A stretch of DNA of 64,000 bases from Cenococcum geophilum 1.58 (taxonomy: Eukaryota > Ascomycota > Dothideomycetes > Gloniales > Gloniaceae), in assembly GCA_001692895.1 (NCBI GenBank), contig KV748219.1, positions 992,001-1,056,000 on the forward strand. Direction: 5' to 3'. The stretch's first letter is position 1. Every line of letters starts with the position of its first letter. Shown here piece after piece: positions 1 through 64,000 of this stretch. The notes beneath the pieces were generated by a model. The model saw nothing but the letters and a program-made list of their open reading frames with translations. It did not search any database and was not told the origin of the DNA. Made by a program: the position numbers and the translations under genes.

Positions 1-1385
1 AGAAGAAAGCTTAAGAAGTAATTAAAGAGCTAAGTAAGGAATACTAAATAAATACCCTTAGCGAGCTAAAATGGGTCCTAGGAATCTATATACTACGTAA
101 TTATAGCTAGAGGCTCCTATAGCTATCCTAGAAAGCCTATATTAAAAAGATAGCTAACTAGTATAAGATAGATCTTAAAGGGCGTCTTTTAAACACTCCT
201 ATAGCAGAATCGGAACTCCTCCCTACCGATTACTATATAATCCGTCTGATGCGTCCATCTCCTAATATAGACCTATTAGTCTGTTCTATATCCCTACTAG
301 CTTCTACAATACTATATTAGAGAAAACTAGGTTTAGTACTCTATATAGCCACTATAACGCGTCCGGATATTGCCTTTATAGTATTATAGCTAGTAAGGTT
401 TAATTAGGACCTAAGCTAAGAGTACTATTAAGCGGTAGATAGAGTTATCCAATATCTATATAGTACGAGGAGTAGAGTAATCTACTATAGAGGAGATAAG
501 GAAGAAATAAACGGTAGAGGGAGAAATAAAGGAATACGTAACTAAGGACGAGATAACGGAGACGGTAGAAGTAAAGCGCAATTATTTATCTATGTTAGCA
601 ACGCATTATTTACGGACAACTCCATTAATAGAAAGAGCTTATAAAGATATATTATAAAGCTATTTAAGGGGCTAATCGCCTGGAGAGTAAATAAGTAGGG
701 TATAGTTATAACGTTAAGCATAAAAGCTAAGCTATTAGCCCTATTACAGACAGTAAAGGAAGCTATCTTTATTAGTAGGCTGTTTAAAGTAATAACGTTA
801 CAACTAAATAAGCCCTTAATTATTAACTGTAATAACACCTAGACGCTCCAACTAATTATAAAAGACACAGCAAAGCTAATCACAAAGCTCCAATATATTA
901 ATATCTATTAATACTAGCTACGTTAGAAATACGTAAAGAGACGAGTATAATTTCGATAGACAGTAACGAAGGAGATAATTGCTAATAAACTTACGAAGGC
1001 CCTGCCTAAGTAGAGGTTTTAAAGCTTTGTTAATAAAATTGGGATAGTGGATATTAAGGAGCGGCTAAATAAGGAGAAGCGACTGGAGGACCTAAGGGAG
1101 AATATTAGAGCGAGATGGAAGGATTTAGATGAGATTATGGTTCAATTGACGCATTAATGGACATAAGAAGGTGGCTAGCTTCGTCCTTAACTAGGTCGAA
1201 GCTAAGGGGGTATATTAGATAATCTGTATTCTTGGTGGCGTAGGACGTGCACGGTCACGTATATGGGTTACGTATATTATAAATATCTTCGTCTAAGCCT
1301 AGGGGCCCTACATTAAGACACAATTAAGATCATTAATTAACTAACCCATTTTATTAATGAATAGCTCTATATAAATTATCTGATA
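1..1385 (+). mobile_element. Ty1/copia retrotransposon, 3' part only
   Basis: Fossil of a Ty1/copia LTR element that continues to the left of the window. The end of the reverse transcriptase and the connection region are readable near 60-480, with a copia-type R-P-D-I-A-F motif at about 360 followed by a Q-Y-L-Y-S-T-R-S-R block. The RNase H follows at about 590-1000, with a T-D-N near the start, I-A-W-R, and K-L-T-K-A-L-P at its end. A purine run (about 1201-1210) and a 3' LTR close the element. It is broken, with dozens of RIP-type breaks. It appears to have inserted into the LTR of gypsy copy A, whose LTR tail starts directly behind it. The left end and target duplication lie outside the window. 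Confidence 0.85.
1211..1385 (+). repeat. 3' LTR of the copia element
   Basis: About 175 bp between the polypurine run at 1201-1210 and the point where sequence identical to a gypsy LTR tail begins (about 1386). The 5' LTR is outside the window, so the ends rest on the purine run and the junction rather than on an LTR-LTR comparison. Confidence 0.6.
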
Positions 1386-1449
1386 CTAATTACTAAGTTA
1401 GTGGAAATAGGTGGATGTGTGTAAGGTATTACGGGGGTATCCTATAATA
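1386..1449 (-). repeat. LTR tail of gypsy copy A
   Basis: About 64 bp matching the last part of the LTRs at 4160-4222 and 9755-9815 (shared AAGTTAGTGGAAATAGGTGG stretch). The rest of this LTR is replaced by the copia LTR to the left, which suggests the copia element inserted here. Confidence 0.75.
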
Positions 1450-2612
1450 GTTCCCCCCTTTTAAACTTAAGCTTCTGCGAGATGGGGCTGTAGTAGTTCT
1501 AGGTAAAGTTTGTAAAAGTTTTCTGCGGCTTATATAAGTCCTATAGAGTTAACGGGTTTCTATAAGGACTTAGTAAAGCTTCTCTATTTCGTAAAGTATA
1601 TATATTAGCGTTTCCGTTTATTATACTTAATATTATTAATTTTTTTTAATAAAGTACTCGTTCTTACCATCCACTTTAACTAGTAGGGGAGGATCTTATA
1701 TCTATCTAGGCAGGGCATTTAATATAGGGGTAGTAGGGTAGAGGACTAATATATAAAATACGGGGTGGATTTTAACTGTATTAGGGAGCTTTAGTTAGTA
1801 GGCGTAAGGAGAGATAACCTTTTTAACCTTATAAGGGCCAGCGTTCTTCTAATTAAGTTTCTTAATAGATTGTTTCGTGTTTAGATTTCTTATATCTAGC
1901 TAGATAAAATTACCAATTTAATAGGCTAGTACTAGGGTTTGTTTCTTATTCGCTGCGGCTTTATAAACAGATTAAGCCCATATTATCTTATTAGTAAGGA
2001 ACTGTTATAGTTCCTCCATCTTCTCTATAAATTTATTTGCTTTTATAACTTATAAGGTATAATAAGCGGGGTAAGGAACATTACTAAAGGGTTTAAAACC
2101 TATTTATAGGTGCTAGCCGTAATTGGCTAGGAACGGGGAAACTTTTGTGGTTTCTAAAACGGAATTATTTATAGTAAACTTGGTAAATACGAGCTAGTTA
2201 ATCTAGTCATCCTATAAATACGACGTGTATATCCGAATATACTATTCTATTATAGCATTTACGCGTTCTATTTAGCCATCCATTTCTAAGTAATATGCGG
2301 TAGATAATAGTGCTTTAATACGGAGTTAAGTAGTTAGTTCTTTCTAAAATGCTAAGACAAACTAGCTACCTTTATTGGAGATAATCGTTTTGGGGAGTCT
2401 ATAGAGTTTCTATATATAATCTAGGAATAGTTAGGCAACGGCAGGCGTTAATATATTAGGGCAGGCGATTAAGTGTCTTATTTTAAATAGTCGGTCTATA
2501 ACTACTATAATATTTATATAGCCTCTACTTATAGGAAGGTTAATAATAAAGTTAATTAAGATATCCTTCTATCTTTAGTCTAGAATAGGCAGTGGCTTTA
2601 AAAGACTGTTAT

Positions 2613-2984
2613 CCCTTACACCGATGGCGTCCTATAAAATGTGGCCCGTGCACGCAGTCAAGAACATCAAAACTTTCTTGCGCACGCTGTGGACAAAAAA
2701 GTTGGCGAGATGCCTGCACCCACCTCTCCCTACCTAAATTTGTATGCGCACGCATAAATGCACTTATGCGGCTTATAGTAATTAATTTAGTCGTTATTTT
2801 AAGGAGTATATAGGCGAGATATAGTGGTAATGGGTGCATTCATGCGTGCGCATACAAATTTGGGGTGGGTGCGGGNATCTCGCGTNTTTTCGCAGTCCTG
2901 GTGATGCGGCAGAACGACTTACCGCCCATATATGATTGGTGCGCACGGGCCACATTTTATAGGACGTTATTATCGGTGCAAGGG
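2613..2984. mobile_element. MITE 1, long inverted-repeat element
   Basis: A 372-bp non-coding insertion. The ends are CCCTTACACCGAT and, on the opposite strand, CCCTTGCACCGAT. The inverted similarity continues through CGTCCTATAAAATGTGGCCC and again near the centre (AAATTTGTATGCGCACGCAT), so nearly the whole element is an imperfect palindrome with arms at 2613-2762 and 2833-2984 and a 70-bp loop. It is rich in CpA and TpG, unlike its RIP-altered surroundings. Copy B (about 5380) has the empty site TTATAC; here it reads TTAT-element-ATAC, so AT is duplicated inside a TATA target. There are two ambiguous bases at 2876 and 2886. The second copy is at 27315-27645. The superfamily is unknown: a Tc1/mariner-like origin would fit a 2-bp duplication, although that group duplicates TA. 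Confidence 0.85.
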
Positions 2985-3854
2985 ATACGTCTTATATAAG
3001 GCTTTAGCTTATCGGCAGGTATAGTGGCTAGAGATATACCTTTATATTATATTATATATATTCGGCCAATAATACTCCTATTAAAGTAGTTTTAGGGTCT
3101 TTCCTTAGCTTAGATAGCCGGCGATAGGTAAATCGTATACGTGTTTGAAGAGTTTAAGCTTAAGCTTATTGTAATTAGGGATAACTAGATAGTTTTAGTA
3201 ATATAAGCAGTTTCCACGGGCTTTATATTTACTTAAAGAAACCTTTTTAGAGCGTCTAATGCTATCTTATATTAGCTTAAGCGTCTCTTAGATAAACTCA
3301 TTATTTAGGTATTTATTAACTATAATCTATTTAATTAATTAATTAGTTATTTTAAGGACATATACCATAAGATCTTTAGTAGGAGGGTTAAATAGTTTAG
3401 GGCGAAGTAGGGTCTAATTTTAGTAAGATCGCGCTTCTTCTAGGGCTGGCGCGTCTTGCGAACGTTAGGTTAGGGTATTAGGCTTCTAGCCTTAAACACC
3501 TAGGCGGTATATAATTAAGAATCGGAAACGAGATAGATATTCTAACTAGTGGGCCTAATAATGACTTAGCTATTTCGTGGTTATAAAGTACTGTAGGTTC
3601 TTATAGTCGCTAAGGACCTTAATTAAAAATCTAGCGCCTTCTAGTTCAGGTCGCTATTGTTTAAAATATCTAATAATAGCTAATAATTCTTTATTGTAGA
3701 TCTCGTAGTTACATTTAGCTAGGCTTAGTTATTTTAAGAAGTATACTATAGGGTGCAATACTCTATCCTCGTTATATTAAGACAGGATACCTCTAGTAAT
3801 GTAGTTAGATAAGTCGGCTTCTATAACACTTATTTAGTCCAAATTAAAGTGTTA

Positions 3855-4222
3855 GAGTATGGTGTCACGGAGTAAGTATAAGCGACGGTAATATATGGCG
3901 AAGTAGATATTATTAAGCTATATATATAAACTATATAATAAGGTCAAGACGTTATATAAGGAGAGAAGGTAGGAAAATGGGAAGAAAGGGTATATATTGT
4001 TAACTTGGTTGCTTAGTTAATATATATATAGGGTAGAATAGGGTTTAGGTTATAGTCCTAGCAAAACTTAATAGAATTTAGTGGAACTTAGCAGAATATA
4101 GCAGAATGCCATAGATTGCTGTTAGATTGCTATTAGATTGCTATTTCGCGGTTAGTCTCTAATTGCTAAGTTAGTGGAAATAGGTGGACGTATATAAGGT
4201 ATTACAGGGGTGTCCCATAATA
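3855..4222 (-). repeat. 3' LTR of gypsy B
   Basis: Begins TGTCACGGAG on the plus strand and ends beside the complement of the polypurine tract (CCCCCCC at 4226-4232). It aligns along its length with 9445-9815 with mostly transition differences. It contains a variable run of about 12-bp units (GATTGCTATTAG type, near 4115-4145). Confidence 0.88.
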
Positions 4223-7200
4223 GTACCCCCCCTTTAAACTTAAGCTTCTGCGAGATAGGGCTATAGTAGTTCTAGGTAAAGTTTATAAAAGTCTTCTATA
4301 GCTTATATAAGTCCTATAGAGTTAACGGGTTCCCATAAGGGCTTAATATAGCCCCTCCATTTTGTAAGATATATATATTGGCGTTTCCGTTTATCGTACT
4401 TAATATTATCAATTCTTTTAATAAAGTACTTATCCTTACCGTCCACCTTAACTAGTGGGGGAGGGTCCTATATCTGTCTAGGCAGGGCGTCTAATATAGG
4501 GGTAGTAGGGTAAAGGACTGACATATAGAATATGGGGTGGATTTTAACCGTATTAGGGAGCTTCAGTTAGTAGGTATAAGGAGAGATAACCTTTTCGACC
4601 TTATAAGGGCCAGCATTCTTCTAATTAAGTTTCTTAGTAGGTCGTTTTATGTTTAGATTTCTTATATCTAGCTAGACGAAATCGCTAATTTAATAAACTA
4701 GTGCTAAGGTTCGTTTTTTATTTGCTGCGGATTTATAAACAGATTAAGCCCATATTATCTTATTAGTAAGGAACTATTATAGCTCCTCTATCTTTTTTAC
4801 GAATTTATTTGCTTTTATAACTTATAAGGCGTAATAGGCGGGGTAAGGAATATTACTAAAGGGTTTAAAACCTATTCGTGGGTATTAGCCGTAATTGGCT
4901 AGAAACGGGGAGACTTTTATAGTTTCTAAGACGGAATTATTTATAGTAAACTCGGTAAATGCAAGCCAGTTAATCCAGTTATCTTATAAATACGACGTAT
5001 ATATCTAAATATACTGTTCCATTATAGCATTTACGCGTTCTATTTAACCATCCATTTCTAGGTAATACGCGGTAGATAATAGTGCCTTAACGCGGAGTCA
5101 GGTAGTCAGTTCTTTTTAAAATATTAAAATAAACTGGCTACCTTTATCGGAGATAATTGTTTTAGGGAGTCCATAGAGTTTCTATATATAATCTAGGAAT
5201 AGTTAGGCAATAGCAGGCGTTAATATATCGGGATAGGCGATTAAGTGTCTCATCTTAGATAGTTAGTCTATAACTACTATAATATTTATACAGCCTTTAC
5301 TTTCGGGGAGGTCAATAATAAAGTTAATTAAGATGTCCTTCTATCTTTGGTCTAGAATAGGTAGTGGTTTTGAAAGACCGTTATACGTCTTATATAAGGC
5401 TTTAGCTTATTAGTAGGTATAGTAGCTAGAGATATACCTTCGTGTTATATTATATATATTCGGCTAGTAATACTTCCGTTAGAGTAGTTTTAGGGGTTTT
5501 CCTTAGCCCGGGTAGCTGGCGATAGGTAGATTATATATGTGTTTAAGGAGCTTAAGCTTAAGCTTATTATAATTAGGGATAACTAAACAGTTCTGGTAAT
5601 ATAAGCGGTTTCCGCGAGCTTCGCATTTACTTAAAGAAATCTTTTTAGAGCATCTAACGCTGTCTTAAATTAGCTTAAGCGTTTCTTAAATAAACTTATT
5701 ATTTAGGTATTCGTTAACTATAATTTATTTAATTAGTTAATTAGTTATTTTAAGGACATATACCGTAAGTACTTTGGTAAGTAGGTTAAATAGTTTAGGG
5801 CGAAGTAGGGTCTAATTTTAGTAAGAGCGCACTTCTTCTAGGGCTGGCGCGTCTTGCGAGCGTTAGGTTAGGGCATTAGGCTTCTAACCTTAGACGCCTA
5901 GGCGGTATGTAATTAAGAATTGGAAATAAGATAGATATTTTAACTAGTAGGCCTAATAATAACTTAGCTGTTTCGTAGTTGTAAAGTACTATAGGTTCTT
6001 ATAGTCGCTAAGGACCTTAATTAAAAATCCAGCGCCTTTTAGTTCGGGTCGCCATTATTTAAAATATCTAATAATAGCTAATAATTCCTTATCGTAGATC
6101 TCGTAGTTATATTTAGCTAAGCTTAGTCGTTTTAAGAAGTATGCTATAGGGTATAATACTCTATCCTTATTATATTGAGATAGGATACCTTTAGTAACGT
6201 AGTCAGATAAGTCGGCTTCTATAATACTTATTTAGTTTAGGTTAAAGTATTAGAGTATAGGCGTAGTAGTAAATATAACCTTTAGATAGGTAAAGGCCTT
6301 CTTACATTCCTTATTAAAGATAAAGACTTTATCCTTTTGGGTTAGAGCTATAAGGGGTAAAACTAGGGTAGAGAAGTTATTAATAAACCGTTGGTAGAAA
6401 TTAGCAAATCCTATAAAGGCTCTTATGTCCTTAACGTTCTTAGGTTTTTACTAGTTTACGATTACTTCGACTTTCTTCAGGTCTATTTGTATACCATTTA
6501 TAAAAATAAGGAGTTTAAGGTATAGAACTTCCATTTTATAGAACTTGTATTTATTTACATCTAAATATAGACTAGCTTTGTACAGGGCTTATAAGATAAG
6601 GTTAACGTATTTCCGATATTCGGTTAGGTTATTACTGTATATTAGGATATCGTTAATATAAGTAGTATAAAAGATATCTAGGTAGGGGCGTAGGGTATTA
6701 TTTATATAATGTTAAAACGACCTTAGAGCGTTTATAAGGCTAAAGGGTGTTACTAAGTATTTAAATAGTCCATATTAGGTATAAAATGCAGTAAGCTATT
6801 TGTCCCTTTTTATAATACAGAGACGGTTAAATGTAGAGATAATATTGAGCTTTATGTAGTAATAAGCCTTACTTAGTTAGTTTAGCGTCTTTTATATTAA
6901 CGGGATTGAATATTAGTTCTTAACGGTAATGGCATTAAGAGCTTAGTAGTCTATATAGAAGCGTAGACCGCCGCTAGGTTTCTTAACAAAGATTACTAGT
7001 ACGGCTATAGGCGATAAGCTTGCTCTAATAAATCCTTTACTTAGGTTCTTGTCTAAATACTTTTATAGCACTTAGAGTTTATTTTAGGACATTCCGTATA
7101 AGGGTTTAAATCTAGGCTACTTTCCTTCTTTAAGTATAATCTTATGGTTATATAGTCGGTATTTTAGTAGCTTATTAGCTTCCTTTTATAAGAACGCATC

Positions 7201-9444
7201 TAGGCAATAATAATACTCTATTGGTACCTTTATAGTAGGGTTAGTGTACTTCTTTAGTACTAAGGCCTTCTTAATATCAGCTATTGTAACAGCGAAGATT
7301 ATATGCTTAGGTTTCTTAGCAAGTTACGCTAATGGGGTAGCTCTAATTATGCGGATATCTAGGGTGCCGAGCTCGCTTGGACTGTCTATAGTTTCTTATA
7401 TAGGTTTAGGTTTAGTATTAGGTATAGAGTTAGTATTAAACTTAGGTTCGGGTTCTTTAAGAATCCTTTTTATAGTAGAATACTAGTCCTTCTGGTATTT
7501 TTGTGTATTAAGCTTAAGCTTCTACTTAGTTTGGGGCGGCGTAGTAATTAGGGCCGGTTTGTAGGGTTCGGTAGAAATTCCAGATCTTTGGTGGATATTA
7601 GTAGAATTTTTATATTAGTGGAATTTGGTGGAATTCTTAGGTTAGTAAAATTTGGTAGATTCCTTAGGTGTAAGGTGGATATCAATAGAAATCTTAGGCT
7701 AGTAGATCTTAGTGGATTTCCTAAATTTTAGTTTAGAGTTAGGGCGGTACGTTATAAGGCAATTCTACTTATAACGGGAGGCGGTAAATAGAAGCTTAAG
7801 GTTGTTTTAATTAATAGTTACCTTATATAGCTTTATCTAGGGTTATTTAAGGATTACTGGGTGACCTAAAATAGTGATAAAAAGCTTAATTAGTTCTTCG
7901 TAGTTTAGGTATTAGAGTCTTAGGGCTACCACGTAGGTAATACGGCCTAAGATGGTGCGTTTGCTATTAAATCCAAATATATTAATATGCTGGTTAAGGG
8001 GGGTTAGGGTAAAACTATTTTCTTATATAAAGATCTTGTTAATAAATCCTATACCGCTAGCTCCTATATTAATTAAGACTTAAGCATTAGCCTATTAATC
8101 GTTCTGCTAAAGACAATAGTTAATAGTTATACTATAATCCTAAAAGTTAGAGTTTGTGATATCTAAAGCATTTAATAAGATCCTAAGGCAGAGCTGTCTT
8201 AGAGAGCGACTTAACTCTAAAACCTTCCTTTTAGAGGTAATTAGGGTGGAGTTCTTATAGAGCGTCGGTTTAAGCTTTGTCCTTATAAATAGTGCTTACT
8301 AGATATAGGGCTAGAGCCAGATAAAGATCGGAGGTAGTAACTAAAAGATTGGTCCGGTAAAGGGCCGTCAGTATTAGCCGTTTATAAATTATATTTAGGC
8401 ATAGGGACGGAGTAGTAGTTAGAGAAGTAGGAGTTGCTTTTATATTTAAAGCAGAGGCCTAGCTTAATGCGTCGTTCTTATTTAGAGGATCCTAGTAGGG
8501 TATATCCTAGCGTCCTAGTATTAATATCTATGGCGTTAGGGTGCTTAAGCTAAGATAATAACTTAGTAGACGTTTATAGGGTTGCCGTATTATATTAAGG
8601 GGCATATTTTGGTGTTAGGCGTAGTATATTATCGTACCGTTTATTAATAACGTTCGCGCAGGCATTAAGGGCTCTTAGTAGGTCTACGCCTATTAGGGAG
8701 GTTTTTAGTTTAAGGCTTAATAATTTAATAAGGCTGTTAATTAGTGCAGAATCGTTCCAGCCTATTTCCCTTACGTAACGGTTAAATTCGGAGAAGTATA
8801 CTAGGAAACTCTTTATTCCCTAAGCCATATAGGTTTTCTTTAAGTAATAGCTTAGCGGTTTGGGTTACCGTATATAGCTTTAAGAAGTACAACTAGGCTT
8901 CGTACTAAGTTTGGCTAGAGGGGTTTAATAAGGTTAGCTGCCTTTTCTTCTAGTTAACTTAGGGCGTAGCAAAGTCGGTTAGCTTTAATTAGGTAGCGGT
9001 TAGTATTTCTAATTAGTTTGTTTTTAAGCTGGCTTAGAAATAATTGGAGTTCTTATTATTTGCCGGTAAATATTAGGTGGTTAAATAACCGTTTGGATTA
9101 TTATAGTACAGTAGTTAGTTTAGGGTAGACGGCTGCTATAGGTTTAGGGCTTACGTTTCGTGTATAAGCCTCTAGCAATAGCGTTTAGTCTTAGGAGCTT
9201 AGTATAGGCATCTTAAGGCTGCGGATTTCTTCTTATAGGGCTTTTATCATTTTCTAATACCGTGCTTCTTACTCGGTTTGCTATTAAGTTAAGGTAACTT
9301 ATTATTAATTAAGGGCCTCTATAAAGGACTTCTATATGCTTACTATTTGTTCTTAAAGGATAGATATAATATTAGCGGCCGTTACGGGGGCTTTAGGTGC
9401 GTTTTCTATTTTGGCGGTAGTGTAAATAGTTTAACACAACGTAG
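4223..9444 (-). pseudogene. gag-pol remnant of gypsy B
   Basis: Internal region of element B. In the minus-strand frames one can read, in order: a gag tail with a C-F-K cluster, a retropepsin-like I-G-A-S-G-I-G-F-I-N stretch (about 8015-8085), reverse transcriptase followed by F-A-N-F-Y-Q-R-F-I-N-N-F and P-L-I-A-L-T-Q-K-D-K-V-F (about 6290-6420), integrase, and a chromodomain-type Y-I-Y-L-T-K-W-R-G-Y (about 4385-4415). These motifs place it among fungal chromodomain-bearing gypsy elements, whose polyproteins make and integrate the cDNA copy. It is broken by dozens of RIP-type breaks and encodes nothing usable. Confidence 0.85.
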
Positions 9445-9815
9445 TGTTACGAAGTAAGTATAAGCGACGGTAATATATAGCGAAGTAGATATTATTAAGC
9501 TATATATATAAACTGTGTAATAAGGTTAAGACGTTGCGTAAGGAAAAAAGGTAGGAAAACGGGAAGAAAAGGGCATATATTGTTAACTTAGTTGCTTAGT
9601 TAATATATACATAGGCAGAATAGGGTTTAGGTTATAGTCCTAGCAGAACTTAGTAGAATTTAGTAGAACTTGGCAGAATATAGCAGAATGTCGTAAATTA
9701 CCGTTAGATTGCCATTAGATTGCCATTAGATTGCCATTTCGCAGTTAGTCTTTAATTGCTAAGTTAGTAGAAACAGGTAGACGTGTATAAGGTGTTACGG
9801 GGGTGTCCTGTAATA
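9445..9815 (-). repeat. 5' LTR of gypsy B
   Basis: 371 bp paired with 3855-4222. It carries one more 12-bp GATTGCCATTAG-type unit than its partner (about 9700-9735). The sequence immediately to the right (from 9816) belongs to a different gypsy element on the other strand. Confidence 0.88.
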
Positions 9816-11526
9816 TAATAGATACTAAGCTAAACTACTATATCTATAATAAAGAAATGCTAGCTATTATCTCTAGCTTTTAGCACTAGTGTATATAGCT
9901 AAAGGGGACCCCTAAGCCAATTAAGGTAGTTTTAGATTATAAGGCCCTAGAATACTTTATAATAACTAAGGCCCTTACGGCCTAGTAGGCACGCTAGGTG
10001 GATACCCTATCTTAGTTTAACTTCTTAATTATATATAGACTAAGCGCTATAAACCGTGCGGACGCTCTTATAAGATATAAATAAGACCTAAATAACTAGA
10101 TGGTTGCGAAGATCTTATTATAGACCTAGATACTACTATAATTAGAATACCTTAACCCCTAGATATAGGCAGAACTAAGTACGGACTCCTTAGGCGCCGA
10201 GATATATCCTATTAACTCCTTTAAACTCAACCTTATTAATAAACTACTATAGGCTAACTAAACGCCCCCCTCTCTATAGGAGTACCGTAAAAAGGTAAAG
10301 AATATTACTAGCCTATAGTCCCTTAAAAACGGACTACTTAAGCACTAGGAATAACTAGTAGTAGCTAAGGAATAAAACTTATAGACCTAGCTTATTGCCA
10401 AAGCTTATGCCTAGGTCTCTACAGCCTACCCTAGAAAAAAATAAGACCTATAAGATTATTAGCGACCGCTACTACTAGCCCGGAATAGTTATAAATATTA
10501 ACCGCTATATACAGAACTGTAATAACTGCTATAAATCTATAAGTCTATAAGATAAGACCCTAAGACTATTAAAACCACTTCTAATACTAGAACGCCCCTA
10601 GTAGTATATCTTTATAGACTTTTATAAACTACCTACGGACTATAATAGATATAATATAGTTATAATCCTAGTTAACCACTTTAGCAAGCGCCCATTCTTA
10701 ATCCCCTATTATAAGAATATTAATGCTAAAGAGGCGGCCCAACTATATATCTACTATATCTACCGAATTTACGGACCACTAAATACTATTATATCCAATT
10801 ATAGGCCGTAATTTATTTTAGCTTTCTAGAATAAGTTTACCTAGATTTTAGGCATTAAGCTAAAGCTTTCTATAGTATATTACCCCTAAATAGATAGTTA
10901 GACGGAAATTATAAATTAATACTTAGACTAGAGACTTTAGCCCTTTATTAACTACTTCTAAGATAACTAGGCTAAACTATTACCCCTAATAGACTACGCC
11001 CAAGCGACCCTACCTTATAATTTTATAGGATTTGCCCCTATCTAGCTAGAAATGGGCTACTTACCCTATATAAGCTTTAACTAGGAAAGACTAAAAAAAC
11101 CCCAAACTATACGCGAAAAACTATCTTATAAGGAAGCCTAGTAGTACACCAAGCGCTTAAAAGAAGCCTAGATGGTAGCCTATACAAATCTAAAAAAGGC
11201 TTAAAAATTAATATAATAGTAGGCAAATAAGCATAGGCAAGAGCCTAACTTTGCTATAGGAAATATAGTCTGGGTTATAATAAAGAACTAGAAGACGAAA
11301 CGACCTAGCTATAAGCTAGACTATTAGATGGCAGGACTATATAAGGTTCTTAAAAATATAGGTAACGCGTATAAAGTAAAGCTCCTAAATTTAATTAAAG
11401 TTTACCCTATTTTCTCTCTAAATAAACTACGGAAAGCTATAAACAACCTATTACCTAGATAAAAGAATAAACCTCCCTTGCCGATTTAAGTTAATAGTGA
11501 CGATAAATAGGAAATTAAAGAAATAC
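9816..11526 (+). pseudogene. RNase H-integrase remnant of gypsy C
   Basis: Readable in one main frame: RNase H with Y-N-K-E-M-L-A-I-I (about 9845), L-E-Y-F-I-T-T-K-A-L-T-A (about 9945), Q-A-R-W-V-D and A-D-A-L-I-R-Y-K (about 9985-10080). Integrase follows from about 10450, ending with K-V-K-L-L-N-L-I-K-V-Y-P-I-F-S-L (about 11375-11420). The coding order matches the pol 3' half of fungal gypsy elements. It is broken by dozens of RIP-type breaks. Confidence 0.85.
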
Positions 11527-11759
11527 TGTGGTGGGGTAAAATGGGCCACTACTTAGTGCCTTGGCATTTTCCTGTATATATCGAGCCTTCGGCTTCTCTC
11601 CTTCTCTCGATCAGGACCGACCGGGGAATACATTCTTTCCTTTCTTCTTACTGACTGCTTTCCTACTGATTGATTACGACTGACGACCGACCGACCGACC
11701 GACCGACAGATAGACAGTATTGTGACTTTCCTATCTGAGAGTGGTCGTACCCTCCCACA
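11527..11759 (+). repeat. 5' LTR of element D
   Basis: Shares long identical stretches with 17555-17786, including a TTCTTACTGACTGCTTTCCT block and a (CGAC)n run. One patch of about 20-25 bp (around 11606-11625) differs completely from the partner while both flanks match, which looks like a local conversion or replacement rather than point mutation. Confidence 0.9.
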
Positions 11760-12169
11760 TATTTTATGGCATTCCACGTGGGGACGACGGTAAGCTCTTT
11801 GGATTAGAAGTCTGGCATTTTATACACAACTATATATATAGGAGATATGCAGGAATATACTACAGCTATAGAAGAACCGCTAGCTGCAGAAGAATAACCA
11901 GCTGCAAAAGAACCGCCAGCTAGACCAACGAGATAGCAGAAGTAGAGAACCAGGCAGTATCGGACAGTAAGGGGAACTAGGTAGTCCCTAAACAGAAAGA
12001 CAGCGGAAAAGACGGATATTAGACTTGACGTATAGGCTAAAGAGTGGCAATAGGAGGCAAAAGAGTGTCACGGAAATTACGAGTAAGGACGTCCAGCGAA
12101 CAGGCGAGCCAATTAGACGACTTTGACCGGTCGGAATTACCCGATATTTCTACTACCCGTGTATGAGTA

Positions 12170-14413
12170 TGGCCAGAGCTTTATTGAAAATGTAGAGATA
12201 ATAGGCAGCCAAGGGCCAATTAATTAGATGGAAACGAGATCTAAGGCATCTGGCGGCAGAGGAAGTTAGTGCTGCCCTTTAGGAACAGAAGAGAGAATAC
12301 TAGCCAAGGTTGTAAGTACACGAGATTAGATCTGCCCTTAAAGGCTTTCTATTCTGGCTTAGCTTTATCTTCTTTCGAGTTATCCGGATTGTGTTAGCGG
12401 CGGCTGCAGAGGCGTTCTATGAAGAAGTAGATATAGGCAGAAGCGTAAGGCTTAGCAGTACCCTACCGTATAGAATAACGGCAGGTTAAAATAGACGGAC
12501 ATATTAAGACCCAGTGGCCGTAGATAAAGACACCGTATTCTCTTAGGAAGACCAACCTCTAGGCGTTAAAAAGCAGCCAGAAGGAAGCGAAGCCTATACT
12601 TCTTTTGCTGAGTATAAACTAATACTAGGACAGCTATCTAGGACACTATTACCTTAGGCGGCAATGTAAGCAGACCTACCGTAGCGTTCACTCGTGATAC
12701 CTAGGGCCGATAACCCCTAGCAGATGAAGGATAGGAGCCGTAAGGACCACCTGCAAGCTCCTAAGGAAGCGCTAGATGTACGTAACCAGCGGTCGACGGC
12801 TTAAGACAAGGTCTACGTTATGGTCCTGCCTATGCCAGCCCTAGGAACTGTTGGAACTCCGTACTTTACAGGACAGGACATGTTACAGTTTATCGAGCAG
12901 TACGAGCGACTATGCGTCCGACACCACGTAATAAGTAAGGAGAAGCACTAGGGCCTTCCGGAGTACTGCGATTACTGGATAGGGATATGAATCCGAAGCT
13001 TGCCTGAATTTATAGCTAGTAATTGGACGGAGCTTATAAGAAAGCTTAGGGCAGAATACCGAGGAAGTGACCGCTTTTGTGAAATGGAGACGGTAGAATT
13101 CTTGGAGGCCTATGTACTATAGTGTAGGAGCAGCCTACCTAGCGTGCGCGAGTACTGTAGGCAGTTTACACTAATCTCCTAAAAGGCTACCGAAGCAGGC
13201 AACCTAGAGAACGGTTAGCAAGGATACTGGTTTATAAAAGGACTTCCGCTTAAATATTAAAGACACGCCATGGCCAAAACAGGAGCTGATCTAGATAGAC
13301 AAGAGTCCTTTAACTTCTATCAGTTACTAAGAGCCGTAGAAGATAGACTTAGTTTATATAAGGGCGCAGATCGTCTATTAAAAATGGACCCCAAGGAGCA
13401 GAGCCTTTGTTAGCTAGTTAAGCAGTTCTATAATTAGCAGCCAGTTATAAACAAAGATGCTACCCTTTAACTACCTGCGATCTTTCAGCCAAATAAAACA
13501 GCCGACGCCCGTCAAGCTAGCTAGAAAACGGACCTAGTTAGACCAGGTGTACACGGAGGAGCTCTAATGCAGTAGCAGTTACCCGCCATAGATTAAGCTG
13601 TAGTTTAAGGCCCAGTATAAGGATACAGCCCAGCACCAGGACACGAAGACTGGCAGAGCAGTGCCCAAGCTCCCTTTGCTCTGCAAGACTGTCGATATCC
13701 GCAAGATTCTACTGCCTTTAGACGGCCGTAATGGGACGCACGGGGTCAGTAAGGTACGCGAGGACAAGGCCGGTGGACCTGTTTTGGATGCGGAGGAAGT
13801 CACCGTTTCACCAAGTACAAATGCTAAGGGCTTAAGGATCTTATTCAGTAAGGGCTTGTACATCTATCTGATTAAAGAAGACTAGTAGCTGGGACGCGCG
13901 AACGACCTAGACCTGAACTACCGTGGCTCGGCAATAAAGGACGACTAAAAGGTATTAAGAACTGGCTCCGTACGTACTAAAGAGCAGACCTAGACAGACC
14001 AAGGAAAGAACAGACGCAGCAGCGGGCCTTCCATAACGGAGCAGCGCTAAAGATTAGTGACGAGAAAAGTATAAACTAGGGGGACTACTATCAAAATCGC
14101 ATAACCTTTAGAGACAGCAGGACAGCCACTAAGCCGTAGGAGAATAATGTATAACCAGGAGATTACATACAGATTAGGTCACAGCCTATAAAAAAGACAG
14201 CTAAAGCTAGGGAGGACTACTATTAGAATCGTCCGACCCTCGGAGACGGTTATTGGAGACGGACGCTTAACCAGCAGGCGCCGCAGCAGGCTCCGTAATA
14301 GGCTCCGCCGAGGGGTAGGACGTTTAACTAGGGGACAATCAAGTTATAAGGTGGGGGAGGGGACGTAGGTAACGGCCGTATAAAAGATTTCTATTTGTTT
14401 ACTTATTTACTGT
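12170..14413 (+). pseudogene. gag remnant of element D
   Basis: Gypsy-type gag. Readable pieces include T-G-Q-D-M-L-Q-F-I-E-Q-Y-E-R-L (about 12870-12910), L-R-A-E-Y-R-G-S-D (about 13045) and F-I-K-G-L-P-L-K-Y (about 13230), the usual capsid-domain signature. A zinc-knuckle-like C-F-G-C-G-G-S-H-R-F follows at about 13780-13815. The tail is rich in Q-A-P (about 14270-14310) and glycine. The start is uncertain. No pol frame follows, unlike complete gypsy elements where protease and RT are expected next. It is broken, with roughly ten or more RIP-type breaks. Confidence 0.75.
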
Positions 14414-14520
14414 AATTTCCTAAAGCTCCTTGTTTACTTTCTTAATTATAACACATTAGTCGCGACGACCTACTGCAGAGATGTCAGTTTAGCTTACCGC
14501 CTGTTACCGAGCTAATAGCG

Positions 14521-14545
14521 ATTTTCTATCCCGGGGATAGAAAAT
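14521..14545. repeat. 25-bp palindrome in element D
   Basis: ATTTTCTATCCC followed by GGGGATAGAAAAT forms a palindrome with 12-bp arms and one central base. It sits about 110 bp after the end of gag, at the start of the non-coding interior. It could be a hairpin in the element's RNA; no role can be read from the sequence. Confidence 0.8.
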
Positions 14546-15026
14546 CCTGATTAGTCCATTCAGCGGTAGAACCGGCAGAACTCTACACCGCCCCTGGAAT
14601 TCGATGATGCGCCAGCTACACAACGAGAACGGCACCAAGAGCCTCAATTGATTGCACGGATATAGAGCCGATTGTATAATGCAGAGCCAGATACAGAGCT
14701 GTACGTAGAGCCTTGATCGAACGACTGTACGGAAGCCTTGGTCTCAAATGACCGCATAGAAGCTACGGTTAGTTAAAGGATCGAATCAAGCCGGAGCCTC
14801 GATATCAGCACGTCGCCGTTACTGGATCGAATCAGTCGAATGTCGTCAAATTAGAGCCTTCAACCGGGCCGACCTTGTTCCTTATTTGAACGATAGCTGA
14901 TTATAGCTCTGCCACTGCCACCCGAATTCAGTACTGCACCGGCTGCATGACGAGAACGGATACCGCGGCAAGGAAGGGACCTGTACAAGGGCAGCAGCAT
15001 GATATTAGAAAACAAGCACCGCGGAA

Positions 15027-15371
15027 ATGGTAAAGCAGTATATAAAGAGGCACTGTAAGACAAGAGAGGACAAGGATGCTCTGCAAGAGATTGTATATAG
15101 GGCACAGCTGACTACCTTAAACCCAAGCTATCCTTATGCGACTAAAGACAGGACCGAGCCGTGTCTGGCTGAGCTAGTGAAGGGCCTTATTAAGGATATA
15201 AGGGAAACAGGAATTGGACGTATAGGATCCAGCGCCTTTTCCTTAGAGATCGTCTTGACGAAAGGACTGTATTATGGACGCAAGGGCAAGGGATATGCGA
15301 CGGAGGTAGTTATAACAGCCGAGAAGCTGCCACCGGATGGCAAAGAGACTGGAAGCAGAAGACAGTCCTAG
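15027..15371 (+). CDS. 114-codon open frame in element D, unidentified
   Basis: An uninterrupted ATG-to-TAG frame of 114 codons lying between the first and second interior repeat blocks of D. The predicted peptide begins M-V-K-Q-Y-I-K-R-H-C-K-T-R and is basic and charged, without membrane segments or cysteine motifs. I do not recognise it. An open frame of this length is notable in a neighbourhood full of stops, but D is only lightly RIP-altered, so chance is possible. The sequence just downstream to about 15510 has similar codon texture, so it may be part of a longer decayed frame. Confidence 0.2.
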   Translation: MVKQYIKRHCKTREDKDALQEIVYRAQLTTLNPSYPYATKDRTEPCLAELVKGLIKDIRETGIGRIGSSAFSLEIVLTKGLYYGRKGKGYATEVVITAEKLPPDGKETGSRRQS

Positions 15372-16596
15372 GAAGGCTCTTAAGCTGGAAGAAGATTAAG
15401 GATATGCGAGCGTACAGCCAGTAACGAGGGCAAAGAAGCAGCTACAAAGGACATCCTAGAAAAGCACCAGGCCTGCAGAAATGGTCTACTGGAAGCTGCC
15501 ATTTATGCTCGCGAAGGAGAAAGTCTTAAGATAGGTCTCTGAATTGGACGTCCGGTGGACACTAAGAGCCTCAATTAACTACGGATGCAGAGCCCCAATC
15601 GATTGACTATATGGATACAAAGCTTTGACAGAACGACTGCACAGCCAGAGTCTTGATCGATTGTCCGCAAAATGGCAGAGCCTACGGATGTAGAGCCTAG
15701 GTCGTACGTGCAGCAGAAGACACCTTGAGTTAAGCCAGAGCCTCAGTCAAATCCTGATCAGCCGAACGCCGCCTGTATAAGTCAAGTCGTTAAATTAGAG
15801 CCTTCGGTCGGGCCGACCTAATACCCTATTTAAACGTCCGTCGATCATACACTGTCACGGTTAGTTGAGTCAGTCACCCGTCGCCGTCAGACGTCTTCGA
15901 TCAGCAGTCAAAGATCCTACAATGGCAGATACGCAGGCATGCGGACACTAGGCCTAATCAGGAAACCAGTACACGGCCGGAAGAACGTCAGAAGCACAGC
16001 CAATTAACGTCTTAGAGCCTTTGCGAGAGCTTCTTCCCTTGGCTGCCCCCCCCTTATTAATCGATTGCTGCCCGTCTCGACGCCCACGGATTGGTTAACC
16101 AGAACGATCTTTCCTGCAGATATAGATACGGAGCTCTACACGGAGTTTCACACGGAGTCGTATATGGACCCTACGGATATGGAGCATACAGGTGCAGAGC
16201 CTTGATTAGACAACAGTACGGCAGCTTAACTGGACGCCTATAGATGCGAAGCCTTGATCGAACGGCAGATGCGGAACCTTGACCGATTGGACGTCTACAC
16301 GGAAGCTTTGATCAACTGTCTACGAATGCAAAGCCCCAGTCGTATATGCAGCAGACACCTTGAGTTAAGCCAGGGCCTCATTAAGTCTGGATTAGCTGAA
16401 CGCCGTCTCCGCATTCAAATCAGGACAATTAGGGCCTTCGACTAGGCCGACTTTCTACCTTAATCGAACGACCGAACGATCAGTGGCAGCACGTCGTCGC
16501 CGACCAATTAGACAAGTCTTCGGCCAGCAGTCAAGGCAGCTATACACGCATACACGCAGACACGGACGCAGAATATGCAATACAGAGCTATTGATG

Positions 16597-16659
16597 CACA
16601 GCCAGATGCACAGCCAGACGCGCAGCTAGACGCACAGCTAGACGCACAGCTAGATGCAG
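16597..16659 (+). repeat. 12-bp minisatellite in element D
   Basis: About five copies of a CACAGC(C/T)AGA(C/T)G unit in tandem, grading into less regular GCAGAGCC-type repeats on both sides. Confidence 0.85.
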
Positions 16660-16794
16660 GGCCTAGTGCAAAGCCACGGGCAGAGCCTTGACTGAGAAGC
16701 TGCGTATGATGCAGACTGATACAGAGCTAGATGCAGAGTTTTGATATTAAATGGCAGCGGAACGATCGAGTCAATCTAGAGCCTCTGCTACCTT

Positions 16795-17385
16795 GATCGA
16801 CTGCCCTGCTGCTACCGCTACTGCTGCCACCGCTACTGCTGCCACTATTCCGTCCGGCTATTTTGTCCCTGCTGTCTCAACCGTCCTAGATTTGTACCGC
16901 TGCTAGGTCTATTTACTGCTGGATCTGCTAGGTCTGTTATGCCGTTCTATACTGCTATTCCGGCCGATCTGTTCTACTGCTGCCGACCAGCTGTCCTACC
17001 GCTGCCACTACTGCTATTGCTATTCCAACTGTCCCGTTCTAGTGTTCCGATTGTTCTACTGCTACCGTTCTTACTGACTGCTACTGACTAACTGCTACTG
17101 ACTGACTGCTACCAACCCTCTGCTGCTACCGAGGTTTCTGCTACTAAAAGTTCTGCTGTTGGATGTCCTACTGCTTACTACACAGACCGAGTTCTTTTAC
17201 CGACTGTTCTATTACTAACCGCTCTACCACTGACCGTTTTGCTTTGTCTTACTGCGCCAACTGTCTGCTTTTTACCATTACTACTACCGTTACTATTACT
17301 GCTGTTACTGCTACTACTGCTGCTACTGCTGCTACTGCTGCTACTGCTATTGTCATTTCTGGTTTGCAGCTATTTTGGTTACCGC
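16795..17385 (+). repeat. CTGCTAC-rich low-complexity tract
   Basis: Degenerate run of CTG, CTA, CCG and ACT triplets, most regular at about 17281-17350 as repeated CTGCTACTG. It ends shortly before the polypurine tract of D. The open frame over its end is a by-product of the triplet repeat. Confidence 0.8.
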
Positions 17386-17554
17386 TAGTAGGAAGGACAC
17401 TGTAGGATAGTTCTATAGGAGGGCTGAGGATGAGGTTACCTGTGTTCTTTTAGGGATATGCTTTCCTTTTCTATTCTGCTTTTGCTATTCTTTTATTTGG
17501 CTATTCTTCTATATTATAGAACGTTAGGGGACAACGTTCTTGGTGGGGGAGGTA

Positions 17555-17786
17555 TGTGGTGGGGTAAAATGGGCCACTACTTAGTGCCTTGGCATTTTCC
17601 TGTATATATTGAGCCTTCGGCTTCTCTCCTTCTCACCACCGCGACGGACTGAGAATACATTCTTTCCTTTCTTCTTACTGACTGCTTTCCTACTGATTGA
17701 TTACGACTGACGACCGACCGACCGACCGACCGACAGACAGACAGCATTGTGACTTTCCTATCTGAGAGTGGTCGTACCCTCCCACA
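17555..17786 (+). repeat. 3' LTR of element D
   Basis: Partner of 11527-11759. It is preceded by the purine-rich GGTGGGGGAGG (about 17541-17551), the expected plus-strand primer site, which fixes the orientation of D. It is followed by the target duplication ATAC and then by the resumed chromodomain frame of C. Confidence 0.9.
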
Positions 17787-18083
17787 ATACTAGCCTGTAA
17801 GCTTGTAAGGGGAACGTTAAAATATTATATTAGTTGGAAAGGGTACAACCTAAACCCTACTTAGTACCCTATATAGAACTTTATAGGTAGTCCCCATAAG
17901 CTTTAGAAATTCTGTAGTTATTACCCTAACAAACCCGGACCCCTAAAGTATCTTAATAAGTAAATAGAGTGCTAAAATAGCGAAGATAATAAGCTGCCTA
18001 TTAAGTATAAAGATAAGAATACCCTATAGACATAATACGAACGTATAAAGCCTAAAGGTAGGCTTTTTTAGAGGGGGGAGTAA
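17787..18083 (+). pseudogene. Chromodomain remnant and polypurine tract of gypsy C
   Basis: Right-hand side of C after the D insertion. The frame reads I-L-A-C-K-L-V-R-G-T-L-K-Y-Y-I-S-W-K-G-Y (about 17791-17850), then F-I-G-S-P-H-K-L and P-N-K-P-G-P-L, a chromodomain with the C-terminal tail usual in fungal gypsy integrases, thought to steer integration to heterochromatin. A purine tract at about 18071-18080 precedes the LTR. The fossil is broken. Confidence 0.8.
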
Positions 18084-18346
18084 TATTACAGCACTGGTAA
18101 AAACTGGTAGATTATAGCGGACAGTTATAAATAGTTATAGACAGTTGTAGATAGTTATAGATAGTTACACATAGTTCTAGATAGTTGCCGTCACGTAACT
18201 AGAGGATCGTATATAACGTTAAGCGGCGCTGCTCTTTGTCTCCTTTCCTTTCTTTAGCTTTAGATCTTTATTTATAGACTACTAATTATATAGGCTTGCG
18301 CGTCTCTCTTACCGCACTTATACCTTAATTAACTAAGTCGCTAACA
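18084..18346 (+). repeat. 3' LTR of gypsy C
   Basis: 263 bp between the polypurine tract and the point where gag sequence of E resumes, ending CTAACA. It contains six or so tandem ATAGTTATAG-type 10-12-bp units (about 18120-18190). No 5' partner survives in the window. Confidence 0.75.
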
Positions 18347-19400
18347 AATAGCCTATGTAGGACTATTCCTATTAGGGAGGGTATTTAAGTAGTTTAAACC
18401 TTACCTTATAAAGGTATAGAAAAACAGTATAGTAACTACTAACTAAGAAGTATAATATATATTTGCTAGTTAGAATAGATTTGCAGAACATTTTATATAA
18501 GTATTTAGAGACTTAAAAGTAACTACCATAATAAAACAAAAGCTTTAAAACTTAACGTAACGGACCTTAGTAATTAAGTATACGATATAGTTCTAGATAT
18601 TAGTTATATAAATTAAATAAAATAATAAGGCGCTTATGGCATAATATAAGTAGGGACTTAAAGTAAAAGTCTAGGACGTAATTATTCTAATAAAAGATGC
18701 GGATATTCTTAGGGAATTAATTAATTAAGTAATTAAGATTAATAATAGGATCTACTAAAGAGAGTAGACTAAGAAGGGTTAAGATAGAGTTTTATAATTA
18801 TATAAGGCGTAAAGTATATAATAATAGAGTTAAAACTAAAAACTATAATATAGCGTAGAGTTAATAGACCTAAGTAATATTAAATAAAATAGAAAATAAA
18901 ATAAGAAATTATAGAAACCTAAAGAATAAGGATTAAGTAATTAAAGATTTAAGGAGTAGAGGCTAAACTAGGGATTTTAGTAGTAGAAGACGTTTAGGCG
19001 GACTTTATAGTAAGAAAAATAGTTTAAAGAGGGAATTTATATAAATTATAAAAAATAAGGTTACTTTATTAAAGACTATAGAAGTAGTTAAGGGCACTAA
19101 ATAGTAAAAGGAATAAGATTAATAAACGATATATATATATAAAGGGACGATAGTGTACTATAAGGAACTAAAGAATGTTTAATTAAAAGTTTTATATTTT
19201 ATTATAATAATATATACTAAATTTATAAGGACGCTAAGTATAGCGTAAGCTACTAGCTATAGGAGCTAAAATTATTAGAATTTAGAGGAACTAATAAATT
19301 ATCTTATAGATTGGATATATTAAGGACGATAAATTTAATATAGGTAAAATATTTAGTAACGATAAGGTAATAAAGGTAGCTTATTAGGAGTATATAGACC

Positions 19401-19571
19401 TGTTCGGGTCACGGTGGGGGGGGGGTTTTTGGTTTCAATCGATTTCTTCTTTTTTCTTTCTACTTCTACAGGTGGAATTTGATGGATCTCCTGAGCTCGC
19501 TTAGCTCACGTGGTTAACCCAATTGGTTACAAGCAACCGTGTCTACTATATTACAGAACCTTATTCAGACA
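19401..19571. mobile_element. 171-bp solo LTR in element E
   Basis: Insertion starting TGTTCGGGTCACGG and ending TTATTCAGACA, flanked by the 5-bp duplication AGACC (19396-19400 and 19572-19576). The paralogous element H (about 48170) has the uninterrupted site, with AGACC present once. TG...CA ends plus a 5-bp duplication are typical of an LTR left after LTR-LTR recombination. It contains a G10 run near 19425. CpA and TpG are well represented, so it has escaped RIP. No full-length relative lies in this window, so copia versus gypsy cannot be decided. Confidence 0.8.
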
Positions 19572-20195
19572 AGACCTTAAAGATATTATAATAAAGGTAG
19601 AGGATAATTCCACTATAAAATAGGGAATATTAGTAGGGATTAAGACCACACTAGATATAATATCTATCGCTTTATAAGACGTAAGAAAAGTAGGATAGTA
19701 AACTACTTTAGCACTTAATAAAGGTAAAAGGCTAAAGGCTTAAGATTTTTAAGAAGAGATAAGAGATAATTAAGATTCTTAAAACAAAATAAGATACGCT
19801 TAAGGTCCTATAATAGACGAAAACTAATAGAGTAGAGTAATGGCTTAGTTTAACGATATATAAATAAGCTTAAGATAAAGTTTCTTAAAGGTATAAGATT
19901 CTTAAGATAAGATAAGTAAGATTTAAAATTCTTAAAATAAGATAAAAATATTATAGAAGCCTAGTTAAAATAAGGCTAGGGCTAAGCTTAAGAAGGGAGT
20001 AAGCTTAGAATTAAAATTTCTATAGGATTAAGACTTTAATATACAAATAAGGACTATTAAGAAAATCAACGCTAAGATTAAAAAGTAAGAAGACTTTAAG
20101 GATTTACTTATAAGGCGAGAAGTAAAAGAAAATATAGAGGAATTTAGATAGATAATCCTTATATAGTAAGAATAGAAACTAGACTAGAGATCTAG

Positions 20196-20478
20196 TATAA
20201 TAGTACTAGAGCGCGTTACCTACTAAATTCTGCCTAAGTTCTGCCATATTCTGCCACCTGTTACTATCTTATATTATAGTATACTATTATATACTATTGC
20301 GTACTATCTAGTACTATTTTCTACTATTAGCTCGCCTACTACTAGCGCCTTAGCAGCTCGCGCTACTTATTTATTTACACTAGCCCTAGTAACCCCCTTT
20401 CCTTCTTCTTAGCTTAGTATCTTTATAAAATAGTATTCTATAAGCTTTAGTTTAGAGGCATTTATATAAGCCGTTGCA
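20196..20478 (+). repeat. 5' LTR of gypsy F
   Basis: Aligns with 25963-26224; about 21 bp longer because of an extra TTCTGCC-containing segment (about 20236-20256). It has a run of TACTAT(T/C)GCG 10-bp units near 20275-20310. It is flanked on the left by the target duplication TCTAG. Confidence 0.9.
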
Positions 20479-20713
20479 TTATACTAAGCTTACCCTACAT
20501 TACCTAGGAAGGCCTTAATAATATCCCCCCCCCTAAAAAGAAAACTTCGTCTATAACAACGCGTTAATGCACTATACTTAGATACTAAAACAACTCTATA
20601 TTACCTGGGAAGGCCTAAATAATATCCTACCTTATAAGCTAGATAGAACTAAACCTATACCCCTAGAATTAAAATAGAAGCGTATAATACTAACAAACCC
20701 TAAAAAGTTAATA

Positions 20714-23700
20714 ATGGCACCTAAAGCTAGCTTATTTAAGAGAGCTACCTCTACTTAAGAGGAACCTAAGATCCAATTAGGATTAGAAATTAAAGATAAT
20801 AATAATATTATAGACATACGTAAGCAGATTCGCGCCCTTATAGCTAACTAGGAAGCTAATTATCTTAAAGTAAAGAATATATAAGAGACCCTATAAGAGA
20901 TCCTAGAAAGCCTTACAGCCCTATAAAATAGCTTAGCTTCCCCTTTTTAAAGCCCTAGCTAACCTATTTACTCTACTAAATATAATGCACTAGAGAGTAC
21001 GGATATAATAATAAAGTAATTAAAGTCTATTAAGCTCTCTAACCCCTAACTACTATCTAATAAAATAAACCCTACCTTTAAGAATTAGAGGATTTAAGTA
21101 TAAGGAAAGCTTCATATTAACCATAACTATTTCCTTTCTAAAGAAGCTAAAATGCTCTACCTCTTTAGTTGTATAACTAGGGACACCTAATAGCACCTTT
21201 AAGCTAAGTTTAAGGACAATTCCCCTATTTAATTTATATTTATTAATAAGATAATATAGCACTTAGCGGCTATTTATATTAACTTAAATAAAGTACGGGA
21301 GGCCCGGTATAACTTTAATTGCCTAATAATAAAACTAAACTAACTCTTTACTAAATTCTAGACTTAATTCCTACACCTTATAGGAGAAGGCTAGGTTCCC
21401 CTTAAGAACTACTAATTAGACCTATATAATAAGCTAATAATCTACCTTTAAAAGAAGATTGCTGTAACCTTAAATGACCTTTTAACGTATAACAGACTCG
21501 CAACTTATTGCCTATTATTAGATTTAAAACTAAAGCGAATTAACGCCCGTCCTAATCAGCAGAAGCAACCCTAGAATAATTAAAACTTATTAGCTACACC
21601 TATAGGAGCTAGGGTAGGAAGATGGGCTATAACCGCTTTTAGTATAACAGCGGTTATATCTACGCACCGGCGAGCCTCGCCTGACTAGCTATATACCATA
21701 CCCCCAACTAGCACTTATCGCAATACCCCAATTAACCCTACCTCGGCTACGTACTATAACTATAATAAGAAGGGTTACTTTACCTTATTTTACCCGGAGC
21801 TAAAGGATATAGGCAATATTAAGGAGATAGAGGNAGGAGAAACGTCNNATAAGTNNGGAAAANAAGAACCCTAGNGAAAGACTCCCCCCTAGNGTACCCT
21901 ATTNATCTTAAAGAGATTAATCTTAGTTAGTTAATAGGTGGAAAGTATTTTATAGTTCTATATATAGTATCTTATAATAGATATAGAGTTAATATAACCG
22001 CCCTAATTAATACTAAAGTAAATGGCTTCGCCTTTATAAATACTGCTTATATAAATAATATTGCCAAGTTTCTAAATACAGAAGCTATCCGACTAGAGAA
22101 GCCTATCTAGGTAAAAGGCTATAGCGGCTAAGCCGGTTGGCCGGTTACCTACGTCTTAAGGTTGTATATCGCTCTTAATAGATAATGGTAATATAGTATC
22201 CCTTTTTATATCTTAGACCTAGGGTCCTATAATATTATCCTTAGACGAAAATAGATGTCCTATTTTAATATCTGGCTAAATATATAATAAAGACAGTTTA
22301 TCTAGCCGGAGGATAGACTAAAGTTACCCTCTTTTATTAGGGAAATCTAAACTAACCGCAAGACACTAGCCGTAAGGGCTAACCCTACTTACTAGTAGGA
22401 TGTCCGGGCCTGTGGCCTAGCCTTTACTTAAGAAGACGCCCACCATAAAGCTAGAAAGAACTCTATACTAATAAAGATACTCTCCTAAAGCGCTCTATTA
22501 GAAGAAGACTCTATATATAAAAGCAGAATAGATAGTAATATAGATAATATCTAAATCGCGCAGATTTAACCAGTATAGAAAAAAACACATTAATAGGATA
22601 TAAGGGATGACCTCTAAAAGATACAACAGGAGCTAAAAGGAGTAATAATAACGCTAGTACCCTAGAAGTCTTTAAAGTTATATACGCCCCTATTATTATA
22701 CAACCCCCCTACTATAGACATCGCCGCAATTAGCGCTATAGCATTCTACTTTAATATGTACTAAAAAGACAATAAGGTATTTATAATAAGCCTATATAAG
22801 ATTAACCGAATTATTAATAATAGGGAGGAAGAGCTAGCTAAGGAAACTGACGAGGAACTAGTTAAACGCCTCCTTTTTACTATCTATATAAATTATAAGG
22901 ATATATTCTTAAGGGCGGCTTTAAATAAGTTACCCCCTTACCAGACATATAATTATAAGATTTAGTTAGAAGCCAATAACTTGCTAGATTATAGCCCCCT
23001 CTACTAATAATTAATAGACAAGCTAAAAGCAATAGAGTAGTACTTAATTAATAACTTAGATAAAGGGTTTATCAAGCCAAGTTAAGCTCCTTTTACTTCT
23101 ACTATTTTATTTATAAAAAAGCCTAATAGAGGCCTTCGCTTTTATATTAACTATTAAAAGCTAAACGCTATTACTTAAAAGGATTGGTATCCTATTCCTT
23201 TAATTAATAAGACCCTTATACGTCTAAGCCAGGCAAAGATTTTTACTAAACTTAATATCCGTCAAGCTTTCCACTAAATTAGGATAGACCCCGTATTTAA
23301 AGATTTAACAATATTCCGTACTTATTATAGTTCTTATAAATATAAAGTTTTTCCTTTCAGACTAACAAACGGACTAGCTATGTACTAAAGGTATATAAAT
23401 AACGTTCTTTTTAATTACCTAGATAAATTCTACACGGTATACTTAGACAACATTCTTATATACTCGGATAACGAACTTAAACATTAAGTTTATATTAAGA
23501 AGGTCCTAGAGAGATTACAGAACGTAGGCTTATAAGTTAATATTAAGAAATATTAGTTTAGGGTAAAATATACAAAGTGCCTTAGGTTTATTATAACTAT
23601 AGAAGAAATTAAGGTTGACCCTAAAAAGGTAGAGGCAATCTATAACAAGAAGCCCTTTTATATAGTAAAAGGGATCTAATCCTTCCTTAGGTTTTATAAT

Positions 23701-25950
23701 TTCTATTACTAGTTTATCTGTAACTATAGAGTTATAGTAAGGCCTCTTATACAACTTACCCAGAAAGACACGCCTTTTATCTTTAATAATAACTATATAA
23801 AAGCCTTTAGAAAGTTAAAAGATCGGCTTATCTCTTCTCTAATTTTTTATTACTATAACCTGGACCTTAAGTTAATACTAAAAACGAACGCTTCTAATAA
23901 AGTTATAGCGGGAATCCTATTACAGTTACATCTAGACAGCGAATAATACCCTATTACCTTCTTAAAAACAATAAACCTGGCTAAGTATAACTATAAGGTA
24001 TATAATAAAGAAATGCTAGCTATTATCCAATTACTATCCTAATAGCGTATAGAGCTTAAAGATACAAACTCCCGGATTAAGATATACACAGATTATAAAG
24101 CCTTAGAGTACTTTATAACTATAAAGTAGCTTACTAAATAATAAGCTTACTAGGCTAAAATACTCTTCTAGTTCTTCTTTATAATTATATATTATTCTAG
24201 TAAGTAGAACTCTTAGGCTAATATATTAACCTAAAGGGAATAAAATATAGGACCCTAGAATAAGCTAAAAGCCTAATATTAAACGCGCGCCCTCTTCTAC
24301 CCCAAATAGCTTAACCCGCGGATCCTTAAGGAGCTAGACTCTAAGTAGAATAATTTAGCACCTATAGAAGAAGTCTTAGACAAACTAATAGGGCTAATAA
24401 ATTATATCCTAACCGTGAACCGCACAGCCGACTCCCTAAAGGCCCTCCGTAACTAAGCCACAAAAGGTAACCCCGATTTAGAAATAAAAGAAGAACCACT
24501 TCTATACTAAGAGCGGCTTATAGTTTTAAATTTTAATAACCTATAGATAGAGCTAATCCGTAAAGCCCACTATTAAGTCTCTATAGTATACCTTAGTTAA
24601 GATAAGACCTACTAACTACTAACGCCCCATTACTACTAGCGAGGACTTTTATTAGATATAGATTAATTTATTAAAAACTGCCACGCCTATAGACGTGCAG
24701 TTACCCCTAGGGATTAAACTCCTAGGTAGCTATAACCGCTACTAGTCCTAGAACGCCCTTAGCAATATATTATACTAGACTTTTAGTCATTTCTAAAGGA
24801 TGCCCACGGCTATAATGCGGCCTTTATTATAATTAACCAACTATATAAGTAATCCGTCTCCCTCCCTTATTTTAAAACCATAACGGCGAAGGATATAGCC
24901 CGCCTCTATATTAATAACATTTATTAATTTTATAGCGCCCCTAAATTAATTATCTCTAACCGTAGTCCCTAATTTATATTAGATTTCTAAAACAAATTCT
25001 GCCGTATCCTTAGGATTAAGATTAAGCTCTTTACTATATTTTACCCTTAAACTAACGGCCGAACTAAGATTATAAACCAATACCTTAACTAGCGACTACG
25101 TCCCTTTATAGACTACTATTAGGACAACTAATTAGAACTACTACCTATAATAGACTACGCGCAGCTTACCCTCGCCTATAATAGTATAGGAATATTGTTA
25201 TTTAAACTGCTCCACAAGTATACACTATAAACGTCCTTTAATTAGGATAGGCCTACCAAACCCACTACGGCCCGCGAACGCCTTAGCTATAAAAAGGCCT
25301 GGGCATTTACTAAGAGAATGCACGGAGCCTAGAAGACTGCTTAAATAATTATAAAAAAGGCGTAAGAGAAGAAAGAGTCTAATGTAAACGAATATTATCG
25401 CAAGGTAGACTTTTAAGTAGGAGATAAGGTATAGGTGTTAATAAAGAGCTAGACAACCTAAAGGCCAAGCTATAAGCTAAACTACTAAATAGCTGGCCCA
25501 TATAAGATTCTTTAAAGGGTAGAACACTCTTTTAAGGTTAAGCTACTAGAGTTAATAAAGATCTACCCTATTTTCTCCCTGGACCAACTATAAAAGGCTA
25601 TAAATAATCTACTACCTAGGTAGTATAACGACCCCCTACCGCCAATCTAGATTACAGAGGACGAGGAATAAAAAGTTAAAGAAATCCTAGCAGTTAAAAA
25701 GGACCGTAATGTCTTAAAATACCATATAAACTGGGTAGGCCACAATAAAGACCTAGAATAGTACCCCATATCTAATTTTAAGTGCTCTTCCTATAAGCTA
25801 CGGGACTTTCATATAGCCTACCCTAACCTCCCTAGACTACTACGTAAATTAAACAACTAAATTAAATGCTAGAAAGAAGAGTTAGATAACTATAGCAATT
25901 TAGACAACAATAGGGAGCTTAGACAACGCCTAAGGGTAGGCTTTTTTAGG
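20714..25950 (+). pseudogene. gag-pol remnant of gypsy F
   Basis: The best-readable polyprotein in the window. Gag starts near an ATG at 20714. The retropepsin stretch reads N-G-F-A-F-I-N-T-A-Y (about 22020). The reverse transcriptase region shows R-L-S-Q-A-K-I-F-T-K-L-N-I-R (about 23225), F-P-F-R-L-T-N-G-L-A and V-Y-L-D-N-I-L-I-Y-S (about 23438-23467). RNase H shows Y-N-K-E-M-L-A-I-I (about 24003). Integrase ends with V-K-L-L-E-L-I-K-I-Y-P-I-F-S-L (about 25550), and the chromodomain reads E-I-L-A-V-K-K-D-R-N-V-L-K-Y-H-I-N-W (about 25680-25735). It is typical of fungal chromodomain gypsy elements. It is broken in dozens of places. Confidence 0.88.
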
Positions 25951-25962
25951 AGGGGGGAGTAA

Positions 25963-26224
25963 TGTAACGGCGCTAGAGCGCGTTACCTGCTAAATTCTGC
26001 CACCTATTACTATCTTATATTATCGCGTACTATCGCGTACTATCGCGTACTGTCTGGTACTATTTTCTACTATTAGCTCGCCTACTACTAACGCCTTAGC
26101 GGCTCGCGTTACTTATTTATTTATACTAGCCCTAGCGACCCCCTTTCCTTCTCCTTAGCTTAGTATCTTTGTAAGATAGAATTCTATAAGCTTCGGTTTA
26201 GAGGCATTTATATAAGCCGTTATA
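25963..26224 (+). repeat. 3' LTR of gypsy F
   Basis: Starts TGTAACGGCGCTAGAGCGCG directly behind the purine tract AGGAGGGGGGAGTAA and ends before the target duplication TCTAG. It contains three tandem CGCGTACTAT units (about 26026-26055). Confidence 0.92.
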
Positions 26225-27314
26225 TCTAGTATATTAGGTTATATAAGGGATAGAGCACCTATATAAAGAATTACTAATAGGCTTAGAGTAGGTACGCTAA
26301 GAGCTAAGTGGCTTACTAAACTGGAATAAGAAGAGGATTTAGGAATTTTAGCTAGGTTTAAAGAACGGTATATAAAGGGCTATTATAATATAGTAATAAG
26401 AAGATACTTCCTTATGGATAAGCCGTATATACTTTAGTAGCTGTACTAGAAGTAGTATAGGTAGCGACATAATAATAAGTGGGAAGATTTTTATATATAG
26501 TTAGATAAATAAGTTATCTAGGACCACTTAATTATAGAAAAAGCGATAAATTATATTAAGGGAGCCTTAATTATAATATTAAAAGATTTAAAGGAACAAT
26601 TAGAGGACTAGAGAAGTAAGAGATATATTTTAATACCTATAAATAAAGTTTTAATATTTAGATTAATACGGTAGAGATTTAAACTTAAGAATAAAGACGA
26701 GCTAAGAGTTAACTTAAAGCACCCGTTATATTTTACGCTATTATAGATTATATATATAGACGATATATATAATATATATAAAAATCTAAAAAAAAGAATT
26801 GGAAGCACCTTATAAGAATATATTAGGCACTAGATAAGTAATAGTATAAGAATACTAAGTATATATATAGATAGTATCTAGTAAAAGCTTAGGAGTTAGA
26901 AGACTTAATACTTTAATTAGGAAGATTTCTTACGGAAGAATGCTTAAATAAATAATAGTAATAGGAAGACCTAAAGAATATATATTTATAGTATATTAAG
27001 GATAAAAAGCGAACTAGGTATTAGCTAAGAAGTAAGCTAAGTATATAAGGATTTAATAGCTAATAGTTAGGAAAAGTAGAGGCCTATAGAATTAGAGGGA
27101 GCTAGTAGTAAAGCCTTAGACCCTTAAAGGAATTTAAGGATAATATCTAAATTTATAAGTTAATTAGTAAGATTAGCAGTTTAAAGTATTAATAGATAGT
27201 AGAGTAATAAGGAACTATATTTTACTAGTAGTAGTTAAGAGAATAGGGCTACTTTATAAATAGAAAGAGCACCCTTATCTATTAGTTACGATTTTAGGAG
27301 ATCTAATAGCCTAT

Positions 27315-27645
27315 CCCTTGCATTGATAAACGCGTCCTTAAAGCTGTGCTCTGTGCGCACCAATTAGGAAGCTGCATACGCAGGCAGTTAATATTCTGCC
27401 AGATAACCAAGGCCTCGTGGTCCGGGGGCTGGCGGTGGCTTTTTCGCGACCCTTTTTGGGACCCTTTTGGAAATAGGATATTGAGTAGGCTGTATAAAAT
27501 CTATATTAACAGAAATGTAGTTACGAACCATTGTAGTGGTGTAATTAATTGATAAAGTTGTCTATTCTCCACTTAACGTAAGGAAGTTAATGTTCTTTAA
27601 TCGCGTGCACGGGCCATATCTCTAAGTATACTATTAATGCAAGGG
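27315..27645. mobile_element. MITE 2, same family as MITE 1
   Basis: 331-bp non-coding insertion in the protease-RT region of E, starting CCCTTGCATTGATAA and ending, on the opposite strand, CCCTTGCATTAATAG. Internally it shares CGTGCACGGGCC and TGTGCGCACCAAT-type segments with MITE 1. The empty site in H (about 46220) reads CCTATAGAGG; here it reads CCTAT-element-ATAGAGG, so AT is duplicated within TATA, as for MITE 1. It is little affected by RIP although E is saturated. The short open frame on the plus strand inside it is a by-product. Confidence 0.85.
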
Positions 27646-29107
27646 ATAGAGGAGGCATTATTAATCTTAAAATAGGACCTATTTAGATAACTATTAAAGG
27701 GAGACGGATCGAGATATCTTTTAATATCCTACTATTAGGATAGGATAAGGTAGTATTAGGAATGCCTTAGTTATAAAAATATAATCTAAAGATCGCTTAG
27801 ATTATAGTTTAGGTTAATATTAGAGATACTTAATAACGCAAAATGCGATAATAGACTAAGTTGGTATAGTACTAAGTTAGAGCGATATATAAAGAGGCTA
27901 AGTAAGGCTTAAGTTATATACTAAAGAGATACTATAAATATAGTAAGAAAATATAGAGCCTAGAAAATAAAAAGCTAGCAGATTATATAGTATAGGACTA
28001 TAAAATAGAGTTGGAACTAGGAATAAGTTTAAGGTTCTTTCTAACCTATAAGCTTACTTAAAAGGAGTTAAAAGCACATAAGGAGTTTGTCTAAGAAAAC
28101 CTATAAAAGGGATATATTAGACTATTATAGTTATTAGTAGGTTATTTAGTACTATTTATACCAAAGAAAAACGGAAAAATTAGGCTATATATTATCTATA
28201 AATAGTTAAATATTATTACTTGGAAGGATAGGTATTCTTTACCCTTAATTAGCGAAATATAAGATAGGATAGGTAATGCGCAAATCTTTTTAAAGATAGA
28301 CTTAAGATAGGCGTACTATTAGACTAGAATTAAGGAAGGCAATAAATAGAAGGCAGCTTTAAGATTAAAGGAAGGGCTATATAAGCTATTAGTTATATAA
28401 TTCGGGCTTATAAACGCACTAGCAACGTTTTAAAAGTAGATTAATAGTATATTAAGAGAACACCTTAATAAGTTTGTTATAGTATACCTTAATAATAATA
28501 TTATCTACTTAATAACTAAGGAAGAATACGGAGAATACACTAAATGGGTTTTAAAGAGACTATAAGAAAAATAGATGCTAGTAGTAATTAAGAAATACAA
28601 GTTCTTTATAAAAAAGCCTAATTTTATTAAATTTATTATTAAATTAAGTTATATTAGTATAGACCTAAAGAAAATTAAAGCTATAGTAAGTTAGTAAGAA
28701 CTAGAAAATATAACGTAGTAAAGGTTATTTTTAGGGGTTTATAACTACTATAGAAGGGTTATAGCATAGTAGTTAAAGAATATTAAACAATTTACTAGAC
28801 TTATAAAGAAAGAGAAACTAGAGGTATAGGGAAATAAGTAAAAGAAACTATTTAAGAAACTTAAGGAGTTATTTACCTAGGAGCTAATCCTTAAAATTTA
28901 TTAACTAGGACTAGACACGGTTATAGAAACAGATATATTAGACTTTATACTAGGAGTATACTTATTATAAAAGTATAGGAACGTATAGCACCTAGTAGGG
29001 TATTATAGTTAGAAGATAATACTATTAGAGTTAAACTATAACATCTATAATAAGGAGTTATTAGGTATAGTTATAGTACTTAAGAAATATAGAGCATTCT
29101 TATAAGG
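27646..29107 (+). pseudogene. Reverse transcriptase-RNase H remnant of gypsy E
   Basis: Plus-strand pol piece. F-I-P-K-K-N-G-K-I-R-L-Y-I-I (about 28155), W-K-D-R-Y-S-L-P-L-I-S-E-I (about 28220) and G-L-I-N-A-L-A-T-F (about 28408) mark reverse transcriptase, and Y-N-K-E-L-L-G-I-V (about 29045) marks RNase H, after which the sequence switches to the minus-strand element H. The order and spacing equal those of H (46200 back to 45247, then 39129 back to about 38385). It is broken by dozens of breaks. Confidence 0.85.
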
Positions 29108-30157
29108 TATAAAGCGACTAGCCTAACCTAATTTCTTCTAATACTTTTATACCTTTTCTATAGCGTTCTTTAAATTTTCTAGTAGCTCCTAGGTAGTCTT
29201 ATTATAGCCTATTCACTTTACTTTATACTATATTTTATTGTTAATATCCTTATAACTAACGATCTTTAAAACTTACTATTTGTTTTCTTTCTGTCCTCTA
29301 TATATATCTACTTTATAAACTAGTGGCTTAATATTCCTATATACTAGCTCTAGTATCGCAATATACTATATAAGGTAGATCTTTATTTTGGCTAATAGGT
29401 TTAACTTAAATATAACCGGTGAAATCCTTTATATAATTTTAAAAGGTCCTAGTCTAACGTAGTCTAACTTCTTACTTAATTGTTAACACTTAAAATTTTT
29501 ATATAGTAGCTATACTTTATCTCCTTCCTTAAGATCTAGTCCCTTAGATCTCTTAGCATTATAGTACTTTTTTATTCTCTCTTATACCTTTTTTACTAAT
29601 TCTATAAGGTCTATATAAAGATTTATTAGTATCTTTATTCTTTCTTTAGCTATACTATTTATTTTCTTTACTTACTATAGTAACAATGATATCCTTAGCT
29701 TATATCCATAATTTGCCTTAAATAGTAATATACCTATCCCTTCTTATAGTGTTATATTATATATAAACTATATAACTAGTAATAATAATACCTAATTATT
29801 CTGTATATAATTAATATAGTATCTTAGATACTGTTCTAGTATTTAATTTAGTTTTTTTATTTAACTATCTGTCTGCGGATAATATACGGTAGAAGTTACT
29901 ACTTTAACTCCTTATTCCGCCAAGAATACCTCCTAGAATACTACTATAAATCTTAAATCTCTATTTAATATAATTTTACTTAGTGCTCCTTGTTTTATAA
30001 ATACTTCTTTAATATAGATTTTAGCAATATCTTCTGCTAATATTTCTTCTATATATGCTATAAAGTATCCCTACTTTATAAGCTTATCTATTATTACTAA
30101 AATTGCGTTATAATCTTATCCGGTAATAGGGTCTCTTAACTTTAGTAACTTAATAAA
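29108..30157 (-). pseudogene. Integrase and chromodomain remnant of gypsy H
   Basis: Minus strand. A chromodomain-type Y-K-V-K-W-I-G-Y (about 29195-29220) lies nearest the left end. The integrase core shows V-Y-Y-P-Q-T-D-S (about 29865-29895) and L-E-Q-Y-L-R-Y-Y-I-N-Y (about 29815-29850). The reading frame continues on the far side of the 30158-37744 insertion. It is broken in many places. Confidence 0.82.
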
Positions 30158-30274
30158 CATGCGGAACGTTGATCCCCTAACGTAAATTTTAACCCGAGTT
30201 TATAAGTAATAAGCCAATCAATTTTAGAGCTTTATTATATAGACTTTAATTAATATATATAGAGATAAGGTTTT

Positions 30275-30293
30275 CCAGGGGGAGATCCCCTGG
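30275..30293. repeat. Short hairpin near the left end of the Helitron block
   Basis: CCAGGGG-GAGAT-CCCCTGG, 7-bp perfect arms and a 5-base loop, about 117 bp inside the left boundary, which is the 3' side for the Rep-helicase strand. Helitrons carry a GC-rich hairpin close to the 3' end, usually within about 20 bp; this one is farther in, so its role as terminator is uncertain. Confidence 0.5.
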
Positions 30294-30344
30294 GACCCCC
30301 CTATATAGAGCTTTTGCTTAATTTAGAAGTAGTAGTAAGATTAA

Positions 30345-30394
30345 GGCGCCTTGGTCATTGCTAGGTAAGGATCTACTATAGTAACCGAGGCGCC
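30345..30394. repeat. Second GC-rich inverted repeat in the Helitron block
   Basis: GGCGCCTTGGT at 30345-30355 pairs with ACCGAGGCGCC at 30384-30394 (11-bp arms, one mismatch, 28-base loop). Confidence 0.55.
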
Positions 30395-31044
30395 CTACTT
30401 AAGCTAGGCTTAAGGATTATATTAGTCACGAATCTAGTATATATTTAGACTGCAGAGCTTTAATACAGAGCCCTCTACGTAGGATCTAATATAGTAGATT
30501 ATAATTCCAATTTAAAGCTTTATATACTAAATATTTTTAATACCTAATAACTAAATCGCCGCATAGCTGGAATTAAAGTCTACTACCCCAACTCAATTAA
30601 ATACGCGTGTAAAAAGAGATATAACTATATACAGAGACGTCTGACATAATTAAGTAACCATATTATTACTCACCCAGTTCGGACGTACGGCGACGCAATA
30701 GCTCGGCGACAACGTAATAGCTCAGCGCCAAGTAATAAGAAGGGGGAGGAGGGGGAGGAGATTGGGGGTGGCTTGGCCACTGTAAGAAGGTCGTAATATT
30801 GGTATAGTGTTAAACTTTAAAAATCGTGTCCCGGGAGCTTAATCGACGACCCCTATATAAAACATCAATAATATTTAATTGTAGAGCTTTAAACCAGCAG
30901 ACCTCCTAGAAATGCCTATTATAAGCAGCTCTAAATATGAAATCTAAAATATTTAGTAGTGGTGTGAGTATGGGACGGGGGTACATATTTGCGTTCCCAA
31001 ATATCGTCACGTAACGCAATTTTTGGGTGACGAAAACCGCCGTT

Positions 31045-31262
31045 AACGTTGCTCGACTAATACCTACCGGAGGTTCCTCCGTCCTTCCTATCTCCTCTCT
31101 CACCTGTCTCCTCGTTAGATGCTATCTATATCACCACATTAACTAATAGATCCCTTAGTGGGGACTAGGGAGGAGCATTAGAGCACCTCTAGCTCTTATA
31201 AGGAAGAAGAAAAGAAGAGAGGAAGGTATAAAGGAGGGAGTATTTATAGACGGGAGGAGGCC
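31045..31262. repeat. 218-bp direct repeat, copy 1
   Basis: Matches 31302-31519 over its whole length with mostly C/T and A/G differences; the copies are separated by 39 bp. It contains a purine-rich AAGGAAGAAGAAAAGAAGAG stretch. It lacks TG...CA ends, so it is not evidently an LTR. It may be a tandem duplication in the non-coding flank of the Helitron. Confidence 0.8.
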
Positions 31263-31301
31263 TACAAGTATAGGAGATTAGGCAGCTATAATATAGCTAG
31301 T

Positions 31302-31519
31302 GACGTTGCTTAACTAACATATACCAGAGGCTCCTCCGTCCTTCCTATCTCCTCTCGCCCGTCTCGTCATCCGATACTGTCTATATTACCACGTTAACCA
31401 ATAGATCCCTTAATAGGGACTAGGGAGGGGTATTAGAGCACCTCTAGCTCTTATAAGGAAGAAGAAAGAAGAAGAGAGGAAGGTATAGAAGAGGGAGTAT
31501 TTATAGACGGGAGGAGGCC
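31302..31519. repeat. 218-bp direct repeat, copy 2
   Basis: Partner of 31045-31262. A hairpin with arms TTTGGTAAGTA (31534-31544) and TACTTACCAAA (31582-31592) follows directly. Confidence 0.8.
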
Positions 31520-31663
31520 CTGCGAGTACGTGATTTGGTAAGTACTAATAGCATAAGATTCTCGTACAAGATGGGCTTAATTACTTACCAAAATACGGGG
31601 TATCTCTGTCACTGTAGTGGCTACTGCAGTAGTAGAGATGCCTTAAATATTTAATATAACTAA

Positions 31664-32114
31664 CTACTAAGGCTGTTAATAAGTGAAAGGTAGGCTACCG
31701 ATATGGTGTAAACGATATAGTTGTTAATATTATTTATAGCCTGTTTTTGCTTCTAGTGTACGCGTAGATTATCCTTATATTTGGCGTAGAGCTAGTTATA
31801 GGCAGTAAGCTAGTTTAGGTCTAGCTTTGCTATTAATATAACCGTAGGTAGTATATCCCTTAGTATAGGCCGACTTAGTAGTTCTAGCTTTAGAAGATCG
31901 TCTTTCTTCTTAAATAGGTCGATATACTGCTATAACTCATTAGTTTTGGCTATGTCTTGGATAATAAAGAACTATTAAATCCAATTAGATGGCTTATTAA
32001 GGATAAAGTTGATTTTTAATTTAGTAGAGGTTATTATTTTTAGAATTTAATAGGTTAGGAAGGGTCTAGGTTAGGGTCTAACTAGCGTCTTAATAGAACC
32101 TTATTTAGACATTC
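31664..32114 (-). pseudogene. Copia-type gag fragment inside the Helitron block
   Basis: Minus strand. The fragment reads K-P-S-N-W-I, then I-I-Q-D-I-A-K-T-N-E-L, Q-Y-I-D-L-F, and farther on I-N-N-Y-I-V-Y-T-I. This is the order seen in the N-terminal gag region (UBN2/DUF4219-like) of fungal copia elements. It is isolated: no protease, integrase or RT follows. It could be a fragment captured by the Helitron or the remnant of a separate element that landed in it. It is broken and truncated. Confidence 0.5.
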
Positions 32115-32694
32115 CAAACTTTTAATTTAATTCGTCAGTTTAGATCACCAAAATCCAAAATTTTGTCACGGGGAGCGCGATTAATAACCCCTACTAATAG
32201 CTCTAACCACGTCTAATTTTTAATTTATAAATCGGCAGATTTATAGGTAATAGTTATTATAAGTAGCTCTAGGTGCAGTATATATAAAATCTTAACTATA
32301 ATATAGAGAAGTCGTGGCTGCTAATATACGGTCCTAAGTATTCTTGGAGGTCACGTGACTTCTTATATAAGCGACATTTCCGCCCTTTAAAAAAATTGAA
32401 AAATTCCAAAAATTAATTAACGCTATAGACAGCAGCAATATTGATCTGGCAGTACTGCTAATTCTCCCTATATACCATTATATGTATATCTAACAGCTCT
32501 AAAAGCAATAAGAAGGTAAGACAGATAGGGAGATTAAAATTTAGAAAATTGGATTTCGCGGTTAAGCTGTTTAAAAGTTAGGAAACTAAGGCGAATGCTA
32601 TATTCTCCGCTTACCTCTAAGCCAGTATATAATTTCCTAATTAGGAAAAGTCGTTTATAAGTAGTTACTGCTGCCTCTATGCAAAATCTTCTTA

Positions 32695-35600
32695 TTATAC
32701 CTCTTTAGTCTTACTCATAGATAACTAAAATCGTTCTATATCGAACCCACGTTCAAATATAAGCCCTAAAAGCTTCTTAACTCGTGAGATTGCTATATAG
32801 GTTAGCCCAGCTGTTTTATCCTTTTCCTTAACATCTAAAACCACCCGGTTAAGTATTAAGCCCTAGCTTTTATATACAGTAAGAGCAAAAGCTAAAGTAA
32901 TTAAAAATTAACGCCGTAAGCAAGAGCCTTTTATACCCTCCTACTTATAAAGCACGAAAAATATAGGGACAACTTTCTTACCATCCTGCCGAGTAAATAG
33001 GGTAGGTCCGTTATACCTATCTACCGCAATTAGTAGTGACTAAGGCTGATCCTTTTTAATATCCGCGTGTCCCTTCTATATAACATCTTTAACTATACCA
33101 GTAGTACCGTTTACTAAGCCTAGTTTAATCCAGATATTCTATATTAGCATTACTTTCGCGCCAATACATAGGGCTAGATTCTCTATAGTATCGCATTAAT
33201 TAGGAGTAACTTTCCGTACACCTATACTAGTGTTAACTAACTTAATAGCCACCACTAGCTATAAAAGGTCGCAAAGCCAAGTAGTGTTATGCTTACTTAT
33301 AGCAGCGCGTATACCATATAGCCAAATTACATCGTCAAAGCCCGCAACCTTATTGGTGGATAGGCCCTGCTTATACCTAGTTAAAAAAAGCTTCCAGGTT
33401 AATTTACTTATAAAATCACTACGTAGCTCCGCAAGGGCGGTCCTAAATACAAAGCTCTTAGCGTTATCACCGCCCTACCGTATAACTTGATCTAGGATAG
33501 CTGTTCGGTTAATCGCCTTATAGGCTCCCTTTCTATAGCTGGCGAGCTCTAACGGCCTAGCGGGTAGATTGCTGTATAAGGCCGCCTAACCTACAGGGGG
33601 AAGCTAATAGAAATCGCCTACTAGTAAGATGTTTAAGCCTCTAAAATAGTCGTTATTACGCGTAGGGTAGATCTAACGGAGGCGGTAATTAATTTAGGCC
33701 AGATGTACTTACCTAATTATAGATTTCTCGTTAAGGATAAGATAGTAAATATCCTTAAAAGCTTGTTATAGAGGCATAAGACTAGTAGCAGGCAATTTCT
33801 TAAATAGACGGTTTACTGGCAACCTTAATAGATCGTATATAGTTCTGCTATTAATACTAAAGGTAGCTACCCTAGTAGGGGCGGCTTAAGCTAATAGCGA
33901 CGGCTTGCTATTAGCCCTTGCCATATTATAGAGCGTAGTAGAAAGGACAACAATAAGATGCGATTTGCCGGTTCCTGCCTCTCCATTAACGTTAATCTAT
34001 AGTAGGGGGGGGCCAAGGCCCTCTTAGATCTGCCTATAGTGATTAACTACAACATTATAGATATAACGCTGACCTGGTTATAAGGAGGACGAAGTTGCTG
34101 TTTAGGATAGGCGGCTCTATGGCAGAGGCTATAGCCGTACTTCCTACCAATAAGTCTTCTTATTAAACTGCGGGTACGTACCCTAATACGTGCTCCAGTT
34201 ATAGTTATAATTAAGCTCCCTATTACTAAGCCTGTTAGGATCCTTAATTTCAACTCCATTAATATTTTGAACGCGGGCATACAGGGCCTTAAAGGACTGG
34301 TATAGCTCTAAGTCGTCTGCGAAATCGCCCTCAAACTCATCAATATTAGCAGTTTCGCGACCTTCCTCTAGTTTCCAATTGCAGAAGTAGTTAGGTAGGT
34401 GCTAATAAGAGTTAACGTAAGCCTAATAGGAAGCCATATAATTAGGGGCCCTAAATCTATTAGTATAAGTAGCCACTTCCTTATACTCCCTCTATGGGTA
34501 ATAAAGAATAAGCTTTANACGGCANAACTTAGGATACTNNAGATNGNAANNATCGCCGTTATATNGCGGAAAGTACGATATAACTTAAGGCCTTGCTCTT
34601 AGCCGACGCTTATAAGTAGAGTAATTAAAATAGAGTAGAAAATTAAGGAAAGTAACGTCCTCTACCCTATCTAGGCGGCGCTTATATTTCTTATAGTTAG
34701 ACAGTCCGCACCCTCTTAGTTGCCCATTATTAAGCTTATACATAGCGCTTTAATTATCCTCCTAGCGGTAGTTTAAAGTTACTATATTCCTAGAGCCTTT
34801 ATAAAGGGGAATATTAAGAAGTAGATGGCATACCTCCTATACTAACCAATCGCGTTTAGCAATAAGCTTATTTATAAACCTAACTACAACCGAACTAAAG
34901 GCATAGAGGCTATTGGCGTATAGCTGTACTAATTAGAGTAACTCCTAGTAGGAAGTTAACTTCTTCTCTTCCTTGCTGTAATATTTGCCTATATAGTTAA
35001 CTATTACTAATATACTTATAGCGGGTAACGTATTAATATTCGCCATCCACGCTAATATCATAGCTACATTATAACTATTAAGAAGCTTATCGTTACGCTA
35101 CGGACAGAACGTCTAGTAATAAGGATTTTAATCCTTTAATATAGCTGCCTCATTACAAAGAGACCGTAGAAAATAGAAGTAGCACTCCTTTACTACAGTA
35201 GAGCCTTTCTTTAATCTTAAGCAGTAAGATTCGGTGCAATTACGGTGCCGTTAAAATCGATTAAGGCAGGCAGTAAGAAGCTCACTAGTGTTAAGCTGTT
35301 CTTTATAGCTAAGAGCAGAAGGATATCAGAGATCGGGAGGCTTAGATCAATCAGGATTAATTACGGATATAAAAGTAGCCCAGTACTCAGCAAAAGCCGC
35401 CCTTAATTCAATAGCTGACGGATCTGGCCTTAGGGCTGTTAAACTCCATAAGAAGCTATATATATAGCCGCTACCTTATACCTACCACTCATATCGGGAC
35501 TAAAAGTCAGTGCTATTAAATAGGCCTATAAGTACGTGCTTCCTAAATAGATCGAAGCGGTAATACAGCCAGTAAGCAGCAATATGCGGATTATCGTTAA

Positions 35601-37390
35601 GATTTTAAGAAGCAATCCGGTAGCGCTAAGCCTTATTAGCAGCCTTATATTCGTTAAATAGAGGCATATAAGAGTATAGATTATACCAATATAGATTAGC
35701 AGCGCTAAGTATAAAGAATAGAGACCCGCTCTTAATATTCTCAGCATAGGCCGTAAGCTCATTTCTCTTCTGCCTCCAGTAAGGTCTAGTGCCCTTAAGG
35801 TTCCGTACATACCGTACAATCTTATTTAGTAACTGGCCACCCCCATTACTATTTATAATATTACTAAGCTTATCTAAAGATAGACTATTTTTATTTAATC
35901 GGCCGCAAAGGAAGCGGGTAGCGTTAAGGGCTTACTCTCTCATAATCCGATTAAACACGTAGTAGCGAAATAAGGGGTGGCGGCCAAACCGACCGTTCTG
36001 ATACTTAAGCATATACTTAGCGTACGCAGCTAGGGTAACCATACGGCTTCGTAGCATATCAAAATCGGCTTTACCATAAGGAAACAGAGTAGGAAAGGCG
36101 CCGCGTATAATAAAACTAGCTAATCGCTTAGAGAGAGGTGTCTATCGCACAGTAGGAACCTTTAGGCCCGCTTATATATCTTATTAGTATTAAACCTCGC
36201 GACCCAAAAGCTCCAATTTATTAAGGTTAGGCACTAGATTAGGAACTAAAGTATCCAGTACATTATTATCAAATTTGCCGTCCAGTATATTACTGCCAAG
36301 CTCGGCAGGCAGAGGATTAATAGCAGAAAGACGTTATATAAGAGCAGTAGGGTAAGCCGTTGGGCCACTAGAATTAGACTCTAACTTATTAATATAAGGT
36401 AGCTAATCTAATATAGAGCTATTTTTGGGTAAGCTAGTAAGCCGGGTGCTATATATTTTAACGTCGTAATAATTAGGATAATTAACCTTTAGAAAGTAAA
36501 GCTATTATACTATAGCAGAGCGCCTTACAGTATACCACTTAGTAAACCGCCAACTTAAATATTTGCTACCCTCTACTACTATAGGCCTCACGACTAGTAT
36601 ATCGAGTTTAGTAGGTAGCCGTGGTAGCTGCCTCTAAGTTTTTAGTATGTTCTAGCCAAAGTAGCAAACGTGGCCAGTATAGTAATGTTACTGGCCGCGT
36701 ATACGCACGACTTGTAGATAAACGTATACGCGCGCAATTAGAAGCTCCTCCACCGCGGTAAGTATAGGTAGGAAGCCAGGAATAGGTTCTAGATCGAGCC
36801 CGTTTCTTTCACCAAATAGGGGAGAAAGGGTTAGATCTTTAAGGCTATTAGCGTCCTTAATACAGGCTTTACATATACCTATATTATTACCCTCCGTAGC
36901 TAGGCCCATTTAGAACCACCGCTCCTTACAACAACTGCACGTCTCCATACATTTAGCCTATAGTATACTCCTAAACTTCTTAATTCGCTCCTAATCGACA
37001 GCCGAAATAGGTAGTGGTATAGCTATAGTTGGAGTAGGTATTAGTAGTAGAGCAGGCATAGGAGCTAGTTCCGGTAAGGACGTATTTAGGCCATCTAGAG
37101 TGCCTCTTCTGCTGCACGGAGCTTTATCTATAGTATATAGCGGAGGAGTAGGCGAGTAAGCTTTACCCTGCCGATTAAGAATGCGGTGCTCCCGTTATAT
37201 TACCCTAATTGTCTTCCGCCGTTAAGCTATTTTAGGGGTATCTTAACTGTTCTAGCCGCGAGGTAAGAAAACGTCCTTAGTATTGGTTTTAGGTAAAGCA
37301 TTTCGCTGGCGCTTTATAGAACGAGTCTTAGTAGAACCAAGCTCTGCTTTCCGCCTATTTAAATCATATTTAAAGCCCTAGGAAAGTAAG
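32695..37390 (-). pseudogene. Helitron Rep-PIF1 helicase (RepHel), decayed
   Basis: Minus-strand frame of about 1560 codons, the usual size for a fungal Helitron protein that nicks DNA as a rolling-circle initiator and unwinds it. An N-terminal Cys cluster reads C-S-C-C-K-E-R-W-F then G-I-C-K-A-C (about 36860-36945). The Helitron_like_N region has F-P-T-L-F-P-Y-G-K-A-D-F (about 36060-36095) and F-G-R-H-P-L-F-R-Y. The Rep HUH site should be H-I-H but reads G-S-G-Y-I-Y-S-F-L-W (about 35442-35473), as expected from RIP. The PIF1 helicase has Walker A G-E-A-G-T-G-K-S-H-L (about 33960-33990), Walker B I-L-L-V-G-D-F (about 33612-33632), and a C-terminal L-T-Y-I-A-I-S-R-V-K-K-L. Many CAG/CAA/TGG-type codons now read as stops, so it is non-functional. 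Ambiguous bases occur at 34518-34565. The exact start is unclear. Confidence 0.9.
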
Positions 37391-37752
37391 TAAAAGTAGA
37401 AAAAATATACAGAGAAAACGCGCCTTTAACCAACACGATTAATATTGCTTTAAAAGCTTAGTAGATAGGCCGTTTTTAATAAAATTAATACGGGGTTGTA
37501 TTAAACAGCACTTGCTACACTTAATTAGAGCAGGTTCCACCATAGTTAAGACGCGTATAGTAGTATTAATAGAGATGTTAACAAAAAGGTTAATTTGTTA
37601 ATAGTGAGATTTTGAATATTTTAATATTCGTCACGTGTATTCTATAGGTAGATACCGCCCGCGGTTTTTTTTAGACCAATTAAAAGCCGGCTTGGCAAAG
37701 TTTGAAATCTAGGACCCGAAAATATAAACCACTCATACCTTGGGTTAATAAA

Positions 37753-39129
37753 GTCCTATAATATAACCTCCTATAGTCTTTCTGGTATTTTAATAGGTTA
37801 TAGCCCTCTATACGGCTTATACCTTATTAGTTTATTCCTTTAGCAATCTAGATATTCTTTTATAACTTTTTACGCTAAGCTTTAGATTCCGTTAATAATA
37901 TACTCCTCCTAGAGTCTTAATACTAAGCCTATAGCTCTATTATGTCCCTAAGCTATTCTCTTATAGAAATCTTTTATAAAATACTCCACTATGCTTCTTA
38001 GGATATACTTTACTTCTTAATTTTTGTATATATCCATCTATAGATCTTTTAGCTATATCTTTAAAATTCTTTATACCTAAAAGCTTTCTAGTCACTTGTA
38101 AACTCTATCTAGTTCTTCTTAAGTTGCTATAATTTTTAGATAATTATATCTAATTAGTCTATTTATATCTTTTTGTAGTAAAGCCCCTAATAGCTTTTTA
38201 TTATTTTGCAGTTTAGCTTTCTAACTTAGAGTATCTGCTTATATATTATCTGTACCCTTAATATACTAAATCTTAAAATAGTATTCCGTAAGTATCTCTG
38301 CCTATTTAACCTATCTTTAGTTAAGTTCCTTTATTATTAGGAATTCTATTAAGTTCTTATAATCCGGCTTAACTATAAATAGTTTTTCTATGCCTTATAA
38401 GAATGCTCTCTATTTCTTTAGTACTGTAATTATACCTAATAACTCCTTGTTATAGATATTATAGTTTAACTTTAGTAGTGTTATCTTCTAACTATAGTAT
38501 ATTACTAGGTGCTATCTATCTAGATGCTTTTATATAAAGTATACCCCTAGTATAAAGTCTAATATATCTATTTCTATAACTATCTCTAGTCTTAGTTAAT
38601 AGATTTTAAGAACTAGCTCCTAAGTAAACAACTCTTTAACTCTGTTAAATAGCTTTTACTATTCCTCTCCCTATACCTATGGTTCCTCTTTCTTTATTAG
38701 TTGTATAAATAGTTTAATATTCTTTAACTATTGCGCTATAAACCTTCTGCAGTAATTATAAACCCCTAAAAACGATCTTAATTACGTAATATTCTCTAGT
38801 TCTTACTAATTTACTATTGCCTTAATCTTTTTTAAATATATACTAAGTGGGCCTAGTTTAATAATAAATTTAATAAAATTGGTCTTCCTAGTAAAGAACT
38901 TGCATTTTTTAATTGCTACTAGTATCTATTCCTCTTATAGTCTCTTTAAAACCTATTTAATATATTCTTTAGATTTTTCCTTGTTTATTAAGTAGATATT
39001 AATATTATTAAAATATACTATAATAAATTTATCTAAGTGTTCTTCTAATATACTATTAATACGCTTTTAGAACGTTGCTAGTGCGTTTATAAGCCTAAAT
39101 TATATAACTAATAGTTTGTATAGTCTTTC
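37753..39129 (-). pseudogene. Integrase N-terminus, RNase H and RT piece of gypsy H
   Basis: Minus strand between the Helitron block and copia G. Readable parts are Y-N-I-Y-N-K-E-L-L-G-I-I (about 38435), G-T-D-N-I (about 38245-38260), both RNase H, and a reverse-transcriptase active-site region near 38985-39030. The frame continues to the right of copia G at 45247. It is broken in many places. Confidence 0.82.
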
Positions 39130-39398
39130 TGTATAATTATAGCACCTGTTGTACTAACCGCGTGCCTACGCGTTCGGTACGCCAGGTACGCGTTTACGCG
39201 TTTAGTGTACTAACCACTTGCTTACGCGTCTGGTGCACTTATAAAGCACTAACTAATTAGGGGGGGAACGCATTAGTATATAGACTACGTAGTCTGCTTT
39301 AATACAATCGACAGTTACTATCTAAATAAGTATACGATACTACATGTATTTCGTGCCCGTGGATACGACTTATTTGTGCTATTAAGTTAGTATAAACA
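39130..39398 (+). repeat. 5' LTR of copia G
   Basis: 269 bp starting TGTATAATTATAGCACC and ending AAACA, paired with 44973-45241. It contains repeated TACGCGTT and GGTACGC motifs in its first third (39165-39240) and an A-T-T-A-G7 run. It is flanked on the left by CTTTC. Confidence 0.92.
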
Positions 39399-39778
39399 CT
39401 GATTAGTAAGCGCGCATAGATTAGCAATTACTTAATACCTCCCCTAAGTAATACTTGACAGCGACTACCCGTTTAGACTCCTAGTACGACCTGCTAGAAG
39501 GTTGGAAGTTGGGGATTACGGACTTATCTCCAACTCTATATACTTATTTAAGTCTTAGTACGGTTGATTGGAAGTATAATAGACGCGAATATAGACCTGT
39601 ATAGAACCCCTACCCTTAAACCTCAAACCCCTATTTCTACTATACCTCCCCCAACCTCTTTTTAGACCCCTTACAGAGACTTTTTACCCTTCTACGAACT
39701 GTTACGGACCCGTTAATTACCTTTACGGACCACTATAAGACCCCTCCCACCTACTACGTACTACACTATATAATATAG

Positions 39779-42700
39779 TATGGCAGACCTAAGAAAGCGA
39801 GTTAATGAAGGTTAAGAAAAGTGGAGGTAGGGAGTTGACCTTACGTCTATACCTGACGTTAATAACTATATTAAATTTAAAGTTCTTAAATATAAATATT
39901 TTAAGCTTATAAACGTTAACCTATGGGAGTAATACTAGGAAGACTTTGCGGACTTTACGGAAGCTATCTTTAAAGTATGTAACCCTACTACCATCCGTAA
40001 CCTATGGACCCTTTTACGTAACTAAGGTGTATGGGTTAAAAGGAATAAGTGAGTTACTGTTGTATAGTCCTTGTATAATATAATATATGAGAAGGACTAA
40101 ATAGAATGGACTAAAGAGGAAATTCTAGACTAGTTCCAAGAAACTAAGAAACTCTTTACTTTTTCTAAACTTAATGTAATTGCTGGCCTTATACCTAACC
40201 TACTTAACTAAATTCGTCCTATAAACCTAAGCAGTCTTAGAATTGATCTTATAGGCTAATGCATACCTAGTACTTAAGTTACGGACCGTAATACCCCCGT
40301 AAACCAAAATATGGACTAAATTACCCCTATTGTTTAAGTTATAGATCCGCAAGCTATATATCCGCAAACTATATATCCGTAAGCTATATATCCGCAAACT
40401 ATAGATCCGTAATCTACCTAACTAAAGACCTATGGCAAGGAGCTAGCTAACTTGGCTAAGCTTTATACCGACAAATCTAAGTATAGCGGCGAAAACGATA
40501 ACTTTAACTTTAAACTGACTATTTTTACGGACCTTTGCTAGAAGGCTGATATTCCTAAATAAGAGTTTAGCCAAGCCTACTCTACCATGCTGCGTGGCCT
40601 AGTACTTAACCACTATTATACTAACCTTAAGAGCAACTCCCTTGGTGTCCCTTTTAATAAGCTATATAAAGCTACCTGCAACTATTTTAAAGGACTAGAA
40701 TATAAGCGTAATATCCTTACCCAATGGAATGCGACCAAGCTATGGACCGTAATCGACAAGAATACTAAAAAATCGACTATAGAGTGCCTGCAAATTCTTA
40801 TTAAAGACCTCCGGCACCTATAGTATGGCCTTAACGCTAAGCTTTAAACAGACAACTTTCTATATAATAAACTTATTACGGCCTGCTAGGAAGTAGAGCC
40901 CTGCAAGTACGCCTGCTATAAGCCTGTAGATACCTTAGCTGGCCTTATTAATAATCTACGCTCCTCTATTATAATGTACGAAGTCTTAAACCCACTAGGC
41001 AGCACTTAAGCCTTTATTATAGATATTTAATATCCGTAAACAGACTTAGACGTCTACTTTACGGACTGCCGCTACCGCTAGCAGCACTCGTACTAACTAA
41101 GTCCTACCCGTAACCCCTATAGTAACCCCTGTACGAAAACATACCCCCGTAAACGAACTAGCTAGAAGTACTTTGTATGCGGTAAGGAAGGATATTAGTC
41201 TATAAGGCATACCTAGGAAGAATATAATAAGTCTAAGAAGAGATTTAATAATTGGATTAACTAGTTTATCTTAGACTATAAAGGAGAGGAAGTAGAGGAT
41301 TCTCTTAACGAGTTAATAGAAGCCCTTATAATTAACTTTAACTTAGATACTTAGGAATAGGAGACCTTAGAGACGTTCCTAACTACTTACGAACCTTTTA
41401 CGGATAACTAAGCCTTTAATATTACGACCGTATTAGCCGACCGTTCCTTTATATACTTAGTTACGCCCAAAAACTATTCCGTAAGTACCCCTGTTATAGA
41501 TATTATAGATTATAAGCAAGACCTATTTGCATATATCACTACAGAACGCTATACCCCTAAGGAATTTTACGGTGTTATGATTGATATAGGTGCCTCTAAG
41601 AAGTCTATTGCAGGTTACGGATAATACCTTATATATAAGACCACTATAAATGACAATACGGACATTGATACTATGCAAACTGGGGCCGTAAACGTCTAAT
41701 TCAGCATTGGCTTAACCGTATTAATTAGATTAGTTAAAGTTAAGACTCTAATTAGCCCAGTTAACTTCCATATAGTAAAAGCGGATACCCCTTTCCTACT
41801 CTGCCTTGCGGATATGGATAGACTATAGGTTTACTATAACAATGTTACGGATACCCTAATTGGCTCTATAACTGCCCTAAGAAGCAAGAATATTACCCTA
41901 CCAATTATACGATAATTTGGACACCTATTCCTTATATAGGGAGAGACTTTACGGACCTATATTTAGGAATCTTTTAACTATAACCCGTGCTACTTTACTA
42001 GTACGGAAATCTACTACCTATACCGCCGTTTCGGCTACCTATTAGCCGAAAAGCTATATAGAGTCCTTGAACGCTCTGGATATGACGACGTCGATAGGAA
42101 GGCAATCGACTATCTGACTAAATACTGCTCCTACTGCTAGAAATACGGACGTTCCCTAGGCCGATTTAAGTTTACCCTTTATAAGGATCTTGACTTTAAC
42201 CACTTAGTATACGTAGACATTATATATATTAACGGCAGCCTAGTACTATATATAATTAATAAGGCAACCCACTACTAAGCCGCCTGTTAGTTGCAAAATA
42301 TATCTATAAAGCACACTTAGGATATTTTACGGACCTGCTGGATTAACACGTACGTTAGACCTCCTAAGTATATTACCCACGATGCTGGTAGGAACTTTAT
42401 TAGCAAGGAATTCTAGTAGTATACTATGGCCATGGCTATATTAATAAAAGCTGTCCTAGTTGAGGTATATTAGTCTGTTAGGCTTATTAAGCAAGCTTAC
42501 CTAGCCTTACGGAGAGCTTACTAGATTATTACGGACGAATGTAAGGATATCTAAAAGGAACTAGCTCTATAGATGGCCGTAAAGGCTATTAATAACACTG
42601 CTGGCCTAGACGGACTAGTACCTACCCTCTTGGTCTACGGAGCCTACCTAAGGATAAGTAACCTAGATCCTCCTGCCCCGTCTATTATAGAATAAGTAGC

Positions 42701-44760
42701 TACAATACGGAAGGTAATGGCTGAGATAGTTAAGCTACGGGCTAAATAAACTGTTAATAATGCCCTATACTACCGTAACGGACCTAATACGACCCTAGTA
42801 TATGACCTTCCGCTTAACTCTAAAGTCCTTATATAGCGTAAAAGTGGTAAGTGAACTGGACCCTACTGTTTACTGGCCGTAGAAAACGAGACGTGCTATA
42901 TATAACTTCCTAGCGGGCTAACTAGGTTTAGAAGCACGTCCGTAAAACCCTACTTTTGACCTAAAGACACCTATGACGTCAAGCTAGACGAACTAGGAGT
43001 ACCTACCAAACTAAATGAAATAGAAGTACCCCTGCCTACTTTAGAAGTCCCCTAGGAACCTATTAAACCTACTAAACCTGCCGTAAAGCGTAGTTAAGGA
43101 CGCCCCCGAAAGTACCCTATAACTAAAAATACCATAATAGAGAATTACCTAATCTCCGTAGGAATATCCGTAAGGCAATCTCCGCCTGTAGATATATTAG
43201 TTCTAGTATAGGAAACCCCTTTTACGGACTTACGACGTAAAGAGATTAACAGACTATTTGAAAAGGGCGTCTTTGCGGTTATAATGGAGAGAGATGTTCC
43301 GTAAGGCGTCCGTATATTTAACTTACGCTTTATTAACGAAATTAAGCACCCTAGTACTGATAAAGCCTTTAAAAAGTTAAGGCTTGTTGTATAAGCTTAT
43401 AATGACTAGGGGAAGGACTTAGTCCTTACGCAATCGCCTATAATTTAATAGGTTAGTTAACGGATTATACTTACGCTTACGCCTAGACTATAGTAAACTA
43501 AACCTATAGCCCTCTACTTACAGGACATCTTATAAGCCTATATATAGTCGAATATCTACCTAAGTAGGGATATCTTTATACGGCTACTGCTTGAGCTTAA
43601 TTTATAACTAGGAACAATCTTATAGGTTATAAAACCTCTCTACGGAGTACCGGAAGCTGGAAACTACTAGTTTAAGATGTATTACTAGCATTATATTAAT
43701 AAGCTTAAAATGGAACAGTCGACCTATAACCCCTGCCTCCTATATAGCCTATTAAACGGCTTTGGTATTGTCGGGCTCTAAATAGATAATACCCTCTTCC
43801 TAGTAGACTAGACCTTTGTAGACGCTAAAGAAATTAAATTATAAAAGGCTAAGTTCTTAGTAAAGCCGTGAGAGCAGTTAACTAAGTAGGCTCTAATTAA
43901 GTTTAACAGAGGCTTAATTATATAAAAAGGCAACTTAATCTAACTGACCTAGGAACGCCAAGCTTAAAACCTAAAGCTTGTTATAGTAAAGCCTACGGAC
44001 CTTACTAGTTCCTATAGAGAGACCTATAAGACCGTAAATATAAAGGACTAATACGCTGCATAGCGTGTAAGAGGCGCCTATATTGCTATAGTCTGCTAAC
44101 CTAAATCTGCCTATGACTTATCCTTTACGGCCCAGGTAGTAGATCCGTAAGAAGAAAATATTCAGCAGCTTAATAAGCGCATTTAGTGGCAAATTAACAA
44201 TGTAGTAAGGGGACTTACTTTTGTACCACTAGACCTAAGTTCCCTTAGCTTACTGGTATTTACGGACGCCTCCTTTACCAATAATAGGGACCTATTATCG
44301 CAAATCGGCTTTGTAATCGTACTTATGGACCGTAATTAGGATGTAAATATACTGTATTAGTCTTTAATTAAGTGTAAACGAGTAACCCGCAGTGTACTAG
44401 CTTCTAAACTATATATACTAGCTTATGGTTTTAATATAGCAGCCGCAATTAAATTAACGGTTTAAAAGATTCTATAACTGGAGCAGTTACCCCTGGTTTT
44501 GTGCACCGATTTAAAGTCCCTCTACGACTGCCTAGTTAAACTAGGTACGACATAAAAGAAGAGGCTTATAGTCGACCTAATATGCTTATATTAGGCCTAT
44601 AAACGACGTGAAATTGCGGAGGTTAAATAGATTAGCGGTAGAAATAACCTAGTAGACGCTATAACTAAGGCAAAACCGTATTAAGCCCTTAAAACCCTAA
44701 TTGATACAAATAAGCTTAACCTAGAAGTTATAGAATGGGTGGAACGAGACTGACGGAGTA
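39779..44760 (+). pseudogene. gag-pol remnant of copia G
   Basis: One main plus-strand frame. The protease reads G-V-M-I-D-I-G-A-S-K-K-S-I-A-G-Y-G (about 41570). The integrase region has F-G-Y-L-L-A-E-K-L-Y-R-V-L-E (about 42030), V-Y-V-D-I-I-Y-I-N-G-S (about 42210) and A-G-L-D-G-L-V-P-T-L-L-V-Y-G (about 42600). Reverse transcriptase shows F-N-L-R-F-I-N-E-I-K-H-P-S-T-D (about 43315) and K-P-L-Y-G-V-P-E-A-G-N (about 43632). RNase H shows F-T-D-A-S-F-T-N-N-R-D (about 44260). The order and motifs match fungal copia polyproteins. It is broken by dozens of RIP-type breaks. Confidence 0.9.
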
Positions 44761-44972
44761 TTTACGGAACGTCTACGGCCCGTCAAAAGGCCGTACGATT
44801 CATTTTATGGACTGTAAGCAGGACTTATAGCCAGCTTAGGGCACCGTTTGGAAGGTAGCCCAGAAGGCACCTCGGGAGGAGTTTCCTATGTATTTTCTTT
44901 TATGTTCTATAGTTCTATTAAAGCAATTACGGAGACTATATATAAGTGGCTTTATTTTTTAAGTACCGCTAG

Positions 44973-45241
44973 TATATAATTACAGCACCTGTTGTACTAA
45001 CCGCGTACCTACGCGTTCGGTACGCCAGGTACGCGTTTACGCGTTTAGTGCACTAACCACTCGCTTACGCGTTTGGTGCACTTATAAAGCACTAACTAAT
45101 TAGGGGGGGAACGCATCAGTATATAGACCACGTAGTCTGCTTTAATATAATTGACAGTTACTATCTAAATAAGCATATAATACTATATGTATTTTGTGCC
45201 CGTGGATACGACTTACTTATGCTATTAAGTTAGTACGAATA
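44973..45241 (+). repeat. 3' LTR of copia G
   Basis: 269 bp, same length as the 5' LTR and differing from it almost only by C/T and G/A. It is followed by the target duplication CTTTC and then by the resumed RT sequence of H. Confidence 0.92.
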
Positions 45242-45246
45242 CTTTC

Positions 45247-46180
45247 CTTTAACCTAAAGGCTGCCTTTTATTTATTGCCTTCCTTAATCCTAATCTAATG
45301 GTACGCCCATCTTAGATCTATTTTTGTAAAGATTTGCGCATTACCTATTATATCTTAGATTTCGCTAATTAAGGGTAAAGAATACCTATCCTTTCTGTTA
45401 CGGGACTTATACGCTCTTACGTCTTTGCGCGTTTTGACGTTCTTAACCCGTGCTTATGTTTGTCCTAAGACACCTACGTATATTCCCCTACAACCCCTAT
45501 TTATACCTGTACCTAACCTGTTCTGTTTCTGCATTTAAATGTCTTTATATTAACTACGCATAGTTACGCGTACGTAGCCTTCTTCAATTACTACCCTGTT
45601 TAGTACATTGTATTCTAGCTTATGCCTACTTCTATAACACTTTCTAGTAATGCTGTTTAACTGCCTATAGTTAATATATAGCCTTGGTTTGCTATTCTTC
45701 TTTAGTATAAATAGTAGTAGATAACCCGTTAATAACTGTAATAGTTTAATATATCCCTTTTATAAGTTTTCTTAAATAAACTCTTTTAATGCTCTACCTT
45801 CTTCTTTAGTAAGCTTATAGATTAGAAAAAACCTTAAACTTATTTCTAGTTCTAATTCTATCTTATAGTCCTATACTATATACTCTAATAGCTTTTTACT
45901 TTTTAGTAACTATAGTTTCTTACCATACTTATAGTATCTCTTTAGTATATAACTTAGTCCTTTTTCTATTTTTTTATAAGTTATTTCTACTTAGTACTAT
46001 ACCATCTTAGCTTATTATTATATTTTGCGGCGTTAAGTATCTCTAATATTAACCTAACCTATAATCTAATTAATCTTTAGATTATATTCCTATAACTAAA
46101 GCATTCCTAGTACTGCCTTATTATTTCCTAATAGTAATGTATTAAAAGACATCTTAATTTATCTCCCTTTAATAGTTAAC
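45247..46180 (-). pseudogene. Reverse transcriptase piece of gypsy H
   Basis: Minus strand. It continues the RT from the left side of copia G. K-P-R-L-Y-I-N-Y-R-Q-L-N-S-I-T is readable near 45660-45700 and D-R-Y-S-L-P-L-I-S-E-I near 45355-45390; the two are separated by the solo LTR at 45396-45639. It is colinear with E at 28090-28330. It is broken in many places. Confidence 0.82.
45396..45639. mobile_element. 244-bp solo LTR in element H
   Basis: Starts TGTTACGGGACTTATACG and ends CTTCTATAACA, flanked by the 5-bp duplication CTTTC (45391-45395 and 45640-45644). E (about 28225) has the same RT region without it. TGTTA...TAACA ends and the duplication indicate a solo LTR. It keeps many CpA, TpG and CpG sites, so it is little touched by RIP. 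It does not match any other LTR in this window. Confidence 0.85.
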
Positions 46181-49100
46181 TAAATAGGTCCTGTTTTGAG
46201 ATTAATAATACCTCCTCTATAGGCTATTAGATCTCCTAAAATTATCACTAATAGGTAAGGATACTCCTTTTTCCTATATGGTAACCCCATTCTTTTAACT
46301 GCTACTAGTAAAATATGGTTCCTTATTACTCCACTATCTATTAATGCCTTAAACTGCTAATTTTACTATTTAACTTATAAATTTAGGTATTGTCCTTAAA
46401 TTCCTTTAAGGGTTTAAGGCTCTATTACTAGTTCCCTCTAGTTTTATAGGCCTCTACTTTTTCTAACTATTAGCTGCTTAATCCTGTTTATACTTAGTCC
46501 TCTTTTAGCTAATACTTAGTTCGCTTTTTATTTTTAATATACTATAGACATATATTCTCTAGGTATTCCTACTACTATTATCTATTTAGGTATTCTTCCG
46601 TAAGGAATCTTCCTAGCTAAAGTATTAAGTCCCCTTAGCTTTGCACTTCTACTAGGTGCCAACTATATATATATTTAGCGTTTCTATAATTTGCCTTGTC
46701 TGGTGCCTAATATATCCTTATTATATACTTTTAGTTCTTATCTTTTAGTGCTTTATATATATTATCTATATTATCTATATACGTAATCTATGCCAATATA
46801 TAGTGTACTTAGTGTTTTAGGTTAACTCTTAGCTTGTCTTTATCCTTAAGTTTAAACCTTTCTCGTATTAATCTAAGCGTTATAACTTCGTTTATAGGTA
46901 CTAAGATTTGCCTTTTACTTCTCTAGTCCTTTAATTACTCCTTTAGATCTTTAGACGTTATAATTAAGGCTTTAATATAACTTATAGCCTTTTCTACAAT
47001 TGGATAGTCTTAGACAACTTTTTTGTTTAGCTATATATAAAAATCTTTCTACTCGTTATTATGTCGTTATCTATACTACTTTTAGTATAACCCTTTAAGT
47101 ATATACGGCTTATCCGTAAGGAAGTATCTTCTTATTACTATATTGTAACAGCCCTTTATATATTATTCCTTAAACCTAATTAAAATCCCTAAATCCTCTT
47201 CTTGTTCTAGTTTAGTAAGCTACTTAGCTCTTAGTATACCTATTCTAGGCCTATTAATAATTCTTTATACGGGTACTTTGTCCTTTATACGACCTAGTAT
47301 GCTAGATCTCTTATCTAGTTTCTAATTTTGCTATAAGGTAATTCTTACCCTAAATTCCTTTATGGTTTCTTTCTTTTCGCGTCTTATAAGTGGATCTTTA
47401 AAGTCTTCTTGCTTCTTAATCTTATTAATAGTCCGTATTCGTGTCTTAAAGTCTTAGTCCTATAGGGTTTTTAATCCTAAGCTTGCTTTTATTTTAAGCT
47501 TAGCTCCTACCTTAGTCTACCTAGGCTTAGGTATTCTTATTTTGTCTTAAGAGTCTTAAATCTTACTTATCTTGTCTTAAGAGTCTTATGCCTATAGGAA
47601 ACTCTATCCCAAGCTTATTTATATATCTTTAAACTAAGCTACTACCCTACTCTATCGGTTTCTATCTATTATAGGTCCTTAATTCTACCTTATCTTATCT
47701 TAAAAATATTAGTTATCTCTTATCTCCTCTTAAGAATCTTAAGCCTTTGGCCTTTTACCTTTATTAAGTGCCGAAGTGGTTTACTATCCTACTTCTCTTA
47801 TATCTTGTAAAGCAATAGACACCATATCTAGTGGTATAAGGGTTATTTTGGCCCTTACTCGGCTGTATCGCCTAGGAGCTCTAAGGGGTAGCCAAGGCCT
47901 AGCCGAAGGCTAGGCTTGGCACCTCCTTATAAGCTCCTCGGGCTTGCAGCCCTTTCCCTCCTCATCGGTTCGTCTCCGTACAAGGCTATTGCCTACTCTT
48001 TACTATATCGTCCTCTTCCATCGACTCCCTATATAACTTATGCTTGGCTTGCCTACTCCCTACCGTATACCCTGGCAATACTACCTTATACGTGGGGTCT
48101 TAATCCCTACTAATGTTCCCTATTCTATAGTGGAATTATTCTTTACTTTTTTATAATATCTCTAAGGTCTATATACTCCTAGTAAGCTACTTTTATCGCC
48201 TTATCGTTACTAGATGTTTCGCCTATATCGAATTTATTGTCCTTAATATCCGATCTACGAACTAGTTTATTAGTTCCTCTATACTCTAAGGTTTTTAGCT
48301 CCTATGGCTAATAGCTTACGCTATACTTAGTGTCTTTATAAATTTAGTATGCGTTATTTAATAGAACGCGAAACTTCTAATTAAATATTCTTTTGTTTTT
48401 TATAGTATACTATTATCCCTTTATATATATATGTCTTTTGCTAGTCTAGTTCCCTTTATTATATAGTAACTCTAACTATCTTTATAATCCCTTGCGAAGT
48501 AACCTTGTTTTCTATAATTTATATAAGCTTTATCTTTAAACTATTAACTTTGCTATAGAGTCCGCCTAAATATCTTCTGCTACTAAGATCCCTAGTTTAG
48601 CCTTTACTCCTTAGTCCTATAATTACTAGATCCTTAACCTTTAGGTTTTTATAGTTTTTTACTCCATCTCTTATAGGCTTCTTTAGTACTACTTAGGTCT
48701 ATTAGCTCTGCGCTATACCATATTTTTTAACTTAGCTTTAGTTATTACGTACTCTACGCCTTATATAACTGTGGAACTCTATCCTAGCCTCTCTTAGCCT
48801 ATTCCCTTTGGTAAATCCAATTATTAATCTTAATTGCTTAATCTATTAAATCCTATAGGGTGTCTATATCTTCTATTAAGATAATTACGTCCTAGACTTT
48901 AGCCTTAAGTCCTTATTTATACTATACTATAAGCGCCTTATTATTCCACTTAACTTATATAGCTAACGTCTGGAACTGCTTGGTATACTTAATTACTAAG
49001 GTTTATTGTATAATGTCTTGGAGTTTTCTTTCCGCTATAGTTACTGCATTTAGGTCTCTAAATATTTATATAAATTGCTCCGTAAACCCTCCCTAGCTTA

Positions 49101-49531
49101 AGAATATAAACCACACCTCTTAATTAGTAGTTATTATTCCGTTTGCCTATATTTCCATAAGGTAAAACTTAAACTACTTAAGTGCTTTTCCTAATAGGAA
49201 TAGTCCTGCATAGGCTATTTAATCTATAGGTATTAACAGCTTTGCTCCTTCTTATATAACCTTAAAGTACATTTACGTAAGAAATCCTTTAAGCTTTAAT
49301 TTTTCTCCTAAGTACCTTTTAATCGATAGTAACTTAATCTTTACTACTCCTATTCTATTAACCCTTTCTTCTGGCGCCGCATTGTTTATTATTAACTAGT
49401 TAACTATCTCTTATAGTTATCCGACCGTTATAGGTTGCTATAAATTAGTATCTACTATACTGGTATCACCTCCTAACCTTAAAGTAGTTGCCGCCGTTAA
49501 TAGCGTTATAGTGGCTACTTTTAGTGGCATA
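46181..49531 (-). pseudogene. Protease and gag remnant of gypsy H
   Basis: Minus strand. The retropepsin A-L-I-D-S-G-V-I-R-N-H-I lies near 46315-46355. A long gag region extends right to a likely start codon near 49531, with R-V-N-R-I-G-V-V-K-I-K near 49340. The gag region is about 3 kb after removing the inserted element, long for gypsy. It is colinear with E gag (18347-27150 without its insertions). It is broken in dozens of places. Confidence 0.75.
47834..48091. mobile_element. MITE 3, small inverted-repeat element in H
   Basis: About 258 bp absent from the homologous gag of E (about 19630). Ends GTATAAGGGTTATTTTGG and, on the opposite strand, GTATAAGGTAGTATTGCC share the first 8 bases and about two thirds of the next 12. 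The flanks repeat GTG (47831-47833, 48092-48094). Inside is a strong hairpin: GCCAAGGCCTAGCC-GAA-GGCTAGGCTTGGC (about 47892-47921). It is GC-rich and not RIP-altered, in a saturated host element. It is unrelated to MITEs 1 and 2. The plus-strand open frame across its right half is a by-product. Confidence 0.7.
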
Positions 49532-49574
49532 TTATTTAACTTTCTATATTTGATACTCTAACTAGGTAGTAATT

Positions 49575-49958
49575 ATATAACGGAACCTTATAGCAAGTAC
49601 TATAATATGCTCGTTAATAGGTTAGGTGTATAGGTAATGCAAATTAAAGTTAACAACGTAATAATAACTAGTGGAGTAGTTGCCTAATAGATTAACTCTA
49701 ATTATATTCTAAGAATTACTATAAGGAAGGAACTATCTAGGTAGGGACTGTAGTCCTTTAAATACACAACTGTACTCCTAAGAAATCCTTCTTATACGTG
49801 ATATATATGTGCTCTGCTTAGTCTATTATAGATTATATAGATTACGTTATATAACCTTAGTTACTATTCTTTATTACATGGTTCTATCGGCTCTATCCTA
49901 AACCGTACTTATATTAACCAACTAGTTTCGTCTAACTCTTCCCTAAGTAGTCGTAACA
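49575..49958 (-). repeat. Probable 5' LTR of gypsy H
   Basis: Minus strand, starting TGTTACGA at 49958 and lying just upstream of gag. The inner end near 49575 is estimated from the distance to gag, because no second LTR of this family is present in the window for comparison. Confidence 0.5.
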
Positions 49959-50039
49959 TCGTACTTAAAGCGTCTGTAATACTAATTAATTTATTATAAA
50001 CTGGTAGCTAGAATTTATAGGTTAAAAGGAGTACGCGTA

Positions 50040-51530
50040 GAAGTATATTTAATAGGAATTAATTAATTTAATATAGCTAGCTATTAGGGAAGAGCTAAAA
50101 GAGTAATAGGGGCAATAAAAAAGGTAGCGGCAGTAGTAGCGGCATTATTCTTTAAACTAATTAGTAGAGAGAGAAGGGGATAAAGGGTTAGTAGATATAT
50201 ATAAAGTAATAAGATAATTAATTAGGCGAGCATTTTAGATATATTGGTTAAATATAATAAATAGATCTGCGTTAGAATATATTAATAAATATAAGGTTAG
50301 GGAACGTTTAAATAAGTAACTATTTTACGTAAAGTATAAGGTATAAATAATCTGCAAGTATAGTAACTACTAGGTTAAAATTCTTTAATATTTATAGAGA
50401 ACGTATATAAAGGCTAAAAGGCTATAGTATATACTAACTCCGCGATAAAAAGGATACTTATTTTTTATTTAATTGCTTACTAGCAGAGATAAAGAGGAGG
50501 GTAGATTAAACATTTACGCCAAAAGGCAAAAGATTAAAAACGCTTATTTAGCGTTTTAAATAGCTATATTTAATTATAAGCTAAAAGCAAATAAGTATAA
50601 AAGCGGCATTATTAGCAGACTAATAGTAATTAGTTTAGACGCAAATAAGGGTAAATAAGTTAAGGCTTAAAACTTTATACTAGTTTTATTAGCAATTATA
50701 ATAGTAATATATATATTAGTTGCCTACTAGATATATAGTACGGTAAAAAGAGATATATAGCCTATAGAAATAGAGCTTAAAAGTATATAAGAGTAATATA
50801 AAGGCGCCGTCTACGTTTAAGCTAGTAAAAAAGATAGTCTACTAATTTATAATATTAATAATATATAGTAGAGTACCTACTTTTATAGATTGGGTTTTAT
50901 ATATAAGGAAAGAAGGGTAGTATAGAACGGTAATAAAATCTTAATTAAGAAGTAGAGCTTTATGCTAGTAGATTTATAGTTAATAGTTAAGGGACTATAT
51001 AAAGCAGTCCGATTATAGCCACTATAGGAATTACTCTTATTAGAGGTTAATAAGTAAGGTATAGTCTAAGAGGGGACTATATAACTACTAGATTTAAAGT
51101 TAAAAAAGCTATATAATAACTATATAGAGATAATAAAAGGCTAGAACTTCCTAAAAGATGTATATAACCTATTTAAAGAAAATAATAAAAGATAGCTGTT
51201 TAAATGGGTATTAGTAAAGGAGAAGCTAAAGAAGAAATTTATATATAAAGAATAGAGTAATATAAAGGGCAGTAGAGGCATTCTATAGAAAGATTAAGGC
51301 GTATTTAATTATATATAGGCGGTACGGAGATTTAAGGAGGGATTATTTATTTTAGTCTATAACTAGGGGTATACTAGCATAAGGGACGAAAATTATAAGT
51401 ATTTAGTATAAAAACGGCGTAAATAGTAAAGGTATTAAAGGGGTTTATATTAACGGAGGACTAATTTTTATTTATAATGTTATACTATAAAGAATATAGC
51501 GCAAGTAAGAAGGTTAAGATTATTTACTAC
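50040..51530 (+). pseudogene. DUF3505/OrsD-like protein, decayed
   Basis: Plus-strand remains of a large fungal protein. Near 50350 the frame reads I-I-C-K-Y-S-N-Y, then V-K-I-L and Y-L-Q-R-T-Y-I-K-A-K-R-L, resembling the C-x2-C...H finger of the DUF3505 (OrsD) family. Around 51145-51230 it reads N-F-L-K-D-V-Y-N-L-F-K-E and L-F-K-W-V-L, and at 51477 M-L-Y-Y-K-E-Y-S-A-S-K-K-V-K-I-I. From memory these resemble a YHKGY...VKIIHR block in long fungal proteins that combine this finger with a RecQ-type helicase. The remaining C-terminus is replaced by a TTA/TAC repeat tract. There are many RIP-type stops and at least one frame change. The assignment is tentative. Confidence 0.4.
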
Positions 51531-51908
51531 TTTTATTATTTTTATTATTATTATTACTTCTACTATTATTACTACTTCTACTACCTTTATTACTTATATT
51601 ACCCTATTACTATTCTTACTACCCTTATTACTATTTCTATTATTACTTCTACTTTTATTATCTTTAATATTATCTAATTTACCTCTATTACTACTACTAT
51701 ACCTATTATTACTACTCTTATTTTTATTATATTTACTACCTTTACTACTTAATTTATCTATATTACTATTACTATTAAAATTACCTTTATAGCTACTTAA
51801 TCTACTACTTTTATTTTTACCCCTATTACCTCTACTATTACCTTTAATCTTTTATTTTTACTATTTTTACTATTACCCCTACTATTACTTTTACTTTTAT
51901 TACTACTA
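51520..51908 (+). repeat. TTA/TAC/TTC low-complexity tract
   Basis: About 390 bp of degenerate pyrimidine-rich triplets (TTA, TAC, TTC, CTA, ACT) that keep triplet phase for long stretches. It starts exactly where the DUF3505-like frame loses its family pattern. Short open frames over it (Tyr/Phe-rich) are artefacts of the repeat. Confidence 0.85.
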
Positions 51909-52499
51909 GAATCTTGTTATTGGGGAAGACGCAGCCGGATTTAGAGGTTCCTCCCCCCCGTTTTAGGAGGCAGTTTCTCCTCGCTTAAACCTATATCTAT
52001 TACCGCTTTTATAATATACTAAGCATGCTAAGGACGGCAGGGTCTCCCTCACTTACCTACTAAACCTAGAATTGCGCGTGTAGCCCTATAACGCACCTCT
52101 CGAAGCTCCCTAAATAGCCCTTAGCGGCTAACGTTATTTAAGAAGCTATAGACGTCCGCCACCTACCTTTATCCTTATCCTCCGCCAAAAGCACTACCCT
52201 TATACGACAAAACCTCCCTTCTGCACTACGCTCCTTCAACCCTTTTCCTATAGTAGCTACGTATGCATTTTCCCCTATTATTATATCGTTTACTTCTAAT
52301 ACTCGATTTCTAGGTTTCTACCTATGGGGTTTTTTTTGCCTTATCCCGCTCTTAAGAACGCCAATCTCCCATAGAGCCTTTTTTAGCGTTCCCATTAACA
52401 GCAGTCGCTCTTAAGCTAGCTTCTGCGTATAGGCAACTAGCAGCTACTAAAGCACTAAAATACTACGCGTTTAACCACTATACCTTTTTAAAGTAAGAA
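51909..52499. other. RIP-type DNA without recognised gene
   Basis: No coding family, RNA gene or repeat recognised. It contains a C7 run (about 51952-51959) and a GGAGG...CCTCC-type local inverted match. It is moderately AT-rich with fewer stops in some frames than the flanks, so it may hold the decayed upstream region of the DUF3435 gene. Confidence 0.4.
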
Positions 52500-54995
52500 A
52501 TAGCGAAATATAGATCTAGCCTCTAGCTTAGACTCTAAACCAGGCAAGCCGTCTTATTCTAAGCCAGCTTTAGACTTAGATTTGAGCTCTAACTCTAGAG
52601 CTAGGGAAGACGCCAATTCTAAGGGGGAATATTTACGGTAGAGGATTGCGTATTATAAGGACTAAGGAAGGGCAAAGTTAAAATAGAAGCCCTAGTCTAC
52701 TTCTCTTATTAAGCATAAGTTCCGGAATTAAGAAAAGTTCATTTATATTTAAACCAAAATTTACCTTATAATACTAATAATTTATACTTAGGTTCTGCCT
52801 AAAAGTTAAGTCTAACCTAACCGAGGCCCTTTATTAGTGCGCGGCTAACACGTTTAAAATATACCTCAAATAGCGCATAAAGAATTCTTAAATTAAGAAG
52901 GAAAGTATAACCTAGGCGTACTAGAGACAAATACTATGCAAATTTATAGATATAGCAGGCTATAGTATAAACAATAGCGCAGAACTTGATATATAAGATA
53001 TAGGTAATCTTCGATTTTTTTAAAAAAAATCCTAGCTAATTTATTACAGTAGATCCTAACCTACTTAACGCCAATATACAAGCTAGACACGTTAGAGAAA
53101 GAAAAAGATGCTATATATATATAGGACTTATATATAATTATTAATGCCTATTAAATAATAGACGCGAAGCCTTACTATAGTCGTTTTTAAGTACAGATAG
53201 GAGTAATCCTCCTCCTCTTTAGTGCCACGGCAATAAGACCCTAAGCTCTTATTAAAAGTTTAAGCGCGAGAGGCTCTAATAAAGCGCTTTTATATAAACA
53301 TATTACAATCCTAAAAGTTCGCGATGCGAAAAACTTTAATTAAACCATAACTGTCGCCCTCGTAAGTCTTATATATATTAAGAATTCTAGAGGCACAGGC
53401 AGATAGTATATAGCGACGTTAATTAAAGACGGCGCAAATGGTGCTAATAGACCTATAGTAAGAGGTTCATTTTCCGTCTTAAAAGCATTCTAGCTTTTTA
53501 TATCCTATCCTATCTTATAAGCCTTACTATTACGGATAATATATTTTAACGCTATTACACTTTACCGGAAGAGATTTTTAGACTTAAAATCCTAGCAAAA
53601 AAAGAGAGTTTTAAAGTAAAGTTTAAAAAGGAGATAGAAAAACGACCTATCTTTTAAGATATTACGATAATGGCTAGTTATAGGGGAGTGTCGGACACTA
53701 AAGCATTCCCTTACCAGAAATGCCGCAATTACTACGTATAGTTAGGCCAAGTGGCTAGGTTTAAAAAATCGCTTAAACTTTACTAGCTATAATAAGCGTC
53801 TAGAAGGAAATTAAATAGTAAGTACCTAATTTAATATAAGTGTATATATTAACTAAGTTTTCTAGGCGCCCTTACTCTAGAAGAGCGAAATTAGATAATA
53901 GGTCATTACGGTAATACCTACTAACAGTTTTATTTACCTAATTTAATTAAGCGCGATTTCTAGTCAATCTACTTTAGGACTCCATTGCAGGACGACCTTA
54001 TCCAACATACTGCACGGATAGGGATCTTAAGGGATAAGCGGGCCCCTATAGGTCTAACTAACAAGTAGAAGCTTAAATTCCAGCTAGAACTTAATTAACA
54101 CCCTAATATTTTATAGCTTTGCGAGAAACGAGAGCGATATAAGCAAAAGATCAGGAGCCGGGGATATCACCCTATTAATACCGCGAAGGAAATAAAACTA
54201 TATAACCATTACAATAAAGCTAGACGTAAACTTTATAGTATTATAAACGCCCTATACAAACAAAAAGAGGACTAGGTTATTCTCAATTTTTATAACGCCA
54301 TTAACGATCACGATATTAAAAGATGGCTTAGTGGTAGCGTTGGGACGGAAATTCCCACCCATTTAGCTGTATAGTATGAATTTCGCGAATATACTGCTAT
54401 TGCTAAATTACTATCTTAGCCGCTAAATAAGCTTAAAGAAGGACACGCTATAAAACTCTATATAAAGTTTATCCGCAATCTCGTTAAGTATTATAATTAA
54501 TAAAAGAGTTGGCAGAATAGGATCCTAAGCAAAGCTATTAGATTTTAACTTAGGTCTAAAGTAGACTAAAGTATAATAGGCGTAAAAAGAGGTATAAGTG
54601 ACGCCAATACTAGTACCTATTAATAGGTAAAGCGGCAGAAAGAATAGATTAGCTTAGACTCGCCTTTTTAAGAAAACCTAAATAAGACGCGGAGCGCGGA
54701 CCTAATTAAGGAAGAGGGTGTTAAGATAATATAGCTACCGTATCCTATAACGTTTACTAATCTTATTTACCTTATCTGCATCAGCAATAACCAACTCTTA
54801 ATACTAAAGCAGACCCGCCCATTTATAAAGAAGGATACACTATAGAAGTATCTTAATAATCACGTTATAGAAGGAGTATTTAGGCAGGGGTTCCACTATA
54901 AGCATCCTTATTGCTTAGAGTGGATTAAAGGACTTAAGCATTTTAAAAATCACGCAGCCCTTATGCATAGCGTATAGCATCCAATTAAGAGGCAT
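52500..54995 (+). pseudogene. DUF3435 tyrosine recombinase (Starship-captain family), decayed
   Basis: Plus strand, about 2.5 kb, a usual length for DUF3435. In order: V-H-L-Y-L-N-Q-N-L-P-Y-N-T-N-N-L (about 52737); T-A-I-R-P (53227-53241) with the likely first catalytic Arg, followed by S-L-S-A-R-G-S-N-K-A-L-L-Y-K; the G-H-Y-G-N-T-Y...F-Y-L-P-N-L-I-K-R-D-F block (53898-53960) holding the catalytic His and the probable Tyr; I-Y-F-R-T-P-L-Q-D-D; A-P-I-G-L-T-N-K; and a C-terminal finger-like region with Y-K-H-P-Y-C-L-E-W and F-K-N-H-A-A-L-M-H (about 54895-54970). These enzymes cut and join DNA through a Tyr nucleophile and mobilise Starships. There are many RIP-type stops and several frame changes, so it is dead. 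The start is uncertain. Confidence 0.85.
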
Positions 54996-55215
54996 CGCTA
55001 GGTAAGTCGCCTTACCTATATGAGAATCCTATAGAAAGGTATATAACTAGTAAATTCAGAACTATACGTTCCTTATATATGGGACCTTTTCTTAGTTATT
55101 ACGCGCTTATCTTATTATTCTTTACCACTTTTTATTTTATTTTAGTCTATTATTATCCAATCCTATTCTAGTATTTAGTAGAATAGATACAATAACTGGG
55201 ATTTTGTAATTCGTT
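54996..55215. other. AT-rich spacer
   Basis: No gene or repeat recognised between the DUF3435 remnant and the G-rich tract. Confidence 0.5.
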
Positions 55216-55304
55216 TAGGGGGGTAAGGGGTAAGGGTAAGGGTAAAGGTGAGGGTGAGGTAAAGGATAAGATGAAGGGTAGGGTAAGGGGTAAGGTAAGG
55301 GGAG
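55216..55304 (+). repeat. Degenerate GGGTAA tract
   Basis: About 89 bp of G-rich units on the plus strand (GGGGTAAGGGTAAGGGTAAAGG and variants such as GGTGAGG and GGGTAGGG). The unit GGGTAA differs from the common fungal telomere unit TTAGGG by one base. Several G-runs of three or more at short spacing could form a G-quadruplex. It lies about 220 bp downstream of the DUF3435 remnant. Confidence 0.75.
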
Positions 55305-55711
55305 GCTAATAGGAGATAGATAATACAGTTACTATATAATATCTAACGGACCGACTATGGATAAGATATACATTCGAATTTCTTAGATCAACCTAAACGG
55401 AGAAAGGAAGAGAAGTATTATATAATGACTTCCTACCTAAGCCGATCTCCTAAGCTATATATCTTTACTTATGTATAATACTTATACCTTTTGCAACAAA
55501 GTATATAAGGGTAATTAGGGTCGGATAGATAACTACTATCCTTAATATAATATATAAACTCGGCTCTATAACCAATATTATAACAGGTCCTGGTCGTGCA
55601 GAGGGTATTAAAACAGTTATTAATGTTTTCGCTTTTACGCTTAGCCGCGGCATACCTCGCCTTAGTAGATTAAAGCAGTAATTCTGTTTATTATAGCTGA
55701 GATTAGATAGC

Positions 55712-56470
55712 TTAAAGTTTTAGTATAAAATTTTCCTCTATATCCTTAGATGCGGTAATCGCTATCCGTATAATGCCAATAGCGAAATTGCCTATAACGT
55801 CCAGCTCTATAAAGTCCTTAAGTTTAATAAGCTCTTTAATGTACTTGGCCGCTGTTAAGGTAATTATATTATATAATACTAAGTCACCTATTAGGCTAAA
55901 GACATCCTTAACAATATTAGGAAACCCGTCTGCGGACTAGCTAGTTTTTAGAATATATTAGATTTTTATATTTACAAGCTCTTTTAGCTATAGTATATTA
56001 TAGTAATCGGTAATTATATTAATATAAACGTGATGAAGTGTAATATAGGCTGTCGTTAGCCGTATTATTATATCTTTATTATCGCCACTACTATTGTCTA
56101 GTTTATATAGCAATAAGGTATTGGCGTCGTCAATATTAGATCCTTACTCCTCCTTGCCATTCTTATAGTCCCTCTTGTATATAAATTAGATTATCCTCTT
56201 AACGGTGCCGGAATTGAACTCGTTAATATTTATAATATTAGTCGCCGCCTCCTACCCGTTAGTTAGTTAGTTAGGGTTAATTCTACTAGATGTTTAGTTA
56301 GCTTTTACCTAAAAGCCTCTATTATAGGCAGCTATAAGTACAGGAGATTAGGTATATATAATCGCTTTATAGACTTTAAACTCCAGCCCCTAGTATATAA
56401 GTTTTAAGTCGCTATATTTCTCGCTATCTATAAGCTGCGCTAAGCCGAATAGAACACTCTTAGATGGCAT
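55712..56470 (-). pseudogene. BTB/POZ-domain protein, decayed
   Basis: Minus strand from an ATG at 56468-56470 to TAA at 55712-55714, about 253 codons, a typical size for small fungal BTB proteins. The N-terminus reads L-F-G-L-A-Q-L-I-D-S-E-K-Y-S-D-L-K-L-I, then L-E-F-K-V-Y-K-A-I and S-P-V-L-I-A-A, the BTB signature (sgkySDL...F.vHk...c..SpvfaaA). It continues G-T-V-K-R-I-I and Y-K-R-D-Y. The C-terminal half keeps T-A-Y-I-T-L-H-H-V-Y-I-N. BTB proteins are adaptors that dimerise, often for cullin ubiquitin ligases. The frame is mostly preserved and interrupted by RIP-type stops; a TTAGTTAG microrepeat sits at 56263-56276. RIP on it implies that it once had a second copy. Confidence 0.75.
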
Positions 56471-58369
56471 ATTTCTCTAGTTTTAATTACGTCTCGAGTA
56501 ATGTTTAAGGGAGTGATTTGGTGTTAAATAGGATGATTAAGAATAAGAACTCTGCTTTATTAAACGTGGCTCTAGAGCCTCTATATATATATTAAGAAGT
56601 CATTATTAGCTTCGTCTAATCTGCGACGGATTTAGCTAGTTAGTTAGAGCTTTAAATATTAGTCGCTTAACTAAGGACTAGTATAACTTCTAAAGTTCCA
56701 AGAAGGGTAAGTGGTGGGGTATACGGCCGCAGCGCCTAGAAGCAGTTAGTAGTTATATAATAGAGGCTTAGTTAGAGGACGTGTTCTTATAGCTTAGGTT
56801 AAGGCTTTATACTCCTCTAAGCCACATTAAGGAAAGTTAAATAGTATTATATTCCTGCGTACCGGCCCACTAATTATACTATTTTACTTTTTTCTTAACC
56901 ATATGCTAATATAACCCGCACGATTACCCAGCTTGTAAGATTAGCCATGCTTATATAGTTTATAAAAATTAAGCATTGGGTTTTAAAAGACTACTTTTAT
57001 ATAGCCTTTCTATCTTTATTACGAAAGAAGTATATTTATACTAGGTATTTTAGTAAGGCCGGGAGAAGAGGGCATAGAGAGGGGGTTTAATTTTAGTGGG
57101 GGTTGTAAGTATGGGCGAATGTAAAGGTATAAGGCGCGAAGGGCTTTAGGCTTAGTTATAGAATGATAGCAAATCGCTAGATTATTATATAAGCCGCATA
57201 AAATCTTATATTCTTTAAACGAAATTAAGCAATTTAAGTAATGTAGTTCCTCTATATAAACTTAACTATTCCCTATACGGAAGTACTAAAGCTATCGCAA
57301 GTATTAGGGTAGTAAAGTACGCCAATCTAGCTAAAAAGGGAGGCGTGGTAGCCCAGTTGGTATTATTAAGTTCCTTTACCTCTTTATCTAATTATTTTAA
57401 AGCTTCCTTTTTACCTTCTATAAACTATATATTGCTAGAAAAGCAATTAGACCTTATTAATGTTCTATTGTAATTAATTTCCGGTATAACTAATTTGCTA
57501 CTACGGTAATATGGCACGACCGAAGTTATTTAAATAATTATATTATATATCGGACCTATAGCCTAGCGAATATTGGGTTAAGTATACAGAATGCCGATAA
57601 TCTTATAAATCTTTAAGATATTAGGGACCTGCTACTTATAATATAGGTAATTACTTACTTTTACTTTACGTAAATCACCTTCTTCCTATCCTATAAAGGT
57701 AATAACTCGTTTTTTATCCTCCTTAGAAATCTCTTCTCCTAACTTTGGAACCTAATAGGCTGACTTTTAGCTTCTATTAGACGTATCTATCACGACAATA
57801 GGTACCTAAGAGTAGCGATTAGATTACTAAAGATATAGAAGGGGCGGGTTACATACTACTTGCCTTAGTAGGTAAGTTGTCGCCGGTCTTTAGAGGTTGT
57901 TAAAGGCCTTTAGAGGTCTATAGAGGTCTTAGAGGCCTATTTATATATTAATTAGTAAAACCCTAGCAGAGGCAGTGCATACGTATTAATAAGGTTAAAT
58001 TACGTAGCAGTTCTTACTAGAGCAATAAGGAAGTATATAGATTTAAGTTAGGCTATAAATGGCATAGAATGCATAAAGGCAGGCCTAAATATGACTTACT
58101 AAACGGCATAAATACGAGAAGACGCCTATTCTAGCCTTACTATAGGTAGTAAAAGATTAGTAAAGGGTAAGACTAAGTATGCTTGCAGAATATAGGAGGC
58201 TAACCTATTATAAGTAAAGAAGCCTAGCTCGGCCGGCTATAAGTATAATTGCGTAGCATAGGGGGAGGTGTAAATTGGTACGCTATAATTATACGTGGAA
58301 ATGCGAAAACGTTATATAATAGCCTTCGCTATACTATTTATAGAAGGAATAGTTGCTAGCGGAGAGATA
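56471..58369. other. RIP-type DNA without recognised gene
   Basis: About 1.9 kb with no family recognised on either strand. At 57885-57945 a short run of TTTAGAGGTC-type units repeats four or five times. Minus-strand frames around 57400-57800 have coding texture with many stops, but no motif could be matched. Confidence 0.4.
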
Positions 58370-58630
58370 TATTCTTCTTTAAATTAATCCCCAAAGCCTT
58401 AATCCCGGCAACTATATCCTCCCTATATACGTCCTTATATACATCCCTATCTTTATCCCGGTTCTCTTCTATACTATACCTTATATTGCAATTTCTATCA
58501 TCCTATATTTTACGCTCTATTTATTATAGGATTTCTTTTCCACTATTTATCTTCTTAACTGCACCCAAAAATGTAAGAACTTTATAATAATTCCCTTAGT
58601 AAATAAATTCCCTAAAGAAGGTTTTCTAAC
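58370..58630 (-). pseudogene. Short decayed coding piece, unidentified
   Basis: Minus-strand frame reading F-L-G-A-V-K-K-I-N-S-G-K-E-I-L, then Y-S-I-E-E-N-R-D-K-D-R-D-V-Y-K-D-V-Y and I-V-A-G-I-K-A-L-G. The highly charged, probably helical texture and continuous frame suggest an old gene fragment. I do not recognise the family. Confidence 0.3.
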
Positions 58631-60708
58631 CGTAGTATTAGTAATGGGCTAAAGTATAGCGGATAGCTAGTAGCACTAATAAGGTGGGGGTATAGTAGAC
58701 TTTAATTCTGAAAATATAGGGAGTAAGAAGAAAGTGAAATGGGAGAAATTGATGCTATTTAAAATAAGAATTGATAATCTAGTAGCTAAATAGTAGGTTT
58801 TCCTAGATATATAATATATACTATAGATATTCTATATAGTTAAGCCCCATCTTAAAGCCTAGAGTACGTAAACCCTCCTTTATATTACTCTTTTCTAAGT
58901 CGCTAGGAGACCCCTCTAGTAACTTTAACTATTTAACCTTTAATTTTACCACGTTTACATTTTTTATAATTTACTCCCCGCCTTATATTAGCCCTACTAC
59001 TTCTAATAGAGTATATAACTACCTTTTAATCCTACCAATATGAAAATATATTAGGACTTAAGCGTACTTGGGTTTAATAGGTAGATTATAGCGGAAACTA
59101 ATCCATTTTAAAACCTATAAAGCTTAAGATTTATTAGAAATTACCTAGATTTATAACCTACTTTAATAAATTTAAACTATTCTTTTCCCTAAGCGTTAGA
59201 AAAGACTCCGGCTATTTTATTATAGCCAGTTTTAGACGTTTTAAAGAGTATATAATACTCTTCTATTCTAGGCATATTTAATAAGGATAGGTATTTTCTC
59301 GGTAGTAGTATAATGTAAGAGGTCTAGGTTAGTTAGTGAACGTTTTAGCGGGTAGTAAATTAAGGTGTACTTTATCCTTACTCCTAAGGGCTTAAACAGT
59401 CTAACTTAGAAAGAAAAAAGTATTAAATGTAGTACTTATTAGTTCTAAAAGTATAGCTATATAATTATAGATAGGAGCGGGGGTAGCGATTAATAAAGAT
59501 TGTTAAGAGGTTATGGTGCGTGCCATATGCCATTTATAGGCCTTATTACAGCTAGGTAAGAAGTCTAGGCCGCTAGATATATTAAAGGGCAAAAAGGGCA
59601 CTATAAATACATCTACGCGGGATAAGATACCGAGCGTTTAATGTATATAGCGGCCCACATAGCGGCTATTATGCATATTAATCTTATTTCAGCAGTGTAT
59701 TTAAGGCATTAAAAATATTACCACTAAATCCTTACTAATAAAAATGGTAAAGCCTAAGTATTACTAGTGACGCTTACTTAAGCGTTAGGGTGTTAAATAT
59801 TTAAGGCTCGTTTGAAATGCTAAGCATTTTAATATCCGTACGCGTTGGCGAATTAGTATACCTAGCGCGCGAAATATAAATAGGCCGATAAGCCTACCTC
59901 TCTAAACTGCCCCACTACTTAGATAATTTTACTTATAGCGAGCTTATAAAATTGGATATAGTAATATAAAAAATAAGTGAGTATAAAACTCTAATAAAGG
60001 ATTATCGGAATAGGATATATATAGTATCTGTAATTGATAAGTTGTATATAGACCGTATATAATCTAGCCTAGAGGAGACGATATAGAAGATCTAGAAGAC
60101 TACGCCAACTAAAACTGTATCTATTATCGCCTTAATGGATACTACGGAAAGTAATAAAGCGTGTAAGCTTGCGAAAATAGTATATTTAACGTAGTTTACT
60201 TTGGTATAGTAACTCTAGCGGCTAACGTAAATAAGGAATTTAAGTTAAAGATACTAGAAATACTACTAAAGTTAGGAGTTAAAGTAGTTGATATAAACTC
60301 TTTATATATAGGCTTAATAGTCTATTTTACGGGATGACGCATTTTAATGCAATATTTAAACGATTTAGTGGTGTGTATATTAGCTTTTAGCCCTTATTAG
60401 GACTTCTAGGTCCTACTTAGTTATATTATCCCGTATTTAGAGAGCGGGTGGGGCTATTACTAGGCTAGTTTATAATGGGTAGAATAGAACGGGAGTGGAG
60501 GTGGCATTGATGCAATGATTATAATGCCGATTATTAGCTAAGCTTAAACTGCTGGTTCTGCTTAATAAGGGATGTTATTAAACTACTATTATACCGTATT
60601 AAAAACCTAAAACCGGGGTATATAATAATATAAGAGTTTTAGAAGAAATTTACTAATACTTATAAGCAGAACTTATAGCAACCGCACTATTAAGGGACTT
60701 ATTATATA
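58631..60708. other. RIP-type DNA without recognised gene
   Basis: About 2.1 kb of AT-rich sequence with many TAA/TAG. A plus-strand stretch near 60220-60320 reads K-I-L-E-I-L-L-K-L-G-V-K-V, faintly like an ankyrin repeat, but too little to call. Confidence 0.4.
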
Positions 60709-61000
60709 CCTATTGCGCGGAGCTATAGCTTATCTATTCGCTGTTACTAATCGCTAATAGCGTATTACCACTAATTTAGTCTCTATACACCTATTGCGCC
60801 TTATTATAGCCTATTTATTCGCTATTACCAATTCCTAGTAGCGTATTACTATTGATTTGGTCTCCGTATATCTATTGCGCCTTATTATAGCTTATCTATT
60901 CGCTGTTTCTAATTACTAGTAGCGTATTACTGTTAATTTGGTCTCCGTATACCTATTACGCCTTATTATAGCTTATCTATTTGCTATTACTACTAATGTC
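60709..61000 (+). repeat. 81-bp tandem repeat, about 3.6 copies
   Basis: Units start at 60709, 60790, 60871 and 60952 with CCTATTGCGCCTTATTATAG, exactly 81 bp apart; the fourth is cut after about 48 bp. Differences are mainly transitions. 81 is divisible by three, so a coding origin (27-residue repeat) is possible, but each unit contains stops. Confidence 0.9.
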
Positions 61001-61877
61001 TATAGAATTAGAGCCGCTAGGGTTTCTATTTAAACACGCTATACTATTTATATTTAGGTATCTTTATGTAAGGTTGCCGCGGGTATTAAAAGGGGTGGGG
61101 AAATCCTGTAATAAGCGTTCTTAACTAAGGCGTAGTATAAGGGATTTGCCCGCCGGCTTAGAGGCTTAAGGATATTATTTAATAAATCGTAAAGAAGATG
61201 TTCTATAGCCTATAATAAATTAGAGATACTACTATTTAGAAGTATAACTACTCTTATATATTTATATGCTATTTATTAAGGCCGTTATTAGTAGCTAAGG
61301 AGGGTGCGATATTATTAGATCTGCGCGTTAGTAATTATGCGCTAATATAGGATCCCTAAGTTTAGTAATTTCTATATAGGGGCGTTTATAAGGGGAGGAA
61401 ATTCGCTTTTCTGGGCTTGGCTAGGGTGGGTTAGTAGTGCTAAGATGTGTTAGTTTAAGAGAAAGCATCTAACTAGAATAAAGCTCTTAATACTGTCCCA
61501 TCTAAACTAAATATTTTTACGCAATTTTGAATATTATAAAATAAGACCGGTGCCGTAAAGCTATAAGAAAATCATTAATATTAGGTAAATTTAATCTCCG
61601 GTAGGCGTTATAGGTAAAGGCTAAGAGAACTAATAGCCCTGCCCCTTTAAGCCTTTATATAATATAAAGCTTAATTCTATATTTAATAGCTAAAGCCGCT
61701 TTAGTAATGTTATAATATTCTATACTTCTTATAAATAATATAAGATAGCTAACTCCCTTTATAGAAGCGGCTCGACTTTTAACTAAACTTTTAATCCTTA
61801 ACGCACCTATAAACTTTAATTACTATTTCTTAAAAGAATCCGCAAGCGTCTATTGGCTAAGAAGTTTTCGAAAAATA
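61001..61877. other. RIP-type DNA without recognised gene
   Basis: No family, RNA or repeat recognised. A less RIP-altered patch rich in GG and TG lies at 61383-61450. Confidence 0.4.
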
Positions 61878-62348
61878 GTGTTATTTAATAAATTGCTGTT
61901 GGTAGTAATAAGATCCTTAATAAGGGGATGTTCGTTTAACCACTTTGGTTTACTAATAATGGCCTTTAGATCTTTCCCTATAGATATATTAACAAATATC
62001 TTAATCTTAGAGAGGTTTGCTAATAATGTGTTAAGCAGGTTTATATATCTAGGTAAAAGGGGAGGTAGAGAAGCAACCTTATTTCCTAAAGAAGGCTAGA
62101 CACTCCCTAGAGAAGGCTAGATAACATTATCCTTATTTCCTAAAAAAGGCTAGACATTCTTACTCTTTAGAGAAGGCTTAACAACATCCTTATTCCTTAG
62201 AGAAGGCTAGACACCCCCTAGAGAAGACTAGACGGTATTACCCTTATTCCCTAAAAAAGGCTAGATATCCTTACTCCCTAAAAAAGGCTAGATAATATCC
62301 TGATTCCCTAAAAAAGGCTAGATATTCTTACTCCCTAGAGGAGTATAG
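61878..62348 (+). pseudogene. Decayed frame with short peptide repeat, unidentified
   Basis: A plus-strand frame opens at the ATG at 61878. After 73 codons it enters about ten tandem units of 7-11 residues of the form F-P-K-(E/K)-G-(stop)-T/I, where the stop is TAG in every unit, as expected from CAG or TGG after RIP. The DNA units (CCTAAAGAAGGCTAGACA type, 62088-62340) keep a single frame throughout although their lengths vary, which points to a coding origin. N-terminal part: M-L-F-N-K-L-L-L-V-V-I-R-S-L. No family recognised. Confidence 0.4.
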
Positions 62349-62636
62349 AGCGAATTATAGTGGCCGTGTTTATTCTTTAAGAGAGGTGGTAAATATTAAA
62401 AGGTGTTAATAGGAAGCTTTTGGAGCCTTTAAATAGTATATATAATATTAGGGAGATAAGGTTAAAGCTGCTTATTAGAAGTATTATGGATAAGATTTAG
62501 GGCTACTATAATGCTAAAGTCTATAATGGTGGGTTATAAGTTATATAATTTATATTAAGATAAAAGAGTAGTTAAGTATAGTTCCCCTCCACTCTTGATT
62601 CCCTAGTAGGTCGCTAGCGCCCCTAAAACTTAGAAG

Positions 62637-62709
62637 AGCCTTGCGCCAATTATATCGCTTTAATTAAGTATCGCGCACTCGATTAAAGTGATGTAATTGG
62701 CGCAAGGCC
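62637..62709. repeat. Hairpin with 28-bp arms
   Basis: Left arm 62637-62664 (starts AGCCTTGCGCCAATTATATC) and right arm 62682-62709 (ends TGTAATTGGCGCAAGGCC) pair with about three mismatches, all explainable as C-to-T changes; the loop is 17 bp. Weaker inverted similarity continues outward (AGCGCCCC near 62617, GGAGCTGCGCT near 62716). It may be the core of a small foldback element. Confidence 0.8.
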
Positions 62710-64000
62710 CTTATTGGAGCTGCGCTAATATAGTGGCGATTATTAACCTCGCTTTTGCTTATAATGCGCAGTTAAAAATTAGACCTCTTTTTTAGCTAAA
62801 ATAGGAGGTAATATAAGTCGTAAACTTAATTGGGTGTGTAATATAAAATATTTAGTAATATAGCTTGTTCCGTCGCAGAAGGCTATAAGCCTTAATACTA
62901 TTAGAGGATTTCTTTTCTAACTAACGCGTAGGATATATAATTCGTAATAATTTCTTCCTTAAGAAGCTAAAGAGTAAGACGCCTTAATAGATCTAAGGAT
63001 GTTATCTAAAGGAAAGGACGCGGAAATACCTAATATATAGAGCTGATTTCTGCCCCGTTATACTAGGGATATATAATTACCTTTATCGCCCGCTCTGCTG
63101 GTTGCCTTAATGCGTCTTTTATATTTTTTATTTGTTACTACCCTGCTTTACTATTTTTACTACTCCTTTTAAACTATTCCTTAGCTTGTCCTATTTCCGC
63201 TAACTATTTATAGCCGCTCTTTACTCTTTAATATGGATACTTATTTAACTATTGGCTTGCTTATTAAAGCCGCAACTCGCTAAATTACGCTAACTATTAG
63301 TTTCTTAAAGTGTTATATTTAGCTGCCTCTTATATTAATTATTAGTACTTTAATAGCCGCTTATAGTTGGGATTAAGATTCTAGATATGGTGTATTAATT
63401 ACTAAGCTTTATTAATAAGCAAATACCCTATAATCTGTTAAGGTGGATTTAGAAAAGGCGTCTTCTATTACTAGGATTAGTTAGCCTATAGAGAGCTTAT
63501 AAAGTGAGGAAATGATACCTTTTAAGTTAGACAATTCTAAGCGTTTTGGCACTAGTCTATCGTCTAATTAAATTACTGTGGGCCTAAGTAACTAGTAAAG
63601 GGCATTTAGGGGTTTGGTAGATCTTATATATATAATACCGACAAGTCCCCTAAATACTTAATAATATAATATTAAGTGAAATTCTTAGTACTTGCCTAGA
63701 TAAGACTCTAACAGATAAGACTCCGACTTATAAAAGGACTGCGGATATACTCTCTTATAAAATAATTTATTCGTTCCCTAAGCCTCTATAGGATTTCCTT
63801 AGTATTCTTTATAGAAGAACTAGAGAGCGAAAAGTATAGGATATTATCTATATATCTGCTTTCTCTAAGTTAATATATAATCGCTCTAACGCATTATAAG
63901 TCTAAGTATATTTAATATCTCCTATATAGTATCTATTCTAATTAAATTGCAGACTATAATCTAGGCGATTCTCTAAGACTTGCAGGACTATATTAAAGAG
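62710..64000. other. RIP-type DNA; possible minus-strand gene fragment
   Basis: On the minus strand between about 63300 and 63700 the frame reads L-D-D-R-L-V-P-K-R-L-E-L-S-N-L-K-G-I-I and L-V-I-E-D-A-F-S-K-S-T-L, with coding texture but many stops. It has a loose resemblance to long fungal hypothetical proteins and no confident family. Nothing else recognised. Confidence 0.3.

What the first reader, a model, noticed from the sequence alone, without database searches (positions are those of the whole stretch)
11527..17786. Gag-only LTR element with a 3-kb repetitive interior in a fungus
D has two LTRs, a target duplication and a purine tract, and carries a gypsy-type gag with a zinc knuckle, yet the 3.1 kb where pol should be holds only repeat blocks, a minisatellite and triplet-rich DNA. 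Gag-bearing non-autonomous LTR elements (TR-GAG) are mainly described from plants; one that keeps capsid but borrows pol would be a parasite with its own particle component.
Basis: partly seen in the sequence, partly recalled or inferred. Interest (0 to 1): 0.72.

Follow-up and report, generated by a model that had tools for sequence, protein, structure and literature searches.

The report
Gag-only LTR retrotransposon family in fungus
This stretch is one copy of a large family of fungal jumping genes that kept the gene for their particle shell but lost the copying enzymes, and that shares its start signals with an enzyme-bearing relative in the same genome, so it probably spreads as a parasite of that relative.

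Summary
D is a 6.26-kb LTR element with a 4-bp target duplication, tRNA primer site, purine tract and gag, and no pol. It is not a one-off deletion: at least 74 places in the 177-Mb genome carry D-specific sequence, and none has RT of the relative's lineage (capped list) within 6 kb on its strand. The classes separate: 0 of 71 gag places at >=68% identity to D have this RT downstream, against 57 of 79 below. D's 3-kb interior does not sit where pol was; it stands in place of another 3-kb region 3' of the relative's pol. Some gag-only copies have stop-free gag frames (743-870 aa) and one has near-identical LTRs; every RT match of the relative's lineage with E below 1e-40 has stops. The leader pairs with spliced tRNA-Arg(UCU) in two blocks, and copies carry exchanged capsid halves. 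Best reading: a long-lived TR-GAG-like family mobilised in trans. Fungal host, identified partner, capsid mosaics and primer site are the new parts; trans-mobilisation is inferred.

The parts
11523..11526 (.). target-site duplication, left copy (ATAC)
   Evidence: 4-bp duplications also in C20, C55 and C35 elements
11527..11759 (+). 5' LTR, 233 bp, TGTGG...CCACA
11767..11784 (+). primer-binding site, 18 nt complementary to the 3' end (with CCA) of tRNA-Arg(UCU)
11802..11815 (+). second tRNA-complementary block, 14 nt, pairs with the spliced anticodon arm of the same tRNA
12001..14331 (+). gag frame (start approximate), with internal stops in this copy; stop-free frames of 812, 870 and 743 aa in other copies
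12799..13440 (+). capsid core (N- and C-terminal halves)
   Evidence: Pfam Retrotrans_gag matches 8 of 14 aligned members, weakly
13780..13824 (+). zinc-knuckle-like motif, CX2CX3HX6C
14250..14323 (+). approximate point at which pol is missing relative to the 10.6-kb relative
14350..14363 (+). internal copy of the purine tract (GGTGGGGGAGGGGA), also present in the relative
14512..14554 (.). near-perfect inverted repeat (hairpin), shared with the relative
14584..17520 (+). repetitive interior without a shown conserved frame, shared among pol-less copies, not alignable to the relative
17542..17554 (+). polypurine tract before the 3' LTR
17555..17786 (+). 3' LTR
17787..17790 (.). target-site duplication, right copy (ATAC)

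Best explanation
D belongs to a gag-only, non-autonomous Ty3/gypsy-type LTR retrotransposon family (TR-GAG-like). It arose from a gag-pol element related to the 10.6-kb copies in this genome by loss of pol between gag and the internal purine tract, then diverged (own U3, own capsid types, own 3-kb repetitive interior) and multiplied. Inferred cycle: the LTR drives one RNA; it is translated into Gag and also packaged; protease, RT, RNase H and integrase come in trans from pol-bearing relatives whose products recognise the same LTR ends, primer site and purine tract; tRNA-Arg(UCU) primes minus-strand synthesis; insertion makes a 4-bp duplication. Shown: anatomy, a lower bound on copies, absence of pol in the copies measured or read, shared cis signals, insertion duplications, RIP-type decay. 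Inferred: particle formation, co-packaging, trans supply of pol, tRNA priming in life, the single deletion event.
For: 74 to 77 distinct clusters of D-specific sequence, depending on the merging distance, 0 with relative-lineage RT (125 places listed) within 6 kb on the same strand. Gag-to-interior distance 1.54-1.92 kb in 34 of 37 measurable places; of the other 3, C35 is a nested insertion that was read, two were not resolved. Gag-to-RT 3.10-3.16 kb in 51 of 57 RT-bearing places; 0 of 71 against 57 of 79 gag places with RT. Relative C20: two 290-bp LTRs, RT_RNaseH E 2.8e-10, integrase H2C2 3.1e-5 and RVT_1 0.021 (these two under their cut-offs), same leader and purine tract. Exact two-block leader: 57 sites, 0 in both reversed-pattern controls; all 57 have this gag within 8 kb downstream (53 within 1.3 kb), 4 have RT. 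Target duplications in 3 of 3 pol-less elements read at both ends and in the one relative so read. C35 LTR pair: 242 matches, 2 mismatches (one an N), 12 gap columns. Decayed copies C84 and C62 have the same pol-less layout. Gag true frame dN/dS 0.26-0.35 against 0.82-1.41 in the other frames.
Against: No RNA, protein or transposition evidence. Every RT match of the relative's lineage with E below 1e-40 has stops, so no present-day pol source was seen. Capsid identity is weakly supported: no Pfam family for the window pieces, only an unrelated match at 0.13 for the whole 812-aa frame, weak Retrotrans_gag matches in 8 of 14 core members (best 0.001), 0 PDB sequence matches, AlphaFold mean pLDDT 62, Foldseek best E 1.6 among many unrelated hits. 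dN/dS in the interior also falls to 0.40-0.88 by frame, so selection on gag is moderate evidence. Lists are capped: 75 of 205 gag places could not be assigned.
Confidence: 0.82

Rival explanations
1. D is a simple deletion derivative, or one of a set of independent internal deletions of the gag-pol element, with no life of its own.
For: A pol-bearing relative with shared gag, LTR ends and leader exists.
Against: At least 74 D-type clusters; an interior that is absent from 4 of 4 pol-bearing 3' regions read; a different middle part of the LTR in the one relative compared; no gag place has both RT and D features in the lists.
Confidence: 0.07
2. D's Gag now acts mainly against the helper, like the Ty1 copy-number-control fragment p22 (recalled): its capsid poisons helper particles, which would explain the broken helper and the variable capsids.
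For: Helper RT matches with E below 1e-40 all have stops while some D-type gags are open; capsid halves are exchanged among copies.
Against: RIP alone explains helper decay: the C20 LTR pair differs by 25 transitions and nothing else. D-type copies have insertion duplications and one near-identical LTR pair.
Confidence: 0.06
3. The gag-only elements borrow pol from an unrelated gypsy of the same genome with open frames (such as those at C77 and C134) rather than from the relative described here.
For: Those elements have open RT frames of 1054 and 1396 aa, whereas no stop-free RT of the relative's lineage with E below 1e-40 was seen.
Against: Neither shares DNA with D: the single 34-bp match of C134 lies in D's right flank, not in D. 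All 57 exact leader sites are followed by this gag.
Confidence: 0.05

Closest known systems
TR-GAG elements of plants (Chaparro et al. 2015; recalled, title seen in a reference list, paper not held)
   Same: LTRs, one gag frame, no pol; presumed mobilised in trans. Arabidopsis AT5TE33540, with a 562-aa GAG and a full-length relative, transposed in ddm1 (PMC8704663, passages).
   Different: Fungal host, RIP-type decay, a shared 3-kb repetitive interior, interchangeable capsid halves, tRNA-Arg(UCU) primer site.
LARD (large retrotransposon derivatives)
   Same: Multi-copy LTR element with a long interior without a shown frame.
   Different: LARDs lack gag (recalled); D keeps it. LARDs were sought in a fungal genus by PMC13041039 (passages; the word gag was not found there).
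Ty3 and Ty1 bipartite primer-binding sites (PMC5371799, passages)
   Same: Primer tRNA pairs with two separate blocks of the element RNA.
   Different: Here the second block pairs with the spliced anticodon arm of tRNA-Arg(UCU), 17 nt after the first; Ty1 and Ty3 use initiator tRNA-Met.
BARE2/BARE1 of barley (recalled; named in a passage of PMC8704663)
   Same: Non-autonomous LTR family depending on a relative.
   Different: BARE2 is defective in gag and keeps pol (recalled); D is the reverse.

Membership tests
TR-GAG | two LTRs with primer site, purine tract and target duplication | tested here: met
TR-GAG | a gag frame intact in at least some copies | tested here: met
   stop-free frames of 812, 870 and 743 aa
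TR-GAG | no protease, RT, RNase H or integrase | tested here: met
   no pol match in D; 0 of 74-77 clusters and 0 of 71 gag places near listed RT; layouts read whole in D and C55, in C35 from two loci, and mostly in C84 and C62
TR-GAG | multi-copy, not a single deletion | tested here: met
TR-GAG | short element, up to about 4 kb (recalled, original not read) | tested here: not met
   6.26 kb from LTR to LTR; the limit is recalled and could not be checked, so it is not treated as decisive and D is called TR-GAG-like, not a TR-GAG
TR-GAG | transposes in trans | not testable with these tools
   only indirect: target duplications, near-identical LTRs in C35
Ty3/gypsy LTR retrotransposon (relative) | order gag, protease, RT, RNase H, integrase | tested here: met
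   protease recognised by eye from a DSGA motif; RVT_1 and H2C2 matches are under their cut-offs, RNase H matches over
Ty3/gypsy gag | Pfam Retrotrans_gag over cut-off | tested here: not met
   8 of 14 members match, member 1 under the cut-off at 0.021, best E 0.001; the cut-off of the other members was not shown
Ty3/gypsy gag | canonical CX2CX4HX4C knuckle | tested here: not met
   D-type copies have CX2CX3HX6C; relative L041 has the spacing with Tyr for the first Cys, L042 with Cys for the His
LARD | no coding capacity | tested here: not met
   gag present

The most novel reading that the evidence does not exclude
A retrotransposon counterpart of a satellite virus: a gag-only lineage that makes its own, repeatedly re-assorted capsid, has persisted in one fungal genome through many rounds of RIP-type decay, and has outlived or outnumbered its helper, of which only copies with stops were seen in this assembly.
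Probability: 0.3. Interest if true: 0.78.

Novelty: new variant of a known kind. Interest (0 to 1): 0.6.

Why it matters
Gag-only LTR elements are described mainly from plants, and why they keep gag rather than lose everything is open. This genome offers a fungal case: a large pol-less family, an identified pol-bearing relative with the same cis signals, capsid variants that differ by exchange of halves, and RIP as a mutational marker. The leader also shows two-block complementarity to a tRNA that includes the spliced anticodon arm, with one copy carrying the whole 50-nt complement.

Tried and rejected
Captured host gene in the interior: a 114-residue open stretch (window 15027-15368) has no Pfam match; of 30 other loci that match it, 18 need two reading frames and 12 do not (some loci repeat the same copy), and one interior frame has dN/dS 0.40. 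Not supported, not excluded. Pol hidden in copies with long spacing: C55 carries a 2.9-kb insertion with inverted ends in the leader, C35 a 6-kb insertion with inverted ends whose longest frame is 98 aa; no pol query matched either locus. Rejected. Self-priming: no complement of 8 nt or more between the post-LTR sequence and the LTR. Interior as a decayed form of the relative's 3' region: translated comparison gave nothing better than E 1.2. Rfam on 11400-17900: nothing. ARAGORN found no tRNA in the window, nor in the C5 locus, whose gene has an intron. PDB profile search: 0 matches. Single-sequence fold was poor, pLDDT 43.5.

Dropped rows: one search used 125 of the 150 RT rows (the 25 left out are mostly 22-35% matches) and 69 of the 89 interior rows (short pieces left out). 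One search used 72 of the 150 rows, one search used 43 (the rest are mostly places). Three rows that involve L003 were misframed and are not used. Of the 40 places, 8 were returned as loci; of the 89 rows. Cluster count: 77 at a merging gap of 6.5 kb splits C35 and one C5 element in two; 74 at 12 kb.
Full report
Check. The window lies at C44:992001-1056000 of an unnamed 177.19-Mb genome of 162 contigs. The size fits Cenococcum geophilum (178 Mb; PMC5023957, passages), but the organism was not identified here. D spans 11527-17786, has LTRs of 233 and 232 bp, ATAC on both sides, and a purine tract before the 3' LTR. It sits in the 3' part of another gypsy's pol: that match stops at about 11528 and resumes at 17766-17921. 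D has 48% G+C, its flanks 29-34%.

Family. LTR plus leader gave 40 scored matches of 665 candidates, the interior 89 matches from 40 scored of 2010, the 3' end 40 of 622, the gag core 150 of 307. Joining 40 leader, 69 interior and 40 3'-end places gives 74 to 77 clusters, a lower bound since the lists are capped; none has RT of the relative's lineage (125 places) within 6 kb on its strand. Two outliers in layout were read: C55 has a 2.9-kb insertion in the leader, C35 a 6-kb one at the end of gag; neither holds recognisable pol.

The pol-bearing relative. Two older gag copies were fetched. In C20 (L041) gag is followed by about 4.5 kb with a DSGA protease motif, RT (0.021), RNase H (2.8e-10) and integrase zinc domain (3.1e-5), read with X at stops, and then by DNA matching D 14323-14447 and 14471-14583. 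Its two LTRs (290 bp) differ at 25 sites, all transitions. Their start TGTGGTGG and end TCGTACCCTCCCACA match D; the middle, presumably U3, does not. The duplication is ATAT. Downstream of pol it has some 3 kb with one low-stop frame, present in 4 of 4 pol-bearing copies read (85-89% alike) and not alignable to D's interior; three pieces gave no Pfam match.

Two classes. A search with this RT scored 150 of 1788 candidates. Of 150 gag places, 57 have this RT within 12 kb downstream, 41 have D interior or 3' end, 52 neither, none both. At 68% identity to D or more, 0 of 71 have RT; below, 57 of 79; RT lies 3.10-3.16 kb from the gag core in 51 of 57. With a second capsid type there are 205 gag places: 58 with RT (one at 9 kb, probably unrelated), 72 with D features, 75 unassigned. 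RIP-type decay lowers identity and confounds the identity split, but not the layouts: the decayed copies C84 and C62 are pol-less and D-like.

Cis signals and primer. The 18 nt after TATTTTA (11767-11784) match the CCA end of a tRNA whose gene lies at C5:4696691. I read its anticodon as TCT (Arg) with an intron after it; ARAGORN did not call it. A second block, 11802-11815, pairs with the spliced anticodon arm. Both blocks are kept in 13 of 13 distinct leaders found by pattern in the fetched loci (one of them pol-bearing) if C>T and G>A are allowed: 18 of 18, and 13 or 14 of 14; the best match of the second block elsewhere nearby is 9-12 of 14. The 17-18 nt between the blocks match poorly (10-11 of 18) except in the copy at C67, which carries the whole 50-nt complement and is called tRNA by Rfam at 29.1 bits, cut-off 29. 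The exact two-block pattern occurs 57 times, 0 in both reversed controls; all 57 have this gag within 8 kb downstream, 53 within 1.3 kb, and 4 have RT. So pol-less and pol-bearing elements share the primer site, and no other family with the exact pattern was seen.

Gag. Frames of 812 aa (C35), 870 aa (C58) and 743 aa (C114) are free of stops; D's own core has six. Against C35, D's gag differs by 116 C>T and 79 G>A, with 70 of the C>T before A, and by 25 T>C and 29 A>G: a RIP-type pattern. Between C35 and C58 dN/dS is 0.26-0.35 in the true frame and 0.82-1.41 in the others, but 0.40-0.88 in the interior. Retrotrans_gag matches 8 of 14 core members, weakly. The fold is confident at about residues 110-190 only; Foldseek ranks PEG10 capsid C-terminal domains 1, 7, 10 and 27 and Arc at 30, all with E above 1 and among unrelated proteins. 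With its place before pol in the relative, capsid is the best reading.

Capsid mosaics. Three combinations of halves occur: the D type; a D-type N half with another C half (L003, L008, L050, L051); a third N half with that C half (L007). L003, L007 and L008 keep D-like LTR and leader (82-87% to D); L007's place has D interior and 3' end, while the other four were not read to the 3' end and have no listed RT nearby. In the search with the L007 type, 28 of 150 rows match at 60% or more; of 72 places examined, one has this RT within 12 kb, at 9 kb.

Age. Target duplications: D ATAC, C55 ATAG, C35 CTAT. LTR pairs were compared in two pol-less copies (D 95.3%, C35 242 of 244 with one mismatch an N and 12 gap columns) and one pol-bearing copy (C20 91.4%). 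No RT match of the relative's lineage with E below 1e-40 is free of stops. The pol-less side thus looks younger, on few LTR pairs.

Literature. Searches for fungal gag-only or TR-GAG elements listed none that I could recognise from titles and abstract starts; only the held open-access library was searched. Passages were read in a Coccidioides survey, where most Gypsy copies lack polyprotein domains (PMC5872316), a Mycosphaerella survey (PMC4522978) and a Pseudocercospora study that looked for LARDs and TRIMs (PMC13041039); none of the passages seen describes a gag-only family. Papers naming TR-GAG were on plants, by their titles, plus one on a brown alga that cites the original paper.

Noticed in passing
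G000 C20:1805713-1808740 (L041/L045) and three further pol-bearing copies (L046-L048): A 3-kb region 3' of pol with one frame of few stops, 85-89% alike among copies; a possible third gene of the pol-bearing family, no Pfam match for the pieces tried.
   Followed up: partly
14350-14363 and 17542-17554; same in C20: The purine tract is duplicated: one copy right after gag (after pol in the relative), one before the 3' LTR, as if the 3-kb regions were inserted between tract and LTR in both families.
   Followed up: partly
14512-14554: Near-perfect hairpin GATTTTCTATCCC/GGGATAGAAAATC kept in both families.
   Followed up: no
11605-11626 and 17633-17653: A ~20-bp block near the middle of the LTR varies much among copies and differs between D's own two LTRs, which otherwise are about 99% alike; perhaps conversion near the transcript start.
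   Followed up: partly
L003, L007, L008, L050, L051: Capsid N and C halves exchanged between gag types.
   Followed up: partly
L057 (C5:4696550-4696800): The tRNA-Arg(UCU) gene has, besides an anticodon intron, an apparent insertion of some 45 nt in the D loop.
   Followed up: no
9806-11526 and 17787-17921: D sits in the 3' end of another RIP-damaged gypsy pol.
   Followed up: yes
L039 743-3636; L040 3363-9431: Nested insertions (2.9 kb and 6 kb) with inverted ends, DNA-transposon-like, in two D-type copies.
   Followed up: partly
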